Assembly: GCF_014635585.1 (NCBI RefSeq)
Contig: NZ_BMDC01000001.1
Coordinates: 186,001-250,000 of the forward strand
From: Rothia aerolata
GTDB taxonomy: Bacteria > Actinomycetota > Actinomycetes > Actinomycetales > Micrococcaceae
Length of the DNA: 64,000 nt
Reading direction: 5' to 3'
In this document: one piece after another, positions 1-64,000 of the stretch
How the letters are laid out: every line of letters starts with the position of its first letter
Position numbering within the stretch: the first letter of the stretch is position 1
Program-made: the position numbers and the translations under genes
The notes under the pieces: generated by a model
What the model was told of the DNA's origin: nothing
What the model saw: only the letters and a program-made list of their open reading frames with translations
Database searches by the model: none

Positions 1-512
1 TTGCAACCTCTTATTCCCACCTGGTGCGTAATTATCTGGCAGAGAAGGGAATTAGTGCCGAGGTTGTTCGACTCGACGGCGCTATCGAGTCCTCCATCCG
101 GCTGGGCGTGGCAGACGCTATCGCCGATGTCGTCGAGACAGGCAACACCATGCGCGCGGCCGGTCTTGAACCCTTCGGCGAGCCGCTGATGAGCTCGGAG
201 GCCCTGCTCATTAAACGTGATGGAGTCGCCGAAACCGAGAAACTCGACCGTCTACGCCGTCGTCTTCAGGGTATTCTCATTGCCCGCCAGTACGTGCTGG
301 TTGACTATGACATCGCCGAGGAGCTGCTGCCCAAGGCTACCGAGGTGACCCCCGGGCTCGAGGCGCCCACCGTCTCGCCGCTGGGACGCGAAGGCTGGGT
401 AGCGGTGCGCTCGATGGTGCAGCGCAAGAACGTCAATAAGGTGATGGACGACCTCTATGAGGTAGGCGCACGCGCGGTGCTGGTTTCGCCGATTCAGGCG
501 GCCCGCCTCTAA
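1..512 (+). CDS. hisG: ATP phosphoribosyltransferase, C-terminal part (5' end outside window)
   Basis: This is the last part (about 170 residues) of HisG, which condenses ATP with PRPP in the first step of histidine synthesis. The reading frame is open from base 3, where the codons give [13 protein letters not shown], typical of the family, so the gene starts upstream of the window. The phosphate-binding region (about [14 protein letters not shown]) is followed by the C-terminal regulatory domain of long-form HisG, which in known enzymes binds histidine for feedback inhibition. The residues [12 protein letters not shown] and the final VLVSPIQ segment belong to that domain. hisF follows 62 bp downstream on the same strand, so the two are probably co-transcribed. 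Identity is clear; only the missing 5' part limits the description. Confidence 0.95.
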
Positions 513-574
513 ATTCTGTTGGTTTTTCGCCCGCGGCCGGTTTTCGGTCGCGGGCTTCTTTGAAAGGATGTCCC

Positions 575-1336
575 GTGGGTGTAGCTGTTCGTGTGATTCC
601 CTGTTTGGACGTGGACGCCGGCCGCGTGGTCAAGGGCGTCAATTTTGAGGGTCTGCGCGACGCCGGTGACCCGGTGGAGTTAGGCAAGCGCTATAACGCT
701 GAAGGCGCTGACGAGCTGACTTTCCTGGACGTCACCGCTTCTTCCTCTGACCGAGAGACCACCTTCGACGTGGTGGCCCAGACCGCCGAGACGGTCTTTA
801 TTCCGCTGACCGTGGGCGGGGGCGTGCGCACCGTGGACGACGTCGATCGGCTACTGCGCACCGGCGCGGATAAGGCGTCAATCAACACCGCCGCGATTTC
901 CCGGCCCGAGATTATCAACGAAATTACCGAGCGGTTTGGGTCCCAGGTGCTGGTGCTCTCGGTGGACGCCAAGCGGTCTTCTGAGACCCCCTCGGGTTAT
1001 GAGGTCACCACCCACGGCGGCCGCAAGTCGACCGGTATTGATGCTTTGGAATGGGTGGCTGAAGCTGAACGTCGCGGAGTGGGAGAGATTCTGCTGAACT
1101 CTATTGATGCTGACGGTACCAAGGCGGGTTTTGACCTCGAGATGATCCGGGCAGTGCGGGCAGTGACCAGGGTTCCTCTGATTGCCTCTGGCGGTGCCGG
1201 TGCTCCCGAGCACTTCCCGCCGGCGATTGAGGCAGGCGCCGATGCCGTGCTGGCGGCCTCCATCTTCCACTTCGGCGAAGTGACCATCGGTGAGGTGAAG
1301 CAGGCTCTGCGCGAAGCGGGCTATGAGGTGCGGTAG
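575..1336 (+). CDS. hisF: Imidazole glycerol phosphate synthase, cyclase subunit HisF
   Basis: HisF is the (beta/alpha)8-barrel cyclase that, with HisH, turns PRFAR into imidazole glycerol phosphate and AICAR. The protein begins [21 protein letters not shown], which holds the first catalytic Asp (CLDVD). The second catalytic Asp lies in VLSVDAKR. Phosphate-binding loops VGGGVRT and SGGAG are present. I chose GTG at 575 because AAGGA ends six bases before it; the frame is open to a TTG at 560, but that overlaps the ribosome-binding site. The length of 253 residues is normal for the family. It follows hisG directly. HisH and HisA are not in the window. A 27-bp-stem palindrome starts 34 bp after the stop. 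Confidence 0.95.
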
Positions 1337-1370
1337 GTAGTAGCCCCTTCTACTCGGTAACGCGGCAGCT

Positions 1371-1432
1371 ATAGTTCACTTTGGTTGATTCTGTGCAAAC
1401 TTATCTGCACAGAATCAACCAAAGTGAACTAT
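1371..1432. repeat. Perfect 27-bp inverted repeat (palindromic element, copy 1)
   Basis: Bases 1371-1397 and 1406-1432 are exact reverse complements around the 8-nt loop AACTTATC. The element lies between the convergent genes hisF and the HNH lipoprotein gene. It has no T-tract, so it is not a classic intrinsic terminator, although it could end transcription from both sides. A second copy, inverted as judged by the loop sequence, lies at 2891-2952. Confidence 0.9.
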
Positions 1433-1490
1433 TTTGCTGGAGTCACAACTTTCTGCCAACTGGGGCAGGGCGCTGACCAGCAACTGGCCC

Positions 1491-1526
1491 CGGGTATGGC
1501 CCTTTGACCGTGTTGAGGGCCAGTTG
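1491..1526. terminator. Hairpin between convergent genes
   Basis: CAACTGGCCC (1491-1500) pairs exactly with GGGCCAGTTG (1517-1526) around 16 nt. An alternative 9-bp pairing joins 1455-1463 with 1520-1528. The hairpin lies 63 bp past the stop of the leftward lipoprotein gene and may end its transcript. With the palindrome at 1371-1432, this is all I see in the hisF intergenic space. Confidence 0.4.
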
Positions 1527-1589
1527 GCGGTCAATTACCGTCACCGGATGGGGCGTGCCCGATTTGCCATCGGGATTGCCCCCTAGTGA

Positions 1590-2795
1590 TTAGTTTTCAC
1601 AAGCTACGCCGTCACCATCGCGGTCTAGCTTGGGCTGGTAGCCAGGTTGACCTGCGTATACAGGGGCTGCACCAGCTGCCCGGGCGGCATCGCAGTTGGG
1701 GAAAGGTCCAGCCGGAGTAGCTGGCGCTGCGGGAGCCGCAGGCGCCGCCGGTGCTTGCTGAACGGGGGCCTGCTCTACCGGGGCAGGAGCTTCATATACC
1801 GGTGTTTGAGTCGGCTCGGCAGGTTCAACCGGCTCGGGCTCGCTAGTAAAATCCTCAGCGCCACAGTTCTCCAAAATGCTAATCATAGCGTCTTTTTCAG
1901 CGGGCTTGACCCACAGATGGTACTTTGCCTTCACGTCAATCTGCTTAGCTACGTAGGTACAGCGGTAGCTGGAGTTGGGCGGAAGCCAGGTGGCGGCGTC
2001 CCCATCCGACTTCTGCTGGTTGGTGGGTCCGTCTACCGCCAGCAGGTTGAGGGGGTCATTAGCGAAGGCTTCGCGCTCGTCAACGCTGAGGTTCTGTGCT
2101 CCGGTCTGCCAGGCATCGGAGAGAGCTACGACGTGGTCAATTTGGACGGCGCTGGATGTGCTATTACCCCGTTGAAAGTCAATCACACTGGCGGTGTAAT
2201 TGTCGTGGAGAGTGCCTGTCATAACAACACAACCGTTAGTGCCAGCTTTGACAGTGATTGTTACCAGGTCACGACGGAGAATGTCATTGCGGGTATCGCA
2301 ACCATTGCGGTCTACGTCTGCCCAGGCTGGGCCAAAGAGAGCTCGGTCGTATCCAGTCTTGGGTGCCCGGCCCTTGACTTCAAGGGTGTTGAGGGTATCC
2401 ATGGCTGACTGTGCGTCGGAACCATCGGCGGTTCCTAAAGCAGGAATCTCAGCTGCGTTTGTCTCTTCATCGAGGGCAACAGCCGTGGGTTCTGCCTGCT
2501 CTGAGGTGGGTTCAGGAGTTGGTTCTTCTGAAGGGCTCTCAGAGGTTACTGCCGGACTTGGGGTAACCGGACTTTCAGATGATCGCTCGAGAGAAGGCGC
2601 TGCTGTCGAGCTTGAGGTAGAACTTGCTGTGGTTGATTCTTCATCGGTATCGATGAGTGCTCCGCAACCTGCAAGCAGGGCGAAAATACCCAGGCCGGTG
2701 AGTGCTTTAGTGCGGAGCGATGTTTTCTTTTTGCTCTGCCTTGGCGGGGTTGCTGGAGGATAGACGGCAGAGCGTTTCTTTCTGATGGGGGACAA
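1590..2795 (-). CDS. Secreted lipoprotein with HNH (DUF1524/GmrSD-type) nuclease domain and C-terminal excalibur domain
   Basis: This 401-residue protein has a basic N-terminus, a hydrophobic segment ending in the lipobox LLAGC (Cys44), and a Ser/Thr/Glu/Pro-rich linker (about 50-125). An HNH-type domain follows (about 145-312) with QIDHVVALSDAW (Asp-His near 220-221) and a later Asn-rich part ending TNQQKSDGDAATWLPP, as in secreted DUF1524 nucleases of actinobacteria. A Pro/Ala/Val/Gln linker leads to an excalibur calcium-binding domain (366-401) with FPNCDAARAAGAAPVY and the Dx-D-x-DG-x-C motif DRDGDGVACE. It is probably a surface-anchored nuclease. Cleavage of DNA is known for relatives but inferred here. 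The start is TTG at 2795, with GAGGAAAAG just upstream. It interrupts the his cluster and is flanked by inverted copies of a palindromic element. Confidence 0.85.
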   Translation of the reverse strand: MSPIRKKRSAVYPPATPPRQSKKKTSLRTKALTGLGIFALLAGCGALIDTDEESTTASSTSSSTAAPSLERSSESPVTPSPAVTSESPSEEPTPEPTSEQAEPTAVALDEETNAAEIPALGTADGSDAQSAMDTLNTLEVKGRAPKTGYDRALFGPAWADVDRNGCDTRNDILRRDLVTITVKAGTNGCVVMTGTLHDNYTASVIDFQRGNSTSSAVQIDHVVALSDAWQTGAQNLSVDEREAFANDPLNLLAVDGPTNQQKSDGDAATWLPPNSSYRCTYVAKQIDVKAKYHLWVKPAEKDAMISILENCGAEDFTSEPEPVEPAEPTQTPVYEAPAPVEQAPVQQAPAAPAAPAAPATPAGPFPNCDAARAAGAAPVYAGQPGYQPKLDRDGDGVACEN

Positions 2796-2890
2796 GACTT
2801 TTCCTCAGGGGGATCAGGAGTTTACTTGATGTATGAAGTAGTATATCCGACACCTGTTGAGGAATTTCGTTATTCGATGGTGTTGAAATA

Positions 2891-2952
2891 ATAGTTCACT
2901 GTGGTTGATTCTGTGCAGATAAGTTTGCACAGAACCAACCAAAGTGGCCTAT
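2891..2952. repeat. Palindromic element, copy 2 (inverted relative to copy 1)
   Basis: Arms 2891-2917 and 2926-2952 pair at 23 of 27 positions around the loop GATAAGTT, which is the exact reverse complement of the loop in copy 1 (1371-1432). The element therefore sits in opposite orientation. It begins 9 bp after the stop of the leftward TIGR03085-like gene. Confidence 0.85.
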
Positions 2953-2961
2953 GGGCCGGGG

Positions 2962-3594
2962 CTAGCTGACCTTCATCTGAGCCGCCTCTTCTCTGCCGAA
3001 GAGATAGAGCAGCAGTTCGCCCGGTTCGCCTGAGAGAACGGTGGCAACGTGACCGGCGGGCGGGGCAACCACAGTCACCGCAACAGGGGAGTAGCCGGGT
3101 GCCTCCAGAATCAGACCATTCTTAAAGCTCCTGCCAAACATTATGCGGGCACGTTTGATTAGGTCTGCCCAGATTTTCTCCTGCACCTCGCGACGCTCAA
3201 CCCGAGGCTTCCGCGCGGAATCCGCCCGAACGACGTCCTCACAATGAACAAAATACTCAATGGTGTTCATGGCGGCATCGGCGGCAGGCTTGCGCGAGCG
3301 CATCTTTAGGTGCCCGGGGAGAGAAGCGAACTGCGCCAAAGCAGCGTCATACTCTGACCGGTTTGCCAGCTTCTCGGCCAGCTCATCAGTGAGTCTGTCA
3401 GTGCGGGCACCCAACGGGCCGCCCACCACCCCGGCCGCGTAAGAAACAGAGGATTCTCGCAAGAGCAGGTGGGCCAGCATGTGGCGGGCTTCCCAGCCTT
3501 CGCAGAGGGTGGGCGCGCTTGGGTCAGATTCGCGTAAGACCCGCACCATCTCGGCACGTTCGTAGGCTATGAGTTCTGCTGAGGTGAGAGACAA
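2962..3594 (-). CDS. TIGR03085-like metal-binding protein (DinB/mycothiol-dependent maleylpyruvate isomerase superfamily)
   Basis: The protein of about 210 residues has an N-terminal four-helix domain of the DinB/MDMPI type. The segment LCEGWEARHMLAHLLLRE and the later EYFVHCEDVVRA hold the histidines and acidic residues that bind a metal in this superfamily. The C-terminal part (PGYSPVAVTVVAPP...GEPGELLLYLFGR) matches the small sterol-carrier-like end of actinobacterial relatives. Members of the superfamily use mycothiol or act on thiol substrates; the substrate here is unknown. I chose TTG at 3594 because CAGGAG lies six bases before it; a TTG at 3612 would include that site. In related genomes a gene of this family sits between hisF and hisI, so this is probably the ancestral neighbour and the genes beside it were inserted. 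Confidence 0.75.
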   Translation of the reverse strand: MSLTSAELIAYERAEMVRVLRESDPSAPTLCEGWEARHMLAHLLLRESSVSYAAGVVGGPLGARTDRLTDELAEKLANRSEYDAALAQFASLPGHLKMRSRKPAADAAMNTIEYFVHCEDVVRADSARKPRVERREVQEKIWADLIKRARIMFGRSFKNGLILEAPGYSPVAVTVVAPPAGHVATVLSGEPGELLLYLFGREEAAQMKVS

Positions 3595-3613
3595 AATAAA
3601 CTCCTGATACAAG

Positions 3614-3638
3614 TAGCCCCTGCACTGGGCAGGGGCTA
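3614..3638. terminator. 10-bp hairpin between two leftward genes
   Basis: TAGCCCCTGC (3614-3623) pairs exactly with GCAGGGGCTA (3629-3638). It lies 14 bp past the stop of the small basic ORF and just before the start of the TIGR03085-like gene. There is no T-tract on the minus strand, so it may be a weak terminator or a processing signal. Confidence 0.5.
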
Positions 3639-3651
3639 GGTAAAGTCTGTG

Positions 3652-3822
3652 CTATGCGGTTTTAGCCTGGTAGTGTGAGGTCGCTTGTTCTTCGCTTCTT
3701 TGCGCAGGAGTCTTGTACTGCACAATCTTCGAACCCGACCAAAGCTGATGTGTATTGCGAGAAGGCTTTACTGTTTTAGAACTAGTCTTCTTCTTCAGGG
3801 CAGAGTAGCTCGGGATACGCAT
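3652..3822 (-). CDS. Small basic protein of unknown function (56 aa)
   Basis: The ATG at 3820-3822 opens a 56-residue frame ending at TAG 3652-3654. It is preceded by the very strong ribosome-binding site AAGGAGGT about seven bases upstream, which is the main evidence that it is translated. The protein starts MRIPSYSALKKKT and ends HYQAKTA. It is rich in Lys, Ser and Thr and has no membrane segment or cysteines. I do not recognise the family. It lies between two leftward genes, with a 10-bp hairpin just after its stop. A rightward frame over the same bases lacks a ribosome-binding site and looks like a shadow. Confidence 0.6.
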   Translation of the reverse strand: MRIPSYSALKKKTSSKTVKPSRNTHQLWSGSKIVQYKTPAQRSEEQATSHYQAKTA

Positions 3823-3875
3823 GGAGGCTACCTCCTTACCTTTCTTCTGGTAGATATTCTACATCTTCTGGTGAG

Positions 3876-5198
3876 CTAGAGGGCTTTCCCCCTATTAAAA
3901 ATCATGCCGTGGACGTATAAAGCATATGCAGAGACAAGGAACGCTGCGATATAGCAGATGATCCATCCAATTACCCAAAAATGAGTAAGCTGGGTCGCTA
4001 AGTTGAGTGCGCTGAGATAGAGGATCAAAGCCTGAAAGATGAGCAACGTTCTAATAGGGGCAAGCACTCGTCCGACAAAGGGATGTTCAGCATTGCGGGC
4101 CAACCACGAAAGCATCAAGGCCGGGGTAACGAGCAGAAGCGTCACCGAAGACCGAAGCATGGGTGCTTCCAGACCTCCCGGCTGAAACTGAACTATCGCT
4201 GCGAAGATAAAGCCTAGAGCGAAGAGAACCGACAGCCACAGGCTCCACTTTCTTATGCCTTGAAAACTTGGTTCAAGTTTCAAAGTTAAGATTTTGAGGG
4301 GAGATTCTTTCAGCTCCTGCGAAGAAATGTACCCATGAAAACGGTGAGAATTGGGGGTACTAAACGGTTCTGATACAGCGGGTTGTTCTGGCAGGCTCAC
4401 CCGTACCTGTGAGATAACCAGGTCGGTTGGAACAGTAATATCAACGTGATAGCTTGCCTCTGACCACCAGGTTCCAGCCCCATACTGGTACTTGAAGGGA
4501 AGTAACAGGGCGGGAAAAGTAGAAGCCTGTTGAGCTGGGCCTGCTGAACTTGAAATCTTGTACTTCATTACAACGCGCTGACCAACAACTGATGCGGGTG
4601 CCAGGGCAAATAGAACAAACTGGTCCATAAGATTATTCAAGAAATTCAATAATGCATGGGCTTTATGAGCAACAACCGACGAAGATTCAGCCACCTTGAT
4701 AAGTTCTTGAACTATATCTAGAGCCTCAAAATCTGAGACTGAACCGCTAAGAATACTGTCAATATCTTCATCTAAAGAGAAAGCATCTGGAATAATCTCC
4801 AGCACCGCGTGTTTGACCATGATAATCGTTAAGAGGCGATTTTCATTGCTCGTAAGAGTTGGAAGAGATTTCCCCTCTAAGGTGATGTCTAGCTGGTCAA
4901 TAACACCCTTAAGAAGCAAAGCAAGGGGCACCGGTATCTGGTCTTTCTCCCTGCGGTGAGCCAAATTCCAGGAATCTTCAGAGCACTTGGGTGTTGCACC
5001 TGACCCAAGAATTTTTTCGATTGGTTGCCAGGCGGGAAGGTCGGGAACAGTTAAATCAAGCGAGACTGACTGCGAGTTAATAACTTCTCCCGCTTCAAAG
5101 GTGAGGGAGTCTACCACCCTGTGCACCCACGTCTTGTCGTAGATAATTGCTGAGGCAAAACGGGCAGCCATAAAATCCATTGGCGACTTAGCATTCAC
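3876..5198 (-). CDS. Uncharacterised protein with C-terminal membrane segments
   Basis: About 440 residues. I do not recognise the family. The first 320 residues look soluble or extracytoplasmic with beta-rich stretches (for example SYHVDITVPTDLVISQVRVSLP). The last 125 residues hold about four hydrophobic helices (WSLWLSVLFALGFIFAAIV, SSVTLLLVTPALMLSWLA, TLLIFQALILYLSALNLA, FWVIGWIICYIAAFLVSAYA). The frame runs upstream to 5339, but that part is antisense to hisI and poorly composed. I chose GTG at 5198, with GGGGAGAA a few bases before it. The gene is clearly richer in A and T than its neighbours and uses codons rare around it, which suggests acquisition. It is divergent from hisI across 76 bp. 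Confidence 0.65.
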   Translation of the reverse strand: MNAKSPMDFMAARFASAIIYDKTWVHRVVDSLTFEAGEVINSQSVSLDLTVPDLPAWQPIEKILGSGATPKCSEDSWNLAHRREKDQIPVPLALLLKGVIDQLDITLEGKSLPTLTSNENRLLTIIMVKHAVLEIIPDAFSLDEDIDSILSGSVSDFEALDIVQELIKVAESSSVVAHKAHALLNFLNNLMDQFVLFALAPASVVGQRVVMKYKISSSAGPAQQASTFPALLLPFKYQYGAGTWWSEASYHVDITVPTDLVISQVRVSLPEQPAVSEPFSTPNSHRFHGYISSQELKESPLKILTLKLEPSFQGIRKWSLWLSVLFALGFIFAAIVQFQPGGLEAPMLRSSVTLLLVTPALMLSWLARNAEHPFVGRVLAPIRTLLIFQALILYLSALNLATQLTHFWVIGWIICYIAAFLVSAYALYVHGMIFNRGKAL

Positions 5199-5274
5199 GT
5201 GGTTCTCCCCAATTGGTTTACAGTAGATGTAATTGTTCAAAGTATATAAATCAAGCCAGGTGTAAGGAATACCC

Positions 5275-5640
5275 GTGCAGCTCGACCCCGCCATTGCAGC
5301 CAAGCTCAAGCGAGACCCCAACGGGCTGGTTGCCGCCATTATTCAGCAGTATGACTCCAAAGAGGTGCTGATGCTGGGCTGGATGAACGACGAAGCCCTG
5401 CGCCGCACCCTCACCGAGGGGCGGGTCACCTTCTGGTCGCGCTCGCGTCAGGAGTTTTGGCGTAAGGGGGATACCTCGGGCCATTTTCAGTACGTCAAGC
5501 AGGTAGAAATCGACTGTGACGGCGACGCTCTGCTGGTGCAGGTTGATCAGGTAGGGGCCGCCTGCCACACCGGCACCAGAACCTGCTTTGAGGCTGGGGG
5601 TAGCCTGGACGCCGTCGTCGCAGAGAGTCCCGCCGCCTAA
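5275..5640 (+). CDS. hisI: Phosphoribosyl-AMP cyclohydrolase
   Basis: HisI opens the purine ring of phosphoribosyl-AMP in the third step of histidine synthesis. The 121-residue protein has the zinc and magnesium signatures of the family: [16 protein letters not shown] followed by [10 protein letters not shown]. It also has the typical [17 protein letters not shown] and [15 protein letters not shown] segments. It is the stand-alone cyclohydrolase, without the HisE domain. The start is GTG at 5275, with AAGGA seven bases upstream. It is separated from hisF by four leftward genes, so it must have its own promoter in the 76-bp divergent gap. trpE follows 76 bp downstream, linking histidine and tryptophan synthesis. 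Confidence 0.95.
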
Positions 5641-5716
5641 GCCGGCGGCGCTGCGGCTGAGCCGCGCAAACCAACAAGTTAACCAAGAACCACGTATCTG
5701 CCGAGAGGAAGACCCC

Positions 5717-7291
5717 ATGCAGAACCTTGGAACCGTTGAGCCGAGCCTGAGCGAATTCCGCGAGCTTGCCAAGAACCACCGGGTGATTCCGGTGCGCGCA
5801 AAGATCCTTGCCGATGCGCTGACCCCGATTGGAATCTACCGCACGCTGACCATGCAGGACGGCGACCCGCAGCCGGGCACCTTTCTGATGGAATCCGCTG
5901 CCGAGGGCGGTAGGTGGTCGCGCTATTCCTTCATCGGCGCTCATTCCAAGGCAACCCTGACCACCAAAGACGGTGAGATTTTTTGGCAGGGCATGACTCC
6001 CTCGGGTGCGCCGACCGAGGGGGATCCGGTGGAGGCTATCAAAACCACCCTGGCCATGCTCCACACCGAGAAGTTGGAGGGCTTACCGCCGCTGACCAGC
6101 GGCCTGGTGGGCTTCATGGGCTGGGACGTGGTGCGCCACTGGGAGAAGCTGCCCCACCGACCCGCTGACGATGTCAACCTGCCCGAGTTCGTCCTGAATC
6201 TGGTCTCCGACATGGCGATTCACGATAACACCGACGGTACCGTGACCCTGGTGGCCAACGCCGTCAATTTCAACGGCACCGATGAGAATGTGGACGCCGC
6301 CTATGAGGACGCCGTGGACCGTCTCAACCAGATGCTGGCCAAGCTGGCCAACCCCCAGCCGCAGACCACGGTTGCAACTTTGACCGGTACTGAGAAGGTC
6401 CAGGGTAGAATCAGCACCGAAGTGGAGCATACCTGGGCGGAGCAGGGTTTCCTTGATGCCATCGATAAGTCCAAAAAGAACATTATTGATGGGGACGTTT
6501 TTCAGATTGTCGTCTCCCGCCGCTTCGAGGTGGAAAACAAGGCCAAGGCCCTGGATGTCTATCGCATTCTGCGCCAGTCCAATCCCTCGCCCTACATGTA
6601 CCTCTATAACTTTGAAACCCCAGAGGGTGAGCCCTTCCAGATTGTCGGTTCCTCGCCCGAAGCACTGGTGACGCTCAAGGACGGCGAGGCGACCACCCAC
6701 CCCATTGCTGGCACCCGCCCGCGCGGTGCCAGCCGCGAAGAAGAGCAGCGCCTGGCAGAAGAACTGCTGGCTGATGAGAAGGAACGGTCCGAGCACCTCA
6801 TGCTCATCGATCTGGCCCGCAACGATATTTCGCGCATTGCAGTGCCCGGTACCGTCAACGTCACCCAGTTCATGGAAATTGAGCGTTTCAGCCACGTGAT
6901 GCACATTTCCTCTACCGTCACCGCCCAGTTGCGAGAGGGCATGACAGCCTACGATGTGCTACGCGTTGCCTTTCCCGCGGGCACACTCTCAGGTGCCCCC
7001 AAGCCTCGTGCGCTACAGTTGCTCGATGAGTACGAGCCGGTAGCTCGCGGGGTCTACGGTGGCGTGTGCGGCTACTTCGACTTTGCCGGAAACATGGACA
7101 TGGCGATCGCTATCCGCACCGCCCTGCTCAAGGGCGGCAAAGCCTACGTTCAGGCTGGCGCGGGTATTGTGATGGATTCCGTGCCCGCCCTGGAGGCAGA
7201 GGAGACCGTCAACAAGTCGGCCGCCCCTCTCCGCGCCGTCCTCACAGCATCGGGTCTTGAACCGCTGGAGACCGAATTCCGGCATGACTAG
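5717..7291 (+). CDS. trpE: Anthranilate synthase component I
   Basis: TrpE converts chorismate to anthranilate using ammonia from TrpG. The 524-residue protein has the N-terminal domain with the tryptophan-binding LMESA motif, then the chorismate-binding domain. Its signatures include DGDVFQIVVSRRF, PSPYMYLYNFE, GSSPEALV, PIAGTRPRG, DEKERSEHLMLIDLARNDI, FPAGTLSGAPK and GVYGGVCGYFDF. ATG 5717 with AGAGGAAG upstream is the start; the frame is open further but overlaps hisI. I see no Trp-rich leader peptide or attenuator in the 76 bp before it. TrpG and TrpD are not encoded in the window. The next gene starts 43 bp after the stop. Confidence 0.96.
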   Translation: MQNLGTVEPSLSEFRELAKNHRVIPVRAKILADALTPIGIYRTLTMQDGDPQPGTFLMESAAEGGRWSRYSFIGAHSKATLTTKDGEIFWQGMTPSGAPTEGDPVEAIKTTLAMLHTEKLEGLPPLTSGLVGFMGWDVVRHWEKLPHRPADDVNLPEFVLNLVSDMAIHDNTDGTVTLVANAVNFNGTDENVDAAYEDAVDRLNQMLAKLANPQPQTTVATLTGTEKVQGRISTEVEHTWAEQGFLDAIDKSKKNIIDGDVFQIVVSRRFEVENKAKALDVYRILRQSNPSPYMYLYNFETPEGEPFQIVGSSPEALVTLKDGEATTHPIAGTRPRGASREEEQRLAEELLADEKERSEHLMLIDLARNDISRIAVPGTVNVTQFMEIERFSHVMHISSTVTAQLREGMTAYDVLRVAFPAGTLSGAPKPRALQLLDEYEPVARGVYGGVCGYFDFAGNMDMAIAIRTALLKGGKAYVQAGAGIVMDSVPALEAEETVNKSAAPLRAVLTASGLEPLETEFRHD

Positions 7292-7334
7292 CCCAAGCAC
7301 CACACACCTCAACAGACAAGGGAGTTGGTTAAGC

Positions 7335-7946
7335 GTGGAGCAATCCAACGCCAGCTTAGAAAACCATGAATCACCCCAGCCCAAGAAACAGGGCTGGGCA
7401 GCCCCGGGACGGGTAATGCTGCTGATGGTCGCCACCGCAGCCATTGCCTTTGGCACCACCCTGCCCACCTGGATTACCGCGCAGGTTCACACCTCCCTCT
7501 CGCAGGCCAACGTTGCGGTTGCGGGGTCGGACGCCGCTCCGGCAGTGAGTTCGCTGGCCTTGGTGGCCCTGGCGGGCGGGTTAGCGATTCGGATTGTGGG
7601 GCCCAAGGCTCGCCTGATCGTTGCCGCGGTAGTGGCCCTGGCTGCGGTGGGCATGGGCTTTTCGGTTCTTCAGGTGCTGGGAAACCCCGATGAAGCGTCG
7701 ATGACCGAGGTGGGTAAGGCCACCGGCATGGTGGGCTCAGCCGCCGACTATACCTTCAGTTCCTGGCCCTGGATTGCCCTGGTCTGCGCCCTGCTGATTC
7801 TGCTGGCAGCGCTCTGGGCGGCGGTGGCCAGCCGAAAGTGGCCCCAGCGCCGCAAATACGAGCGGGGTCGCACCGCTGCGGGGCAGGAGATGGATGAAAT
7901 CGACACCTGGGATTCGCTGACCGACGGCGTTGACCCCACCCGATAA
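7335..7946 (+). CDS. Trp biosynthesis-associated membrane protein (TIGR02234-like)
   Basis: This membrane protein of about 203 residues is regularly found between trpE and trpC in actinobacteria (the Trp-operon-associated family); its job is unknown. Hydrophobic segments lie at VMLLMVATAAIAFGTTLPTW, SSLALVALAGGLAI, LIVAAVVALAAVGMGFSVLQ and WPWIALVCALLILLAALWAA. The family hallmark FGTTLPTW follows the first helix. An acidic cytoplasmic tail ends the protein. I chose GTG at 7335, with AAGGGAG ten bases upstream. An ATG at 7284 overlaps the trpE stop and is in frame, but the codons between are rare for this genome. Confidence 0.8.
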   Translation: MEQSNASLENHESPQPKKQGWAAPGRVMLLMVATAAIAFGTTLPTWITAQVHTSLSQANVAVAGSDAAPAVSSLALVALAGGLAIRIVGPKARLIVAAVVALAAVGMGFSVLQVLGNPDEASMTEVGKATGMVGSAADYTFSSWPWIALVCALLILLAALWAAVASRKWPQRRKYERGRTAAGQEMDEIDTWDSLTDGVDPTR

Positions 7947-8047
7947 GTACTGTTCGAGCTGGTGGGCCTGATGAAAACAGCGAGAAATCGTCAACGTTAA
8001 ATCGAGCAACATAGGCGAATATTTGTGGTGGCGCTGGCCCTATGGCT

Positions 8048-8053
8048 TAGACT
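8048..8053 (+). promoter_or_regulatory. Candidate -10 element before the HGxxPAAW gene
   Basis: TAGACT lies 54 bp before the ATG at 8108, with a weak TTGTGG 19 bp upstream. The same -10 hexamer occurs before rpsA and terC in this window, which gives it some support. Confidence 0.4.
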
Positions 8054-8107
8054 TGTAGAGAACATTTCCCGTGCAGCATCACGGGCACACACATTCAAGG
8101 AGTAAAA

Positions 8108-8359
8108 ATGGCTGAGAAGCAGGTTGTACTTGACTCTCCCTTGCCCTACCCCAACCACGGCAACACCGTTGCCGCGTGGGCACTTGTTATTATCACCTGC
8201 GTTGGCGCCGTGATCGCTGCTGTAGGTTTTGATACCTTCCACTGGCCCATCGTTATTACGGGCGCAGCCATTATGGTACTCGGTATCGTTGCCGGTCTGG
8301 TTCTCAAGGGCATGGGCTTTGGCCAGGGTGGTGCAAAGACCAAGTACAAGCATCACTAA
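8108..8359 (+). CDS. HGxxPAAW family small membrane protein
   Basis: An 83-residue protein with two transmembrane helices (about 22-40 and 46-66). The motif HGNTVAAW (residues 17-24) is a variant of the HGxxPAAW signature that names this actinobacterial family, with Val in place of Pro. The function is unknown. Its usual place is within trp clusters, between the Trp-associated membrane protein and trpC, as here. ATG 8108 has CAAGGAG upstream. A -10-like TAGACT at 8048 and a strong terminator right after it suggest it is its own transcription unit. Confidence 0.85.
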   Translation: MAEKQVVLDSPLPYPNHGNTVAAWALVIITCVGAVIAAVGFDTFHWPIVITGAAIMVLGIVAGLVLKGMGFGQGGAKTKYKHH

Positions 8360-8378
8360 GTTTTCACGGTGACATAAG

Positions 8379-8404
8379 AGCGCCCCGCACCGCAGCGGGG
8401 CGCT
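8379..8404 (+). terminator. Intrinsic terminator after the HGxxPAAW gene
   Basis: AGCGCCCCGC (8379-8388) and GCGGGGCGCT (8395-8404) form a perfect 10-bp stem with a 6-nt loop, followed by TTTGTG. It is only 26 bp before the trpC start, so trpC may depend on readthrough. Confidence 0.85.
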
Positions 8405-8430
8405 TTTGTGTAAGAAAAAGAGGTAAGGGT

Positions 8431-9255
8431 ATGGCAACTGTACTAGACGAAATCATTGAGGGCGTTCGCGAGGATATGCTCCAGCGCATGGAGCAGACCC
8501 CGCTGGACGAGATGAAAAAGCGCGCCCGGCAGCAGAAACCGGCTCTGGACGCTCTAGCGGCTCTATGCGGAGCCAGCCCCGAGACAGTGGAAATTATTTC
8601 TGAGGTGAAGCGTTCCTCGCCCTCTAAGGGAGAACTCGCCGATATTCCCAGCCCGGCCGACCTGGCGGCGTCCTATGAAGCGGGCGGGGCGGCTGTTATT
8701 TCTGTGCTGACCGAGCAGCGCCGTTTCAAGGGTTCGCTGGCAGATTTGGCAGCGGTGCGCGAGCGCGTGAACATTCCGGTGCTGCGCAAGGATTTCACGG
8801 TAGACGAGTATCAAATTTGGGAGGCTCGCGCTTTCGGCGCCGACCTTGTGCTGCTAATCGTTGCCGCCCTGGACGACGAGACCCTCAAGCGTTTTCTCGA
8901 CCTGACCCACCAGCTGGGCATGAACGCTCTGGTGGAGACCCACACCGTTGAAGAGATTGAGCGGGCAAAGGCGGTCGGAGCCAAGATTGTGGGCGTGAAC
9001 GTTCGTAACCTCAAGACCTTAGAAGTCAATAACGGTCACTTTGGCGAGCTGGCTGCCCACCTGCCGGCCGATGCTGTGACGGTGGCTGAGTCGGGTGTGG
9101 CTGGTGCGCAGGACGTCGCTGCTTACGCGGCTGCCGGAGCGCAGGCTGTGCTGGTGGGTGAGGCGCTGGTGAAATCGGGTGAGCCGACCCGGTCGGTACG
9201 GGATTTCCGTGAAGCGGGCGCGGCTGCTCGCGCTGAGTTTTTGAATCGCAACTAA
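8431..9255 (+). CDS. trpC: Indole-3-glycerol phosphate synthase
   Basis: TrpC closes the ring of CdRP to indole-3-glycerol phosphate. The protein is a 274-residue (beta/alpha)8 barrel. Signatures include EVKRSSPSKG with the catalytic Lys, VLRKDFTVDEYQIWEARAFGAD with the second Lys, NVRNLKTLEV, and the C-terminal phosphate site AESGVAG plus AVLVGEAL. It is a single-function enzyme with no fused TrpF domain, as usual in actinobacteria, where the HisA homologue PriA does the TrpF step. ATG 8431 has a purine-rich AAGAGGTAAGGGT upstream. trpB follows after 16 bp. Confidence 0.96.
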   Translation: MATVLDEIIEGVREDMLQRMEQTPLDEMKKRARQQKPALDALAALCGASPETVEIISEVKRSSPSKGELADIPSPADLAASYEAGGAAVISVLTEQRRFKGSLADLAAVRERVNIPVLRKDFTVDEYQIWEARAFGADLVLLIVAALDDETLKRFLDLTHQLGMNALVETHTVEEIERAKAVGAKIVGVNVRNLKTLEVNNGHFGELAAHLPADAVTVAESGVAGAQDVAAYAAAGAQAVLVGEALVKSGEPTRSVRDFREAGAAARAEFLNRN

Positions 9256-9271
9256 AGATAGGTAGTCGAGT

Positions 9272-10591
9272 ATGACTGAGAATCTTGTAGACCAGTTTTT
9301 GGGTGAACCGGGGGAGTCCCTGAAGAATGCCCCCGGACCCTATTTTGGCAAGTACGGTGGCCAGTGGATGCCCGAGTCGCTCATGGCTGCCATGGAGGAA
9401 CTGGAAGAGACCTTCAATAAGGCTCGCGAAGACGAGGAGTTCATGGCGGAGTTCCGCCGTCTGTCTCGGGAGTACTCTAACCGCCCCTCGCTGCTGACCG
9501 AGGTGCCCCGGTTCTCCGAGCACGCCGGGGGCGTGCGCTTCTTCCTCAAGCGAGAAGATCTCAACCACACCGGCTCCCACAAGATTAACAACGTGATTGG
9601 CCAGGCTCTGCTGGCTAAGCGCATGGGCAAAACCCGTCTGATTGCTGAGACCGGTGCAGGCCAGCACGGTGTTGCCACCGCTACCGCCGCCGCCCTCTTC
9701 GGCATGGAGTGTGTGGTTTATATGGGGGAGGAAGATACCGAGCGTCAGGCGCTGAACGTGGCGCGTATGCAGCTGCTGGGTGCCAAGGTGATTGCGGTGC
9801 AGACCGGTTCCCGCACCCTCAAAGACGCCATTAATGAGGCTCTGCGCGACTGGGTTGCCAATGTTGAGACCACCCACTACCTGCTGGGTACCGCTGCCGG
9901 GGCGCACCCTTTCCCCGCCATGGTGCGCTTCTTCCACGATGCCATTGGTTCAGAGGCTCGCGAGCAGATTCTTGAATCAGCCGGCAGACTGCCCGACGGC
10001 ATCGCTGCCTGCGTGGGTGGCGGTTCGAACGCTATCGGTATGTTCCACGCTTTCCTGGACGATTCAGACGTGCAGATTTATGGCTTTGAGGCCGGTGGTG
10101 ACGGCGTGGACACCGACCGTCACGCTGCCACCATCAATCTGGGCCGGCCGGGTATGCTCCACGGCGCGGTAACCTACCTGATGCAGGATGAAGACGGCCA
10201 GATCATTGAGTCCCACTCGATTTCTGCCGGTCTGGACTACCCGGGTGTGGGCCCCGAGCACTCCTACCTCAACGATATTGGCCGGGTGAGCTACCAGCCG
10301 GTGACCGACACCGAGGCAATGGACGCCCTGCGCCTGCTCTGCCAGACCGAGGGCATTATTCCGGCCCTGGAATCGGCTCACGCTCTGGCGGGTGCCGTGC
10401 GGGTGGCCAAGGAATGGGCAGCTGAAGATCCCGAGGCGGCCAAGCAGAAGATTATGATTGTCTGCCTCTCGGGCCGCGGTGATAAAGACATGGAAACCGC
10501 GCTCAAATGGTTCGGCCTGGGCAAGGCAATCCCTAGCTCAACCCTGCTGACCGGTAACACCGAGGCTACCAAGGAACGTGAGGCGAAGTAA
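9272..10591 (+). CDS. trpB: Tryptophan synthase beta subunit
   Basis: TrpB joins indole and serine with the aid of pyridoxal phosphate. The 439-residue protein has the PLP lysine in [13 protein letters not shown], the substrate loop [11 protein letters not shown], the phosphate-binding loop [10 protein letters not shown], and the C-terminal cofactor site CLSGRGDKD. An N-terminal stretch of about 20 residues precedes the conserved [13 protein letters not shown]. The stop overlaps the trpA start by one base (TAATG), which suggests translational coupling of the two subunits of the complex. Long antisense frames over this gene are shadows of its codon usage. Confidence 0.97.
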
Positions 10592-11442
10592 TGACCTATC
10601 AGGACAAAATTCCCGGCGCTGCCAAGTTCTCCGTGCTCGAGAAGAAGTTTCCCGCGCCCAACCCCGATTCCAAGCTCAAGGCAAAACTTGAGGCATGCCA
10701 GGTAGAGGGCCGTGCCGCGCTGATTGGCTACCTGCCCGTGGGCTATCCCACCGTAGATGACTCAATTGCCGCCGCTATTGAACTGGGCAAGAACGGTGCA
10801 GACATTATTGAGCTGGGTATTCCCTACTCCGACCCGGTAATGGATGGACCGGTGATTCAGCGGGCAACCGAAGAGGCAATCCGCAACGGTTTTCACGTCA
10901 AGGATGTTTTCCGCGCCGTGAAGGAAATCAGCGAGGCAACCGAGGCGGTCGTCGTCGTCATGACCTACTGGAATCCCATTCTGCGCTACGGCGTTAACGC
11001 TTTCGCCCACGACCTAGCAGAGGCCGGGGGAGCGGGCATGATTACCCCCGACCTCGTACCCGATGAGGCCTCCGAGTGGTTTGAAGCCTCCGATAACTTT
11101 GGCCTCGACCGCATCTTCCTCGCCGCGATTTCCAGCTCTACCGAGCGGTTGAACCTGGTCTCGGCGGCGTCCTCGGGCTTTGTCTACGCGGTCTCGGTGA
11201 TGGGTGTGACCGGCGCGCGGTCTTCGGTCAACACCGCCGCCCAGACCCTGGTGGAGAACCTGCGCACCGCCGGTGCCCCCAAGGTCTGCGTGGGCCTGGG
11301 CGTCTCCAAGCGCGAGCACGTGGAAGAAATCGGTGCTTATGCGGACGGCGTGATTGTGGGTACTGCGCTGGTTAAGGCTTTGCAGGACGGCGGCCCGGCG
11401 GCTGTGGGTGCGCTGACCCGCGAGCTTGCCGGTCGAGCATAG
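10591..11442 (+). CDS. trpA: Tryptophan synthase alpha subunit
   Basis: TrpA cleaves indole-3-glycerol phosphate and channels indole to TrpB. The 283-residue protein has the catalytic Glu and Asp in ADIIELGIPYSDPVMDGPVIQ, the segment MTYWNPILRYG, and the phosphate site VGLGVSKREHVEEIGAYADGVIVGTALVK. The N-terminus is about 30 residues longer than in short homologues. The start overlaps the trpB stop by one base. lgt follows 12 bp downstream, so it is likely part of the same transcript. Confidence 0.96.
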   Translation: MTYQDKIPGAAKFSVLEKKFPAPNPDSKLKAKLEACQVEGRAALIGYLPVGYPTVDDSIAAAIELGKNGADIIELGIPYSDPVMDGPVIQRATEEAIRNGFHVKDVFRAVKEISEATEAVVVVMTYWNPILRYGVNAFAHDLAEAGGAGMITPDLVPDEASEWFEASDNFGLDRIFLAAISSSTERLNLVSAASSGFVYAVSVMGVTGARSSVNTAAQTLVENLRTAGAPKVCVGLGVSKREHVEEIGAYADGVIVGTALVKALQDGGPAAVGALTRELAGRA

Positions 11443-11454
11443 AAAGGAAACAGA

Positions 11455-12321
11455 TTGGGTTCAACTCTGTTAGCTTCTATTCCCTCGCCCTCGGTCAGCC
11501 AGTTTTCGCTGGGGCCGCTGACCGTTCACTTTTACGCGCTGTGTATTCTGACCGGCATTGTGGTCTGCCTCTGGCTAACCTCCCGCCGCTGGAAGAGCTG
11601 GGGCGAGGACCCCGAGCGGGTCTGGGATATCGCCATTTGGGCGATTCCCTTTGGCATTGTCGGTGCCCGCGCCTACCACGTGCTCATTACCGACCCCGCC
11701 TCTTACTTCGGCCCCGGCGTTGACCCCTGGGGCTGGGCAAAGATTTGGGAGGGCGGTATCGGCATTATGGGTGCAATTTCGGTGGGCGGTCTGGGTGCCT
11801 GGCTTGCCTGCCGCCGCTACGGAATCTCCCTGGTGAAATTTGCCGACGCCGCTGCCCCCGGTATTATTCTGGCGCAGGCCTTTGGCCGCTGGGGAAACTG
11901 GTTCAACCAGGAGCTCTTCGGTAAGCCCACCACCCTGCCCTGGGGCCTGGAGATTGACTACTTCTCGGGGAACTTCCCCCGCCAGTACCCGCCGGGTACC
12001 CTCTTTCACCCCACCTTCCTCTACGAGTCTCTGTGGAATCTGCTCGGTGCGATAGTGCTGATTGTTCTGGGGCGAAAGGCTGTGCTGAAGCTGGGGCAGA
12101 CCTTCTGGCTCTACGTGCTCTGGTACGGGGTAGGTCGTTTTATGATTGAGAGCTTTCTGCGTATCGATAACGCGCAGATGTTCCTGGGACTGCGCGTGCA
12201 TATCTGGACGTCCGGTGCCCTGATTCTTCTGGGCCTGATTGGTTTTCTGGTCTTTGGCGCCCGGGCCCGCAGGCTTGAAAAGGCTTCCGATCAAGAGGCC
12301 ACAGTTGAAAAAGTAAGCTAG
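11455..12321 (+). CDS. lgt: Prolipoprotein diacylglyceryl transferase
   Basis: Lgt transfers diacylglycerol from phosphatidylglycerol to the lipobox cysteine of prolipoproteins at the membrane. The 288-residue protein has about seven membrane segments and the family signature GRWGNWFNQELFG. It also has GARAYHVL with the essential His, HPTFLYESLWNL, and YGVGRFMIESFLRID. The start is TTG at 11455, with AGAAAGGAAAC upstream. It sits at the end of the trp genes. Its substrates in this window would include the HNH lipoprotein and the peptidase-like lipoprotein at 58190. A strong hairpin follows the stop. Confidence 0.96.
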   Translation: MGSTLLASIPSPSVSQFSLGPLTVHFYALCILTGIVVCLWLTSRRWKSWGEDPERVWDIAIWAIPFGIVGARAYHVLITDPASYFGPGVDPWGWAKIWEGGIGIMGAISVGGLGAWLACRRYGISLVKFADAAAPGIILAQAFGRWGNWFNQELFGKPTTLPWGLEIDYFSGNFPRQYPPGTLFHPTFLYESLWNLLGAIVLIVLGRKAVLKLGQTFWLYVLWYGVGRFMIESFLRIDNAQMFLGLRVHIWTSGALILLGLIGFLVFGARARRLEKASDQEATVEKVS

Positions 12322-12331
12322 TCAGAGCGTA

Positions 12332-12370
12332 AAAATGGCCTGTTCTCTCCTGTGGAGAACAGGCCATTTT
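12332..12370. terminator. Bidirectional terminator between lgt and the exporter gene
   Basis: Sixteen bases (12332-12347) pair exactly with 12355-12370 around a 7-nt loop. The stem starts with AAAA and ends with TTTT, so it can act for both convergent genes. Its right arm ends just before the exporter stop codon. Confidence 0.9.
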
Positions 12371-13753
12371 CTATTCCCTGGGCTCAGCGCCGTTGAAGGG
12401 TTTGCTGAAGACCGGCAGCATAATGTCCTTGGCCTGGTACTCGTGCTGTAGGTCCCGGTCAAAGCGTTTGTCGGGATGGGTTCGCAAGAACTGGCGTTTG
12501 CGAATCTGCCAGAGCAGCTGAGAGAGCAGGTACTGGCCTAAGGTTCCGCCCATCGACAGGCAGTAGGTGGTCACCAGAGCTTCCATGAGGGAGGTAGAGG
12601 TATCGCCCAGGCCGAAGAAGTAGCTCAGGGCACCCTGGTAGATCATCAGGCCGGGGAAGAGGGGGAGTAGCGCCACCAGCATCAAAGCGTTGGAGGTCAG
12701 ACTGACCATGCGGGAGCAAAGCACGCAGAGGCCACCGATGATGGTTCCCACCGTGAAGATAGCTGAGTAGGTATTGACCTCGAAGGACTCGGACAGAATC
12801 AGGTAAAAGACCTCGGCAAGGCTGCCTAAAATAACAAGGGCCAGCAGGCGAATTTTCCAGCCGCCGCTTGCCAGGCCAAAGCCACCGGCCACCAGCGCTG
12901 CGCCGAGGATTGAATAGAACCAGTTGGTTGATTCGGCAGAGACCAGGGTAACCAGCTGAATATCGTCTCCAATGAAGGGCTGGGCCGCCGCGATAGCCGC
13001 TGCCACGCCCGAGATAAGGCCCGCGGTACACACGGCGATATCCATGAGTCGGCCTGCCGCCGAGAGGTACCAGCCGGTAATTGAATCCTGAATCACCGCG
13101 TAGGCCGTTACACCCGCTAGCCGGGAGGCAAGGGCGGAGACAATGCAGATAGTAGCCTGGTCGGTATTGGTCAGCAACATAAAGCCCGCGGCAAGAAAGA
13201 CCGCGCAGAAACCACCGGCGGCATAGCTGAAGATTCCCGGTGCTCCCACCCGGGAGAGCCATCGGAAGAGCATGGAGACAAAGACCGATACCAGCACGGC
13301 GCCCAGGGTGGTGGTGAAGTCACCGTTGAGCAGAATAGAGAAGCCGGCTCCTAGAATTCCGTAGCCAGCGGTGGTCCACCACCACAGGGTGCGGTATTTA
13401 TTCCGCTCATAATACTGTTGCAGGGCCAGGTTAGCTTCTTCAATTTCAAGGTCGCCCATCAGGTACTGCTCAATGGTGTCTTCTGCACGGGTTCTCCACC
13501 AAATATCGAGCACTCCCGGAGCGATGTTGTGCATGCGGGAGATGGGAAAAGAATCGCTGGTGGGCTGGTAGCTAACGGTTAGCTGACCCACGGTAATGCT
13601 GACCGAGACATTTTCCATACCGGCTTTAGCGCAGATGGCCAGCAGGGTTTTGGTGGTGGAGGCGGCGCTGGCACCGCTGCGCAGCAATGCCTCACCTGCG
13701 TTGAAGAGAAGGTCGAAGATCTTGCTGTTTTCGGGGGACATATTGTTGTTCAT
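12371..13753 (-). CDS. ThrE-family threonine/serine exporter
   Basis: The 460-residue protein has an N-terminal soluble part (about 1-130) with GEALLRSGASAASTTKTLLAI and VSVSITVGQLTVSY, typical of the ThrE N-domain. About ten hydrophobic helices follow, covering the two membrane domains (ThrE and ThrE_2) found together in Corynebacterium ThrE. Members export threonine and serine using the proton gradient; that substrate is inferred from the family. ATG 13753 is the start. It is divergent from gltB over nearly 600 bp, a region with several small inverted repeats (13846-13864, 13892-13915) that could regulate it. Confidence 0.85.
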   Translation of the reverse strand: MNNNMSPENSKIFDLLFNAGEALLRSGASAASTTKTLLAICAKAGMENVSVSITVGQLTVSYQPTSDSFPISRMHNIAPGVLDIWWRTRAEDTIEQYLMGDLEIEEANLALQQYYERNKYRTLWWWTTAGYGILGAGFSILLNGDFTTTLGAVLVSVFVSMLFRWLSRVGAPGIFSYAAGGFCAVFLAAGFMLLTNTDQATICIVSALASRLAGVTAYAVIQDSITGWYLSAAGRLMDIAVCTAGLISGVAAAIAAAQPFIGDDIQLVTLVSAESTNWFYSILGAALVAGGFGLASGGWKIRLLALVILGSLAEVFYLILSESFEVNTYSAIFTVGTIIGGLCVLCSRMVSLTSNALMLVALLPLFPGLMIYQGALSYFFGLGDTSTSLMEALVTTYCLSMGGTLGQYLLSQLLWQIRKRQFLRTHPDKRFDRDLQHEYQAKDIMLPVFSKPFNGAEPRE

Positions 13754-14337
13754 GATGCTCTGCCCTAGATTCCGTTACTGAGAAGTAACCTATCAACTTA
13801 TGCCGGCTCAGGCATGAGCTGCGACACGAAGAGGGGACTGGGCCTTGTTTCAGAATATGAAACAGAACCCTCTTCATAATGAGAATACTCTTGCATACAA
13901 ATGGAATTTTATGCATAGAATGGGTTTTACAGAGTGCAAGAGGTGTAAGCAAGGCTAATACTTACTCACCTAGCCCCGTTTTTTACGCCAATGTAACAAG
14001 CCGGTTTACCGATTAGAAACATAAAAATTGCACAATGGACATATCTGAGAAGAGACTCACTTAAGTGGGTGTTCTGTCTCATAGTGACCGTAAGAGACCT
14101 GATCAAGATGAACTGTCATCACACACAGGAGTTATCCCGGTTTCCCCCAGTACCACTGGGCTCCGCGATTTCCTCTTATGAATCGCTGCAATGGCGCGGC
14201 TAGTCATACACCTCCCCGTTTCTCTTCGGGGGCGCCACATCAGCGTGCGTGTTGACCTGCCCGAGCCTACCTGCCAGTATCGTTCGCGCAACCCCTCGCG
14301 GGAAGCGCCTCGACCATGTGGAGAGGAAAAGGCCTTT
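13754..14337. promoter_or_regulatory. Long divergent control region and gltB leader
   Basis: No gene is convincing in these 584 bp. The left half is AT-rich. It has the inverted repeats TGTTTCA-5-TGAAACA (13846-13864) and TGCATA-12-TATGCA (13892-13915) on the exporter side. On the gltB side there is a GlnR-like arrangement GTAAC...TTTAC-6-GAAAC (13993-14020), a -35-like TTGCAC (14028-14033), and the 10-bp palindrome CACTTAAGTG (14058-14067). From about 14100 to 14337 the sequence becomes GC-rich and fold-prone (for example CCCCG-8-CGGGG near 14215-14235) and would form an untranslated leader of about 270 nt. Confidence 0.5.
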
Positions 14338-17300
14338 ATGACCCACTCCCAGCTCACCGAAGAGAAGTTTTCTTCGAGCACCCAGCACGCTGAATCGCCT
14401 TTTAAGACTTTCGCCGCCATTCCCGAGGCGACCGGGCTCTACAACCCCGAGTCTGAGAAGGATGCCTGCGGTCTTGCCATGATTGCCACCCTGCGCGGTG
14501 AAGCAGGGCACGACATTGTGGATCACGCGCTGGTTGCTCTGCGTCGCCTGGAACACCGCGGTGCAGTGGGAGCTGACGAGGGAACCGGTGACGGCGCGGG
14601 TATTCTGCTTCAGGTTCCTGACGAGTTCCTGCGCTCCGTAGTTGATTTTGAGCTGCCCGCCGAGGGTAAGTACGCCGTGGGTACCGCTTTTCTCCCCACC
14701 AACGGGGTCAATGCAGACGAGCTCAAAGAGGGCCTCACCGCCATCGCGAAAAAAGAGGGCCTGACCGTTCTGGGCTGGCGCGAGGTGCCAATCGTGCCCG
14801 AGCTCGTGGGTAAGTCGGCCCGCGCCGTCATGCCCTACTTCGTGCAGATGTTCGTGGCAGAGGCCAGCGCAACCGAGGTGGACGCCGTAGCTGCCCCCTT
14901 CACCGGCCACATTCCGGTGATTGATCTTGACCAGGACGCCGAGCGGGTTCAGCTGGATCAGAAGGCTTTCCGCGTGCGCAAGCGCGCCCAGCACAAGCTG
15001 GGAGTTTACTTCCCCTCTTTCTCATCGCGCACCATCGTTTACAAGGGCATGCTGACCACCGCCCAGCTGGAGCCCTTCTATCCCGATCTTTCAGACCCGC
15101 GCTTCAAGACCAAGCTGGCGATTGTCCACTCGCGTTTCTCCACCAACACCTTCCCCTCCTGGCCGCTGGCCCAGCCCTTCCGCACCATCGCCCACAACGG
15201 TGAAATCAACACCGTCAAGGGCAACCGTAACTGGATGCGCGCCCGCCAGTCCCAGATGAAGTCACCGGTACTGGGTCGCAATCCCGAAGAACTTTTCCCC
15301 ATCTGCTCGGTGGGTGCCTCAGACTCCCAGTCTTTCGATGAGGTTGCCGAGCTCCTGCTTCTTTCGGGCCGTTCTGCACCGCAGGTCATGATGATGATGG
15401 TGCCGGAGGCCTGGGAAAACAACGAGAACATGGACGAAGACCGTAAGGCCTTCTACCGCTACCACTCCACCCTCATGGAGCCCTGGGACGGCCCCGCCGC
15501 TATTGCTTTTACGGACGGCGCCCGCGTGGGTTCTGTGCTGGACCGCAACGGTCTGCGTCCCGGCCGCTACTGGGTGACCGACGAGGGCCTGGTGGTGCTG
15601 GGCTCCGAGGTGGGCATCGTAGACATCGACGAGGAACACATCGTTGAAAAGGGTCGGGTGAGCCCCGGCAAGATGTTCTTTGTCGATACCGAAGCCGGCC
15701 GTCTTATTCCAGACGAAGAGGTGAAAGCCGAAGTAGCGGCGTCCGCCCCCTGGAAGAAGTGGGCCGACGAATCCCTGGTCAACCTCGCCGACCTTCCCGA
15801 GCGAGAGCACATCCGCTACCCGCGGTCTTCTACCACCCTGCGTCAGCAGACCTTTGGCTACACCACCGAAGAGCTGAAGAAGATCCTGGGGCCTATGGCG
15901 GTGACCGGCGCCGAGCCCATCTACGCGATGGGCACCGACACCCCCATTGCTGTGCTGGCCAACCGCTCCCGCCTGCTCTTTGACTACTTCATCCAGTCTT
16001 TTGCTCAGGTGACCAACCCGCCGCTGGACTCCATCCGCGAAGAGCTGGTGACCTCGCTGAAGACCTCCATCGGCCCCGACGGCAACCTGTTGCGCAAGGG
16101 CCAGGTCGAGACCAGCCAGGTCGCCATCGACTTCCCCGTGATCAACAACGATGAGCTCGACAAGATCGCGCACATCACTGACGAAGACGGCATGGAGGTT
16201 GCCCTGAAGGTTCGTGGCCTCTACAACCCCAGCGGGGGAGAGGCTGCCCTGCGGGCCCGCCTGACCGAAATCTGCGAGAAGGTCTCTGCCGCGGTCAACC
16301 GCGGTGTGCAGCACATCATTCTCTCTGACCGTCACTCCAACGGCCAGTGGGCCCCCATCCCCTCCCTGCTGCTGACCGCCGCCGTCCACCACCACCTGCT
16401 ACGCTCGGCGACCCGCACCAAGGCGTCCCTGATTGTGGAGGCCGGCGACGTCCGCGAAGTTCACCACGTGGCAACCCTCATCGGCTACGGCGCCTCCGCC
16501 GTGAACCCCTACCTGGCGATGGAATCGGTGGAGCAGCTGGTGCGCGAGGGCGAAATCACCGGTGTCACCGAGCAGGAGGCTGTCAAGAACCTCATTAAGG
16601 CCCTGGGCAAGGGCCTACAGAAGATTATGTCCAAGATGGGCATCTCCACCGTTTCCTCCTACACCGGCGCGCAGACCTTTGAGGCACTCGGCCTCTCCCA
16701 GCGCCTCTGCGACGAGTTCTTTACCGGCACCAATTCGCAGATGGACGGCGTGGGGCTGGACGTCATTGCCGAGGAAGTTCGCATCCGCCACGAGAAGGCC
16801 TACCCCGAGGACGGCGTGACGGTGCCTCACCGCCCGCTGGAATCCGGTGGCGAATACGACTGGCGCCGCGACGGTGCACCCCACCTCTTCAACCCGGCGA
16901 CCATCTTCCGCCTACAGCACTCGACCAAGACCCGCCGCTACGACATCTTCAAGTCCTACACCAAGCTGGTAGATGACCAGTCTAAGGATTTGATGACCCT
17001 GCGCGGTCTGCTCAAATTCAAGGAAGACCGCACCCCCATCTCCATTGATGAGGTGGAGCCGGTCTCTGAGATTGTCAAGCGCTTCTCCACCGGTGCAATG
17101 AGCTACGGCTCTATTTCCAAGGAAGCCCACGAGACCCTGGCGATTGCCATGAACCGGCTGGGCGCTAAGTCCAACACCGGTGAGGGTGGCGAAGACGTTG
17201 ACCGCCTGCTCGACCCCGAGCGCCGTTCGGCTATCAAGCAGGTAGCTTCGGGCCGCTTTGGCGTAACCTCCCTCTACCTGACCAATGCCGACGACATTCA

Positions 17301-19011
17301 GATTAAGATGGCCCAGGGCGCTAAGCCCGGTGAGGGTGGCCAGCTCATGGCGGCTAAGGTCTACCCCTGGGTGGCCAAGACCCGCCACTCAACCCCCGGC
17401 GTTTCCCTGATTTCGCCTCCGCCGCACCACGACATCTACTCGATTGAGGACTTGGCGCAGCTCATCTACGACCTGAAGCGCTCCAACCCCGAGGCCCGCA
17501 TTCACGTGAAGCTGGTTTCGGAACTGGGCATTGGTACCGTGGCGGCGGGCGTGACCAAGGCGAAGGCAGACGTCGTCCTGATTTCCGGTCATGACGGCGG
17601 AACCGGTGCGGCACCGCTGAACTCGCTCAAGCACGCCGGCGCCCCCTGGGAGCTGGGCCTGGCAGAAGCGCAGCAGACCCTGCTGCTCAACGGCCTGCGC
17701 GACCGCGTGGTGGTTCAGGCAGACGGCCAGATGAAGACCGGCCGCGACGTCATTATCGCGGCCCTGCTGGGCGCTGAAGAGTACGGCTTCGCCACCGCTC
17801 CGCTGGTGGTTGAGGGCTGCATTATGATGCGCAAGTGCCACTTGGATACCTGCCCCGTGGGCGTAGCAACCCAGAATCCCGACCTGCGCGCCCGCTTCAC
17901 CGGCCAGGCAGACCACGTGGTTAACTTCTTCGAGTTCATCGCTGAAGAAGTACGCGAATACCTGGCCGCCCTGGGCTTCCGCACCCTGGACGAAGCGATT
18001 GGCCATGCAGAGGTGCTCGATACCTCGGCCGCTATTTCCCATTGGAAGGCAGACGGGCTGGACCTCACCAACGTGCTCAAGTCCAGCTTCGTGGAGTATG
18101 ACGGCGAGGGCGTGCGCAACACCCGCACCCAGGACCACGAGCTCGAGAAGCACATTGATAACAAGCTCATTGCCGAGGCAGAGCCGGCGCTGACCAACCG
18201 CTCAAAGGTCAGCATTACCTCTGAGGTGGTCAATACTGACCGTTCGGTGGGCACCATGCTCGGCCATAAGGTCACCAAGACTTTCGGTGTGGAGACCCTG
18301 GACGACGACACCATCGAGATTAACCTGACCGGCCAGGCGGGTCAGTCTCTGGGTGCCTTCGTTCCCAAGGGCGTGACCCTGCGCTTGACCGGCGACTCCA
18401 ACGACTACGCGGGCAAGGGTCTCTCCGGCGGTCGCCTGATTATCAAGCCCGCCGAAAGGGCCTCCTTCGTTGCCCACGAGAACGTGGTAGCCGGTAACGT
18501 GATTGGCTACGGCGCCACCAGCGGAGAGATTTACCTGCGAGGTATCGTGGGCGAACGATTCCTGGTGCGTAACTCCGGTGCCACCGCAGTTGTCGAGGGA
18601 ATCGGCGACCACGGCTGCGAGTACATGACCGGCGGCAAGGCGCTGATTCTCGGCTCCACCGGCCGCAATTTCGGCGCCGGTATGTCCGGCGGTATTGCCT
18701 ACGTGATGGATCTCGATATGGATAGGGTCAACAGGCAGTCCCGTGACTCCGGTGAACTGACCTTCGTCGAGCTCACCCACGAAGACCAGAAGGACGTCGA
18801 GAGCCTCCTGCGTGCCCACGAGGCAGAAACCGGCTCCCTGCTGGCCCGGGAGCTGCTGGCTGACCTTCCGGCAACCTTTGCCCGTATCACCAAGGTTCTG
18901 CCCCGCGATTTCGCGGCGGTACAGCAGATTCGAGCTGAGGCAGAATCAACCGGTGAAGACCCCGACTCAATGAATGTCTGGAATAAGATTTTGGAGGTAA
19001 CCCGTGGCTGA
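14338..19011 (+). CDS. gltB: Glutamate synthase (NADPH), large subunit
   Basis: GltB takes the amide nitrogen of glutamine and makes glutamate from 2-oxoglutarate. The 1557-residue protein starts with a propeptide ending before Cys44 in KDACGLAMI; this Cys is the N-terminal nucleophile of the glutaminase domain after cleavage. The central domain and the FMN-binding synthase domain follow. The 3Fe-4S site is Cys1161, Cys1167 and Cys1172 in [15 protein letters not shown]. The C-terminal right-handed beta-helix carries GxxGG-type repeats ([31 protein letters not shown]). I chose ATG 14338 because GAGAGGAAAAGG precedes it; the frame is open for 147 bases upstream, but that part looks like leader RNA. 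Its stop overlaps gltD by 8 bp. Confidence 0.97.
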
Positions 19012-20467
19012 TCCTCGCGGATTCCTAAAAGTAACCAACCGTCAAGACCGCCCCAAGCGACCCGTGCCGGTGCGTATTCTGGACTTCAAAGAGGTTCAGG
19101 TGGCGCAGAACGAGGCGGTGCTCAAAAACCAGGCATCGCGCTGCATGGACTGCGGTGTTCCCTTCTGCCACATGGGTTGCCCCCTGGGCAACCTGATTCC
19201 CGAGTGGAACGATTTGGTCTGGCGCGGCCAAACCGCTGAGGCAGTGGAGCGGATGCACGCCACCAATAACTTCCCCGAGTTCACCGGCCGGGTCTGCCCG
19301 GCTCCCTGCGAGTCCTCCTGCGTGCTGGGCATCAACCAGCCCGCGGTGACCATCAAGCAGATTGAATACTCCATCGGTGAAGCGGCCTTTGACGAGAACC
19401 TGATTGAACCCATCATGCCCGAGCGCATGCTGGATAAGACCGTTGCCGTGGTGGGCTCGGGCCCTGCCGGTCTGGCAGCTGCCCAGCAGCTCACCCAGGC
19501 GGGCTTTACCGTGGCGGTCTACGAGCGCGATGACAAGATTGGCGGTCTGCTGCGCTACGGTATTCCCGACTTCAAACTCGAAAAAGATGTGGTTGACCGC
19601 CGCCTGGCCGTGATGGAGGCCGAGGGCACCCGCTTCCGCACCAACGTTGAGGTGGGCAAAGACATCAGCTGGGACGAGCTCAAAAAGCGCTTTGACGCCG
19701 TCATTGTAGCGACCGGCGCCACCAAGCCCCGCGGGCTGAACATTCCCGGTGCAGACCTCGACGGTGTGCACTTTGCCATGGACTACCTCACCGAGTCCAA
19801 CCGGGTAGTCTCCGGTCTCAAATCGGCACCCGAAATCAACGCAACCGGCAAGAACGTGATTGTTCTCGGCGGCGGCGACACCGGCTCCGACTGCATCGGC
19901 ACCGCTGTGCGCCAGGGGGCGGCGTCCATCACCACCCTGGCCATCGGTAAGGAGCCCCCGCGCGACCGCGCCGACCACGAGCCCTGGCCCATGTATCCCA
20001 AGGTGTTCGAGGTTTCCTCCTCCCACGAGGAAGGCGGCGAGCGCAAGTATCTGGCCTCCACCGTGGAGTTCGTGGGGGAGAACGGTAAGCTCACCGGCCT
20101 GAAGGTCGCAGAGACCGAGTACATGGACGACGGCCGCCGACTGCCCAAGGCAGGCACCGAGCACATTATTCCCGCCGACCTGGTTTTCCTGGCCCTGGGC
20201 TTCACCGGCCAGGATTCGGAGAGTATCACCGAGCAGCTGGGCGCTGAGTTTGACGCTCGCACCAACGTGGCGCGCGACGAGACCTACATGACCAACGTGC
20301 CCGGCGTCTTCTCCGCCGGTGACGCCGGCCGTGGTCAGTCCCTGGTGGTCTGGGCCATCGCCGAGGGCCGCGCCTGCGCAGCAGCGGTGGAGCGCTACCT
20401 GACCGGTTCAACCAGCCTGCCCGAGCCGGTAGGCCCCGGCGATCGGGAGATTGACCTGGCGGTCTAG
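19004..20467 (+). CDS. gltD: Glutamate synthase (NADPH), small subunit
   Basis: GltD oxidises NADPH with FAD and passes electrons through two 4Fe-4S clusters to GltB. The 487-residue protein has cluster cysteines 47, 50, 55 and 59 ([13 protein letters not shown]) and 98, 102 and 106 (CPAPCESSC). The FAD site [12 protein letters not shown] lies near 149-160, the NADPH site [11 protein letters not shown] near 288, and the C-terminal FAD site [15 protein letters not shown] is present. The GTG start lies inside the end of gltB (8-bp overlap), so synthesis of the two subunits is coupled. A strong hairpin follows the stop. Confidence 0.97.
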
Positions 20468-20545
20468 GCGACAGGAAGTTTATTCAAGGTGGCCCCAACG
20501 GACAGTGCGAGAGCGCCTGGCCAACTGGCATCGGGGCTGGCGTTT

Positions 20546-20587
20546 AAGGGAGGTTGGCCAGCGCTCTCGCGCTGACCAACCTCCCTT
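20546..20587. terminator. Bidirectional hairpin between gltD and the flavodoxin genes
   Basis: Arms 20546-20564 and 20569-20587 pair over 19 bp with one mismatch around the loop TCTC, with A- and T-rich flanks. The left arm (GGTTGGCCAGCGCTCTCGC) is also nearly complementary to 20506-20523, so two alternative hairpins can form between the convergent genes. Confidence 0.85.
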
Positions 20588-20603
20588 TGAAAAATAATAA
20601 AAA

Positions 20604-21176
20604 CTATGAGCCGAGGGCCGCTAGCACATCTTCAACCAGTGGGGCTATTGCAGAGCGGTCGCTATAGTCCACCGTCTTCTTCTCGAAACTTTCGAGCATC
20701 TGCCGGTTAGCCTCGTTCTTGTTGGGCAGGGCGGCAATCGCTGCGCGAATACCCATCATGGTGGTCTTGTGCTTTAGCGAGAGTCTAGTGTGGTCGAGTC
20801 CACCGCGGAAGTGGTAGAGCCGGGCACCTTCCACCAGGTCGTTTCCAAAATTTTTGCTGACAATTCCGTCTAGCTTTTCCGCAGGCGCACCTGCCAGTCC
20901 GCTAAAGGAGACGCTGAAGAAGAAGCGAGGTTTCGACTTGAGCTGGGGAGCCAGTTTTTTCAGCTCGCCTGCCCCGGTCAGAAAGCCACCGTAGTCAGAG
21001 GCACCCGCCACGACGGCGTCCGCCGCCTGCACCTGCGCGGCTGTTGCCTGCGCGATGGGGGAGAGCTGAACCTCAACCTCGGGTCGCAGGGAAAGCAAAT
21101 CTTCTGCAATCCAGCGGGCGTAGTTTTCAGTGAAGCCGTACTGGCTGGCAAAAAGAACAAGAACCTGAGAAGACAC
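20604..21176 (-). CDS. Flavodoxin-like protein (distal member of tandem pair)
   Basis: A 190-residue single-domain protein. The N-terminus VLVLFASQYGFTENYARWIAEDL fits the FMN phosphate loop of flavodoxins, with a Ser-Gln-Tyr-Gly-x-Thr form of the usual T/S-x-T-G-x-T. The segment DAVVAGASDYGGFL matches the second FMN loop, and FFFSVSFSGLAG the core strand. The C-terminal block YHFRGGLDHTRLSLKHK recalls the HemG-like/flavodoxin-5 group. A redox role with FMN is likely; the substrate is not known. GTG 21176 follows the stop of the upstream paralogue by 11 bp, so the two are co-transcribed. Confidence 0.75.
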   Translation of the reverse strand: MSSQVLVLFASQYGFTENYARWIAEDLLSLRPEVEVQLSPIAQATAAQVQAADAVVAGASDYGGFLTGAGELKKLAPQLKSKPRFFFSVSFSGLAGAPAEKLDGIVSKNFGNDLVEGARLYHFRGGLDHTRLSLKHKTTMMGIRAAIAALPNKNEANRQMLESFEKKTVDYSDRSAIAPLVEDVLAALGS

Positions 21177-21187
21177 GGCAGGAAACC

Positions 21188-21763
21188 TTACTTGAGGTAG
21201 CCGAGAACGGTCTCGATTAGGGGCTTGGTGTCTTCACGGTTAGAGAAGTCGCCGCCGCCATTATCGAAGGCTTCAATAAGCTGCTTGTCGTACTCGTTCT
21301 GCTTGGGCTTGAGCTTGTAGGCGGTCTTTACTAGACCCAGTGCCTTACGGTGCATGCTGGTCATGCGTTCCATATCGAGGCCGCCGCGGAAGTGGAAGGC
21401 GGGGTAGCCGCCAGCGACGTCCTCTTTGTAAGACTTCATCACGCGCTTATCGAGGTACTCGCGGGGGTAGACGGCCAGGCCGTTGAAGCAGACGGTGAAG
21501 AAGACGCGGTTGGGCACCTTGAGCATAGCTTCGCGGCGCTTGCGCAGGGTGGGAGCACCGGTGAGGAAGCCGCCCAGGTAGCTGGCGCCCACAATCAGTA
21601 CATCGGCAGACTCAATGAGCTCGTCAGTTGCCTCGGCAATGGGGGCCAGGGTCACGGTGGGGGCGGAATCTGAAGCGCGCAGGTCTTCGGCAATCCAGTT
21701 GGAGTAGCGCTCGGTGTAACCGTAGTTGGAGCCGTAGAGAATCACGACATTCTTTTCAGACAC
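21188..21763 (-). CDS. Flavodoxin-like protein (proximal member of tandem pair)
   Basis: About 191 residues and clearly paralogous to the next gene downstream. It has VVILYGSNYGYTERYSNWIAEDL at the FMN phosphate loop, VLIVGASYLGGFLTGA at the second loop, and the block FHFRGGLDMERMTSMHRK. I chose GTG at 21763, with GAGG upstream, because the FMN loop then falls at the usual distance from the N-terminus; the open frame to 21844 adds 27 residues without homology. The pair may be an oxidoreductase of the HemG-like group, or two flavodoxins with different partners. A candidate promoter lies at 21805-21833. Confidence 0.75.
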   Translation of the reverse strand: MSEKNVVILYGSNYGYTERYSNWIAEDLRASDSAPTVTLAPIAEATDELIESADVLIVGASYLGGFLTGAPTLRKRREAMLKVPNRVFFTVCFNGLAVYPREYLDKRVMKSYKEDVAGGYPAFHFRGGLDMERMTSMHRKALGLVKTAYKLKPKQNEYDKQLIEAFDNGGGDFSNREDTKPLIETVLGYLK

Positions 21764-22164
21764 GATAACCTCGTTTGTGATTGGGTTTGTTTGGTTATCC
21801 ACTAGATTACGCAGTTGCCAGTCGTTTATAAAGCGGTGGCCCAACGTGGCGTTTGTGGCGCAACGCGGGGAAACATGTTGCGGTCTGTGACGGTGGAGAG
21901 CTTGAAATCAGGGCATGAAACCCCTTGACAAGGTATGTGGCTGTGTGTGTTTTTGTTGGAAAACATATGTTCATGCTGAGAATATTCACGCATTTCGCAC
22001 CCAAAACCACAGAAAATTGAATATACTAGAACCAGTACACGAAGGAGCCCGCCCCGCAAAAGTGTGTTTCCGTGGGTTTAGGTGAGATTATCCGTGACCC
22101 AAGTAACACTCCGAACGCGAAGGGTTCCAGCTGTAACAACCCCAATACTTTTAAGGTTTGATGC
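21764..22164. promoter_or_regulatory. Divergent promoter region, flavodoxin pair and pyk
   Basis: No gene is seen. For the leftward flavodoxin genes, TTTATA and TAATCT are 17 bp apart (21805-21833, minus strand). For pyk, an exact TTGACA lies at 21925-21930 and a TATACT at 22022-22027; neither has a perfect partner hexamer. The pyk transcript would have a leader of about 130 nt or more. Confidence 0.4.
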
Positions 22165-23637
22165 ATGAGACGCGCAAAGATTGTTTGTACTATTGGCCCG
22201 GCTATCTCCGCTCCGGAGAAGATTGCTGCTGCGATTGAGGCTGGCTTGAATGTTGCCCGCCTGAACATGAGCCATGGTGACCACGAGGTGCACACCAACT
22301 CCTACACCACCATTCGTGAGCAGAGCCAGAAGCTGGGCAAGAACGTTGCGATTCTTGCTGACCTCCAAGGTCCTAAAATCCGCCTGGAAACTTTCAAGAA
22401 CGGTGTTGAGATTCTTGAACCCGGTGATACTTTCAAGATCACTACCGAAGATATTGAGGGCACCAAGGAAATCTGCGGTACCACTTTCAAGGGTCTGCCC
22501 GGCGACGTCAAGCCCGGCGACACCCTGCTGATTGACGACGGTAAGATTCGCCTGGAAGCTATCGAGGTTAACGAGACCACCGTGACCTCCCGTGTTGTGG
22601 TGGGTGGCCCCGTTTCTGACCACAAGGGTATTAACCTGCCCGGCGTTGCTGTGTCCATTCCCGCCCTGACTGAGAAGGACGAGCGCGACCTGCGTTTCGC
22701 TCTGAACCTGGGCGTTGACATCATCGCTCTCTCCTTCGTTCGTTCCGGCGACGACATCCTGCGTGTTCACGAGATTATGGACGAAGAGGGTATCCGTCTT
22801 CCCGTGATTGCTAAGGTTGAGAAGCCTCAGGCAGTTGAGAATCTGCAGGATATTGTTGATAAGTTCGACGGCATTATGGTGGCCCGTGGCGACCTGGGTG
22901 TTGAGTTCCCGTTGGAGGAAGTTCCCCTGGTGCAGAAGCGCGCCATTGAGCTGGCCCGCCGCTGGGCAAAGCCGGTTATCGTGGCTACCCAGGTGCTGGA
23001 AACCATGATTAACAACCCCACTCCCACCCGTGCAGAGGCATCTGACTGCGCTAACGCTATTCTGGACGGTGCTGATGCCGTGATGCTCTCGGGCGAGACC
23101 TCGGTGGGTAAGTACCCGATTATCACCATTCAGACCATGGCTCGCATTGTTGCCTCCACCGAAGAGCGCGGCCTCTACCGCGTGCCCGAGCTGGGTACCT
23201 CGCCCAAGACTCGCGGCGGTGCGATTACCCGTGCGGCTGTTAACGTGGCTGACCAGCTCGATGTCGATTACATCACCGCCTTCACCCAGTCTGGCGATAC
23301 CGCGCGCCGTCTTGCACGTCTGCGCCCGTCCAAGCCGGTGATTGCCTTCACCCCCGACCCCAAGGTGCGCGCCTTCCTGGCTCTGCTCTGGGGCGTTCAG
23401 GCAGTACAGAGTGACTTCGCCGGTTCAACCGACGAGATGACCGGTCTGGTAGACCGCTTCCTGCTGGAGCACAAGCTGGCTAAGGCTAACGACCTCATGG
23501 TGATGGCAGCCGGTTCACCTCCCGGTGTTGCTGGCTCCACCAACCTGCTGAAGGTTCACCGCGTAGGCGATGTGGACGACGCCGGTGCGGTTCTACCCGA
23601 AGAGCGCGAGAAGCTCGGCCCCTGGGTAGAGGAGTAA
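22165..23637 (+). CDS. pyk: Pyruvate kinase
   Basis: Pyruvate kinase makes pyruvate and ATP from phosphoenolpyruvate. The 490-residue protein has MRRAKIVCTIGPA at the start, NMSHGDHE, the catalytic Lys in VIAKVEKPQAV, the metal-binding Glu/Asp region GIMVARGDLGVE, the segment MLSGETSVGKYP, and a full C-terminal allosteric domain. ATG 22165 has AAGG upstream. It follows the glutamate synthase region as in other Micrococcaceae. The pyruvate oxidase at 41620 would use its product. A terminator lies 14 bp after the stop. Confidence 0.97.
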   Translation: MRRAKIVCTIGPAISAPEKIAAAIEAGLNVARLNMSHGDHEVHTNSYTTIREQSQKLGKNVAILADLQGPKIRLETFKNGVEILEPGDTFKITTEDIEGTKEICGTTFKGLPGDVKPGDTLLIDDGKIRLEAIEVNETTVTSRVVVGGPVSDHKGINLPGVAVSIPALTEKDERDLRFALNLGVDIIALSFVRSGDDILRVHEIMDEEGIRLPVIAKVEKPQAVENLQDIVDKFDGIMVARGDLGVEFPLEEVPLVQKRAIELARRWAKPVIVATQVLETMINNPTPTRAEASDCANAILDGADAVMLSGETSVGKYPIITIQTMARIVASTEERGLYRVPELGTSPKTRGGAITRAAVNVADQLDVDYITAFTQSGDTARRLARLRPSKPVIAFTPDPKVRAFLALLWGVQAVQSDFAGSTDEMTGLVDRFLLEHKLAKANDLMVMAAGSPPGVAGSTNLLKVHRVGDVDDAGAVLPEEREKLGPWVEE

Positions 23638-23651
23638 GCCTCAAAAAATAG

Positions 23652-23680
23652 GTGGGTGGTTGCTGTGAGCAGCCACCCAC
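23652..23680 (+). terminator. Intrinsic terminator after pyk
   Basis: A 13-bp stem (23652-23664 with 23668-23680; one G-T pair) with the loop GTG is followed by TTTTCTGTCT. Confidence 0.9.
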
Positions 23681-23720
23681 TTTTCTGTCTCTGCTCCCGA
23701 AATATTTCTCTGAAAGCAAT

Positions 23721-23782
23721 ATCGCCCCGTACACTAAAGGGTGGCATGGTCGCCGCCGGTCAACGGGGCGATTTTTGTTTTA
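23721..23782 (+). promoter_or_regulatory. Terminator-like hairpin in the leader of the purine permease gene
   Basis: ATCGCCCCGT (23721-23730) pairs exactly with ACGGGGCGAT (23763-23772) around 32 nt, followed by TTTTGTTTT. It lies after the main pyk terminator and about 47 bp before the permease start. It may be a second terminator or an attenuator of the permease operon. I do not see the conserved core of the purine riboswitch. Confidence 0.5.
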
Positions 23783-23819
23783 AGAGCCCGGTGTTCAGTG
23801 CGAACGAAAGAATTGAAAA

Positions 23820-25157
23820 GTGACTGAAGAGAATCAGCCGAATCATAGCGACGGTTCAGATCAGATGCTGTACGGGGTAGAAGATACTCCGCCGGTAGGT
23901 GCCTCCATTATTCTTGCTTTACAGCATATTTTGGCGGCTTTTGCCGGAATTATCGCGGTGCCCCTGGTGGTCTGTACTGCTCTGGGCTTTAGCGTTGCCC
24001 AGACGTCGCTGATGGTCTCGGCAACTATTTTTGTTGCCGGTATTACCACCTTTATTCAGTCCAAGAAGATTGGTCCGGTGGGCGCGAAGGTGCCGGGAAT
24101 GATGGGCACCGATTTCACCTTTGTAAACCCCACCATTAGTGTAGGTGCCCAGTTCGGCATGGCAGGTATTGTGGCCGCCACGATTACCGGTTCCTTGGTA
24201 GAGATTGTGCTCAGCCGCTTTATCAAGCCACTGATGCGCTTTTTCCCGCCGCTAATTACCGGAACCGTGGTTGCCCTGATTGGTATCACCCTGCTGCCGG
24301 TGAGCATGGACTGGGCTGCTGGCGGTAGTGGGGCAGAAGACTACGGCTCGCTGCGCAATCTTGCGGTGGCCTTTATCGTGATGTTCTTTACCCTGGCCCT
24401 GAACCACTTTGGCTCGGGTATGGTTCGCTCTGCCTCCGTATTTATTGGCATGGTGCTGGGCTATATCATCTGCATTCCTTTGGGCATGGTGTATTTGCAG
24501 GCTGTCTCTGACGCTGCCTGGTTCGCCCTGCCCAATATTTTTAGCTATGGCTTCCACTTTGACTGGGCCTCGACCCTGGCCTTCGTGCCCGCCTACATTG
24601 TCTCTTCAATCGGTACCGTGGGCATTATTAAGGCAATCGGTGAGGCCTCCCAGACGAAGGTGCGCGATGAGCGGGTTGCCGGTGGTGTGCTTGCGGACGG
24701 CGTGGGATCGGCTATTGCGGGCGTGTTTGGGGCCGGCCCCAACACCGCTTTTTCCCAGAACGTTGGCCTGATTTCGCTGACCAAGGTTGCCTCCCGCCGG
24801 GTGATGATGCTGGCCGGAATTATTCTGGTGATTCTGGGTGTTTTTCCCAAGCTGAGCGCCCTGATTTCCGTGATGCCCCAGCCGGTGTTGGGTGGGGCCG
24901 GCGTCATTATGTTTGGTCTGGTAGCCGCTCAGGGTATTAAGACCCTCTCGCATATTCATCTGGGTGACCGTGAACTGCTGATTATCTCCGTGGCCTTTGC
25001 TCTAGGTATCGGTGTGACGGTGCGACCCGATATTCTGGGTTCACTGCCCTCTGCTCTGCAGATGATTTTTTCATCGGGTATTTCCACGGGTACCCTGGTA
25101 GCCCTGTTCCTGAACATTATCTTGACTGATCGGAAGAAAAAACATGAAGCTGCTTGA
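23820..25157 (+). CDS. NCS2-family xanthine/uracil permease
   Basis: The 445-residue protein has about 12-14 membrane helices and the NCS2 features: the Q-H pair LALQHILAAFAG in helix 1, GMMGTDFTFVNP, and the motif GVFGAGPNTAFSQNVGLI in the substrate-binding helix 10 region. The overlap of its end with xpt makes xanthine (or a related purine) the likely substrate, as for PbuX of Bacillus. Start GTG 23820 has only a weak purine-rich site upstream. The leader carries a terminator-like hairpin that could control expression. Confidence 0.88.
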   Translation: MTEENQPNHSDGSDQMLYGVEDTPPVGASIILALQHILAAFAGIIAVPLVVCTALGFSVAQTSLMVSATIFVAGITTFIQSKKIGPVGAKVPGMMGTDFTFVNPTISVGAQFGMAGIVAATITGSLVEIVLSRFIKPLMRFFPPLITGTVVALIGITLLPVSMDWAAGGSGAEDYGSLRNLAVAFIVMFFTLALNHFGSGMVRSASVFIGMVLGYIICIPLGMVYLQAVSDAAWFALPNIFSYGFHFDWASTLAFVPAYIVSSIGTVGIIKAIGEASQTKVRDERVAGGVLADGVGSAIAGVFGAGPNTAFSQNVGLISLTKVASRRVMMLAGIILVILGVFPKLSALISVMPQPVLGGAGVIMFGLVAAQGIKTLSHIHLGDRELLIISVAFALGIGVTVRPDILGSLPSALQMIFSSGISTGTLVALFLNIILTDRKKKHEAA

Positions 25158-25725
25158 AGATCGTATCCGCAAAGACGGCCGTATTCTGCCGGGAAATATT
25201 CTGAAGGTTGACCAGTTTGTTAACCACCAGGTTGATCCTGAGCTCATGATTGAAATGGGTAAGGACTTCGCCGAGCACTTTAAGGGGCAGGGGATTACTA
25301 AGGTGGTGACCCTGGAGGTCTCGGGTATCTCGATGGCTCTGACCACCGCTCTGGCCCTGGGCGTGCCCATGGTGTTCGTTAAGAAGATTTCCTCTAAGAC
25401 TCTTTCGAACGATACCTATCATTCCAAGGTATTCTCCTACACCAAGAAGATTGAATACGATATCCGCGTTGATAAGCGCTTTATTACCCCCGAGGATAAG
25501 GTGCTGATTATTGACGACTTCCTGGCGAACGGCCAGGCGCTGCACGGCCTCTCAGATTTGTGCCGCCAGGGCGGGGCAGAGATTGCTGGCTTTGGTATTG
25601 CTATTGAAAAGGTCTTCCAGGGCGGCGGTAAGGAGTTCCGTGAGCAGGGCTATGACGTGTACTCTCTGGCGATGATTGACCACTTTACCGAGGATGGCGT
25701 GGTGTTCAGCCACGAGGTCGCCTAG
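25144..25725 (+). CDS. xpt: Xanthine phosphoribosyltransferase
   Basis: Xpt converts xanthine and PRPP to XMP for purine salvage. The 193-residue protein starts MKLLEDRIRKDGRILPGNILKVD. It carries the PRPP-binding motif VLIIDDFLANGQAL (about residues 121-134) and the type I PRTase core VTLEVSGISMA and VFVKK. Its ATG lies inside the end of the permease gene (14-bp overlap), so uptake and salvage are translationally coupled. A 57-nt palindromic module starts 20 bp after the stop. Confidence 0.95.
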   Translation: MKLLEDRIRKDGRILPGNILKVDQFVNHQVDPELMIEMGKDFAEHFKGQGITKVVTLEVSGISMALTTALALGVPMVFVKKISSKTLSNDTYHSKVFSYTKKIEYDIRVDKRFITPEDKVLIIDDFLANGQALHGLSDLCRQGGAEIAGFGIAIEKVFQGGGKEFREQGYDVYSLAMIDHFTEDGVVFSHEVA

Positions 25726-25745
25726 TTCATCAGCTTCTACTGTTT

Positions 25746-25802
25746 CGAGAGGCCATTTTTATACCGTTTTTCTCCGAATTTCGGTATAAAAGTGGCCTCT
25801 CG
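25746..25802. repeat. 57-nt palindromic module M2, stand-alone copy
   Basis: Arms 25746-25766 and 25782-25802 pair over 21 bp with one mismatch (GAGAGGCCA...TATACCG type). The same 57-nt module is found inside the two composite elements at 26048-26104 and 35250-35306. It lies just downstream of xpt and may serve as its transcript end. Confidence 0.85.
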
Positions 25803-25901
25803 ACAATCCAAGCTAGTCAGACCACTAGTTCAGGGTTCTAGTGCAACCTGTGTTTCCAGCACCTGCGGTGCGTGGTGGCTTTGGGTTTTGAGCTGAACCA
25901 T

Positions 25902-26226
25902 GCTCTGGGTACAAGCAAGTTCCCGCTAATACCCGCAAGGTACACGTGAAATCCCCAGGTACAAGACAATACTTGTACCCAGGGACCAGGCTTGTACCTT
26001 TGGCACCCCGGCAAGAATCAGCTTGTACTCTCCCTGCTGAGCTTCCTCGAGAGGCTGTTTTTATACCGAAAATCTGCGAAAAACGGTCATAAATTGGCTG
26101 CTCGGAGATCATTGCAGCCCGTGCAGTTGCCCCTGTTTCATCGAGTCGCCGCTTCAGCGACATTTCGCCGGTACAGTACCGGCGAAATGTCGCTGAAGCG
26201 GCGATATGCAACCGAAGCGGCGACTC
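25902..26226 (-). repeat. Composite palindromic repeat element, copy A
   Basis: Read on the minus strand, this stretch of about 325 bp matches 35128-35484 along most of its length. It contains, in order, module M1 (26146-26204), the shared spacer ending GGGCTGCAATGATC, module M2 (26048-26104), and a degenerate M3 around the hairpin GGTACAAG-6-CTTGTACC (25959-25980). A 138-residue frame crosses it on the minus strand, but differences from copy B fall about evenly on all three codon positions, so I do not call a gene. Confidence 0.8.
26146..26204. repeat. Module M1: 59-bp palindrome with one unpaired central base
   Basis: Bases 26146-26174 and 26176-26204 are exact reverse complements (29-bp arms) around a single A at 26175. 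The counterpart in copy B (35150-35208) pairs at 24 of 29 positions. The arm starts TCGCCGCTTCAGCGAC. Confidence 0.9.
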
Positions 26227-26370
26227 AATGCACTTGCTCATTCTGGGTAGTGGCCCGGCATGCTAGGGGGCAGGCTTTTCTGCTCACGTCTCGGTAACAG
26301 TCCCGGGAGGGAACACAGATTTGTCCTATTTTGAGTAAAAGGTGTCCAGAAACGTTGTTTTGGCGAAAAA

Positions 26371-26406
26371 GCTGGCTAGCAGAAACCTTTGTTTCTGCTA
26401 GCCAGC
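26371..26406 (-). terminator. Terminator of tRNA-Leu
   Basis: GCTGGCTAGCAGAAAC (26371-26386) pairs exactly with 26391-26406 (16 bp, loop CTTT). On the minus strand the stem is followed by TTTTTCGCC. It lies 8 bp past the CCA end of the tRNA gene. Confidence 0.9.
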
Positions 26407-26414
26407 CTTTGCTG

Positions 26415-26497
26415 TGGTGCCCAAGGTGGGACTTGAACCCACACTCCGAAGAACCGCATTTTGAGTGCGGCGCGTCTGCCAATTCCGCCACTTGGGC
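26415..26497 (-). tRNA. tRNA-Leu (anticodon CAA)
   Basis: On the minus strand the gene starts GCCCAAG at 26497 and ends CTTGGGC plus A at 26418, with CCA encoded at 26415-26417. The anticodon stem CCGCA/TGCGG holds the loop CTCAAAA, so the anticodon is CAA and it reads UUG. A variable arm of about 11 nt marks a class II tRNA. The T arm is GTGGG-TTCAAGT-CCCAC. A perfect terminator hairpin follows. Confidence 0.96.
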
Positions 26498-26717
26498 ATA
26501 TTAAATTCTCTGCATTCACCATCGCGAATGCTCTTACACTTTACACTGTAAACAGGGAAATACGAAATCGAGCCTCTCCCGGCGGATTCTGGTGGTCAAG
26601 ATAACCCTCAGATACAGCTCGTTGAGAGCTAAATCCTCTCCATCCCAGCGCTATACATGGAACAATAAGTAAACATAGAAGTAAGCAGACAAGAATCAGC
26701 ACGGTCAAGGAGCCAAG

Positions 26718-27341
26718 ATGTCAGAGAAGACAGAAGAAACGGTTGCTGAAACCACCGCAGAAGAGACCCAGCCCGCCCGCACCGTTGTGGTGGCGGAAGA
26801 CGAAGCACTGATTCGTCTAGATATCGTTGAAATTCTCAAAGACCAGGGTTTTGACGTGGTGGCCGAGGCAGACAACGGTCAGAAAGCGCTGGAACTTGCC
26901 GAAGAGCACCAGCCAGATTTGGTGCTGATGGACGTGAAGATGCCGGTGATGGACGGCATTACCGCAGCCGAAGAAATCAATAAGAAGCAGCTGGCCCCCG
27001 TGGTTTTGCTAACCGCCTTTAGCCAGAAGGAACTGGTTGATAGGGCAACAGAAGCAGGCGCCATGGCCTATGTGGTCAAGCCTTTTACTCCCAACGATCT
27101 GATTCCGGCTATCGAGGTAGCGATGAGCCGCTACGAGCAGATTAAGGCTTTGCAGAATGAGGTCAGCTCCATCAAGGAGCAGTTTGAAACCCGCAAGATT
27201 GTAGACCGCGCAAAGTCCCTGCTCATCACCAAGATGGGCCTGACCGAGCCCGAGGCTTTCCGCTGGATTCAGAAGACCTCCATGGATCGTCGCCTGTCTA
27301 TGCGCGAGGTTGCTGAGACCATCGTCAACCAGGTTTCCTAG
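26718..27341 (+). CDS. Response regulator with ANTAR output domain (PdtaR-like)
   Basis: The 207-residue protein has a receiver domain (about 22-140) with the acidic pair EDEA, the phospho-acceptor Asp in LVLMDVKMPVMDG, the Thr in LLTAFSQ and the Lys in YVVKPFTP. A helical ANTAR domain (about 145-205) follows, with the conserved Ala, aromatic and hydrophobic pattern RAKSLLITKMGLTEPEAFRWIQKTSMDRRLSMREVA. ANTAR proteins bind paired hairpins in RNA and block terminators. In mycobacteria the homologue PdtaR works with the kinase PdtaS, which is not in the window. Place and order (tRNA, then regulator, then polA) fit actinobacterial genomes. ATG 26718 follows CAAGGAG. Confidence 0.92.
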   Translation: MSEKTEETVAETTAEETQPARTVVVAEDEALIRLDIVEILKDQGFDVVAEADNGQKALELAEEHQPDLVLMDVKMPVMDGITAAEEINKKQLAPVVLLTAFSQKELVDRATEAGAMAYVVKPFTPNDLIPAIEVAMSRYEQIKALQNEVSSIKEQFETRKIVDRAKSLLITKMGLTEPEAFRWIQKTSMDRRLSMREVAETIVNQVS

Positions 27342-27376
27342 GGCCGGTTTCTGACCCGAACAGAATAAATCTGAAT

Positions 27377-27420
27377 ATACAAAGTGCCTCCCGATTCACG
27401 AATCGGGAGGCACTTTGTAT
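27377..27420. terminator. Bidirectional terminator
   Basis: Twenty bases (27377-27396) pair exactly with 27401-27420 around the loop CACG. The stem carries ATACAAAG at its base. It separates the ANTAR regulator from the convergent small membrane protein gene. Confidence 0.92.
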
Positions 27421-27441
27421 AAGGAAGCTAGGCTCAAGCGG

Positions 27442-27615
27442 CTAGCGCTTTTTTGACCCTGAATCTGACCTGAGGCCGATGCCCCAGAGGGTAGCAGCGG
27501 AGCACACCGCTACTGCCAGCCACCAGTAGCCACCGTTTTGCATGGCGGTTACTAGCGAAGCAATGGTGAGCACCAGAAAAACCATGCCCAATTTTTTCTT
27601 GGTCTCGGGGGCCAT
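27442..27615 (-). CDS. Small membrane protein of unknown function (57 aa)
   Basis: ATG at 27613-27615 opens a 57-residue frame ending at TAG 27442-27444. GAAAGG lies six bases before the start. Two hydrophobic helices are present, around residues 10-24 (MVFLVLTIASLVTAM) and 30-48 (YWWLAVAVCSAATLWGIGL), between a Lys-rich start and a basic tail. I do not recognise the family. It is 53 bp downstream of the DAACS transporter gene on the same strand and ends near the shared terminator, so it may be the last gene of that operon. Confidence 0.65.
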   Translation of the reverse strand: MAPETKKKLGMVFLVLTIASLVTAMQNGGYWWLAVAVCSAATLWGIGLRSDSGSKKR

Positions 27616-27668
27616 ATCTAACCTTTCAAGCTAATCAGATTAATGTTGAACCAGATTCAGCCGCTACC

Positions 27669-28922
27669 CTAGGAAGCCGCCTCGGAGCGAGAAGCCGCAC
27701 GAGCGGCGTCCTTCTTCTCCATGCGGTCGCTGAGCTTCTCGGTGAGCGCAGCAATAGTGGCATCGCCGGTAACGTTGGTGGCGGTGCCAAAGGAGTCCTG
27801 GGCCAGGTAGAGGGCAATCATCAGGGCAATCATTGACTCGTCAAAGCCGAGCATAGATTCCAGCAGACCAATGGCTGTCATCACCGCGCCACCGGGAACG
27901 CCGGGGGCAGCTACCATCATGACGCCCAGCATAAAGATGAGCGGAATCATGTCTACGTAGCTCAGTGAACCGGAGGTCATGTAGATTACCGAGACCGCGC
28001 AGGAGGTAATGGTAATCATGGAGCCTGAGAGGTGGATGTTGGCGCAGAGCGGAATAGCAAAGTCCACAATTTTGTCTTTGATGCCTACCTGCTTGGCAGA
28101 GCGAACGGTCACGGGAATGGTGGCCGCAGAAGACTGGGTGCCCAGGGCGGTGAAGTAGGCGGGGAGCATACCCTTGATCATCGTGAAGGGGTTGCGGCCG
28201 GTGACGGTGCCGGCGAAGATGTACTGAATAAGCAGCATCACCCAGTGCAGAATCAGAACCATCACAAAGACCTTGCCAAAGACCGCCAGAATCATGGCAA
28301 CCTCGCCGGCCAGGGTCATATTGGAGAAGACACCGATAATGTGCACCGGTAGCAGGGGAATGATTACGTAGGAGAGCAACTTTTCAATGATGGTCTGGAA
28401 ATCAATGAAAAGGTTGAGCATGGTCTTGGTCTTCAGAGCTGTTAGGCCCAGGCCCAGAACGAAGGAGAGCACCAGCGCCGTCATCACGCCGAAGGGCGGG
28501 TCAAGGGTGAAGTCCACGTAACCGGAGGAAAGGGATTCCTCGGGGTTCTCGAAGGAGGTCAGCTGCTGGCCCTTGAGAATAATGGGGTAGATGAAGTAAG
28601 CGGTAGTGATAGCCAGAAAGCCCGCAGCCACCGACGAAATGTAGGCGAAGGCAACGGTGGAGCCCAGCAGCTTACCTGCGCCCGAGGCCAGAGAGCCGAT
28701 ACCGGGCACGATGAAGCCCAGAATAATGAGCGGAATGGCGAAGCTGAGGAAAGCACTGAAGATGGTGGAGAAGCTCACGAAGAGCTGCACAATGGTGTCG
28801 GTGGGAATAGACCAGCCGAAGAGATCGTTGAGTCCGCTAATCATGCCCGGGGTAAAGGAGCCAATCAGCACACCAAGGATAATGGCGACAACAATCCATA
28901 CGAGAAGAGGAATTTTCTTCAC
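27669..28922 (-). CDS. Dicarboxylate/amino acid:cation symporter (DAACS family)
   Basis: The protein of about 417 residues has eight or more membrane segments and two re-entrant loops of the GltP/SstT type. The serine-rich loop is GTQSSAATIPVT, the second hairpin APGVPGGAVMTA, and the substrate/cation helix DSFGTATNVTGDA. The NMDGT-type motif is replaced by ANIHLSGS, so it is probably not a classical glutamate carrier; serine/threonine or a dicarboxylate are possible. I chose GTG 28922, with AAGG nine bases before it, over a TTG at 28931 that overlaps that site. The charged C-terminal tail is Arg/Ala/Ser-rich. Confidence 0.88.
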   Translation of the reverse strand: MKKIPLLVWIVVAIILGVLIGSFTPGMISGLNDLFGWSIPTDTIVQLFVSFSTIFSAFLSFAIPLIILGFIVPGIGSLASGAGKLLGSTVAFAYISSVAAGFLAITTAYFIYPIILKGQQLTSFENPEESLSSGYVDFTLDPPFGVMTALVLSFVLGLGLTALKTKTMLNLFIDFQTIIEKLLSYVIIPLLPVHIIGVFSNMTLAGEVAMILAVFGKVFVMVLILHWVMLLIQYIFAGTVTGRNPFTMIKGMLPAYFTALGTQSSAATIPVTVRSAKQVGIKDKIVDFAIPLCANIHLSGSMITITSCAVSVIYMTSGSLSYVDMIPLIFMLGVMMVAAPGVPGGAVMTAIGLLESMLGFDESMIALMIALYLAQDSFGTATNVTGDATIAALTEKLSDRMEKKDAARAASRSEAAS

Positions 28923-28965
28923 GGGATACAACCTTATGATCGGTGGAAATGGTGTGAAACAAAGC

Positions 28966-28992
28966 AGCGCAGATTAGGTAGTAATCTGCGCT
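28966..28992 (-). terminator. Hairpin downstream of the thioesterase gene
   Basis: AGCGCAGATTA (28966-28976) pairs exactly with TAATCTGCGCT (28982-28992). On the minus strand it is followed by GCTTTGTTTC. It lies 65 bp past the thioesterase stop and before the DAACS gene. Confidence 0.7.
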
Positions 28993-29057
28993 GAATTATG
29001 AACATTGTAGCTTAGAAGTTTCTCGCAGTGGGGTGCCTCACCGGCATGTGGGGTGTT

Positions 29058-29558
29058 TTATGCGGCTTTGAGCTGCGAGTCGGCGGCGGCCTGCGGCGGG
29101 CGGGGTACCAGCATGTTGGTCATGCGGCCCACAGAGATGGTTTTTCCGTTTTCTCCGACGATTTCAATGGAGTGCACGCACTGGGTACGGCCCAGTTTGA
29201 TGGGGGTGGCTGTTGCTGTCACGCGACCTGAAGAACCGGGGCGAAGGTGGGTGATGTTGAGTTCGGTGCCCAGCGCCATTTGATCTGAGGACGCCGCCAG
29301 CGCGGCCGCGAAGGATCCGACCGTTTCGAGCAGGGCGGCGGATGCTCCGCCGTGGAGCAGGCCGGCCGGTTGGGTATTGCCCTCAACGGGCATGGAAGCC
29401 ACCACCTGTTCGCGGGTGAACTCGTGGAAGCGGATGTCTAGTTTGGGTATGAGGGTGCCCAGGCCGTGATGACCAAAGATGCCCAGGTGCTCTTCTGGAA
29501 CTCCGCGCTCGGCTAGCTCGGCGCGGGTTTCGGGGCTTAGTTCTTCATTGCTGAACAT
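29058..29558 (-). CDS. PaaI-family hotdog thioesterase
   Basis: A 166-residue hotdog-fold protein. The catalytic region reads NTQPAGLLHGGASAALLETVGSFAA, with the HGG and Glu typical of PaaI/MenI-type acyl-CoA thioesterases. The C-terminal strand region ELNITHLRPGSSGRVTATATPI supports this. Relatives hydrolyse DHNA-CoA in menaquinone synthesis or phenylacetyl-CoA; the substrate here is not shown. The C-terminal 15 residues are Ala/Gln-rich. ATG 29558 has GAAAGGAA upstream. It is divergent from polA, as a thioesterase gene is in related genomes. Confidence 0.85.
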   Translation of the reverse strand: MFSNEELSPETRAELAERGVPEEHLGIFGHHGLGTLIPKLDIRFHEFTREQVVASMPVEGNTQPAGLLHGGASAALLETVGSFAAALAASSDQMALGTELNITHLRPGSSGRVTATATPIKLGRTQCVHSIEIVGENGKTISVGRMTNMLVPRPPQAAADSQLKAA

Positions 29559-29676
29559 GCAGTATTCCTTTCAGCCGGAGGGGTACCTCTATTATGCCCC
29601 TCACCTAAGGTAGGCAGGCAAAATGGGTGCAGCCAACGAGTGTACGGGAGAGACAGGGAGCGTTTAGGATAGAGAG

Positions 29677-32502
29677 GTGACTTCTACTGATGCAGCTTCC
29701 CAGAACCAGAAACTCCTTCTCATCGATGGCCACTCGTTGGCCTTCCGATCGTTCTATGGCACTCCCGTTGATGTGTTTGTCAATAGTCAGGGGCAGCACA
29801 CCAATGCGGTGCACGGTTTTCTTTCGACCCTGCTGAGCCTGATCAAGAGTGAGAAGCCCAGCCACATTGTGGCTGCTTTTGACCTCGCAGGCGGTACCTT
29901 CCGCACCGAAGAATACGGTGAGTACAAGGGTGGCCGTGCTGAGACTCCCCAGGAATTCCTGGGTCAGGTTGAGCTCATTCAGCGTCTGTTGGAGCAGCTG
30001 AACATTCCCTCGGTGACGGTGGAGCGCTTTGAGGCAGACGATATTGTGGCGACCCTGGCCAAGATTGGCCAGCAGGAGGGCATGGAGGTTGAGATTGTCT
30101 CCGGCGACCGCGATGCTTTTCAGCTGGTCAACGATACGGTAACGGTTCTTTACCCGGTAACGACCGGCCCTTCTAAGGGTATCCGCCGTATGGATCCTGC
30201 CGCTGTGGAAGAGAAGTACAAGATTCCTCCCCATCTCTACCCTGACCTTGCCGCCATTACCGGTGAGCAGGCGGATAACCTGCCCGGTGTGCCCGGCGTG
30301 GGCCCCGGCTTCGCTGCCAAGTGGATTAATGAATACGGCAACCTCGATGGAATTATCGAGAACAAAGAGAAAATCAAGGGCAAGAAGGGCGAAGCCCTGC
30401 GGGAACACCTGGACGATGTGCTGCGCAACCGCAGGCTCAACCGCCTGGTCGATGATTTGGAGCTGCCTATTACCCTGGCCGATGCCGCCGAATTTGGCCC
30501 CAGGGATCCAGAGACCCTCAACGAGCTTTTTGACGAGCTTGAATTCCGCTCCATCCGCCAGCGCCTGGCGGAGGTATTTTCTGATCTTGCTCAGGCAGCT
30601 GCCGCCCGGATCGACATTTCGGTGGAGTCGGTGCAAACCATTGAGTCAGCTCAAGAGTTCAGTGACTTTGTGGAAGGCGCGCTGGCGGCGATTACCGCCG
30701 CAGAGCGCCCGGTTGCCGTGCCCGAGCGACTGGCCCGCGCGCTCGTCCTCTATCCTGTGGTGGACGAGGACGCCGCTGAGGCGGGTAACGCGCACGAGCA
30801 GAACCTCACCGGCGCGGTGTTGCTGGGGGGAGCCCGGGCAGGCTGGATTAAGTTTGCAGAGATTGATGCTGCCACCGAAAAAGCCCTGAGCGACTGGCTT
30901 GCAGACGAAAACCAGAAGAAGATTGTTTTCGATACCAAGCTCAACGTGAAGTCTCTGGCTGCGCGCGGCTTCCGGCTGGCGGGTGTGGTGGAAGACCCGG
31001 TGCTGAGCTCCTACGTGTGTGGTCATGTTCCCTCTGCCCGCCGTCGTTTTTTCGAGGCGATGATGGAAGACCTCACCGATGCCTACCTGCGTACCGAGTT
31101 TCCCAAGGCTGAGGTTAAAGAAAGCGCCCAGGGAGAGCTCTTCTCCCTTGAAGCTGAGGTTGACCTTGAATACGTTGCGCTGGTGGCGCGCTATATCCAG
31201 GAGCTAGCCTACGCGCTTCACGCTGATTTGGCAGAGCAGAACCAGCTCAAGCTCTACGAGGAGATTGAACTTCCCCTGGCCACCGTGCTGGCTCAGATGG
31301 AGCGTGCCGGTATTGCCGTGGACTCCACTGTTTTGGCCGAGCTCAAGGACCACTACAACACCTTCATCAAGCAGGCCACCGAAGAGGCGTACCGACTGAT
31401 TGACCACGAGGTCAACCTGGGCTCTCCCAAGCAGCTGCAGGCGGTTCTCTTTGAGGAGCTGGAGCTACCGACCACCCGCAAGCTCAAGTCGGGTTACTCC
31501 ACCGATGCCGAGTCAATGGCCGATTTGCTGACCAGAATTGACCCCGACTCTAAGGGAGCCCAGTTTCTGCTGGCCCTGCAGATGTACCGCGACTACACCA
31601 AGCTCAAGCAGACCGTGGAGGGGCTGCAAAAGGCAACCGCTGAAGACGGCAGGATTCACACCACCTTCCAGCAGAATGTTGCTGCTACCGGCAGGCTTTC
31701 ATCCACCGACCCCAACCTGCAGAACATACCGATTCGCACCGAGGAGGGCCGGAAGATTCGCGGAGCCTTTGTGGTTGATCCGCGTACGGTAGATGGCCAG
31801 CAGTATTCAACCCTGCTCACCGCCGACTACTCTCAGATTGAGATGCGCATTATGGTGCACCTGGCTCAGGATGAAAAACTGATCGAGGCCTATGAATCTG
31901 GCGAAGACCTGCACCGCTTTGTGGGTTCAGAGGTGTTCGGGGTTGCTCCCGAGGATGTTACCCCGGAAATGCGCGCCAAGGTCAAAGCTATGTCTTACGG
32001 CCTTGCCTACGGTCTTTCCCGCTTCGGCCTCTCCAAGCAGCTGGGCATTCCGGTGGAAGAAGCTGCCCAGCTGACCGTCAATTACTTTAAGCGCTTTGGC
32101 GATGTGGGGCGTTTCTTGCGCGGAACCCTCAAAGAGGCCCACCAGGACGGCTATACCGAAACCATGTTCGGCCGCCGCCGCAACCTGCCCGATTTGGGTT
32201 CCTCCAACCGTGCCCGCCGCGAGGCAGCAGAGCGCGCCGCTCTCAATGCGCCGATTCAGGGCTCTGCGGCTGACATCATGAAAATTGCCATGATTAACGT
32301 GGCGGCTCGCCTGGAAGCTGAAGGTCTGAAAACCCGCATGCTGCTACAGATTCACGACGAACTGATTCTTGAGGTGGCCCCCGGCGAAGAAGAGGCCGCA
32401 GCGGCGGTTCTTTCTGAGGAAATGAGCCGCGCGGTTGAGCTGCGCGTTCCCCTGGACGTTCAGGTGGGCTCGGGTACCTCCTGGCACGAGGCAGGCCACT
32501 AA
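29677..32502 (+). CDS. polA: DNA polymerase I
   Basis: A 941-residue polymerase. The 5'-3' exonuclease domain (about 10-300) has LLIDGHSLAFRSFYG, FEADDIVATLA, VSGDRDAFQL and GVPGVGPGFAAKW. The middle 3'-5' exonuclease-like domain (about 320-530) lacks a convincing set of catalytic acidic residues, as known for actinobacterial Pol I, so proofreading is probably absent. The polymerase domain has motif A DYSQIEMRI, motif B RAKVKAMSYGLAYG, and motif C QIHDELILE near the end. Start GTG 29677. The stop overlaps the next gene by one base (TAATG). It repairs DNA and matures Okazaki fragments, alongside uvrB and uvrA in this window. Confidence 0.97.
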   Translation: MTSTDAASQNQKLLLIDGHSLAFRSFYGTPVDVFVNSQGQHTNAVHGFLSTLLSLIKSEKPSHIVAAFDLAGGTFRTEEYGEYKGGRAETPQEFLGQVELIQRLLEQLNIPSVTVERFEADDIVATLAKIGQQEGMEVEIVSGDRDAFQLVNDTVTVLYPVTTGPSKGIRRMDPAAVEEKYKIPPHLYPDLAAITGEQADNLPGVPGVGPGFAAKWINEYGNLDGIIENKEKIKGKKGEALREHLDDVLRNRRLNRLVDDLELPITLADAAEFGPRDPETLNELFDELEFRSIRQRLAEVFSDLAQAAAARIDISVESVQTIESAQEFSDFVEGALAAITAAERPVAVPERLARALVLYPVVDEDAAEAGNAHEQNLTGAVLLGGARAGWIKFAEIDAATEKALSDWLADENQKKIVFDTKLNVKSLAARGFRLAGVVEDPVLSSYVCGHVPSARRRFFEAMMEDLTDAYLRTEFPKAEVKESAQGELFSLEAEVDLEYVALVARYIQELAYALHADLAEQNQLKLYEEIELPLATVLAQMERAGIAVDSTVLAELKDHYNTFIKQATEEAYRLIDHEVNLGSPKQLQAVLFEELELPTTRKLKSGYSTDAESMADLLTRIDPDSKGAQFLLALQMYRDYTKLKQTVEGLQKATAEDGRIHTTFQQNVAATGRLSSTDPNLQNIPIRTEEGRKIRGAFVVDPRTVDGQQYSTLLTADYSQIEMRIMVHLAQDEKLIEAYESGEDLHRFVGSEVFGVAPEDVTPEMRAKVKAMSYGLAYGLSRFGLSKQLGIPVEEAAQLTVNYFKRFGDVGRFLRGTLKEAHQDGYTETMFGRRRNLPDLGSSNRARREAAERAALNAPIQGSAADIMKIAMINVAARLEAEGLKTRMLLQIHDELILEVAPGEEEAAAAVLSEEMSRAVELRVPLDVQVGSGTSWHEAGH

Positions 32503-33167
32503 TGACGATTGAGCGTCAGGCCGCCGCCGGGGCGGCAGAGCTGGAATGGGCGAGTGAGGGGGAGTGGGAGAACGACGCCGCGCCCCGCTCGGTGACGATT
32601 ACCCACCTGCAGATGCTCACCCCTCCCACGCGCCGTCCTTTAGAAACACCCGCCAATGTGCGCATTGAGCGGGTGGGCCACCCCACTCCCGAACTTGCCC
32701 GCTGGCTCTATTCCGTGGTGGGCGGGCCCTACCGCTGGTACGAACGGCTTGGCTGGTCGCGCCAGCAGTGGCAGGTGGAACTCGAGGAGACCGGTAGCGA
32801 AATCTGGCTGATCTACCTGGACGGCACACCCGCCGGCTACTGCCAGCTACACGTTACTGTGGCCGCTAACGAGGGCAGCATGAGCTCCGAAACCGAGATT
32901 CTCTACTTCGGCCTCATGCAGTTTGCCCAGGGGCAGGGCCTGGGCAAGGCCTTTCTTGAAGCAATGATTGCCAACGCCTGGAGTATCGATCGCAGACATC
33001 CGCTTCCCGCTGTGTCGCGGGTATGGGTGCACACCTGCGATTTAGACGGCCCCTTTGCGCTGGCTAACTACCAAAAACGGGGGTTGGAGATTATGAAGTC
33101 TGAAACCCACACCGAGGTTATTCTGAAGCACCCGCTCAGCTCCTGGGAATCGATGTTCGCCAGCTAA
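32502..33167 (+). CDS. GNAT-family N-acetyltransferase
   Basis: A 221-residue protein with a 50-residue polar N-terminal extension followed by a GNAT domain. Its features include WLYSVVGGPYRWYERLGW, the beta-4 strand EILYFGLM, the acetyl-CoA loop QGQGLGKAFLEAMI (about 145-158), and ALANYQKRGLEIMKSE at the end. The acceptor substrate is unknown. Its ATG overlaps the polA stop (TAATG), so translation is coupled to polA. It ends 304 bp before rpsA. Confidence 0.85.
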   Translation: MTIERQAAAGAAELEWASEGEWENDAAPRSVTITHLQMLTPPTRRPLETPANVRIERVGHPTPELARWLYSVVGGPYRWYERLGWSRQQWQVELEETGSEIWLIYLDGTPAGYCQLHVTVAANEGSMSSETEILYFGLMQFAQGQGLGKAFLEAMIANAWSIDRRHPLPAVSRVWVHTCDLDGPFALANYQKRGLEIMKSETHTEVILKHPLSSWESMFAS

Positions 33168-33471
33168 GCTCTGCTGAGTCAGCCTTGCCTGTGTCATGAC
33201 ACACCCGGGCGCGTGACCTTAAGCCAAAAGCCGCGAAAAACCCGGAATTAAGCGGAAATTAACCGCGCCTTTCATTGACCCCACACACGCTACCTCCTAG
33301 ACTTTATGGAGTGCGTGTTATAAGCGCGCACAAAATTGTCCGAATAAACGCTCGATACAGAGCGGAACCACTTACACGGATACCGCAAGCAATCACTCTC
33401 GTGGCTGTTGGCGGGGGAAGTGTGACTGTATCGACCTAGAAAAATCTATCCATATTGGAGCCCTTTACTAC
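33168..33471 (+). promoter_or_regulatory. rpsA promoter and long leader
   Basis: TTGACC (33275-33280) and TAGACT (33298-33303) are 17 bp apart, a good vegetative promoter. Transcription would start near 33310 and give a leader of about 160 nt before the rpsA ATG. I see no known riboswitch or protein-binding motif in it. The first 100 bp hold no clear feature. Confidence 0.75.
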
Positions 33472-34947
33472 ATGAGCACCAACACTCCCCAGGTTGCAAT
33501 CAACGATATCGGCACCGAGGAAGACTTCCTCGCAGCAGTCGACGCAACCATCAAGTACTTCAACGACGGCGATCTCGTCTCCGGTGAAGTTGTTAAGGTT
33601 GACCACGACGAGGTTCTTCTCGACATCGGTTACAAGACCGAGGGTGTCATCCCTTCACGCGAACTCTCCATCAAGCACGACGTCGATCCCGGCGAAGTTG
33701 TTGCCGTTGGTGACGAAGTTGAGGCCCTTGTTCTGACCAAGGAAGACAAAGAAGGTCGTCTGATTCTCTCCAAGAAGCGCGCACAGTACGAGCGCGCCTG
33801 GGGCGACATCGAGCAGATCAAGGAAAACGACGGTGTTGTTACCGGTACCGTCATCGAGGTTGTCAAGGGTGGCCTCATCCTCGACATCGGCCTGCGCGGC
33901 TTCCTGCCCGCATCGCTGGTCGAAATGCGCCGCGTACGCGACCTCGCTCCCTACATTGGTCAGCAGATCGAAGCAAAGATTATCGAGCTGGACAAGAACC
34001 GCAACAACGTTGTTCTGTCCCGCCGCGCTTACCTCGAGCAGACCCAGTCCGAGGTCCGCTCCACCTTCCTCAACCAGCTGGAAAAGGGCCAGGTTCGTAC
34101 CGGCGTTGTTTCCTCCATCGTCAACTTCGGTGCATTCGTGGACCTTGGCGGCGTAGACGGTCTGGTTCACGTTTCCGAGCTGTCTTGGAAGCACATTGAC
34201 CACCCCTCAGAGGTTGTTGAGGTTGGCACCGAGGTAACCGTAGAGGTTCTGGAAGTTGACCTGGATCGCGAGCGCGTTTCCCTGTCTCTGAAGGCTACCC
34301 AGGAAGATCCTTGGCAGGCATTCGCCCGCACCCACGCTCTGGGTCAGGTTGTGCCCGGTAAGGTCACCAAGCTCGTTCCCTTCGGCGCATTCGTTCGCGT
34401 TGAAGACGGCATCGAGGGCCTGGTTCACATCTCCGAGCTGGCTGTTCGCCACGTTGATCTGGCAGAGCAGGTTGTCTCCGTGGGCGATGAACTGTTCGTC
34501 AAGGTTATCGACATCGACCTGGATCGTCGCCGCATCTCCCTGTCACTGAAGCAGGCTAACGAGGGCGTTGACCCCGAAGGCACCGAGTTCGATCCCGCAC
34601 TCTACGGCATGGCTGCAGAGTACGACGAAGAGGGTAACTACAAGTACCCCGAGGGCTTCGACCCCGAGACCAACGAATGGCTCGAAGGCTACGAAGCACA
34701 GCGTGCAGCTTGGGAACAGCAGTACGCAGACGCTCAGGCTCGCTGGGAAGCTCACAAGGTACAGGTTGCCAAGGCACTCGAGGCAGACGCAGAAGCAGCA
34801 GCATCCGCTGCAACTTCAGCTCCCGCCGCAGAGTCCTCCGAGCCTGCACCCACTTCCTACTCCTCAGATAACAAGGGTTCCAACTCCGGTACCCTGGCTT
34901 CTGACGAGGCACTGGCTGAGCTCCGCAAGAAGCTGACCGGCAACTAA
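33472..34947 (+). CDS. rpsA: 30S ribosomal protein S1
   Basis: S1 binds mRNA and helps 30S subunits load structured transcripts. The 491-residue protein has four S1 (OB-fold) domains at about 34-105, 122-188, 210-280 and 295-365. They are visible as the repeats GEVVKVDHDEVLLDIGYKTEG, GTVIEVVKGGLILDIGLRGF, VSSIVNFGAFVDLGGVDGLVH and VTKLVPFGAFVRVEDGIEGLVH. A long acidic and Ala/Ser/Pro-rich tail follows, as usual in actinobacteria, which have four domains rather than six. ATG 33472 has TTGGAG upstream. The codon use is strongly biased, as expected for a highly expressed gene. A terminator follows. Confidence 0.97.
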   Translation: MSTNTPQVAINDIGTEEDFLAAVDATIKYFNDGDLVSGEVVKVDHDEVLLDIGYKTEGVIPSRELSIKHDVDPGEVVAVGDEVEALVLTKEDKEGRLILSKKRAQYERAWGDIEQIKENDGVVTGTVIEVVKGGLILDIGLRGFLPASLVEMRRVRDLAPYIGQQIEAKIIELDKNRNNVVLSRRAYLEQTQSEVRSTFLNQLEKGQVRTGVVSSIVNFGAFVDLGGVDGLVHVSELSWKHIDHPSEVVEVGTEVTVEVLEVDLDRERVSLSLKATQEDPWQAFARTHALGQVVPGKVTKLVPFGAFVRVEDGIEGLVHISELAVRHVDLAEQVVSVGDELFVKVIDIDLDRRRISLSLKQANEGVDPEGTEFDPALYGMAAEYDEEGNYKYPEGFDPETNEWLEGYEAQRAAWEQQYADAQARWEAHKVQVAKALEADAEAAASAATSAPAAESSEPAPTSYSSDNKGSNSGTLASDEALAELRKKLTGN

Positions 34948-34982
34948 TCTTTCGAGATTAGCTAGCAACTTAGCTCAATAGA

Positions 34983-35018
34983 ATCCCGTCCCGCGAAAGC
35001 GTGGGGCGGGATTTTTGT
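34983..35018 (+). terminator. Intrinsic terminator of rpsA
   Basis: ATCCCGTCCCGC and GCGTGGGGCGGGAT (34983-35012) form a GC-rich stem with the loop GAAA and some G-U pairs, followed by TTTTTG. Confidence 0.85.
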
Positions 35019-35127
35019 GGGCTATAGGACGAATCTGTGTCCACCCCGAGCATACCACCCAAGATAGCGGCAGAAAAGCATGGCTTCTAACAACCTAGGC
35101 GCTGATTTAGGATAGGCAAGCCGCCCC

Positions 35128-35484
35128 GAGTCGCCGTTTCGGTGGCATATCGCCGCTTCAGCGACGTTTCGCCGGTTCGTGACCGGCGAAATGTCGTCGA
35201 AGCGGCGACTCAATGAAACAGGGGTAACTGCACGGGCTGCCATGATCGCCGAGTGGCCATTTTTAGACCGTTTATCGCAGGTTTTCGGTATAAAAGTGGC
35301 CTCTCGGGAAAGCTCGGTAGGTAAAGTACACGTTTCTTCTTGCTGGGCTGGCGTAGGTACACCTGTGTTCCCTGGGTACACATCTAGATGTGTACCCAGG
35401 GAACACAGGTGTACCTTTGACCTCTCAGCCGGGTTTTGCTTGTACTTTTGGCACCTCAGCGGGAATCTATGTGTACCGAGAGCT
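35128..35484 (+). repeat. Composite palindromic repeat element, copy B
   Basis: This stretch of about 357 bp matches the reverse complement of 25902-26226. Modules in order are M1 (35150-35208, 24 of 29 arm bases paired), the shared spacer, M2 (35250-35306) and M3 (35355-35416, an exact 62-bp palindrome). It fills most of the gap between rpsA and the YigZ gene. A 130-residue frame crosses it on the plus strand and resembles the frame across copy A, but this follows from the DNA repeat; codon positions change about equally. Confidence 0.8.
35355..35416. repeat. Module M3: exact 62-bp palindrome
   Basis: Bases 35355-35385 and 35386-35416 are exact reverse complements with no loop; the centre is CATCTAGATG. 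It is the third module of composite element copy B. In copy A the matching region is degenerate and only an 8-bp stem remains. Confidence 0.92.
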
Positions 35485-35710
35485 TGTTTCCGCGAAAAAT
35501 CCAGACTGGCCCATATCTCAGGTGCTGGATTTTGGGTGGTAGAGGGGGATGGGGCTATCTTGTGGGGCTGATTGTCTTGTGTTTATTGGGGCGTGGGGTG
35601 TTGTGGACACACTTTTCTGCCTAACCCCCTTTTTTTGTAGCCGAAGCAACCCCCCCCTGGCGGCGTGTGGGGCGATGCGGCAGCGACGTTATGGTCAGGT
35701 GCGACCGGTT

Positions 35711-35821
35711 GGGGGCGTAGGATAACGCTCCGTGACTGATTCCCTCGCTACGCATGCGGGCGCTGAGCGCCCGAATGCTCCGCTCGGTCCATACGTCACT
35801 TCCGCCTTATCCTACACCCAA
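35711..35821. repeat. Large imperfect hairpin beside the YigZ gene
   Basis: GTAGGATAA (35717-35725) pairs with TTATCCTAC (35807-35815), which covers the YigZ stop codon. Inside, GGGCGC-TGA-GCGCCC (35758-35772) forms an exact inner stem. The bases between the arms are rich in CGCTCCG-like words. It may end the leftward YigZ transcript. From 35485 to 35710 I see nothing recognisable except short G, T and C runs (for example near 35626-35658). Confidence 0.5.
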
Positions 35822-36495
35822 AGGGTATCCTGCCAAGCAACGGAAGAGGCGCCCGCGGTCAGTGCGGCGAGCTGTTCCTCTAGTTCTGCCTTGGAAGCGG
35901 GGGAGTCAAAGACGCCGATGATAATGGAGGCCGAACCGGTGCCGTAGTCGGTGGTGTCTACGTGGATTCCTGCTGCCCGAAGTTCGTTTTCAAGTTTGCC
36001 AGCCTCGGCAAAGCTCGTTTCGATGGCTCCCATGCGCAGGCGGCGCCGGGGCACAAGTTCAGCTTCATCTAACACCTGAACCACCGCGTCGGTGTAGGCG
36101 CGAACCAGGCCGCCGGCACCGAGCTTAATGCCGCCGAAGTAGCGCACCACCACGGCGCAGATATCGGAGAGGTCCATGACCGACTCGTCCTCAGTTGAGG
36201 TCCGCCGGTTGAGGAGGGCCTGGAGCATGGGGATCCCGGCGGTACCGGCAGGTTCGCCGTCATCGGAAGAACGCTGGGTCTCTCGATCGGGGCCGAGAAC
36301 AAAGGCGGAGCAAACATGCCGGGCATCGTGGTACTTTTTCCGAATTTCTTCAATGTAAGCTCGAGCTTCACTCTCGGTTTGCACGCGTTTAACGTGACCA
36401 ATGAACTCTGATTTCTTAATCTCAAGTAGAGATTCAACCGGTTCAAAGCTGGATAGTACGGTGTATTGGTTGGCTCGGGATTCTTCAGCAGTCAC
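35812..36495 (-). CDS. YigZ/IMPACT family protein
   Basis: A 227-residue protein with the UPF0029/IMPACT N-terminal domain. Signatures are KKSEFIGHVKRV, SSDDGEPAGTAGIPML and the hallmark VVVRYFGGIKLGAGGLVRAYTDA. A C-terminal DUF1949-type ferredoxin-like domain follows. Its molecular role is not settled; the eukaryotic relative IMPACT modulates translation by binding Gcn1. Start GTG 36495 is the first in-frame start, and the ribosome-binding site is weak. It lies between rpsA and coaE on the opposite strand, next to the repeat element, a place where related genomes usually have rpsA and coaE adjacent. Confidence 0.88.
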   Translation of the reverse strand: MTAEESRANQYTVLSSFEPVESLLEIKKSEFIGHVKRVQTESEARAYIEEIRKKYHDARHVCSAFVLGPDRETQRSSDDGEPAGTAGIPMLQALLNRRTSTEDESVMDLSDICAVVVRYFGGIKLGAGGLVRAYTDAVVQVLDEAELVPRRRLRMGAIETSFAEAGKLENELRAAGIHVDTTDYGTGSASIIIGVFDSPASKAELEEQLAALTAGASSVAWQDTLWV

Positions 36496-36558
36496 CTAGC
36501 CAGTCTACGGCAGGTGGCCAAGTTGGCTCTAGAATAAGGGAGAGATGAAAGGGGAGTC

Positions 36559-37161
36559 ATGAAGAGAATTGGCCTCACTGGTGGAATCGGATCCGGTAAA
36601 TCCACCGTGGCGAAGATGTTTGAAGAGATGGGCGCGGTGATTATCGATGCCGATCAGATTTCCCGGGACCTCATGCGCCCGGGCAGCCCCGTTTTGGCGC
36701 AGGTCGCAGAAACCTTTGGCAATCAGATTCTCACCAACGATGGTCACCTGATTCGGCCGGAGCTGGCAAAGATTGTTTTTAGCGATAGTCAGGCGCGCGA
36801 GAAGCTGAACAGTATCGTGCACCCGGCGGTGCGGCGTCATTCTGCGCAACTGGCTGAAGAGGCTCAGGCTGCACCGGACTTCTCGGGGGTCATTATCGAG
36901 GACATCCCGCTACTGGCAGAAACCGGCCAGGCACATCGGTTCGACGCCGTGGTGGTGGTCGAGGTAGAACCGGATATTCGGCTTCAGCGCCTGGTGCAGC
37001 AGCGGGGTATGGCCGAGGATGACGCTCGGGCAAGAATGGCTACGCAGGCAAGTGATGAGCGGCGGCGAGAAATTGCAACCTGGGTGGTGGACAACTCGCG
37101 CAGCCTAGACGACACTCGTGCGCAGGTTGAGCAAATTTATTCAAGACTGCAAGATATGTGA
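36559..37161 (+). CDS. coaE: Dephospho-CoA kinase
   Basis: CoaE phosphorylates dephospho-CoA in the last step of coenzyme A synthesis. The 200-residue protein has the P-loop GLTGGIGSGKSTVA at the start, DADQISRDLM, the lid region RGMAEDDARARMATQ, and the terminal region WVVDNSRSLDDT. ATG 36559 has AAAGGGGAG upstream. It lies downstream of rpsA as in other actinobacteria, here separated by the repeat element and a YigZ gene. Some actinobacterial CoaE proteins carry an extra C-terminal UPF0157 domain; this one does not. Confidence 0.95.
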   Translation: MKRIGLTGGIGSGKSTVAKMFEEMGAVIIDADQISRDLMRPGSPVLAQVAETFGNQILTNDGHLIRPELAKIVFSDSQAREKLNSIVHPAVRRHSAQLAEEAQAAPDFSGVIIEDIPLLAETGQAHRFDAVVVVEVEPDIRLQRLVQQRGMAEDDARARMATQASDERRREIATWVVDNSRSLDDTRAQVEQIYSRLQDM

Positions 37162-37274
37162 CAAGAATATAAATCCTGCATAGCGCCTAGTCAGGGCTGA
37201 TTTTAAGAAAAAATACTAAGTCGCGCTGATGATTTTGTTGGTATCGCTGAGAAGCCCTGCCTATTATTTATAAG

Positions 37275-37297
37275 TCTCCCTTAATGGGAGATTTTGT
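37275..37297 (+). terminator. Short terminator between coaE and the BCCT gene
   Basis: TCTCCC-TTAAT-GGGAGA (37275-37291) followed by TTTTG. The stem is only 6 bp. The remaining bases of the gap are AT-rich and could hold the promoter of the transporter gene. Confidence 0.55.
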
Positions 37298-37351
37298 GGC
37301 GGGGTGGATCATTGACCGCCATGAGAAAGCGAAAATCCACCGGGTAAAACT

Positions 37352-39193
37352 GTGTTAAGCAAGCTTCATGACAAGCTGGGCTTGAGAACGAATCCACCGA
37401 TTTTCTTCTTCTCAGCAGGTTTTGTACTTCTCTTTACCATCGCGTTCGCACTCTTCCCCAATGCTGTGGGGCCAGCCTTTGACTCTATGGCGGCCTTCAT
37501 CATCAAATACCTGGGCTGGTTCTATGTTCTGGGTGTGGCCATTTTCTTCATCTTCCTGATTTATATGACCACCAGCCGGTTTGGTCGAATCAAGCTGGGT
37601 GATGACGATGCCGAGCCTGAATATTCTGGTCTTGCCTGGTTTGGCATGATGTTTGCCGCCGGCGTGGGTGCTGTGCTGCTCTTCTGGGGTGCGGCAGAGC
37701 CGATTACCCACTACGCGCGGCCGCCCTATGAGGGGGTTGAGCCACAGTCCCACCAGGCAATGATGGAAGCGCTGTCTATTGCTGACTGGCATATCGGCCT
37801 GGGTGTGTGGATTATTCTTCTGGTTCCGGGACTTGCCTTCGGCTACTTTACCTACAAGCGCAAGCTACCTCCCCGTGTTTCCTCCGTCTTCCAGCCTCTG
37901 CTGGGCGAGCGTATTCACGGCCCCATCGGTAAAACTATTGACTGCATCGCTATTATCTCTACCGTTTTCGGTATCGCCGTCTCGGTGGGCCTGGGTGCCC
38001 TACAGATTAACTCCGGTATCAATATCATGTACGGAGTGCCCTACGGTAGCTGGATTCAGGCCGCTATTATCGCTATCATCACCGCCGCTGGCGTGACCTC
38101 TGTGGTTGCCGGTATGGATAAGGGCGTGAAGATGATTTCTTACGTCAATATTCTGATGGCTATCGCCTTGATGCTCTTTATCCTCATGGCGGGCTCATCG
38201 CGCTACATCATTAACGGCACCATTGAATCCATCGGCTACTTCGCCCAGAAGCTACCGCAGATGCTCTTCTTCAACGATGCCCTCAATGACACCGGCTGGA
38301 TTGGATCCTGGACCGTCTTCTACTGGGCATGGACCGTTACCTGGGCCCCCTTCGTGGGACTTTTCGTGGCTAAGATTTCGCAGGGCCGCACCATCCGCCA
38401 GTACATTATTGCTGCGCTGTCGGGCCCGACCCTCTTCACTATGGTCTGGATTGGCGTTTTTGGTCTGTCGGCTTTCCACATTGAAGAAAACGAGGGCGGC
38501 ACCCTGGTGCAGACCGTGGTAGAAGAGGGAGATATTCCCGCTGCTCTCTTCGAGTTCCTCAGCCATTTCCCCGCCTATGGGCTGGTAGCGGCGGTGACTC
38601 TAATCGTCATTACCCTCTTCTTCGTCACTTCCATTGACTCGGCGGCGCTGGTGATGGACGCTATGGCAAACGGCCATGAAGATCCGGCTCCTAAGCGCCA
38701 GGGCGTTTTCTGGGCGGTATCCATTGGTCTGGTCTGTGCCATTATCTTGATGTTCTCCGGAGATAACGGTCTCAACGCCCTGCAGAACGTGATTATCGTG
38801 ATTGGTCTTCCGGTCTTTGTGCTGGGCTATCTACAGATGTGGATGATTGTGCGCGCTCTGCGGGAGGACGCCGGCGAGCTGCCTCCCATGCGCACCCGCC
38901 AGTGGAAGCAGGTAATCCCCATTGAGGAGTACCACCGCCGTGCTCAGGAAGATCATTCCTCGGTGGAGGAAGTTGTGATGCGCCCTGAATACGAGGTTGG
39001 TACCGAGCCTGAATATGAGTCTCTGGTTCCCAACACCGGCCAAATTCAGGTGATTACCGCTGAGGATATTGCTGAGGACGCCGCCAAGCACAAGAAAAAT
39101 TCTTCACCGGACACCGGGGCAACCCACACGGTTCGCGGTCAGAATGATGCCCCCTCGGTCAATATCAGATCTGGTCAGCGCAAGAAGTACTAG
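37352..39193 (+). CDS. BCCT-family betaine/choline/carnitine transporter
   Basis: The 613-residue protein has twelve membrane helices and the BCCT signature WTVFYWAWTVTWAPFVGLFVAKISQGRTIRQ. It also has FAAGVGAVLLFWGAAEP in helix 3-4, ending in the conserved GAAEP. Tryptophans of the aromatic box are visible in the signature helix. Members import glycine betaine, choline or similar solutes with sodium or protons, usually for osmotic protection. The C-terminal hydrophilic tail of about 100 residues may sense osmotic state, as in BetP. Start GTG 37352 lacks a strong ribosome-binding site. A terminator follows. Confidence 0.9.
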   Translation: MLSKLHDKLGLRTNPPIFFFSAGFVLLFTIAFALFPNAVGPAFDSMAAFIIKYLGWFYVLGVAIFFIFLIYMTTSRFGRIKLGDDDAEPEYSGLAWFGMMFAAGVGAVLLFWGAAEPITHYARPPYEGVEPQSHQAMMEALSIADWHIGLGVWIILLVPGLAFGYFTYKRKLPPRVSSVFQPLLGERIHGPIGKTIDCIAIISTVFGIAVSVGLGALQINSGINIMYGVPYGSWIQAAIIAIITAAGVTSVVAGMDKGVKMISYVNILMAIALMLFILMAGSSRYIINGTIESIGYFAQKLPQMLFFNDALNDTGWIGSWTVFYWAWTVTWAPFVGLFVAKISQGRTIRQYIIAALSGPTLFTMVWIGVFGLSAFHIEENEGGTLVQTVVEEGDIPAALFEFLSHFPAYGLVAAVTLIVITLFFVTSIDSAALVMDAMANGHEDPAPKRQGVFWAVSIGLVCAIILMFSGDNGLNALQNVIIVIGLPVFVLGYLQMWMIVRALREDAGELPPMRTRQWKQVIPIEEYHRRAQEDHSSVEEVVMRPEYEVGTEPEYESLVPNTGQIQVITAEDIAEDAAKHKKNSSPDTGATHTVRGQNDAPSVNIRSGQRKKY

Positions 39194-39223
39194 CCCCTCG
39201 CACAGCTGAAAATCGAGTATGAG

Positions 39224-39268
39224 CCGCCCGGCGCCGTCCTGCCTCAAGGACGCCGCCGGGCGGTTTTT
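39224..39268 (+). terminator. Intrinsic terminator of the BCCT gene
   Basis: A 17-bp stem (39224-39240 with 39247-39263; one mismatch) with a 6-nt loop, followed by TTTTTGC. Confidence 0.9.
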
Positions 39269-39345
39269 GCGCGTGATAGCGGGCGCGCTTGCCCTGACGG
39301 TGAAACACCATAGAGAGGTTCGCCCCGCGCCTGTAAGCTAGAGGC

Positions 39346-41493
39346 ATGAGTCTTGCCCAGAAGATTGAACGTGTTGTAGCGCCCTTTGAAGTAATCTCTG
39401 ACTACAAGCCAGCGGGCGACCAGCCCAAGGCTATAGCCGAGTTGACCGAGCGGGTCAATAACGGCGAAAAAGATATTGTGCTCATGGGTGCTACCGGTAC
39501 CGGTAAATCGGCTACCGCGGCATGGCTCATTGAATCGGTGCAGCGCCCCACCCTGGTGATGGTGCAGAACAAGACCCTGGCTGCCCAGCTGGCCAACGAG
39601 CTGCGGGAACTTCTGCCCAATAACGCGGTGGAGTACTTTGTCTCCTACTACGATTACTACCAGCCTGAGGCCTACGTTCCCCAGACTGATACCTTCATTG
39701 AAAAAGACTCCTCTATCAATGAGGAAGTCGAGCGTCTGCGCCACTCAGCCACCAACGCGCTGCTGACCCGCCGTGACGTCGTCGTTGTCTCCACAGTCTC
39801 CTGCATCTACGGCCTGGGTACCCCCGAAGAGTACATCGCGCAGATGGTGACCCTGAAGCAGGGGGAGGAGATTGACCGCGACGATTTGCTGCGGCAGTTC
39901 GTGAACATGCAGTACGTGCGCAATGATGTGGACTTTCACCGCGGCACCTTCCGGGTGCGTGGCGATACCGTGGAAATTATTCCCATGTACGAGGAAAACG
40001 CGATTCGCATTGAGTTCTTCGGCGATGAAATCGAGTCGATTTATACCCTGCACCCTCTGACCGGTGAGATTATCCGCGAAGAAACTGAGATGTATGTTTT
40101 CCCGGCGTCGCACTACGTTGCCGGTGCCGAGCGTATGGCCAAGGCGATTAAGTCCATTGAGGACGAGCTGGCAGACCGGCTGGAGGTTTTGGAGAGCCAG
40201 AACAAGCTGCTTGAGGCCCAGCGCCTGCGCATGCGCACCCAGTATGACCTAGAGATGATGGAGCAGATGGGCTTCTGCAACGGCATCGAGAACTACTCCC
40301 GCCATATTGACGGTCGCCCGGCGGGCTCAGCCCCGCACTGTCTGCTGGATTATTTTCCTGATGACTTTTTGCTGATTGTCGATGAGTCCCACGTGACCGT
40401 TCCCCAGATTGGCGGTATGTACGAGGGCGATATGAGCCGTAAGCGCACCCTGGTGGAGTTTGGTTTCCGCCTGCCCTCGGCTATGGATAACCGCCCGCTG
40501 AAGTGGGACGAATTTCTGGAACGTATTGGCCAGACGGTCTACCTCTCGGCGACCCCGGGCAAGTATGAACTGTCTCAGGCTGATGGCTACGTGGAGCAAA
40601 TTATTCGCCCCACAGGCCTAATTGATCCCGAGGTAATCGTCAAGCCCACCAAGGGGCAGATTGATGACCTACTCGAGGAGATTCGGGTGCGCGTTGATAA
40701 GGACGAGCGCGTGCTGGTAACCACGCTGACCAAGCGTATGGCAGAAGACCTAACCGAGTATCTATCCCAGCACGGGGTGCGGGTGCAGTACCTTCACTCC
40801 GACGTGGACACCCTCAAACGCGTGGAGCTTCTGCGCGAGCTACGCCTGGGTTCCTTCGACGTGCTGGTGGGTATTAACCTACTGCGCGAGGGTCTGGACC
40901 TTCCCGAGGTTTCTTTGGTTGCGATTCTGGACGCCGATAAGGAGGGGTTCCTGCGCTCGACTACCTCCCTGATTCAGACCATTGGTCGTGCGGCTCGAAA
41001 TGTCTCGGGCCAGGTGCACATGTATGCCGATAAGATAACCGACTCCATGCGCACCGCCATTGACGAGACTAACCGCCGTCGTGAGATTCAGCAGGCCTAT
41101 AACCTTGAGCACGGTATTGATCCGCAGCCGCTGCGGAAGAAGATTGCTGATATTACCGACCAGCTGGCGCGTGAGGAAGAGGATACTTCTGAGCTGCTGG
41201 CCCAGCGCAAGAAAGCTTCGGGCAAGACGGCGCCGGTTCAGAAGAAGGGCAAGAAGGTTGCTACTTCTACACCTGAGGCTGACGAGGTTCTGGCCCGGGC
41301 TGAGGCACGCGTGCGGGCAGATGGCCTGGCGGCTGCCCCGGCTGAGGACCTCATGGATTTGATTGAAGAGATGAGCGCTCAGATGATGAAGGCCGCCGAG
41401 GAACTGCAGTTTGAGCTGGCAGCTCGCTTGCGCGATGAGGTGGCGGATCTGAAGAAGGAACTGCGGCAGATGCAGCAGGCTGGTCACGCCTAA
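39346..41493 (+). CDS. uvrB: Excinuclease ABC subunit B
   Basis: UvrB is the damage-verifying helicase of nucleotide excision repair. The 715-residue protein has Walker [10 protein letters not shown], the beta-hairpin region [22 protein letters not shown] split over the usual tyrosines, Walker [19 protein letters not shown], helicase motif [11 protein letters not shown], and a C-terminal UVR domain that binds UvrC ([20 protein letters not shown] onward). ATG 39346 is the start; the upstream GTAAGCTAGAGG gives a weak site. I see no clear SOS box before it. uvrA lies 19 kb further on the same strand. Confidence 0.97.
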
Positions 41494-41534
41494 AATAGGG
41501 ACCGCACCGCGGATTGTGTCTGCACCATCACACC

Positions 41535-41572
41535 CCAAAATTATTTGATTTGTAAAGTAATTTTGGTGTAAG
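41535..41572 (+). promoter_or_regulatory. Candidate operator over the pyruvate oxidase promoter
   Basis: CCAAAATTA (41535-41543) and TAATTTTGG (41558-41566) are exact inverted repeats 14 nt apart. They bracket a -35-like TTTGAT (41544-41549), and the -10-like TGTAAG (41567-41572) follows directly. A regulator bound here would cover the promoter. Confidence 0.5.
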
Positions 41573-41619
41573 CTGAAGCCATAAAAGAAAACCACCACTC
41601 ACGAAAGAAGATGAGGACC

Positions 41620-43416
41620 ATGGCTAAAATCAGCGGTTCAGATGCACTCATGAAGGTTCTGCACGAATGGGGCATTAAGCGAATCTACGGCCTGCCCGGC
41701 GGCTCCTTCGACTCCACCATGAACGCAATTCACAACTGGCGTGACAAGATCGACTACATCGGCGTTCGTCATGAAGAAGTGGGCGGTTTGGCCGCCGTCG
41801 CCGAAGCAAAGCTAACCGGTCGCGTGGGCGTGATGATTGGCTCGGCAGGCCCCGGCGCTGCCCACCTGGTCAACCCCCTCTACGACGCCAAGGCAGATAA
41901 TATTCCGGTGCTGGCTCTCATTGGTCAGGTTCCCTCATCTCGAATGAACACCGACTACTTCCAGGAGATGCCGGAGAACCCCATGTTCGCCGACGCCAGC
42001 GTCTACAACCGCACCGTGATGACGGCGGAGCAGCTGCCCCAGGTGATTGATACCGCTATCCGCACTGCCTACGAGAAGAAGGGCCCCGCGGTTGTGGTAA
42101 TTCCCAAGGACTTCGGCTGGGCTGAAATTGAGGATTCCTACAAGTCCTCGGCCCAGACCTACCGCACCAACCAGTGGGAGCAGCCGGCTCGTGAGGAGGA
42201 TGTTCAGGAGGTTTTGGACCTGCTGGAGAAGTCCCACCGCCCCATCATTTACTTCGGTCGGGGTGTGAACGGTGCCGCTGACGAGCTGCGTGAACTGGGT
42301 CGGATTCTCAAGCTACCCATGCCTGCCACCTACCTGGCCAAGGAAATTCTAGAGGGCGACGAAGACTTCTACATGCACTCCACCGGCCGTTTGGCCACCA
42401 AGCCGGGTGTGGACGTAGCTCGGGCGGCTGACTTTGTTCTCTTCGCCGGAACTAACTTCGAGTTCCCCATGTTCTCCCAGGATGCCACCTTTGTGGACGT
42501 CAACCTGCGTTCCTCGGTGATTGGTGCCCGCCATCAGACCGCCCTGGGTATCATCGCAGACGTTCCCACCTTCCTGCGTCAGCTACTGGCAGCTGCCAAG
42601 GAGCGCTACGGTAATGACGGCGAGCGCTACACCGAGCGCGGCGTTGACCACACCGCCTGGTTCGAGGCTGCTCTTGAAGATAAGAAGCAGTGGGAGGCCT
42701 GGATTGCTGAGCGTGCTGCCCGCACTGAGGGAACCATTGGTTTTGAGTACACCTACAAGCTGATCAATGAGATGGCGGCTGATAACGCTGTCTTTGGTGT
42801 AGATGTTGGAAATGTCAACATCGCCGTTGCCCGCCTGCTGGATTTGGGTAAGGATCGCCGCCAGGTGACCTCACCGCTGTATGCCACTATGGGCTTTGGT
42901 CTTCCCGCAGGTATTGCTGCCGGTCTTGAGTACTCCGACCGCGAGGTGTGGACTCTCTCCGGCGACGGCGCCTCAGCTATGGTCATTCCCGACATTATTA
43001 CCCAGGCAGAGCACAAGCTGCCGGTGATGAACCTTGTCTTCACCAATAAGTCCCTGGGCTTTATCGAGGCTGAGCAGGACGATACCCACCAGCCCCACTC
43101 CGGTATTGATCTCTCCGATGTTGATTTTGCCAAGGTAGCTGAAGGCTTTGGCGTTCGCGGCTTCACCGTTGATAAGGCGGAGGATTTGAAGTCTACCCTC
43201 GAAGCGGCACAGGCTGTGACTCGCGAAGGCAAGCCGGTTCTGGTGGACATCAAGATTTCCAATGACCGTCTGCTGCCGGTTGAACAGTTCCCGCACCGCC
43301 GCACCGGCCACCCCGCCGTGATTGAGGACTTCAACGAGTTCGTTGAGCACTTTGAAGCTGAGGGTCTGGAACCCTTCGGTGAAATCCTCGACCGCCACGG
43401 TGTAGAGAGCTTCTAG
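41620..43416 (+). CDS. Pyruvate oxidase (POX/SpxB type, thiamine diphosphate and FAD)
   Basis: The protein of about 598 residues is close along its length to phosphate-dependent pyruvate oxidases of lactobacilli and streptococci, more than to E. coli PoxB. Shared segments include VRHEEVGGLAAVAEAKLTG with the catalytic Glu, GSAGPGAAHLVNPLYDAK, LALIGQ, and the thiamine diphosphate motif GDGASAMV...VFTNKSLGFIEAEQDDT. It lacks the C-terminal membrane helix of the E. coli enzyme. The expected reaction is pyruvate + phosphate + O2 to acetyl phosphate + CO2 + H2O2. Two ATG codons compete; I prefer 41620 because GAAAGAAG then has a proper distance, with 41611 as the alternative. An inverted repeat overlaps the promoter. 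Confidence 0.88.
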   Translation: MAKISGSDALMKVLHEWGIKRIYGLPGGSFDSTMNAIHNWRDKIDYIGVRHEEVGGLAAVAEAKLTGRVGVMIGSAGPGAAHLVNPLYDAKADNIPVLALIGQVPSSRMNTDYFQEMPENPMFADASVYNRTVMTAEQLPQVIDTAIRTAYEKKGPAVVVIPKDFGWAEIEDSYKSSAQTYRTNQWEQPAREEDVQEVLDLLEKSHRPIIYFGRGVNGAADELRELGRILKLPMPATYLAKEILEGDEDFYMHSTGRLATKPGVDVARAADFVLFAGTNFEFPMFSQDATFVDVNLRSSVIGARHQTALGIIADVPTFLRQLLAAAKERYGNDGERYTERGVDHTAWFEAALEDKKQWEAWIAERAARTEGTIGFEYTYKLINEMAADNAVFGVDVGNVNIAVARLLDLGKDRRQVTSPLYATMGFGLPAGIAAGLEYSDREVWTLSGDGASAMVIPDIITQAEHKLPVMNLVFTNKSLGFIEAEQDDTHQPHSGIDLSDVDFAKVAEGFGVRGFTVDKAEDLKSTLEAAQAVTREGKPVLVDIKISNDRLLPVEQFPHRRTGHPAVIEDFNEFVEHFEAEGLEPFGEILDRHGVESF

Positions 43417-43463
43417 GGAGCCTTCCGCCCCGCGGGGCACATTGGTTGAGGGGTGCTTCTTGA

Positions 43464-43521
43464 AGGACGCCGCCGCGCGGCTTTCCTGCCTGAGGGCAGG
43501 GGAGTCGGGTGGCGGCGTCCT
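43464..43521. terminator. Branched hairpin between convergent genes
   Basis: AGGACGCCGCC (43464-43474) pairs exactly with GGCGGCGTCCT (43511-43521). Inside, CCTGCC and GGCAGG (43485-43500) make a second stem. It separates the pyruvate oxidase gene from the convergent HxlR gene. Confidence 0.8.
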
Positions 43522-43540
43522 CGTCTTTAAAGTGCCCGCT

Positions 43541-43918
43541 CTACGAAGCCTGCTGGGCGTCGTAGCGCTCGCGGTTGGCCTCTACCTCAGCTAGGTGGGT
43601 TTCGGCCCAGGCGCGCAGGGTAGACATGGGCTCAATGAGGGTAGCTCCCAGGTCGGTGAGGGTGTAATCAACCCTGACGGGCACGCTGGCTGTAACGGTT
43701 CGACTCACCAGGCCGTCGCGTTCCATGGAGCGAAGAGTCTCGGTGAGTACCTTGGGGGAGATTCCCTGAATCTGACTCTTAAGGTCGCCAAACCGGGCTG
43801 TGCCCTGGGAGAGCACGGCAACAATCATGGGTGTCCAGCGGTCGGTGAGGTGGCGCAAAACGGTGCGGGAGGGGCAGGCGGCGTTAAGAATGTTGGGGGC
43901 GAATTCAAATTTTTCCAT
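43541..43918 (-). CDS. HxlR-family transcriptional regulator
   Basis: A 125-residue winged-helix protein. It has the HxlR hallmark of an N-terminal Cys in CPSRTVLRHLTDRWTPMIVAVL (Cys15), then the recognition part GISPKVLTETLRSMERDGLVSR and the wing VRVDYTLTDLGATL. In relatives such as YodB, HypR and QorR the N-terminal Cys senses quinones or disulfide stress. It is divergent from an SDR-like gene over 91 bp, the usual layout for an HxlR regulator and its target. ATG 43918 is the start; the ribosome-binding site is GGAAG. Confidence 0.92.
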   Translation of the reverse strand: MEKFEFAPNILNAACPSRTVLRHLTDRWTPMIVAVLSQGTARFGDLKSQIQGISPKVLTETLRSMERDGLVSRTVTASVPVRVDYTLTDLGATLIEPMSTLRAWAETHLAEVEANRERYDAQQAS

Positions 43919-44009
43919 TTTTCTTCCAATAGTTACGTTGAGGTACCTAGTTCCTAAAAGTTACTATTGAGTATATCAAGGGGCGAAAGCCCACAACAGG
44001 AAAGGAAAG
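43919..44009. promoter_or_regulatory. Divergent promoter/operator, HxlR and SDR-like genes
   Basis: The 8-bp palindrome AGGTACCT (43941-43948) lies between two direct copies of AGTTAC (43931-43936 and 43959-43964). These symmetric and repeated words, in the only space between the two genes, are good candidates for the HxlR binding site. Confidence 0.45.
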
Positions 44010-44645
44010 ATGATGAAGATTGCAGTGATCGGTGCTTCGGGCATGGTTGGTTCTCGCGTGGTAGCAGAGGCTGTGGCTCGCGGCCATGAGGTTGATGCCT
44101 ATACCCGCTCAGGTAAGGAAGTTGAGGGAGCCACCGCGCACAAACTTCAGCTAGCCAACACCGCCGAAACCACCGCCGTCATTAATAGCCACGACTTCAC
44201 CGTGATTACCGTGACCGGCGACCGGGCAAACCTTGACTACTCTGAGGTCTCTCAGGCTCACGCGGATTTGATCGCCGCAGCTCCGCAGGGCCGGTTCCTG
44301 GTGGTGGGCGGCGCTGGTTCTCTCTATGAGAACGGCGCGCAAGCCTACACCAACTGGACCGAAGACAACCCCTACCTGGCAGAGGCTTCTGCTTTCGCCA
44401 AGGTCTACGACCGCTATATCGCTGAGGCAGGGGAGCTGAAGTGGTCTATGATTTCCCCTTCACCCGTGATTGCTCCCGGTGTGCGAACCGGCGAGGTTGT
44501 TCTGGGCTCAGATGAGGCGGTAGGTCAGTTCGTCTCTGCTGAAGATTTCGCTATTGCCATTGTTGATGAGGCAGAGCAAGGCAGCTTTACCGGTAAGCGT
44601 TTCACTGCGGCCTCTAAGAATGAGCAGGCTGCCCAGGGCAAGTAA
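44010..44645 (+). CDS. NAD(P)-binding SDR-like protein (NmrA/YwnB type)
   Basis: A 211-residue single Rossmann domain. The dinucleotide motif is IAVIGASGMVGSRVVAEA at the N-terminus. FLVVGGAGSLYENG and WSMISPSPVIAPG follow the pattern of atypical short-chain dehydrogenases such as YwnB and the HSCARG/NmrA group. It lacks the canonical Tyr-x-x-x-Lys. The function is probably redox sensing or quinone/flavin reduction, judged only from the family and the divergent HxlR regulator. ATG 44010 has AGGAAAGGAAAG upstream; 44013 is a second possible ATG. A long palindrome starts 12 bp after the stop. Confidence 0.85.
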   Translation: MMKIAVIGASGMVGSRVVAEAVARGHEVDAYTRSGKEVEGATAHKLQLANTAETTAVINSHDFTVITVTGDRANLDYSEVSQAHADLIAAAPQGRFLVVGGAGSLYENGAQAYTNWTEDNPYLAEASAFAKVYDRYIAEAGELKWSMISPSPVIAPGVRTGEVVLGSDEAVGQFVSAEDFAIAIVDEAEQGSFTGKRFTAASKNEQAAQGK

Positions 44646-44657
44646 CTATCCTCCGCG

Positions 44658-44721
44658 AGGGGCCACATATCGTTCACTTTTTGCCTGATTTCAGGGGAAA
44701 AGTGAACGATATGTGGCCCCT
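44658..44721. repeat. Palindrome with 24-bp perfect arms
   Basis: Bases 44658-44681 and 44698-44721 are exact reverse complements. The 16-nt loop itself holds CCTGA-TT-TCAGG. The arm contains GTTCACTTT, also found in the palindromic element at 1371. It follows the SDR-like gene by 12 bp and may end its transcript. Confidence 0.9.
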
Positions 44722-44803
44722 TGCGGCCTTGGCTGTAAGCAAGAACTCAGCTACTCCGCAGTGAAGTCACCCGCTATTTACTCAGTAGGCGAGCTAAGTC
44801 ATG

Positions 44804-44918
44804 TAGACTATTTCAACGAGCAAGGGAGTATCCCACAAACTGTTCTTTCGTCAGCACGAAAACCGAGGGCGTTTTTCCGGAAGAACATGCCTTGAAGTGA
44901 GGGCGGGAGAGACTTGTG
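44804..44918 (+). promoter_or_regulatory. Candidate yybP-ykoY (manganese) riboswitch and its promoter
   Basis: A -10-like TAGACT (44804-44809) is followed from about 44818 by a fold matching the yybP-ykoY plan. The outer stem is CAAG (44821-44824)/CTTG (44913-44916). The invariant GGAGTA follows the left strand. The second stem is TCCC/GGGA, and GAGA precedes the closing CTTG (family form GCAAGA-CC). Within it, TGTTCTT pairs with AAGAACA (44841-44847 with 44881-44887), giving a multi-way junction. The family senses Mn2+ and is known upstream of TerC-family genes, as here. Recognised by eye only. Confidence 0.72.
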
Positions 44919-44956
44919 GCAATTGGCAAATCCAACCCACAAGAAAGGCTCCCATA

Positions 44957-46156
44957 ATGGAAATTACTGGGTTTCAGTGGACAATTACGCTGGTGGTCAT
45001 CCTTGGCCTGCTGGCGTATGACTTTTTCTTCCACGTGCGCAAGCCGCACGAACCAACCATCAAAGAAGCGGCCATTTGGTCTGCTGTCTACGTAGGCATC
45101 GCCCTGCTCTTTGGCCTGGTCATCCTCTGGATGGACGGCCCCACCTACGCCGCTGAATACTACGGTGGCTACATCACCGAGAAGGCCCTGTCGGTAGATA
45201 ACCTCTTCGTCTTCCTGATTATCATGGCCTCCTTCAAGGTGCCCCGTGAAGATCAGCAGAAGGTGCTACTCTTCGGTATCGTTTTCGCCCTGATTGCCCG
45301 AACCGTCTTTATTTTCATCGGTGCAGCCCTCATCAACCAGTTTGCCTGGATCTTCTACCTCTTCGGTCTGATTCTGATCTACACCGCCGGTAATCTCATC
45401 AAGGATGAGGTCACCGACAAGGACGAAGACGACGAAGCCAACAACTTCATCATTCGCCTGGCCAAGAAGCTCTTCCACACCACCGACCACTACGATGGTG
45501 ACAAGCTCTTCACCATCGAAAACGGCAAGAAGGTTATGACCCCCATGCTGCTGGTGATGGTGGCTATCGGCGGTACCGACATTCTCTTCGCCCTGGATTC
45601 AATTCCGGCAATCTTCGGTCTGACCCAGTCCGCCTACATCGTCTTCACCGCCACCGCCTTCTCTCTGATGGGTCTGCGCCAGCTCTACTTCCTCATCGAC
45701 GGCCTGCTGGACCGCCTCATCTACCTCTCCTGGGGCCTGTCGCTGATTCTGGCCTTCATCGGTGTGAAGCTGCTGCTGCACGCTATGCACGAGAACAACC
45801 TGCCCTTCATCAACGACGGTCAGCCGATTCACGTACCCGAGGTAACCATTGGTTTCTCGCTGACCTTCATCGTGGTGGTTCTGGCACTGACCGTGCTGGC
45901 CTCCCTCTACTCACCCAAGGGCAAGGCCCTGGCAGCTATCCAGAAGACCCGCAACCTCTCCGAGAAGTACCTGAACCTTCCCGACGACGCCTCCACCGAG
46001 GAGCGCCAGAAGATTCAGGCCCAGCTCGACGAGGCTACCGCCAAGTCCCGCAAGGTTCCCCAGAAGTACCGCGACGAACTCATCGAGTCTGAGACCGAGT
46101 ACCAGAACCTGGTGGAGCGCGCTCGCGGCGAGCACGCAAGCTACATGAACGGCTAA
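44957..46156 (+). CDS. TerC/Alx-family metal transport membrane protein
   Basis: The 399-residue protein has about nine membrane helices. Family signatures are the acidic SVDNLFVFLIIM in the third helix and GGTDILFALDSIPAIFGLT in the second half, whose Asp residues probably bind metal. Between them lies an acidic cytoplasmic loop (DEVTDKDEDDEANN). The last 75 residues form a charged helical tail. Members export manganese or load metal onto secreted enzymes. I chose ATG 44957, with AAGAAAGG eight bases upstream. A GTG-led frame from 44897 would run through the riboswitch. The leader's Mn-riboswitch match supports a manganese role. Confidence 0.9.
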   Translation: MEITGFQWTITLVVILGLLAYDFFFHVRKPHEPTIKEAAIWSAVYVGIALLFGLVILWMDGPTYAAEYYGGYITEKALSVDNLFVFLIIMASFKVPREDQQKVLLFGIVFALIARTVFIFIGAALINQFAWIFYLFGLILIYTAGNLIKDEVTDKDEDDEANNFIIRLAKKLFHTTDHYDGDKLFTIENGKKVMTPMLLVMVAIGGTDILFALDSIPAIFGLTQSAYIVFTATAFSLMGLRQLYFLIDGLLDRLIYLSWGLSLILAFIGVKLLLHAMHENNLPFINDGQPIHVPEVTIGFSLTFIVVVLALTVLASLYSPKGKALAAIQKTRNLSEKYLNLPDDASTEERQKIQAQLDEATAKSRKVPQKYRDELIESETEYQNLVERARGEHASYMNG

Positions 46157-46196
46157 CCAACCGATTCGACAGCGCGGAGGTTTCCGCGCAGACTTT

Positions 46197-46237
46197 AGCC
46201 CCGCCGTCCTTGCTTGAGAAGTAAGGACGGCGGGGCT
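46197..46237. terminator. Terminator between terC and the beta-helix protein gene
   Basis: AGCCCCGCCGTCCTT (46197-46211) pairs exactly with AAGGACGGCGGGGCT (46223-46237). Confidence 0.88.
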
Positions 46238-46276
46238 TCGGCTTTAAGGGGTGGGGTGAGCAGAGAGCGCGGTGGG

Positions 46277-47491
46277 TTATTCGAGAATGAGCAAGCGGCT
46301 TTCAGGAAGCTTGCCCGCGCTCACCTGTTCTTGGGTGTTGCGGGCGGCGGAGCCAATGAGGGTGACCGAGGTGTTGTCTGGATATACCCAAAAGCCCACC
46401 GCCTGGCCAGGGGCCTCCCGCAACCTGTTAAAGGACTGACAGCCAAGAAGCTGAACTCGCTCGGCTTCGCGCTCAAGGTGAAAGCCGTGAGCGTCGCTCT
46501 GGTGGGAGGCCTGCGAGAGGTTATCGGCGTGGCCGTTGGAGTCAGCAATGCAGTTGGTGAAGCCGTTGTCGCCTAGGGCAATAACAAAGCCGTGGCCGCC
46601 GTTATCCTGGGCATCGCACTGGCTAAAGGTATTGCGTGTGGCCCGTACAAAGAACCCGGCTCCGGCCTTAAGAGATTCTGAGAAATCCAGAGAACGCTTG
46701 GAATACCAGGTTTTGACCTGGGAAAAGGAGCAGTTAGCGGAGTAGACCTCGACGCAGGCAGCATCGAGCCGAGCCAGGTTGGCCGAAGAGAAGTCAATCA
46801 TCTGAAAACTGTTGTCGGCACCACCTTCACGGTCGAGGTCTCCCACCGTCAGCGCCGTCCTGAGAAAGCGGCGTCCGCGGATATTGGTCACCTGGCAACC
46901 CTGGTCATCTTTACCCTTGAGCTTGATTCCCATATCGAGATCCCAGAGGGTCAGCCCCGAGATGCGGTGGGCGGCGTCGGGCTCACCGGGGTCTTCGCCG
47001 TTATAGGTATTGAAGAGAACTCCGACCGTGTTGGGAATAGGGTCTGAGTGCTGAACAGGGTCGGTACCCGGCTTGATAGAAAAATTGTGCAGGCCGGTGC
47101 GGAAAACCGGCTCGGAATTATTCTCGGTGTCGCTACCGATACGAAAGACTCCGGCAAGCTCCTTCCAGTCACCTACCGGCTGAAACTGGGTGGCCTCGCC
47201 CAAACCGATAATAGAAACCTGGTTCTTCAGCTCAATACCGCTCGAATCAACCCGGTAAATTCCGGGCGGAAAAATGATAGTTCCGCCTCCCCGGGCCGCC
47301 AGCTCATTAATAAGGTCGTTGACCTTGCCGTTAACGGGGGAGTTATCCCCAGCGGCTATGCCGTGCTCGGTCGCGAGAACCAGCGTCGCAGCGCCGTCGT
47401 CGTGCAACTCAGCCGCGTGGGCAGGAGCCGCCAAGGACGCCGCCACCAACCCCAGCGCGGACCCTCCAAAAAATTGTGCGCGAGTAATCAC
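46277..47491 (-). CDS. Secreted beta-helix protein (pectate lyase-like fold)
   Basis: A 404-residue protein with a signal peptide (about 1-27, cleavage after APAHA) and a right-handed parallel beta-helix. The segment GGGTIIFPPGIYRVDSSGIELKNQVSIIGLG near residue 68 is the standard start of Pectate_lyase_3/GH28-like helices. Later turns repeat short beta strands (NTFSQCDAQDNGGHGFVIA, NGFTNCIADSNGHADN). No catalytic set is recognisable, so it may be a polysaccharide lyase, a hydrolase or a carbohydrate-binding surface protein. Start GTG 47491 has AGGGGAAAA a little far upstream. It ends the leftward block that begins with the hydrolase at 48917. Confidence 0.72.
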   Translation of the reverse strand: MITRAQFFGGSALGLVAASLAAPAHAAELHDDGAATLVLATEHGIAAGDNSPVNGKVNDLINELAARGGGTIIFPPGIYRVDSSGIELKNQVSIIGLGEATQFQPVGDWKELAGVFRIGSDTENNSEPVFRTGLHNFSIKPGTDPVQHSDPIPNTVGVLFNTYNGEDPGEPDAAHRISGLTLWDLDMGIKLKGKDDQGCQVTNIRGRRFLRTALTVGDLDREGGADNSFQMIDFSSANLARLDAACVEVYSANCSFSQVKTWYSKRSLDFSESLKAGAGFFVRATRNTFSQCDAQDNGGHGFVIALGDNGFTNCIADSNGHADNLSQASHQSDAHGFHLEREAERVQLLGCQSFNRLREAPGQAVGFWVYPDNTSVTLIGSAARNTQEQVSAGKLPESRLLILE

Positions 47492-47507
47492 AGTGTCTAA
47501 TTTTCCC

Positions 47508-48917
47508 CTAATCGGCCAGAAGATTCTTCAGGTGCTCAAGGATTGCCGGACCATCAACCCCCAAGCCATCGTGATGGTGGGTCTCCGACGTCCACACGCG
47601 AGTGCTGCCAACCCAGCTGGCTGTAGACATGGAGTGTTCATAGTCTACATAGATATCGGGGGTGTAGGCGGCGGCTACCAGCGGAGTCTGGTTCTGGGCC
47701 AGTTGAGAGTGGTCATAGAGCCTGCCCCAGTCATCTTTCTCCGCCAGCGCCTGAGCAACATCGGCCAGAGGCACCAGCGCAGGATCCTCCCGGTAGTACC
47801 AGTCAAAGATATGCTCGCCGGTAAAGAGCAGGGTCTCCGCCTCGGGACTAAAATCCTGCCTCTCCGCCGCCATACGCTGAGCAGACCAGCCGGTAGCACC
47901 TGCACTGGGTGAGCCAGAACCTGCGGGGCCATCAGCATAAATTGTCTCGTGCATCAAACCGTACAGCGGGTTAGCCTGAAAGGAAACCTCTGCCCCCACC
48001 GCCGCTAAAAACTGACTCGATAGCCTCTCTTCCCCCTCAGCAAAAGCCGACTCAAGAACATAGTGCAGCCCGTGCACTCTACCGTTACCACCCAAGAAAT
48101 GCCCCAGCATCTGAAAACGGTGGTCGGTGAGGCGCTCGCCGGTGGGTAGGTAAACGGTGTTCTTCCGCAAGAAATCGGCAATCTGAGCGGCCCTTTCTTG
48201 GTCTTCGGGGTACCAGCCGTAGAATTCCTCGTTCCGCTCTTTTACCCGCTGCAGGGTGGAGCGGTAGACGTCGTCCACCTTCGCTCGAATCGGTGCCAGC
48301 CCCGCCGTCATCCGCGAATCTTTCACCGACTCCGGCGCAAAACTCAGGTAGCTCAGGGTCAGAAAGCCGCCGTAGGACTGGCCCATGGTAGACCAACGTT
48401 TATCCGCCCTGCCCTGTGTTAGAAAATCCCTGACCACTTCGGCGTCAGCAACAATGGAGTCAGCGCGGAAGAGCTCAAGGTAGCTGACCTGCTCTTCGGT
48501 GGTGCCCTGCTCGGTGATATTTCTGGCGGTGAGCGGAGTTGAGTTGCCGGTTCCTCGCTGATCTAACAGGATGAGCTGGTGGGTCTTGGAAAGCTCAGCC
48601 ACCCAGCCGGAGTCGGTTACGGGTCGGGGTGACTTTCCACCCGGGCCGCCCTGTAGAAAGATCATGTAAGGACGGCGCTCGGGCGAGACGGTGAGGTCGG
48701 GGCTGGTATTCACGACCTCCCGGGCATAAATCTGGATAGTCTCGTTCGCCCGGGTATGGTCTGTGGATGCCTCCTCGCCCTTGCCAAAGACCAGACCGTG
48801 GGTCAGCGGCACCCTAAACCAGTGGTCTGTGAGCTGGAAGGAGCCAATGGTGTGCTGGGCGCCAACCCTGTGGCTGGCCTGGGGCAGATTGAGCTTGGCA
48901 AGGTGGGGAGCTGTCAC
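47508..48917 (-). CDS. Alpha/beta hydrolase, prolyl aminopeptidase-like (S33 family)
   Basis: A 469-residue cytoplasmic protein without a signal peptide. The core has FLQGGPGGKSPRP (oxyanion region), LILLDQRGTGNSTP and the nucleophile elbow MGQSYGGFLTL, as in proline iminopeptidases. The C-terminal SETHHHDGLGVDGPAI likely supplies the catalytic His. The cap domain is large. The expected activity is removal of N-terminal proline from peptides, inferred from the family. GTG 48917 has GAAAGGCAA upstream. The stop lies 16 bp before the beta-helix gene. Confidence 0.85.
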   Translation of the reverse strand: MTAPHLAKLNLPQASHRVGAQHTIGSFQLTDHWFRVPLTHGLVFGKGEEASTDHTRANETIQIYAREVVNTSPDLTVSPERRPYMIFLQGGPGGKSPRPVTDSGWVAELSKTHQLILLDQRGTGNSTPLTARNITEQGTTEEQVSYLELFRADSIVADAEVVRDFLTQGRADKRWSTMGQSYGGFLTLSYLSFAPESVKDSRMTAGLAPIRAKVDDVYRSTLQRVKERNEEFYGWYPEDQERAAQIADFLRKNTVYLPTGERLTDHRFQMLGHFLGGNGRVHGLHYVLESAFAEGEERLSSQFLAAVGAEVSFQANPLYGLMHETIYADGPAGSGSPSAGATGWSAQRMAAERQDFSPEAETLLFTGEHIFDWYYREDPALVPLADVAQALAEKDDWGRLYDHSQLAQNQTPLVAAAYTPDIYVDYEHSMSTASWVGSTRVWTSETHHHDGLGVDGPAILEHLKNLLAD

Positions 48918-48973
48918 GGTAGTTGCCTTTCACGGGGTGTGGGGTAGCCTTAGTTTCCATTGTAAAAATCACC

Positions 48974-49031
48974 GGTGCAGAAAAGCGGTTTCCGGCTTCA
49001 AATTTGCAACCGAAAACCGCTTTTCTGCACC
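48974..49031. repeat. Palindrome with 18-bp perfect arms
   Basis: Bases 48974-48991 (GGTGCAGAAAAGCGGTTT) and 49014-49031 are exact reverse complements around 22 nt. It lies between the start of the leftward hydrolase gene and the end of the next leftward gene, 60 bp past the latter's stop. Confidence 0.85.
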
Positions 49032-49091
49032 AATCGAATATGCCAAAGACAGGGGCGATGAGGCACTCCCTAAGACGCATCAAACCCTGTG

Positions 49092-49667
49092 TTAGGCAAG
49101 ATTTACCGTAGCCATTGCGCATCCGGCTGCCCACAATAGTGAAGAAAAAGTTCCTACAATGAATTTTTCGGCCGTGAGCTGGCCTGACTTGATTTCTGGG
49201 TACCGAGCTAAGCCCTTCACTGCGACAATGACAGCAAGTAGGCTGACCTGGGATGTGGTGAGCGCTAGTACAACTGCAAGGCGTTCAAGAATCCCAATCA
49301 AACGTCCACCGCCGCTGGCTTCTGCAGGTGAATGAGGTGCAGAGAATATTGCTTTAAGGGGAATAGGGCCGAGCTTACCGTGTATGTTCCGATTTTCAGC
49401 TGGCATTTCTTGCTGATGAGGTTTGAGTAGTCCCAGACAATACATTGCCGGCACTGAACCACCTAAAGAGCCAATGAATACAAGCAATACTCTGAGCACA
49501 GCCACGATTTGGGGTTCAAGCGGCGGTGTAAAAGTAGACGCGATAACCACAGCTATGAGCAAAAGGATGAGCGACCAAGCTTTGACTGCCTGAGCTCCTT
49601 TCGACCTGAACCACAGCACAGTCCCTGCCAAAAGGAGCGCAAGGGATACATAAAGTAGGAAGGACAT
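49092..49667 (-). CDS. Integral membrane protein, DUF3307-like partner of SatD
   Basis: A 191-residue protein with three N-terminal helices, a polar middle, and two C-terminal helices. The C-terminal block GGRLIGILERLAVVLAL...VAVKGLARYPEIK...EKFIVGTFSSLLWA follows a pattern seen in small membrane proteins encoded next to SatD-type regulators (DUF3307-like). The function is unknown. Its ATG comes directly after the TAG stop of the SatD-like gene, so the two are translated together. Composition is more AT-rich than in the housekeeping genes. Confidence 0.65.
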   Translation of the reverse strand: MSFLLYVSLALLLAGTVLWFRSKGAQAVKAWSLILLLIAVVIASTFTPPLEPQIVAVLRVLLVFIGSLGGSVPAMYCLGLLKPHQQEMPAENRNIHGKLGPIPLKAIFSAPHSPAEASGGGRLIGILERLAVVLALTTSQVSLLAVIVAVKGLARYPEIKSGQLTAEKFIVGTFSSLLWAAGCAMATVNLA

Positions 49668-50255
49668 CTATACTTCCTCTGCCAACAGCGGTTCAAGCTC
49701 ACTCAGTATTCGGCGCGTTTCTTTCCAATGCCCCAGCTTGAGGGAACGACTGACGGCCGATTGATAGGTGTCTAACTTTTGAGCAATTTCTTTTTGGGTG
49801 AAGCCCTGTGAGTAGAGTTCTCCTGCTTGTTGCCATGAATCGTTACGGTCTTCTTCGATACTCATTAACAGTTGCAGAGTTGCTTCGATCAGGTTGCTGT
49901 ATCTGCTGTTTGACTCAAAAGCGATATGCGCAGTCGATTTCTTGGCGCGTTCCACTGCTTTTCTAGCATGTACAAAAGCTGCGCCCCTACCTTCTCTTGT
50001 ATTCTCGGGCAAGGGCTTTTCGATTTCTCCTGAGCCAATTCCAAGGTGCCACCGCCCCTGTCTACTTAAGAACAGGGTTGCGGTCAAGAGATCGTGGGGA
50101 TCGTCGAAAACCGCTTGCGCTTCATCCCCTGCGGTTCTCTGGAAGCCCCGCAGGGGATGAATGGCCGTATTTTCTTGCAACAGTTCATGTTCCAAATATG
50201 GAATGAGATCATCATTTTTTGATGAGTTGCGCTGATCGACTGTCATCACAAACAT
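49668..50255 (-). CDS. SatD-family protein with C-terminal helix-turn-helix
   Basis: A 195-residue protein. The N-terminal domain (TVDQRNSSKNDD, RTAGDEAQAVFDDPHDLL, WHLGIGSGEIEKPLPE, GRGAAFVHARKAVERAK) matches the SatD family, named from the acid-tolerance operon of Streptococcus mutans. The C-terminal part FTQKEIAQKLDTYQSAVSRSL is a clear helix-turn-helix. It probably regulates its own operon: two inverted repeats of the same sequence lie directly upstream. ATG 50255 has no ribosome-binding site and adjoins the operator, so the message may be leaderless; ATG 50246 is the alternative. The product of the next gene is a membrane protein. Confidence 0.75.
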   Translation of the reverse strand: MFVMTVDQRNSSKNDDLIPYLEHELLQENTAIHPLRGFQRTAGDEAQAVFDDPHDLLTATLFLSRQGRWHLGIGSGEIEKPLPENTREGRGAAFVHARKAVERAKKSTAHIAFESNSRYSNLIEATLQLLMSIEEDRNDSWQQAGELYSQGFTQKEIAQKLDTYQSAVSRSLKLGHWKETRRILSELEPLLAEEV

Positions 50256-50305
50256 ATTTATAACGATATATTGTTATAAATATAAATACAACGCTATATT
50301 GTTAT
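50256..50305 (-). promoter_or_regulatory. Twin AT-rich operators before the SatD-like gene
   Basis: ATTTATAAC (50256-50264) and GTTATAAAT (50273-50281) are exact inverted repeats 8 nt apart. A second, similar site ACAACGCTATATTGTTAT lies at 50288-50305. The two share the word CGNTATATTGTTATA in direct repeat. The -10-like TATATC on the minus strand falls inside the first site. Confidence 0.65.
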
Positions 50306-50320
50306 ATTTTCTCAGCGGTC

Positions 50321-52927
50321 TTAGTTCCCCACATCCACAATCTTCACCACCGGCGCCCCCGCCTCATCAGAAGCGGCAAGATCAATCTCTGCCCTAATAG
50401 CCCAGTCATGGTTATCCTCGGGGTCAGAGAGCACCTGCCGAACCTTCCACACACCGGGGTGGGCAGCGACTTCGTCATCAATCTGTAACAGCTGCGGCGA
50501 CCGTGCCGCGGCGTCGGTAAAAATATCGTCGTAGTCGTCGAAATAGTCATCCATAGCATCGGCCCAGCGGTCGGCATCCCAACCCGACAACTCGCCGTCC
50601 AAGTCGCCAAGAATGCGCTCGCGCTCGTCGGCAAAGAGCTCCACGCGGCGGAACATGGCGTTGCGCACCATCACCTTGAAAGCGCGGGTATTGGCGGTAA
50701 TGGCGGGGGCGGTTTCCTCCACCAAATCCTCCAGCGAATCAGCGCGCAAATCCTCGATTGACTCACCGTTGGCCAGGCGCTCCCACTCGTCCACCAGGGA
50801 GGAGTCGGTCTGGCGAATCATCTCGCCCAGCCACTCAATAATGTCGGTGAGGTCCTCGGTCAGGGCGGATAAGGGCACGGTCTGCCGCAGCGCCTTATAG
50901 GCATCGGAGAGGTAACGTAGCAGAATACCCTCGGAGCGATCCAGCGAGTAGTACTGCACGTAGGAGCCGAAATCCATGGCGCGCTCGTACATATCGCGCA
51001 CCACAGACTTGGGCGCTAGCTCGAACTCGCCCATCCAGGGGGCACCGGAGCGGTAGGTCTCAAAGGCCTGTTCCAGAAGGTCTTCTAGCGGCTTGGGATA
51101 GGTGATGTTGTCGAGCTCGTTCATGCGCTCGTTGTAGTCCATGCCCTCCGCCTTCATCTCGGCCAGGGCTTCAGATTTGACCTTCTTCTCCTGCATATTG
51201 AGTACCTGACGGGGGTTTTCCAGGGTTGACTCAATCACAGACACAGCGTCGAGAGCGTATGATTCCGATTCTTGATCCAGCATCGAAAGCGAAGCCAGCG
51301 CGAAGGGGGAGAGGGGCTGGTTGAGGGCAAAGTTCTCTTGCAGGGAGACGGTCAGGCGCACGCTGCGGCCGAACTCGTCGGGTTCGGGCAGGCGTTCGAC
51401 GACGCCGCCGGCCACCAGCTCGCGGTAGATACCCAGAGCCTTGCGAATCAGAGCACGTTGGCGGGCCACCGGCTCGTGATTGCGGGTGAGGAACTTCTTG
51501 ACAACAGCGAAGGGGTCTTCTTCCCGCTGGAGGATGTTGAGCAGCATGGAGTGGGTAATATCAAAAGAACTGGTGAGGGGCTCTGGCTGGGCTTCTACCA
51601 GCTGCTCAAAAGTCTTCTTTGACCAGGCAACAAAACCCTGTGGCGGCTTCTTCTTTTTGCCCCGCAGAGACTGGTTGATTTTCTTCTCGTCGCCCTTGAA
51701 CTTTTCGCGGGCTTTCTTTTCCAGGCGCTCGTTTTCGATGTCGTGCTCGGGAGCTTGAACCACCACGGTGCCGGCGGTGTCGAAACCTGCGCGGCCCGCA
51801 CGGCCTGCAATCTGATGGAATTCGCGGGCCTTCAAGCGGCGGGTGCGCTGGCCGTCGAACTTGGAGAGAGCTGTAATGAGTACGGTGCGGATTGGCACGT
51901 TGATACCCACACCCAGGGTATCGGTTCCGCAGATGACCTTGAGCAAACCTGCCTGCGCCAGCTGCTCAACCAGGCGACGGTACTTGGGGAGCATACCGGC
52001 GTGGTGCACCCCGATGCCGTTTTTAACCAGCCGTTGCAGGGTTTTGCCAAAACCGGCTGAGAAACGGAAGTTCTCGGTCAGCTGGTTGATACGGGCCTTC
52101 TCTTCTTTGGAGGCAATGTTCACGCTCATCAGCGCGGTGGCGGCGTCAATAGCCTGTAGCTGCGAAAAATGAACAATATAGATGGGGGTCTGGGAGGTTG
52201 AGACCAGCTCCTCCACGGTCTCCTGCACCGTGTCAGTGGAGTAGTAGAAGTGCAGGGGAATGGGCCGGGTGACGCTGGTAACCAGCCTGGACTCCCGGCC
52301 GGTCAGCTCCGTCATCTCCTTCTCAAAGCGGCTGGTATCGCCCAGGGTCGCCGACATCAGCAAAAACTGCGCCTGGGGGAGGTCCAGCAGGGGAGCCTGC
52401 CAGGCCCAGCCGCGCTGGGGGTCTGAGTAGAAGTGGAACTCGTCCATGATGACCTGGGTTAGGTCTGCGTTTTCCCCTTCGCGTAGGACGACGTTCGCCA
52501 GGATTTCTGCCGTGCAGCAGATAATCGGGGCGTCGGCGTTAATAGAGGAGTCGCCGGTTACCATGCCCACGTTTTCAGCGCCGAAAATCTCCACCAGGTC
52601 AAAGAATTTCTCAGAGACCAGGGCCTTGATGGGGGCTGTGTAGTAGGAGCGCTGGCCGGTGGCGAGACCGGCAAAGTGTGCGGCGACCGCCACCGTAGAC
52701 TTACCCGAGCCGGTGGGGGTCGCCAGAATAACGTTGGAGCCGTTGGCGATTTCGAGCACCGCTTCATCCTGGGCAGGGTAGAGCTCCATACCGCGGTCGG
52801 CAATCCAGGAAAGAAAAGCCTCGTAGATTTCGTCGCCGGTCAGGGGGTTCGAGGCGAAGTCTCCGCGGAAGTAACGGTTGGAGCTGTCTGCAAGTTTGGG
52901 GTCGAGGTACTCGAGAATTTTTTTCAT
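50321..52927 (-). CDS. DEAD/DEAH-box helicase with DUF3516-type C-terminus (HelY/Ski2-like)
   Basis: The 868-residue protein has the Q-motif region LYPAQDEAVLE, Walker A ATPTGSGKSTVA, motif II MDEFHF (DEFH form), motif III MSATLGD, and motif VI HQIAGRAGRAGFD. This places it in the Ski2/HelY superfamily 2 group. The C-terminal 400 residues belong to the DUF3516 region found in actinobacteria, with the Lys-rich segment GKKKKPPQGFVAWSKKTFEQL. The role is probably in RNA turnover or remodelling, inferred only from the fold. ATG 52927 faces the ABC transporter gene across 33 bp, so the promoters of the two genes overlap. Confidence 0.88.
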   Translation of the reverse strand: MKKILEYLDPKLADSSNRYFRGDFASNPLTGDEIYEAFLSWIADRGMELYPAQDEAVLEIANGSNVILATPTGSGKSTVAVAAHFAGLATGQRSYYTAPIKALVSEKFFDLVEIFGAENVGMVTGDSSINADAPIICCTAEILANVVLREGENADLTQVIMDEFHFYSDPQRGWAWQAPLLDLPQAQFLLMSATLGDTSRFEKEMTELTGRESRLVTSVTRPIPLHFYYSTDTVQETVEELVSTSQTPIYIVHFSQLQAIDAATALMSVNIASKEEKARINQLTENFRFSAGFGKTLQRLVKNGIGVHHAGMLPKYRRLVEQLAQAGLLKVICGTDTLGVGINVPIRTVLITALSKFDGQRTRRLKAREFHQIAGRAGRAGFDTAGTVVVQAPEHDIENERLEKKAREKFKGDEKKINQSLRGKKKKPPQGFVAWSKKTFEQLVEAQPEPLTSSFDITHSMLLNILQREEDPFAVVKKFLTRNHEPVARQRALIRKALGIYRELVAGGVVERLPEPDEFGRSVRLTVSLQENFALNQPLSPFALASLSMLDQESESYALDAVSVIESTLENPRQVLNMQEKKVKSEALAEMKAEGMDYNERMNELDNITYPKPLEDLLEQAFETYRSGAPWMGEFELAPKSVVRDMYERAMDFGSYVQYYSLDRSEGILLRYLSDAYKALRQTVPLSALTEDLTDIIEWLGEMIRQTDSSLVDEWERLANGESIEDLRADSLEDLVEETAPAITANTRAFKVMVRNAMFRRVELFADERERILGDLDGELSGWDADRWADAMDDYFDDYDDIFTDAAARSPQLLQIDDEVAAHPGVWKVRQVLSDPEDNHDWAIRAEIDLAASDEAGAPVVKIVDVGN

Positions 52928-52960
52928 GATATTCCCAGTCTACTCAAGGGACTATAAAAT

Positions 52961-54610
52961 TTGGGTGTGGTGATTAAAGCGGAAGAGCAGCAGGGCAAAA
53001 AGCCTGATCCGGTGCGGTTGAGGCTAACTCCGCCCGACGCCCGGTACAGCCGGTTTCGCTGGTTTCTGCCCTTTTTTACCCAGCTTCTAGCGGGTACGGC
53101 AATTGTTTCTCTGCCCGCCCTGGTAGCGCATATCATCACTTTGCACTCGCAGGGGAGTAGCGAGCTGGCCTGGAACTTTACCTGGTTTCTGGGCGGCGTG
53201 ATTATTCTGCTTTCCTTTAATGAGCTCTTCGGCTATGGCACTGCTTTCCGCACCATCTACATGATTGAGCGCGACTGGAAACTTCATACCGCCGCCCTTA
53301 TTTCGCGGGTGGCCGGCCGGTCTGATGCGGGCCAAATCATTGCCCTCATTAATAAGGACGCCCGCAACATCGCCAACATGTACATGCCCCTGCTGGATCT
53401 TTCTGCGGCTGTGCCGATTATGCTTTTCGGTACTGTTCAGCTGTGGTTGCTCAGCCCTCTCGTGGCTGGCACCACCCTGCTGGGGTTTTTCGCCACCGTT
53501 CTTGCCCTCACCGCGGTCTCCAGGGTGCTTGAAAAACGCGCCGATGTCTTCCGAGACAAGATTGGCCTCAACGCCTCCAAAGCCTCCGATATTGCCTCGT
53601 CTATTCGCACCATTCTTGGTTTAGGGGCGGGGCGAATCATGATGACCCGCTACAGTGCCAGCGCCGAGGAAGTCCGAGCCTCCCAGATGCGCTACGAATC
53701 CGTCCAGTCCTGGAGCTCGGCCCTGCGCGTTTCCCTCATCGGCTTCATCACCCTGCTGGCAGTGGGCTTTGCCCTGCGCGGTAGCCTGCTCAACGGCAGC
53801 TGGGTTCCTGACATTCCCGCCAGCCAGCTGGTTACGGTCACCGGCATTATCACTATGATGATGGGCCCGCTGTGGGCCGTGGAGATGACCCTCTTTAACT
53901 GGCGCAACGCCCGAGTGGCACTCAAACGCGTGGAGCGCCTGGAGAGGCAGGCGGAGAGTAGCCAGAATGAGGGGCAGGATGACGCCGTTTCACCGGCTTC
54001 CATCCCTCCCCCCGCCTACCTGCCGCAGGGGGTAGAGGGGGCCAGCGGCGTCCTCTATTTCAACCCCAAAACTGCGGGGGTCACTGCTCAGACTATGAGC
54101 GAGGAGATTGCCGCCCACCTGCGCGCGGTGCTGCCCGATGCATCGGCGGTGCTGCTGAGCGAGCCCAATCCCACTATCTTTGCGGGAACCCTTCGGCAGC
54201 ACCTGGAGCTGGGGACCGGCGGTCTGAGCGACCGGGAGGCGGAAGAACTCTTGCGCATTACCGACTCTGAGGAAATCGCTCGCCGGTTGGGCGGGAACAT
54301 ACCGGCTGACTACTTTGAAGCCGGTATTGCCTCAGAGGGCACCAACCTTTCCGGTGGCCAGCGCCAGCGCTTGGCACTGGCCCGCGCCCTGGCGCAGAAG
54401 CGTAGTCACCTGGTTCTGGCGGAGCCACTGAACTCCGTAGATGAGCCCAGCCAGCGCTTTATTCTCGACCAGCTTGAAACCCTCGTTGCCCAGCCGGGGC
54501 CGCTTGAAAAAACCCGGGCGGTTTATCTTGTCTCGGGCACCGTGGAGGTTCAAAAGCGCATTAATCGAGAGGCAACATCAGAGTCTCACCCGGTGGAGAG
54601 GGGGAGCTGA
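52961..54610 (+). CDS. ABC transporter half with degenerate NBD (no Walker A, intact LSGGQ)
   Basis: A 549-residue exporter-type half transporter. Residues about 25-300 hold six membrane helices in an ABC_membrane domain. The NBD is much reduced: between residues 350 and 410 there is no GxxGxGKS/T, and the Q-loop Gln is missing (LLSEPNPTIFAGTLRQHLELG aligns with the usual VPQDPFLFAGTVRENL). The signature LSGGQRQRLALARAL (from 463) is perfect. Walker B reads LVLAEPLNSVD, with Ala for the Asp. The switch His is absent (LVSGTVEV). This subunit cannot bind ATP alone and should serve as partner to the next gene, two bases downstream. TTG 52961 is the frame start; GTG 52967, eight bases after TATAAA, is possible and would be leaderless. 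Confidence 0.88.
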   Translation: MGVVIKAEEQQGKKPDPVRLRLTPPDARYSRFRWFLPFFTQLLAGTAIVSLPALVAHIITLHSQGSSELAWNFTWFLGGVIILLSFNELFGYGTAFRTIYMIERDWKLHTAALISRVAGRSDAGQIIALINKDARNIANMYMPLLDLSAAVPIMLFGTVQLWLLSPLVAGTTLLGFFATVLALTAVSRVLEKRADVFRDKIGLNASKASDIASSIRTILGLGAGRIMMTRYSASAEEVRASQMRYESVQSWSSALRVSLIGFITLLAVGFALRGSLLNGSWVPDIPASQLVTVTGIITMMMGPLWAVEMTLFNWRNARVALKRVERLERQAESSQNEGQDDAVSPASIPPPAYLPQGVEGASGVLYFNPKTAGVTAQTMSEEIAAHLRAVLPDASAVLLSEPNPTIFAGTLRQHLELGTGGLSDREAEELLRITDSEEIARRLGGNIPADYFEAGIASEGTNLSGGQRQRLALARALAQKRSHLVLAEPLNSVDEPSQRFILDQLETLVAQPGPLEKTRAVYLVSGTVEVQKRINREATSESHPVERGS

Positions 54611-54612
54611 CC

Positions 54613-56391
54613 GTGGCAGAGTTGCTACCCATCGCCAGCGGAAAAACCACCTGGAAACTCATTGCTCGAACGGTTTTTAACCATCCCGCACGATTTACCT
54701 ATATTCTGTGTCTCTTTATTGCCTCTTCACTGGTGGCTCTGGTGACTCCCTGGCAGATTGGTCTGATTGTTGACCGCGCAATCGCTGCGGAACTCGCGGG
54801 CTTTCCCTGGCGGGAACTCGCCTTTATCGCGGCCGCCACGTTGGCTAATGCCCTTATCACCCGCACCTGGATTTTTCAGGCCCAGAACCTGGGTACACAG
54901 ATGAACAAGGAGCTGGGCATAGACCTGGTGGGTTCAGCCCTCGATCTTGACGCCCAGACGGTGGAGGACGCCGGGGCCGGTGATTTGGTCTCCCGCGTAA
55001 CGGATGACCTTGACTCGGTGCGCCAGATTATCACGATGGGCCTGCCCGAGATTATCCACGTGCTGATTAGCATCTTCACCATCGTGGTTTCTATCTTTGT
55101 GCTCTCGCCCGCGCTGGGAGCAATGACCCTGCCCTTCCTGGTGCTTGAAACCTGCGTAATCGCCGTTTTTCTACCCCGTATTGCCCGCCGAATTGTCCTG
55201 CGTACCGAACGCATTTCCACCATGACCACTACGGTGACGGAAAACGTTCACGGTGCGGCCACCGCTTCTGAACTGGGCGTGGTGGACGCCCGGGCTCGGG
55301 TGCTTGAGAGAAATATTTGGGACTACTACGAAGTCGCCGACGGCCTGGTGAAACTGCGCGCCCGCCTTTGGGCCCTGGACAGTATCGCTGCCTATTCTCC
55401 GCTCTTCTTGTCGGTGGCCTGGGGCGCAATCTGCGTGAGGAACGGCTGGGCGAGTTGGGGTCAGGTCTCTACCGCTTCGATTCTGGTGTTTACCATGCGC
55501 ACCAACGCCGATATTTTCAGCTACTGGCTCGACCGCCTGCGTGAGATGACCGTGACCATGGGCCGGGTCAGCGGCGTCATCGATCTAGCGCGCACACACA
55601 GGCTGCGGCGGGCTACCCAGCGGGCGGAGCACTCTGCCGGTTCTGTGGTGGAGGTGCAGAAGGACGCCGCCGGGGCGGCTCAAACCGCTGAGTTTGACGG
55701 CGCTGCGGTTCGGGTGCGGGAGCTGACCTTTGGCTATGATCCTGCCAAGCCTGTGCTGGAAGGCATTGATTTTAGCCTGAAGCAGGGGGAGATGGTGGCG
55801 CTGGTGGGTAGGTCTGGCTCGGGTAAGACCACCCTGGCCCGCCTGATGGCGGGTTCCCTCTCTGCCAGCTCGGGTACCGTGGAGGTCATGGGAGAGCCGG
55901 TGGGCAACGGGCTCTACCCCACCCAGCGCGGAATTCAACAGCGGCCCCACCTGCTCATCTGCACCCAGGAAGCCCATCTATTTCTTGGAACCCTGGCAGA
56001 TAACCTTACCCTGGTGGCCCCCGATGCAAGTAAGACGCAGATGCTTGCGGCACTCAGAGCCGTTGGAGCCGACTGGGTAGATTCCCTGCCCGAGGGCGTT
56101 CAGACCCGCCTGGGCGGAGGCCACTGTCAGCTTTCAAGAGACCAGGTTCAGCAGCTCGCCCTGGCCCGCATTGTGCTGGCAGATCCCCACGTGGTAATTC
56201 TGGATGAATCCACCACCCAGCTCGAACTTGCCGATGCCCGGCAATCTCTAGAAGCGGTAAGGAAAGGTCGGGCTGTGGTGATTATCAGCCACGATGCCCG
56301 TATTGCTTCGCTGGCGGATCGGGCTGTTCTACTCAGCGGTGGGCAGATTGTTGCTGAGGGTAGGCCAGAGCAGATTTTCGCTCGAGCTTAG
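54613..56391 (+). CDS. ABC transporter half with intact Walker A/B and degenerate signature
   Basis: A 592-residue half transporter. Six membrane helices lie in about 15-320. The NBD has Walker A GRSGSGKTTLAR (from residue 399), Q-loop ICTQEAHLFLGTLADNL, and Walker B VVILDEST with the catalytic Glu. The switch His is in VVIISHD. The signature is LSRDQVQQLALARI (from 507) instead of LSGGQ. With the upstream subunit it forms a heterodimer with one competent ATP site (its own Walker motifs plus the partner's LSGGQ) and one dead site. The substrate is unknown. GTG 54613 follows the upstream stop after two bases. The pair is divergent from the HelY-like helicase. Confidence 0.9.
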   Translation: MAELLPIASGKTTWKLIARTVFNHPARFTYILCLFIASSLVALVTPWQIGLIVDRAIAAELAGFPWRELAFIAAATLANALITRTWIFQAQNLGTQMNKELGIDLVGSALDLDAQTVEDAGAGDLVSRVTDDLDSVRQIITMGLPEIIHVLISIFTIVVSIFVLSPALGAMTLPFLVLETCVIAVFLPRIARRIVLRTERISTMTTTVTENVHGAATASELGVVDARARVLERNIWDYYEVADGLVKLRARLWALDSIAAYSPLFLSVAWGAICVRNGWASWGQVSTASILVFTMRTNADIFSYWLDRLREMTVTMGRVSGVIDLARTHRLRRATQRAEHSAGSVVEVQKDAAGAAQTAEFDGAAVRVRELTFGYDPAKPVLEGIDFSLKQGEMVALVGRSGSGKTTLARLMAGSLSASSGTVEVMGEPVGNGLYPTQRGIQQRPHLLICTQEAHLFLGTLADNLTLVAPDASKTQMLAALRAVGADWVDSLPEGVQTRLGGGHCQLSRDQVQQLALARIVLADPHVVILDESTTQLELADARQSLEAVRKGRAVVIISHDARIASLADRAVLLSGGQIVAEGRPEQIFARA

Positions 56392-56438
56392 GGGCAGGGA
56401 AAGGCGGCTCATCGAGTGACCTACCTCTCTCAAAAGTA

Positions 56439-56444
56439 TATACT
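56439..56444 (+). promoter_or_regulatory. Candidate -10 element for fhs
   Basis: TATACT lies 40 bp before the chosen ATG of fhs; the -35 region (GTGACC) is weak. Confidence 0.35.
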
Positions 56445-56483
56445 TGTGCGTGGATGATAACCGATCTATCAAGGATGATAGCC

Positions 56484-58193
56484 ATGAGCACTCCCTTTCC
56501 CTCAGACCTCGAAATCGCCCAGGCTGCTGAGATCCAGCCGATTAGCGACATCGCGGCTGAAGCCGGCATTAGCGAAGCTCGCCTGGAACCCTACGGCAAA
56601 AACGTTGCCAAGGTTCTACTCGATGAAACCACCACCGCCGAAAATGCCCTCAAAAAGGGCAGCAAATATATTGTGGTCACCGCCGTGACCCCCACACCGC
56701 TGGGCGAGGGAAAAACCGCAACAGCTGTTTCTTTGGCTCAGGGTATGGGCAAAACCGGGCGCAAGGCCATGCTGACCCTGCGCCAGCCATCGATGGGCCC
56801 CACCTTTGGTATTAAGGGTGGTGCAGCAGGCGGTGGCTACTCACAGATTATTCCCATGCAGAAGCTCAACCTGCACCTCACCGGCGACTTTCACGCCGTC
56901 ACCGCAGCCCACAACCTGCTGGCGGCGATGATTGATAACCACCTGCACCACGGCAACGAGCTCAATATCGATACCCGCAGTATCTCCTGGCGCCGGGTAC
57001 TTGACGTCAACGACCGCGCGCTGCGCAACGTCGTCATTGGTCTGGGCGAACGGATGGACGGCGTGCCGCGCCAAACCGGCTTTGACATCACCTCGGCCTC
57101 GGAAATCATGGTGATTCTCTCGCTGGCCACCAGCTTCGATGACCTGCGCGAGCGGCTGGGCCGGATTGTGATTGGCTACAATCATGACGGCGATGCCGTG
57201 ACCGCAAAAGACCTTAAAGCAGACGGCTCCCTGGCGGTTATTCTGGCCGATGCGGTGAACCCCAACCTGCTCCAAACCCTTGAGCACACTCCCGCCCTGA
57301 TTCACGCTGGTCCCTTCGGCAATATCGCCACCGGCAACTCGTCTATCGTTGCCGACTACGTGGGGCTTGAGCACGCCGACTACGTGATTACCGAAGCGGG
57401 CTTTGGCGCTGATATGGGCGCCGAGCGTTTCTTCAACGTCAAGTGCCGGGTGTCGGGTCTGAGGCCGGACGCCGCCGTGCTGGTGGTGACGGTGCGTTCG
57501 CTGAAGTCCCACTCGGGTCTTTTCAAGATCGTGCCCGGCAAGCCCCTGCCGGAAGACATGCTCAAAGAATCCCCGGCTGACGTTGAAGCCGGTGCCGCTA
57601 ACCTGCTCAAGCACATTGAGATTGTGCGGAACTTTGGTGTGCAACCGGTGGTGGCTATTAACGCTTTCCCCACTGACTTTGAGTCAGAGCATCAGAAGAT
57701 TCGCGAAATTGCAGAGGCAGCCGGTGCCCGCGTGGCAATCCACCGCGGGGTTGCCGAAGGCGGGGCTGGTGCCACCGACCTGGCAGATGCGGTGGCGGCA
57801 GCCTGTGACGATCATTCGGAACTGGTGTATACCTACGAAGACTCAGACTCTCTTGAGACCAAACTTGAGAAGGTGGCCACCAAGGTCTACGGTGCTGACG
57901 GCATTGAGGTGGCACCTGCCGCCAAGAAACAGCTGGCTCAGTTTGAGCAGCTGGGCTACGGTAACCTGCCGGTGGTGATTGCTAAGACCCACCTCTCCAT
58001 TTCATCCGATGCGTCTTTGAAGGGCGCACCTACCGACTGGGCCTTACCCGTGCGCGAGGTGCGTCTGGCTGCCGGGGCAGGCTATGTGTACGCAATTTGC
58101 GGTACCATGCGCACCATGCCCGGCCTGGCGAAGTCCCCGGCAGCAGAACGAATTGGCTTCGATGAGAAGGGCACCATGGTGGGCCTTTCCTAG
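56484..58193 (+). CDS. fhs: Formate-tetrahydrofolate ligase
   Basis: The enzyme makes 10-formyltetrahydrofolate from formate, ATP and tetrahydrofolate, feeding purine and fMet-tRNA synthesis. The 569-residue protein has the nucleotide motif TPTPLGEGKTATAVSLAQ, the segment RQPSMGPTFGIKGGAAGGGYSQ, and AGAGYVYAICGTMRTMPGL near the end. I chose ATG 56484 because AAGGATG lies upstream at normal distance; the frame also opens at 56454 with no ribosome-binding site. Its stop TAG shares the palindrome CTAG with the stop of the convergent gene, so the two genes overlap by four bases. Confidence 0.95.
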   Translation: MSTPFPSDLEIAQAAEIQPISDIAAEAGISEARLEPYGKNVAKVLLDETTTAENALKKGSKYIVVTAVTPTPLGEGKTATAVSLAQGMGKTGRKAMLTLRQPSMGPTFGIKGGAAGGGYSQIIPMQKLNLHLTGDFHAVTAAHNLLAAMIDNHLHHGNELNIDTRSISWRRVLDVNDRALRNVVIGLGERMDGVPRQTGFDITSASEIMVILSLATSFDDLRERLGRIVIGYNHDGDAVTAKDLKADGSLAVILADAVNPNLLQTLEHTPALIHAGPFGNIATGNSSIVADYVGLEHADYVITEAGFGADMGAERFFNVKCRVSGLRPDAAVLVVTVRSLKSHSGLFKIVPGKPLPEDMLKESPADVEAGAANLLKHIEIVRNFGVQPVVAINAFPTDFESEHQKIREIAEAAGARVAIHRGVAEGGAGATDLADAVAAACDDHSELVYTYEDSDSLETKLEKVATKVYGADGIEVAPAAKKQLAQFEQLGYGNLPVVIAKTHLSISSDASLKGAPTDWALPVREVRLAAGAGYVYAICGTMRTMPGLAKSPAAERIGFDEKGTMVGLS

Positions 58194-59782
58194 CCGGCCT
58201 GGCAGACCTTGCCCTCTTCAGGAAGGGTGCCGTTGACCAGGTAGTCGGTTGCTACCTGATCGATGCAGGTAGACCTGCCCGAGAAGGAGGCGCCGTGGCC
58301 GCTACCTTCCAGTGTGACCAGTCGAGCCTGGCCAAGCTGCTTGGCCAGCTCCTGGGCGTGCTGGAAGGGGGTGGCGTGGTCGCCGGTAATACCAATGACC
58401 ATCAGGGGAGTTTTCACACCCTCGGCGTTGAAACTGTCGAGGATATCTGTGCCGGTGCTGGGAAGAACCGCGCAGTCAAACTCGGTGTACTCGGCAAGAA
58501 CCTCATCGGTAATTTCGGGGCCACCCACAAACTCGGGTACATCCACCTCTTTCATGTGTTTGATGAGGCCCTCAAGGTCAGGGGTCTTGGGCGTTGAGGG
58601 GCAGACGGTCAGCTGACCCGCCGCATCAATTTCTACGTTTCCCTCTTCAACGACCACCGCTAGCTCGTTGAGAGCTTCCTCATCACCCTTGAGCGCGCGG
58701 CCGAGCAGATCAAGCTGGTCTCCCTGCATCTGCTGGGGAACGTAGAGGGCGCTGGTCAGGTATGAACGGAGCCCTTCACCGTCGATGCTCTTGCCGTTGG
58801 GTGCTTTCAGCGGCTTTTCGGTCAGTCTCTTTTTAAGCTTCAGCATCTCCTTTTCGGAGGTGAAGGGGCACTCAACGGCCGAGCCGTCAGAGGTGGTCAG
58901 TTCGCCACATCGATTGGCCAGGTCTCCTACGGCCTTGGAAATTGCAACAGCCTGGTCAAAATTGTGGGTCAGCATTCCCCAGCCTGCGTTTTCAGCTGAG
59001 TCAAGCACCATACGGCCGGCATGGTCGGGAAAGAGCGTGGCGTAGGTGGCGCCCAGCATGGTGCCGTAGGAATAGCCGACGTAGTCCAGCTGTTTATCAC
59101 CGGCAAGAACCCGCAGTAGTTCCATATCGCGGGCTACCTGGGAGGTACCCATAAACTGGGCAATCGGCTGGCTGCTGGCGCATTCGGCGAGCTGAACAGC
59201 CGCAACGGTTGAGGATGAATCGCAGTGTACCGGGGTGGAGTTGCCAATGCCTCGGGGGTCAAAGCCCCACAGCTCATGGTTGCTGAGCACTTTCTCGAAA
59301 GACGGGTCGCTTCCCATCAGCATGGTGTGCTGAATACCGGCTATGCCCGGGCCGCCGGGGTTGGTAAAGAGGGGCACGGAGTCTTGGGAATCACCGGCGG
59401 GCTTGGTTCGAGAGATGGCCAGCTCAATAGAACGGTCATCGTCGGGGTTAGCCCAGTTCAGCGGAGCCTTAACGGTGGCACATTCAAAGTTGGCGAAATC
59501 CACGCCTGCCTGCTTGAGAGCTTCTTCGTCCTCAGCGCCTAACCCCGCATCCTGAGCAGTGCACTTACCCCAGTCAATTTTCTGGCCGTAGAAAGAGGAA
59601 AATTCTTTCTTCTGCCACTTGGCCCCGTGCGTGCGGTCAGCAGCAGTTGCTACGGTCGAAGCTGAAGTATCGGGGGTCGCTTGCTGGAGCGAAGTACAGG
59701 CTGAGAGAACCAGCGCGGTGGCTAAGGTGCCGCTGGCGATGAGAACTTTAAGGCTGGGAGTCGAAGTATATAGATTTTTCAC
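58190..59782 (-). CDS. Lipoprotein alpha/beta hydrolase, tripeptidyl aminopeptidase-like
   Basis: About 530 residues. The N-terminus is a lipoprotein signal ending VLSAC (Cys29). The hydrolase core has PLFTNPGGPGIAG (oxyanion region), LWGFDPRGIGNSTP and the nucleophile elbow YVGYSYGTMLGATYA. The late GITGDHATPFQHAQ carries the Asp, and TLEGSGHGASF the catalytic His. The C-terminal TAP-like domain holds the conserved CIDQVATDYLVNGTLP. This is the pattern of secreted actinobacterial tripeptidyl aminopeptidases (SlpD/E type), so it probably trims peptides outside the cell. I chose GTG 59782, with AGGAAAAA eight bases upstream; the frame runs to 59845 but would push the signal inward. Confidence 0.88.
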   Translation of the reverse strand: MKNLYTSTPSLKVLIASGTLATALVLSACTSLQQATPDTSASTVATAADRTHGAKWQKKEFSSFYGQKIDWGKCTAQDAGLGAEDEEALKQAGVDFANFECATVKAPLNWANPDDDRSIELAISRTKPAGDSQDSVPLFTNPGGPGIAGIQHTMLMGSDPSFEKVLSNHELWGFDPRGIGNSTPVHCDSSSTVAAVQLAECASSQPIAQFMGTSQVARDMELLRVLAGDKQLDYVGYSYGTMLGATYATLFPDHAGRMVLDSAENAGWGMLTHNFDQAVAISKAVGDLANRCGELTTSDGSAVECPFTSEKEMLKLKKRLTEKPLKAPNGKSIDGEGLRSYLTSALYVPQQMQGDQLDLLGRALKGDEEALNELAVVVEEGNVEIDAAGQLTVCPSTPKTPDLEGLIKHMKEVDVPEFVGGPEITDEVLAEYTEFDCAVLPSTGTDILDSFNAEGVKTPLMVIGITGDHATPFQHAQELAKQLGQARLVTLEGSGHGASFSGRSTCIDQVATDYLVNGTLPEEGKVCQAG

Positions 59783-59907
59783 GTTATTTTTCCTGGTAAC
59801 GGTAGATTGCTGACCCGGGTGGTTCTTCCGGGTCAGCGTCTCCACAAGGTGCGAACGAGTCTGAACAACCCGTTAGTTCCAGCCTAGTGAGACCCCTTTT
59901 AAAACAA

Positions 59908-59949
59908 ATCACCCCTGGGGACGAACTTGAGCTCAGCCCCAGGGGTGAT
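59908..59949 (-). terminator. Intrinsic terminator of the metallo-hydrolase gene
   Basis: ATCACCCCTGGGG (59908-59920) pairs exactly with CCCCAGGGGTGAT (59937-59949). On the minus strand it is followed by TTGTTTTAAAA. It lies 59 bp past the stop of the leftward MBL gene. Confidence 0.88.
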
Positions 59950-60008
59950 ACAGCGGTAAGGCGTGAGAAAGAACCTCATCCTTACTTTATAAAGTGCCTC
60001 TTCAGAGG

Positions 60009-60698
60009 CTACCAGCCCCGTTTCTTCCACTCGGAAAGATTGCCGCGGTCTGCGCCGAGGGTGGTGCAGTTGCCGTGGCCCGGGAGCACCACGGTGTCGT
60101 CGTCAAACTCATCAAAGATCTTGGTCTTGACGTCTTCAAAGAGGGATTCAAAGTCCTCGGGGGAGTTGGTCTTACCCACTCCGCCGGGAAAGAGGGAATC
60201 ACCGGTGAAAATCAGGGTGGGGTGCATTTCGTCAATGTCTCGCAAGACCAGGGCGATGGAGCCGGGGGTGTGGCCCACCAGAGAGATGGTTTCCAGTGAA
60301 AAATCTTCAAAGTGGAAAATTTCGGTGCCGTTGACTCCGGTGTCTACCGTGAAGTTCTCCTGCTCTTCGATAGCCTGAAGGTCATCGTCGCCGGCAAAGG
60401 TCGCCACGTCGAATTCTTCGGCGATCTCCTTGAGCGCCCTGATGTGGTCCCAATGACCGTGGGTGGTGAAAATAGCGCTCAGACCCGCCGCGGCGCCGTC
60501 CCCGGTGAAATCTTCGTCGGCTGAGGTCGAGATGAACTCGCGGATTGCAGGGGCGTTGTCGGCGGCGTCGATGAGCACCTGCTGGCCGGTGGTTTTGGAG
60601 GTGAGAAGGTAGACGTTGTTGTCCATGTCAGAGACGGAAATGGAGCGCACGGTCATGTACTCATCATCGAGAATCAGGTTGCCTGAAGGAGTTGTCAT
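60009..60698 (-). CDS. Metallo-beta-lactamase-fold hydrolase (glyoxalase II-like)
   Basis: A 229-residue protein. The metal-binding motif THGHWDH (about residues 79-85) is followed by the third-site His in LVGHTPGSIAL, the bridging Asp in FTGDSLFPGGVGKT, and the last His in VLPGHGNCT. This fits the glyoxalase II/persulfide dioxygenase group of hydrolases. The substrate (possibly a thioester of mycothiol) is not shown by the sequence. ATG 60698 is the start. In related genomes an MBL gene of this type sits next to uvrA, as here, divergently transcribed. Confidence 0.9.
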   Translation of the reverse strand: MTTPSGNLILDDEYMTVRSISVSDMDNNVYLLTSKTTGQQVLIDAADNAPAIREFISTSADEDFTGDGAAAGLSAIFTTHGHWDHIRALKEIAEEFDVATFAGDDDLQAIEEQENFTVDTGVNGTEIFHFEDFSLETISLVGHTPGSIALVLRDIDEMHPTLIFTGDSLFPGGVGKTNSPEDFESLFEDVKTKIFDEFDDDTVVLPGHGNCTTLGADRGNLSEWKKRGW

Positions 60699-60879
60699 GA
60701 TTCACAGTTTAGAACCGCGGCGGCAAAGAACTCAATCAAAAACAAGGTTACTGACCGATTTTTACTGTGAGCGTTCAACTCGGGCGGAGATTAAGCTGAG
60801 AGGGAGGGCGGAAACGGTTCAAACACGGCGCTCGGGGGCATAGAATATATTTTCGAAACATATAGACGTGAGGAAGTGT

Positions 60880-63759
60880 ATGCCCAAGAGTTCGGTTTCC
60901 ACCGTTGCCCAAGATCTAACCCACATTCGGGTGCAGGGAGCGCGCGAGAACAACCTGAAGAACGTTGACCTTGAAATCCCCCGCGATTCGATGGTGGTCT
61001 TTACCGGTCTTTCGGGCTCGGGTAAGTCTTCGCTGGCCTTTGACACAATCTTTGCTGAGGGCCAGCGCCGCTATGTGGAGTCCCTTTCCTCCTATGCCCG
61101 CATGTTTTTGGGCCAGGTTGATAAGCCGGACGTCGATTTTATTGAGGGTCTTTCACCGGCGGTTTCAATCGACCAGAAGTCAACCTCTAAGAACCCTCGC
61201 TCCACGGTGGGCACCATTACCGAGATTTATGACTACATGCGCCTGCTGTGGGCGCGCGTGGGGCACCCGCACTGTCCTATCTGTGGCGAGGAAATTTCTA
61301 AGCAGACTCCCCAGCAAATTGTTGATCAGCTGATGGAGCTGCCCGAGAAAACCCGCCTGCAGGTGCTGGCCCCGGTGGTCTCTGAACGCAAGGGGGAGTT
61401 TGCTGATCTCTTCCAGGATCTTTCGGCCCAGGGCTTCTCCCGAGCCAGGGTAGACGGCGAGCAGGTTCAGCTCAGCGATCCGCCCAAGCTGGCTAAGACC
61501 TACAAGCACACCATTGAGGTGGTGGTGGACCGCATTGCCATTAAGGAGTCTGTGCAGCAGCGGCTCACCGACTCGGTTGAGACCGCCCTTAATCTGGCTG
61601 ATGGCCGGGTGCTGGTTGATTTTGTAGACGTGGACGCCGCCGACCCGGCTCGTACTCGCTCCTTCAGCGAGAACCTCGCCTGCCCCAATAACCACCCCCT
61701 GCAGGTGGATGAGATTGAGCCCCGTGCCTTCTCCTTTAACTCTCCCTTCGGTGCTTGCCCAGTCTGCGATGGTATCGGTTCTAAGCTGCAGGTGGATGAA
61801 GACCTTGTGATTCCCAACCCCGACCTTTCCCTGGCTCAGGGCGCTATTGCCCCCTGGTCTCAGGGTAAGGCAACCACCGAGTACTGGCTGCGCCTGTTGG
61901 CAGGCCTGGCAGATGAGGTGGGCTTTAGCCTAGATACCCCCTGGAAGGATCTCTCCGCCAAGGCAAAGAAGGCTATTCTGCGCGGTAAGGACTTCAAGGT
62001 CACAGTCTCCTACCGCAACCGCTTTGGCAGGGAGCGCCGCTATACCTCTGGCTTTGAGGGAGTTTTTGCCTACATTCTGCGCAAGCACGAGGAGACCGAA
62101 TCTGACTGGTCCAAAGACCGCTATGAGCAGTACATGCGTAACGTAGCCTGTTCCGAATGTAACGGTGCCCGCCTCAACCCCACGATTCTGGGCGTGAAGG
62201 TGGGCGGTGCCTCCATCGCAGAGGTCACCGACATGCCCATGCGGGAATCGCTGACTTTTATGCGAAAGCTCAAGCTGACCGAGCGGGAAGCTCAGATTGC
62301 CGAGCTGGTGCTGAAAGAAATTGACGCTCGCCTGCAGTTCTTGCTGGATGTGGGGCTGGACTACCTCACCCTCTCTCGCCCCGCCGCAACCCTCTCGGGT
62401 GGAGAAGCGCAGCGAATCCGCTTGGCAACCCAGATTGGTTCGGGTCTGGTGGGCGTGCTCTACGTTCTTGATGAGCCCTCCATTGGCCTGCACCAGCGCG
62501 ATAACCGCCGCCTGATTGATACCCTGACTAAACTTCGCGACATGGGCAACACCCTCATTGTGGTGGAGCACGACGAAGACACCATGAAAGAGGCAGACTG
62601 GATTGTTGATGTTGGCCCCGGCGCCGGTGAGCACGGTGGTCAGGTGGTGCACTCGGGCACCTTCCAGCAGCTGCTTAAGAACGAGAAATCGATTACCGGC
62701 GACTACATGGCCGGCCGCCGCGAGATTACCGTGCCGCCCCAGCGCCGTCCTATCGACAAAAAGCGCATGATTAAGGTGGTGGGTGCCCGCGAGAATAACC
62801 TCAAGAACATTAGCGTGAGCTTCCCCCTGGGTGTGCTGACCGCCGTCACCGGAGTCTCGGGCTCGGGTAAGTCCACGCTGGTCAACAGTATTCTCTACAC
62901 CGCTTTGGCCAATAAGCTCAATGGAGCCAAGCAGGTGCCCGGCCGCCACAAGACCATTGAGGGCCTGGACCACCTGGACAAAATTATCCATGTGGACCAG
63001 TCGCCCATTGGCCGCACCCCCCGCTCAAACCCGGCAACCTACACCGGCGTTTTTGACCATATCCGTAGGCTCTTTGCTGAAACCAACGAGGCAAAGATGC
63101 GCGGCTACCAGCCCGGCCGCTTCAGTTTTAACGTCAAGGGTGGCCGCTGCGAAGCCTGCTCGGGTGACGGCACGCTCAAGATTGAGATGAACTTCCTGCC
63201 CGATGTCTATGTGCCCTGCGAAACCTGCCACGGCCAGCGCTACAACCGGGAGACCCTCGAGGTTAAGTACAAGGGCAAGAACATTGCCGAGGTACTAGAG
63301 ATGCCGGTGGAAGAGGCAGCCGAGTTCTTCTCGGCCTTTACTCCCATTGCCCGCCACCTCAACACCCTGGTTGACGTTGGTCTGGGCTATATCCGCCTGG
63401 GCCAGCCCGCCACCACGCTCTCCGGCGGTGAGGCGCAGCGAGTCAAGCTGGCATCGGAGTTACAGAAACGCTCCAACGGCCGTTCGATTTACGTGCTCGA
63501 TGAACCCACCACCGGCCTGCACTTTGAAGATATTCGCAAGCTGCTCAAGGTGCTTCAGGGCCTGGTGGATAAGGGCAATACTGTGCTGACCATCGAGCAC
63601 AATCTCGATGTCATTAAATCTGCCGACTGGATTGTGGACATGGGGCCCGAGGGCGGTGACGGCGGTGGAACGCTGGTCGCTGAGGGTACTCCCGAAGAGG
63701 TGGCCGAGGTCAAGGAATCCTATACAGGTACCTTCCTGAGGGAAATATTTAAGGGCTAA
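60880..63759 (+). CDS. uvrA: Excinuclease ABC subunit A
   Basis: UvrA finds DNA damage and loads UvrB. The protein of about 959 residues has two ABC modules: Walker [13 protein letters not shown] near the start and [12 protein letters not shown] in the second half, each followed by an LSGGEAQR signature. Zinc sites are CPICGEE in the first half and CEACSGDG...CETCHGQ in the second. The segment [20 protein letters not shown] and the insertion [20 protein letters not shown] are typical. I chose ATG 60880, because GAGGAAG lies just before it; GTG 60868 would include that site. A half-site resembling the SOS box (TTCGAAAC) lies 20-30 bp upstream, weak evidence for damage control. Confidence 0.96.
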
Positions 63760-63774
63760 GGCACCTTTGTAGCC

Positions 63775-63800
63775 AGCCGCTTCCCTGAAAGGTAGCGGCT
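63775..63800 (+). terminator. Hairpin after uvrA
   Basis: AGCCGCTTCC (63775-63784) pairs with GGTAGCGGCT (63791-63800) with one mismatch; no strong T-tract follows. Confidence 0.5.
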
Positions 63801-63936
63801 GTCTACGACCCGGGCGCAATATTCGCTTTTACCCTGCGGATAAGAGTAATCTCTATGTTTGAGGGGATGCTCCAAAGATGTAGCATGCCCTACTTTCATA
63901 CACACCCAGAAACCGAGATAGAGGACTTTCGCTAGC

Positions 63937-64000
63937 GTGCAGTACTACAAGGGAATCCAGAGATGCGTGACCGCCCTTCTGAAGACCGGCTTTCGTGCCA
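63937..64000 (+). CDS. Possible start of a truncated gene at the window edge
   Basis: From GTG 63937 a frame stays open to the window end, reading QYYKGIQRCVTALLKTGFRA, a plausible amphipathic start. GAGG lies 12 bases before it. A competing ATG at 63963 in another frame has AAGGGA at a better distance and reads MRDRPSEDRLS. Too little sequence is present to choose or to name a product. In related genomes uvrC often follows uvrA, but neither start matches the usual UvrC N-terminus. Confidence 0.25.
   Translation, partial: MQYYKGIQRCVTALLKTGFRA

Follow-up and report, generated by a model that had tools for sequence, protein, structure and literature searches.

Composite repeats that are modular, dispersed and strongly folded have been described in pneumococci as BOX (boxA/boxB/boxC), RUP and SPRITE, some of which carry incidental reading frames, according to part of the account in PMC3049150. 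Shorter palindromes of the REP/BIME kind sit between tandem and convergent genes, as an excerpt of PMC3733652 has it. Among relatives of IS256, the Mutator-like TnGBS/ISLre2 elements insert in one orientation beside a transcription signal, the sigma-A promoter, with the right end nearest (PMC3942029, in part), and ISAjo2 and other IS1202-family elements enter orientation-specifically a short distance from the dif site (PMC10132070, in part). Searches of the open-licence PMC literature yielded no report of the element described here, nor of terminator targeting by IS256 or IS1249.

The window, a stretch of 64,000 nucleotides of Rothia aerolata contig NZ_BMDC01000001.1, carries two copies of a palindromic repeat, A (minus strand) and B (plus strand), on either side of a 9-kb block of core genes (Table 1). 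The copies are 79% identical over 318 aligned bp (E 4e-75), share the module order M1-spacer-M2-M3 and both occupy gaps between core genes, which bears out the inverted, module-by-module match reported in an earlier note made from the sequence; M1 of copy A contains a perfect stem of 29 bp. The extents then proposed, 25902-26226 and 35128-35484, were too short, as conserved sequence reaches terminal repeats beyond both spans. Taking the full explanation together, inferred steps included, we put at roughly three in four the probability that A and B represent a non-autonomous, MITE-like element with IS1249-type ends, an interior of M1 to M3 and a left-end preference for terminators.

Table 1. 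Positions in the window of the two copies, their parts and the neighbouring transcript ends (TIR, terminal repeat).
Feature	Position	Strand	Remark
Copy B, whole element	35019..35629	+	611 bp; terminal repeats at both ends
Copy B left TIR	35019..35042	+	2 mismatches to consensus
Copy B right TIR	35605..35629	-	
Copy B module M1	35128..35211	+	
Copy B module M2	35250..35306	+	
Copy B M3 core	35357..35414	+	perfect 58-bp palindrome
rpsA intrinsic terminator	34984..35018	+	directly abuts copy B left end; stem 34984-35011, T-rich tail to 35018
Copy A, inferred extent	about 25833..26334	-	tentative; right end set by eye on a degenerate TIR, 25833-25857
Copy A left TIR	26311..26334	-	6 mismatches to consensus
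Copy A module M1	26143..26226	-	
Copy A module M2	26048..26104	-	
Copy A M3 core	25940..25997	-	
tRNA-Leu terminator	26371..26406	-	faces copy A left end, stem end 36 bp off; tRNA-Leu 26415-26497, minus
Solo M2 palindrome	25746..25802	+	20 bp past xpt stop codon

Judged by sequence similarity, the outer ends of the element are of IS1249 type (IS256 family). The earlier view that the repeat belongs to no named family thus no longer holds for these ends; the interior modules are not so assigned. The family's terminal repeats measure 24-25 bp. The right ~75 bp of copy B are 85% identical to the 5' end of an insertion sequence in a congener (G027) and 88% identical to a sequence in G012, which lies partly at contig ends and where no transposase was found, while the left ~44 bp of a sister copy, L006, are 87% identical to the right end of the G027 IS. 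This IS is bounded by two perfect 25-bp TIRs and flanked by an 8-bp duplication, CAGCTCTC. The tested part of its protein scores 276 bits against the IS1249 model NF033544 (cut-off 300) and its locus 402.8, above the cut-off, which was exceeded in two congeners, G002 and G027. The same model gave 0 matches in the present assembly (G000), i.e. no IS1249 transposase was found there. An ISL3 origin of the ends was rejected, PF01610 having no match in G000.

Target duplications point the same way in aggregate. Perfect 8-bp duplications flank 8 of 13 IS copies placed at both ends in other genomes. Here, the ten copies with both TIRs match at a mean of 5.0 of 8 positions, against 3.33 for permuted flanks (0/20000 as high; offsets of 0-1 allowed), although individual duplications are decayed or imperfect (best 7/8) and none was recognised at copy A. 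This genome's own TIR patterns, used as queries, returned only 3 and 9 sites because its TIRs have decayed. The family combines TIRs common to an autonomous IS, a statistical target duplication and many copies without a transposase gene. This makes it MITE-like, a known kind of element, and it resembles IS256/IS1249 in its ends only, by a matching TIR and the 8-bp duplication; the element-encoded transposase of an autonomous IS1249 IS had no match in G000.

Copies A and B, first described as a pair, belong to a larger family. The count of copies and mapping of ends that the earlier note called for gave about 40 copies in this genome, with TIRs at their ends and the statistical duplications above. 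Module models matched M1 at 26, M2 at 69 and M3 at 64 places, all lower bounds from 130-150 first-look candidates scored per genome. These places fall into 86 groups, of which 46 combine two or three modules; M2 stands by itself in 19 groups and M3 in 20, outside composite copies. Two loci counted as M2-only, L202 and L213, hold remnants of a composite copy. Element length is 550-667 bp where both ends are recognisable. In G007, G004 and G030 the rpsA-yigZ gap has the terminator but no copy of the element (14 of 30 loci listed). Plasmids and phages searched with the element gave no match, and viral contigs no exact match to a 34-base M3 piece.

Gene-context and terminator scans took 39 loci rather than all 86 groups. 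L041-L044 (places already represented) and the partial copy L045 were excluded, as was L022, because its best match is the neighbouring copy L007; L022 entered the held-out scan instead. Solo palindromes were classified by context for 17 of 19 M2-only and 18 of 20 M3-only groups, and 16 and 17 of them, respectively, were scanned for terminators.

The even spread of base changes over codon positions had been taken to suggest selection on DNA or RNA structure. Measured against shuffles, the arm bases of M3 covary clearly and those of M1 weakly, whereas M2 shows no covariation. In M3, 96.2% of cells are paired (84.3% in shuffles), 64 are changed on both sides (26.3) and the score is 0.354 (0.143), with 0/500 shuffles as high in each case. 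These values, together with the finding that no canonical terminator within 80 bp points at 12 of 16 solo M2 or 15 of 17 solo M3, would fit modules selected as RNA structures, either regulatory RNAs or transcript-end hairpins, a reading that is possible but that we regard as doubtful. The M3 tests are inflated because M3 comprises two subfamilies, and the pairs changed on both sides number just 11 against 9.0 (25/500 shuffles as high); M2, the commonest module, covaries no more than its shuffles, and among Rfam families only tRNA reached the gathering score over 25700-35900. Moreover, 9 copies have the M3 loop AGTATTGTCT and 3 have it inverted, the M2 loop is inverted in 2 of 30, and the 8-base arm words of M3, nine different words in all, are concordant in 20 of 29 copies. 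Loop inversions and block-wise arm changes agree with template switching (PMC8794818 and PMC8604942, in part), and loops in both orientations fit it as well as they fit RNA selection. What stands of the original suggestion is a dispersed, non-coding palindromic element with seemingly incidental crossing frames; selection on DNA or RNA structure is one possible reading among others.

The element shows a strong preference for placing its left end, derived from the IS right end, just downstream of an intrinsic terminator. A terminator points at the left end from 7-47 bp upstream at 15 of 20 recognisable left ends, and at 1 of 18 recognisable right ends, where mononucleotide shuffles give counts of 0.28 and 0.12 (Fisher left vs right, 1.4e-5). 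T-runs oriented away from the element number 3 at left ends and 0 at right ends. The background rate, for which genes were predicted by a simple caller (40 in the window, without tRNAs), is 2.7% of noncoding positions and 7.0% near gene 3' ends (binomial, 5e-14), and 16 threshold settings agree. No terminator was detected in this corrected scan at the other 5 left ends, nor at that of L045. Six held-out places gave 3 of 4 recognisable left ends and 1 of 2 right ends; around exact TIRs in other genomes, terminators lie at 34 of 115 flanks vs 23 of 1635 random nearby positions. Two copies are reversed, L024 and the held-out L236. The terminators faced by L007 and L022 are nearly identical and lie ~1.3 kb from each other; these two copies may stem from one duplicated insertion. 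The corrected scan replaced a first one (10/39 flanks vs 1.8 in shuffles), which allowed stems to extend over the T-run and overlooked simple terminators, for example at L001, L004 and L019.

Transposase-bearing IS copies elsewhere, anchored by tblastn, have terminators at the 5' end in 3 of 17 cases and at the 3' end in 5 of 17, and the preferred orientation is therefore shown only for this genome's element family. A classification of IS ends by longest open frame ('5-prime' 9/24, '3-prime' 2/18, unclear 13/29) was rejected as unreliable, because many such loci lack an IS1249 transposase; it had opposed the proposed orientation.

Survivorship might produce such a pattern if IS1249-type insertion were random and only copies lodged past a terminator and ahead of the following gene, in a harmless orientation, persisted. 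Divergent gaps do contain few composite copies, 3 of the 31 that were classified among 39, vs 7 of 26 background gaps, and IS256 insertions 'appeared to be random' in the portion of PMC3942029 consulted. We nevertheless consider this unlikely: in convergent-called gaps, bordered by gene ends on either side, 5 of 7 scorable left ends (L001, L010, L011, L019 and L035; not L009 or L024) have a terminator facing them, as has one of the 4 scorable right ends (L024), and survival alone could hardly yield a rate of 75% where positions near gene ends show 7%. Somewhat short of an even chance, we tentatively propose that IS1249-type transposition recognises intrinsic terminators (hairpin and T-run, perhaps with a paused or terminating polymerase) and inserts ~7-50 bp downstream, with orientation set by TIR asymmetry, seeding palindromes of which some now serve as transcript ends.

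Mobilisation of the palindromes by a RAYT (Y1 tyrosine transposase), as REP/BIME-like sequences, is very improbable. Solo M2 and M3 do occupy gaps between tandem or convergent genes, the setting of REPs in the cited excerpt of PMC3733652, and none of the 29 classified solos (of 35) is in a divergent gap, but Y1_Tnp (PF01797) had no match in this genome, REPs are given as 20-40 bp long against 57-58 bp for the units here, and the composite copies bear IS1249-type ends. Least credible of all is a small protein family: frames of 138 and 130 residues do cross the copies and resemble each other, as first noted, yet A/B differences fall evenly on codon positions (36/36/30 at 1/2/3 in the B frame), in line with the note's estimate by eye, only 6 of 31 aligned copies are free of stops before codon 125 (start retention not counted) and neither frame matches an NCBIfam family at E 0.001, so that they look incidental and are not conserved.

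Under the MITE reading, an IS1249-type transposase would have moved the element in trans, a step not directly seen because no such enzyme was detected in the assembly. Either the transposition complex itself or the survival of certain insertions would then favour sites immediately past a terminator, in one of the two orientations. Copy A has its left end towards the terminator of tRNA-Leu, copy B towards that of rpsA. Since tRNA-Leu (minus) and rpsA (plus), the outermost genes of the 9-kb block, read outwards, a preferred orientation behind their terminators would explain why the two insertions stand in mirror image. The hairpin arms probably owe most of their continued matching to replicative template switching, a process that would homogenise arms and invert loops. 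Less certainly, solo M2 and M3, often spanning the gap between two gene ends, may act as transcript-end hairpins; the solo M2 behind xpt is a candidate for a palindrome that took over as transcript end, and a terminator-like hairpin occupies the xpt 3' site in 10 of 10 relatives read by eye.

Mirror-image copies can thus bracket a gene block without functioning as a pair, and the coexistence of stem covariation with loop inversions warns that covariation in palindromic repeats is not proof of RNA function. If terminators are targets, IS1249-type elements would follow a safe-haven strategy that breaks neither gene nor promoter. The association deserves follow-up, and the rule is testable because intact-looking IS1249 insertion sequences exist.

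Compared with IS1249-type insertion sequences, the element shares the TIR form GGGTTATAGG(7-8 nt)TGTGTCC, the 8-bp duplication and homologous outer stretches of 44 and ~75-97 bp, but it lacks a transposase gene, its interior consists of palindromic modules and it is oriented behind terminators. Its likeness to the pneumococcal repeats, as far as the cited account goes, is one of architecture; here, the ends trace to a known IS family. Solo modules share the gene-end settings of REP/BIME; here, however, no RAYT gene was found, the units are longer and composite copies carry IS-type ends. ISAjo2 and its IS1202-family relatives offer a parallel in orientation-specific insertion near a defined site, but belong to another family and use another site. 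The element resembles TnGBS/ISLre2 in its oriented insertion, with the right end likewise nearest the signal, and differs in that signal, an intrinsic terminator instead of a sigma-A promoter; terminator targeting, if true, would be the counterpart of their promoter targeting.

Copies A and B, inverted on either side of the tRNA-Leu-to-rpsA block, carry the same palindromic modules in register (79% identity across 318 bp, E 4e-75), and each lies in a gap between core genes, both as the earlier note had described. The M1 module of copy A forms a perfect 29-bp stem, and the M3 core of copy B is a perfect 58-bp palindrome. The search for further copies that the note had proposed was productive in the R. 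aerolata genome and in its relatives. With copy B as query, 118 matching pieces were recovered genome-wide, and covariance models located M1, M2 and M3 at ≥26, ≥69 and ≥64 places, respectively, forming ≥86 groups, counts that are lower bounds because only 130–150 first-look candidates were scored per genome. The 86 groups comprise M1+M2+M3 (22), M2+M3 (21), M1+M2 (3), M3 alone (20), M2 alone (19) and M1 alone (1). Among 34 other genomes of the genus, the M2 model matches at least 9 and the M3 model at least 6, both strongly in G017 and G026, and M1 gives weak matches in at least 7. At three loci (L018, L039, L213) a different palindrome, AAAGTTGCAGTTTTGGT...ACCAAAACTGCAACTTT, which also flanks L020, replaces or adjoins M1; modules therefore seem to be exchanged. 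Further long palindromes occur in the window (see table).

Features of the element and of other palindromes in the window
Feature	Position	Context or remark
Copy A		core-gene gap, with xpt on one side and tRNA-Leu (caa anticodon) on the other
Copy A, left end	26311-26334	
Copy A, right end	about 25833	degenerate, placed by eye
Copy B, full extent	35019-35629	gap between core genes rpsA and yigZ
Solo M2 beside copy A	25746-25802	20 bp past xpt stop
Palindrome of ~62 bp, two window copies	1371-1432; 2891-2952	27-bp arms, 100% and 85% complementary
Long palindrome	44653-44726	36-bp arms, 92% complementary; base M2-like by eye

Alignment of the copies showed that conserved sequence extends past the limits first assigned, up to terminal inverted repeats (TIRs) of the form GGGTTATAGG(ACAAATC or CAGAAAAG)TGTGTCC, which fixed the ends, save for the degenerate one of copy A. 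In another member of the genus, G027, the same repeat bounds an insertion sequence (IS) of 1264 bp. Both TIRs of this IS are perfect, it shows an 8-bp duplication, and its protein groups with IS1249 (NF033544). The 5′ end of this IS matches the right ~75 bp of copy B at 85%, and its right end matches the left 44 bp of another copy, L006, at 87%. The element thus combines both ends of an IS1249-type IS with a different interior. For its ends a named family can be given, where the earlier note had known of none. A sequence in G012, partly at contig ends, matches the same ~75 bp at 88%; a transposase was sought there and not found. Of the 35 genomes of the genus, two (G002 and G027) have an IS1249 transposase that scores over cut-off and a third (G005) has a fragment; the R. 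aerolata assembly gave no match, and no transposase donor was seen. G027 also holds a second IS1249-type copy (L088/L089, G027:C4:1070106-1072432), whose transposase is apparently interrupted: some 1.3 kb separates its two pieces, and one of them contains a stop.

Marks of transposition were also seen. Both TIRs were recognised (≤7 mismatches) in 10 copies among 39 loci, and their 8-bp flanks, scored with offsets of 0–1 allowed, agree at a mean of 5.0/8 versus 3.33 when permuted (0 of 20000 permutations as high). IS copies outside R. aerolata with both ends placed show perfect 8-bp duplications in 8 of 13 cases. Among 14 loci listed for the copy B site, three (G007, G004, G030) have the rpsA terminator followed by yigZ and no element; since they come from other species, with no more than 88% identity over the rpsA stretch, their gaps count as free of the element and not as exact pre-insertion sites. 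At four loci (L244-L246 and L248, in G014, G029, G020 and G027), the 3′ end of rpsA is followed by one or more tandem units, in which the gene's final codons and stop recur together with a hairpin-like stretch.

The left end of the element mostly lies close to a terminator. Scanning 80 bp outside each recognisable end for a stem and T-run pointing at the element, we found a facing terminator at 15 of 20 left ends (stem end 7–47 bp off) and 1 of 18 right ends (Fisher left versus right 1.4e-5), compared with means of 0.28 and 0.12 in mononucleotide shuffles. With the T-run pointing away, the scan gave 3 and 0. Background rates were 2.7% of noncoding window positions and 7.0% within 300 bp downstream of gene ends, as set by a simple gene caller (binomial 5e-14). 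Across 16 threshold combinations the left count ranged from 10/15 to 17/22 and the right from 1/17 to 1/20. Six previously unused places, one of them (L236) in reversed orientation, gave 3 of 4 left and 1 of 2 right recognisable ends. The terminators of neighbours L022 and L007 are nearly the same, so these two may not be independent. Copy B starts 7 bp past the rpsA terminator stem, and the left end of copy A lies 36 bp from that of tRNA-Leu. As these two genes stand at the edges of the block and both read outwards, A and B come to mirror each other through a preferred orientation, and a paired function is not needed.

In other genomes, such a terminator lies in 34 of the 115 flanks beside exact TIR matches, versus 23 of 1635 positions taken at random within those loci (Rothia-titled records 4/14, other shown titles 17/71, no shown title 13/30). 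Among transposase-bearing IS copies, 3 of 17 carry one at the 5′ end and 5 of 17 at the 3′ end, which counts against a general orientation rule. Targeting of terminators or survival of copies beside them may explain the placement.

Selection on DNA or RNA structure, as originally proposed, is one possible reading of the modules. M3 covaries: in 29 copies (20 distinct), by shuffle tests that two subfamilies inflate, paired cells reach 96.2% versus 84.3%, cells changed on both sides 64 versus 26.3 and the covariation score 0.354 versus 0.143 (each 0/500 as high; slid controls ≤0.096), but pairs changed on both sides number 11 versus 9.0 (25/500). Covariation is weak in M1 (17 copies; depending on which of five measures is taken, 6–30 of 500 shuffles reach the observed value), and M2 (30 copies), with 89.5% of cells paired, shows no excess over shuffles. 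Loops occur in both orientations in M3 (9 versus 3 in one subtype) and M2 (28 versus 2), in M1 the loop stretch of L006 is the exact reverse complement of that of L009, and the arms of M3 carry concordant 8-base words (nine different ones) in 20 of 29 copies and discordant words in 9. Such homogenising of arms and inversion of spacers have been reported as effects of template switching between inverted repeats (PMC8604942, PMC8794818). We therefore take the covariation to be mutational at least in part; selection on RNA may also act. The crossing reading frames look incidental, as had been supposed: only 6 of 31 aligned copies lack a stop before codon 125, and changes between A and B are spread 36/36/30 over codon positions.

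Gaps were classed with a simple gene caller, ignoring tRNAs. Solo M3 modules (n=18) lie in convergent (10), tandem (6), divergent (0) and unclassified (2) gaps; solo M2 (n=17) in tandem (9), convergent (4), divergent (0) and unclassified (3) gaps, with one within a called frame; composites (n=39) in tandem (18), convergent (10), divergent (3) and unclassified (8) gaps, against a window background of 13 tandem, 7 divergent and 6 convergent. Canonical terminators point at 4 of 16 solo M2 and 2 of 17 solo M3. Where the solo M2 beside copy A stands, xpt-bearing relatives have a terminator-like hairpin, by eye, in 10 of 10 (L275 with a poor T-run). Since solo modules lack a trailing U-run, we offer a terminator role for them as a hypothesis. 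At L047 (G017, 244-1738) and L050 (G026, 79-1631), M3-M2 with a TIR-like end adjoins a methyltransferase gene and an Abi_2-like gene (below Pfam cut-off; PADLOC PD-T4-5 7.9e-13) beside a tRNA-like gene, by eye, a possible defence-like island.

The element works like an IS256-family MITE by the criteria tested. In one source (PMC3942029), IS256 insertions "appeared to be random", the related TnGBS/ISLre2 elements are reported to target a transcription signal in a preferred orientation, at promoters, and the main text lacks the word 'terminator'; among the literature matches listed, none describes IS256 or IS1249 elements that target terminators. The location of the solo modules resembles that of REPs as described in PMC3733652, with the difference that a RAYT gene was looked for in R. 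aerolata and none was found. In its modular design, the element resembles pneumococcal BOX elements as outlined in PMC3049150.
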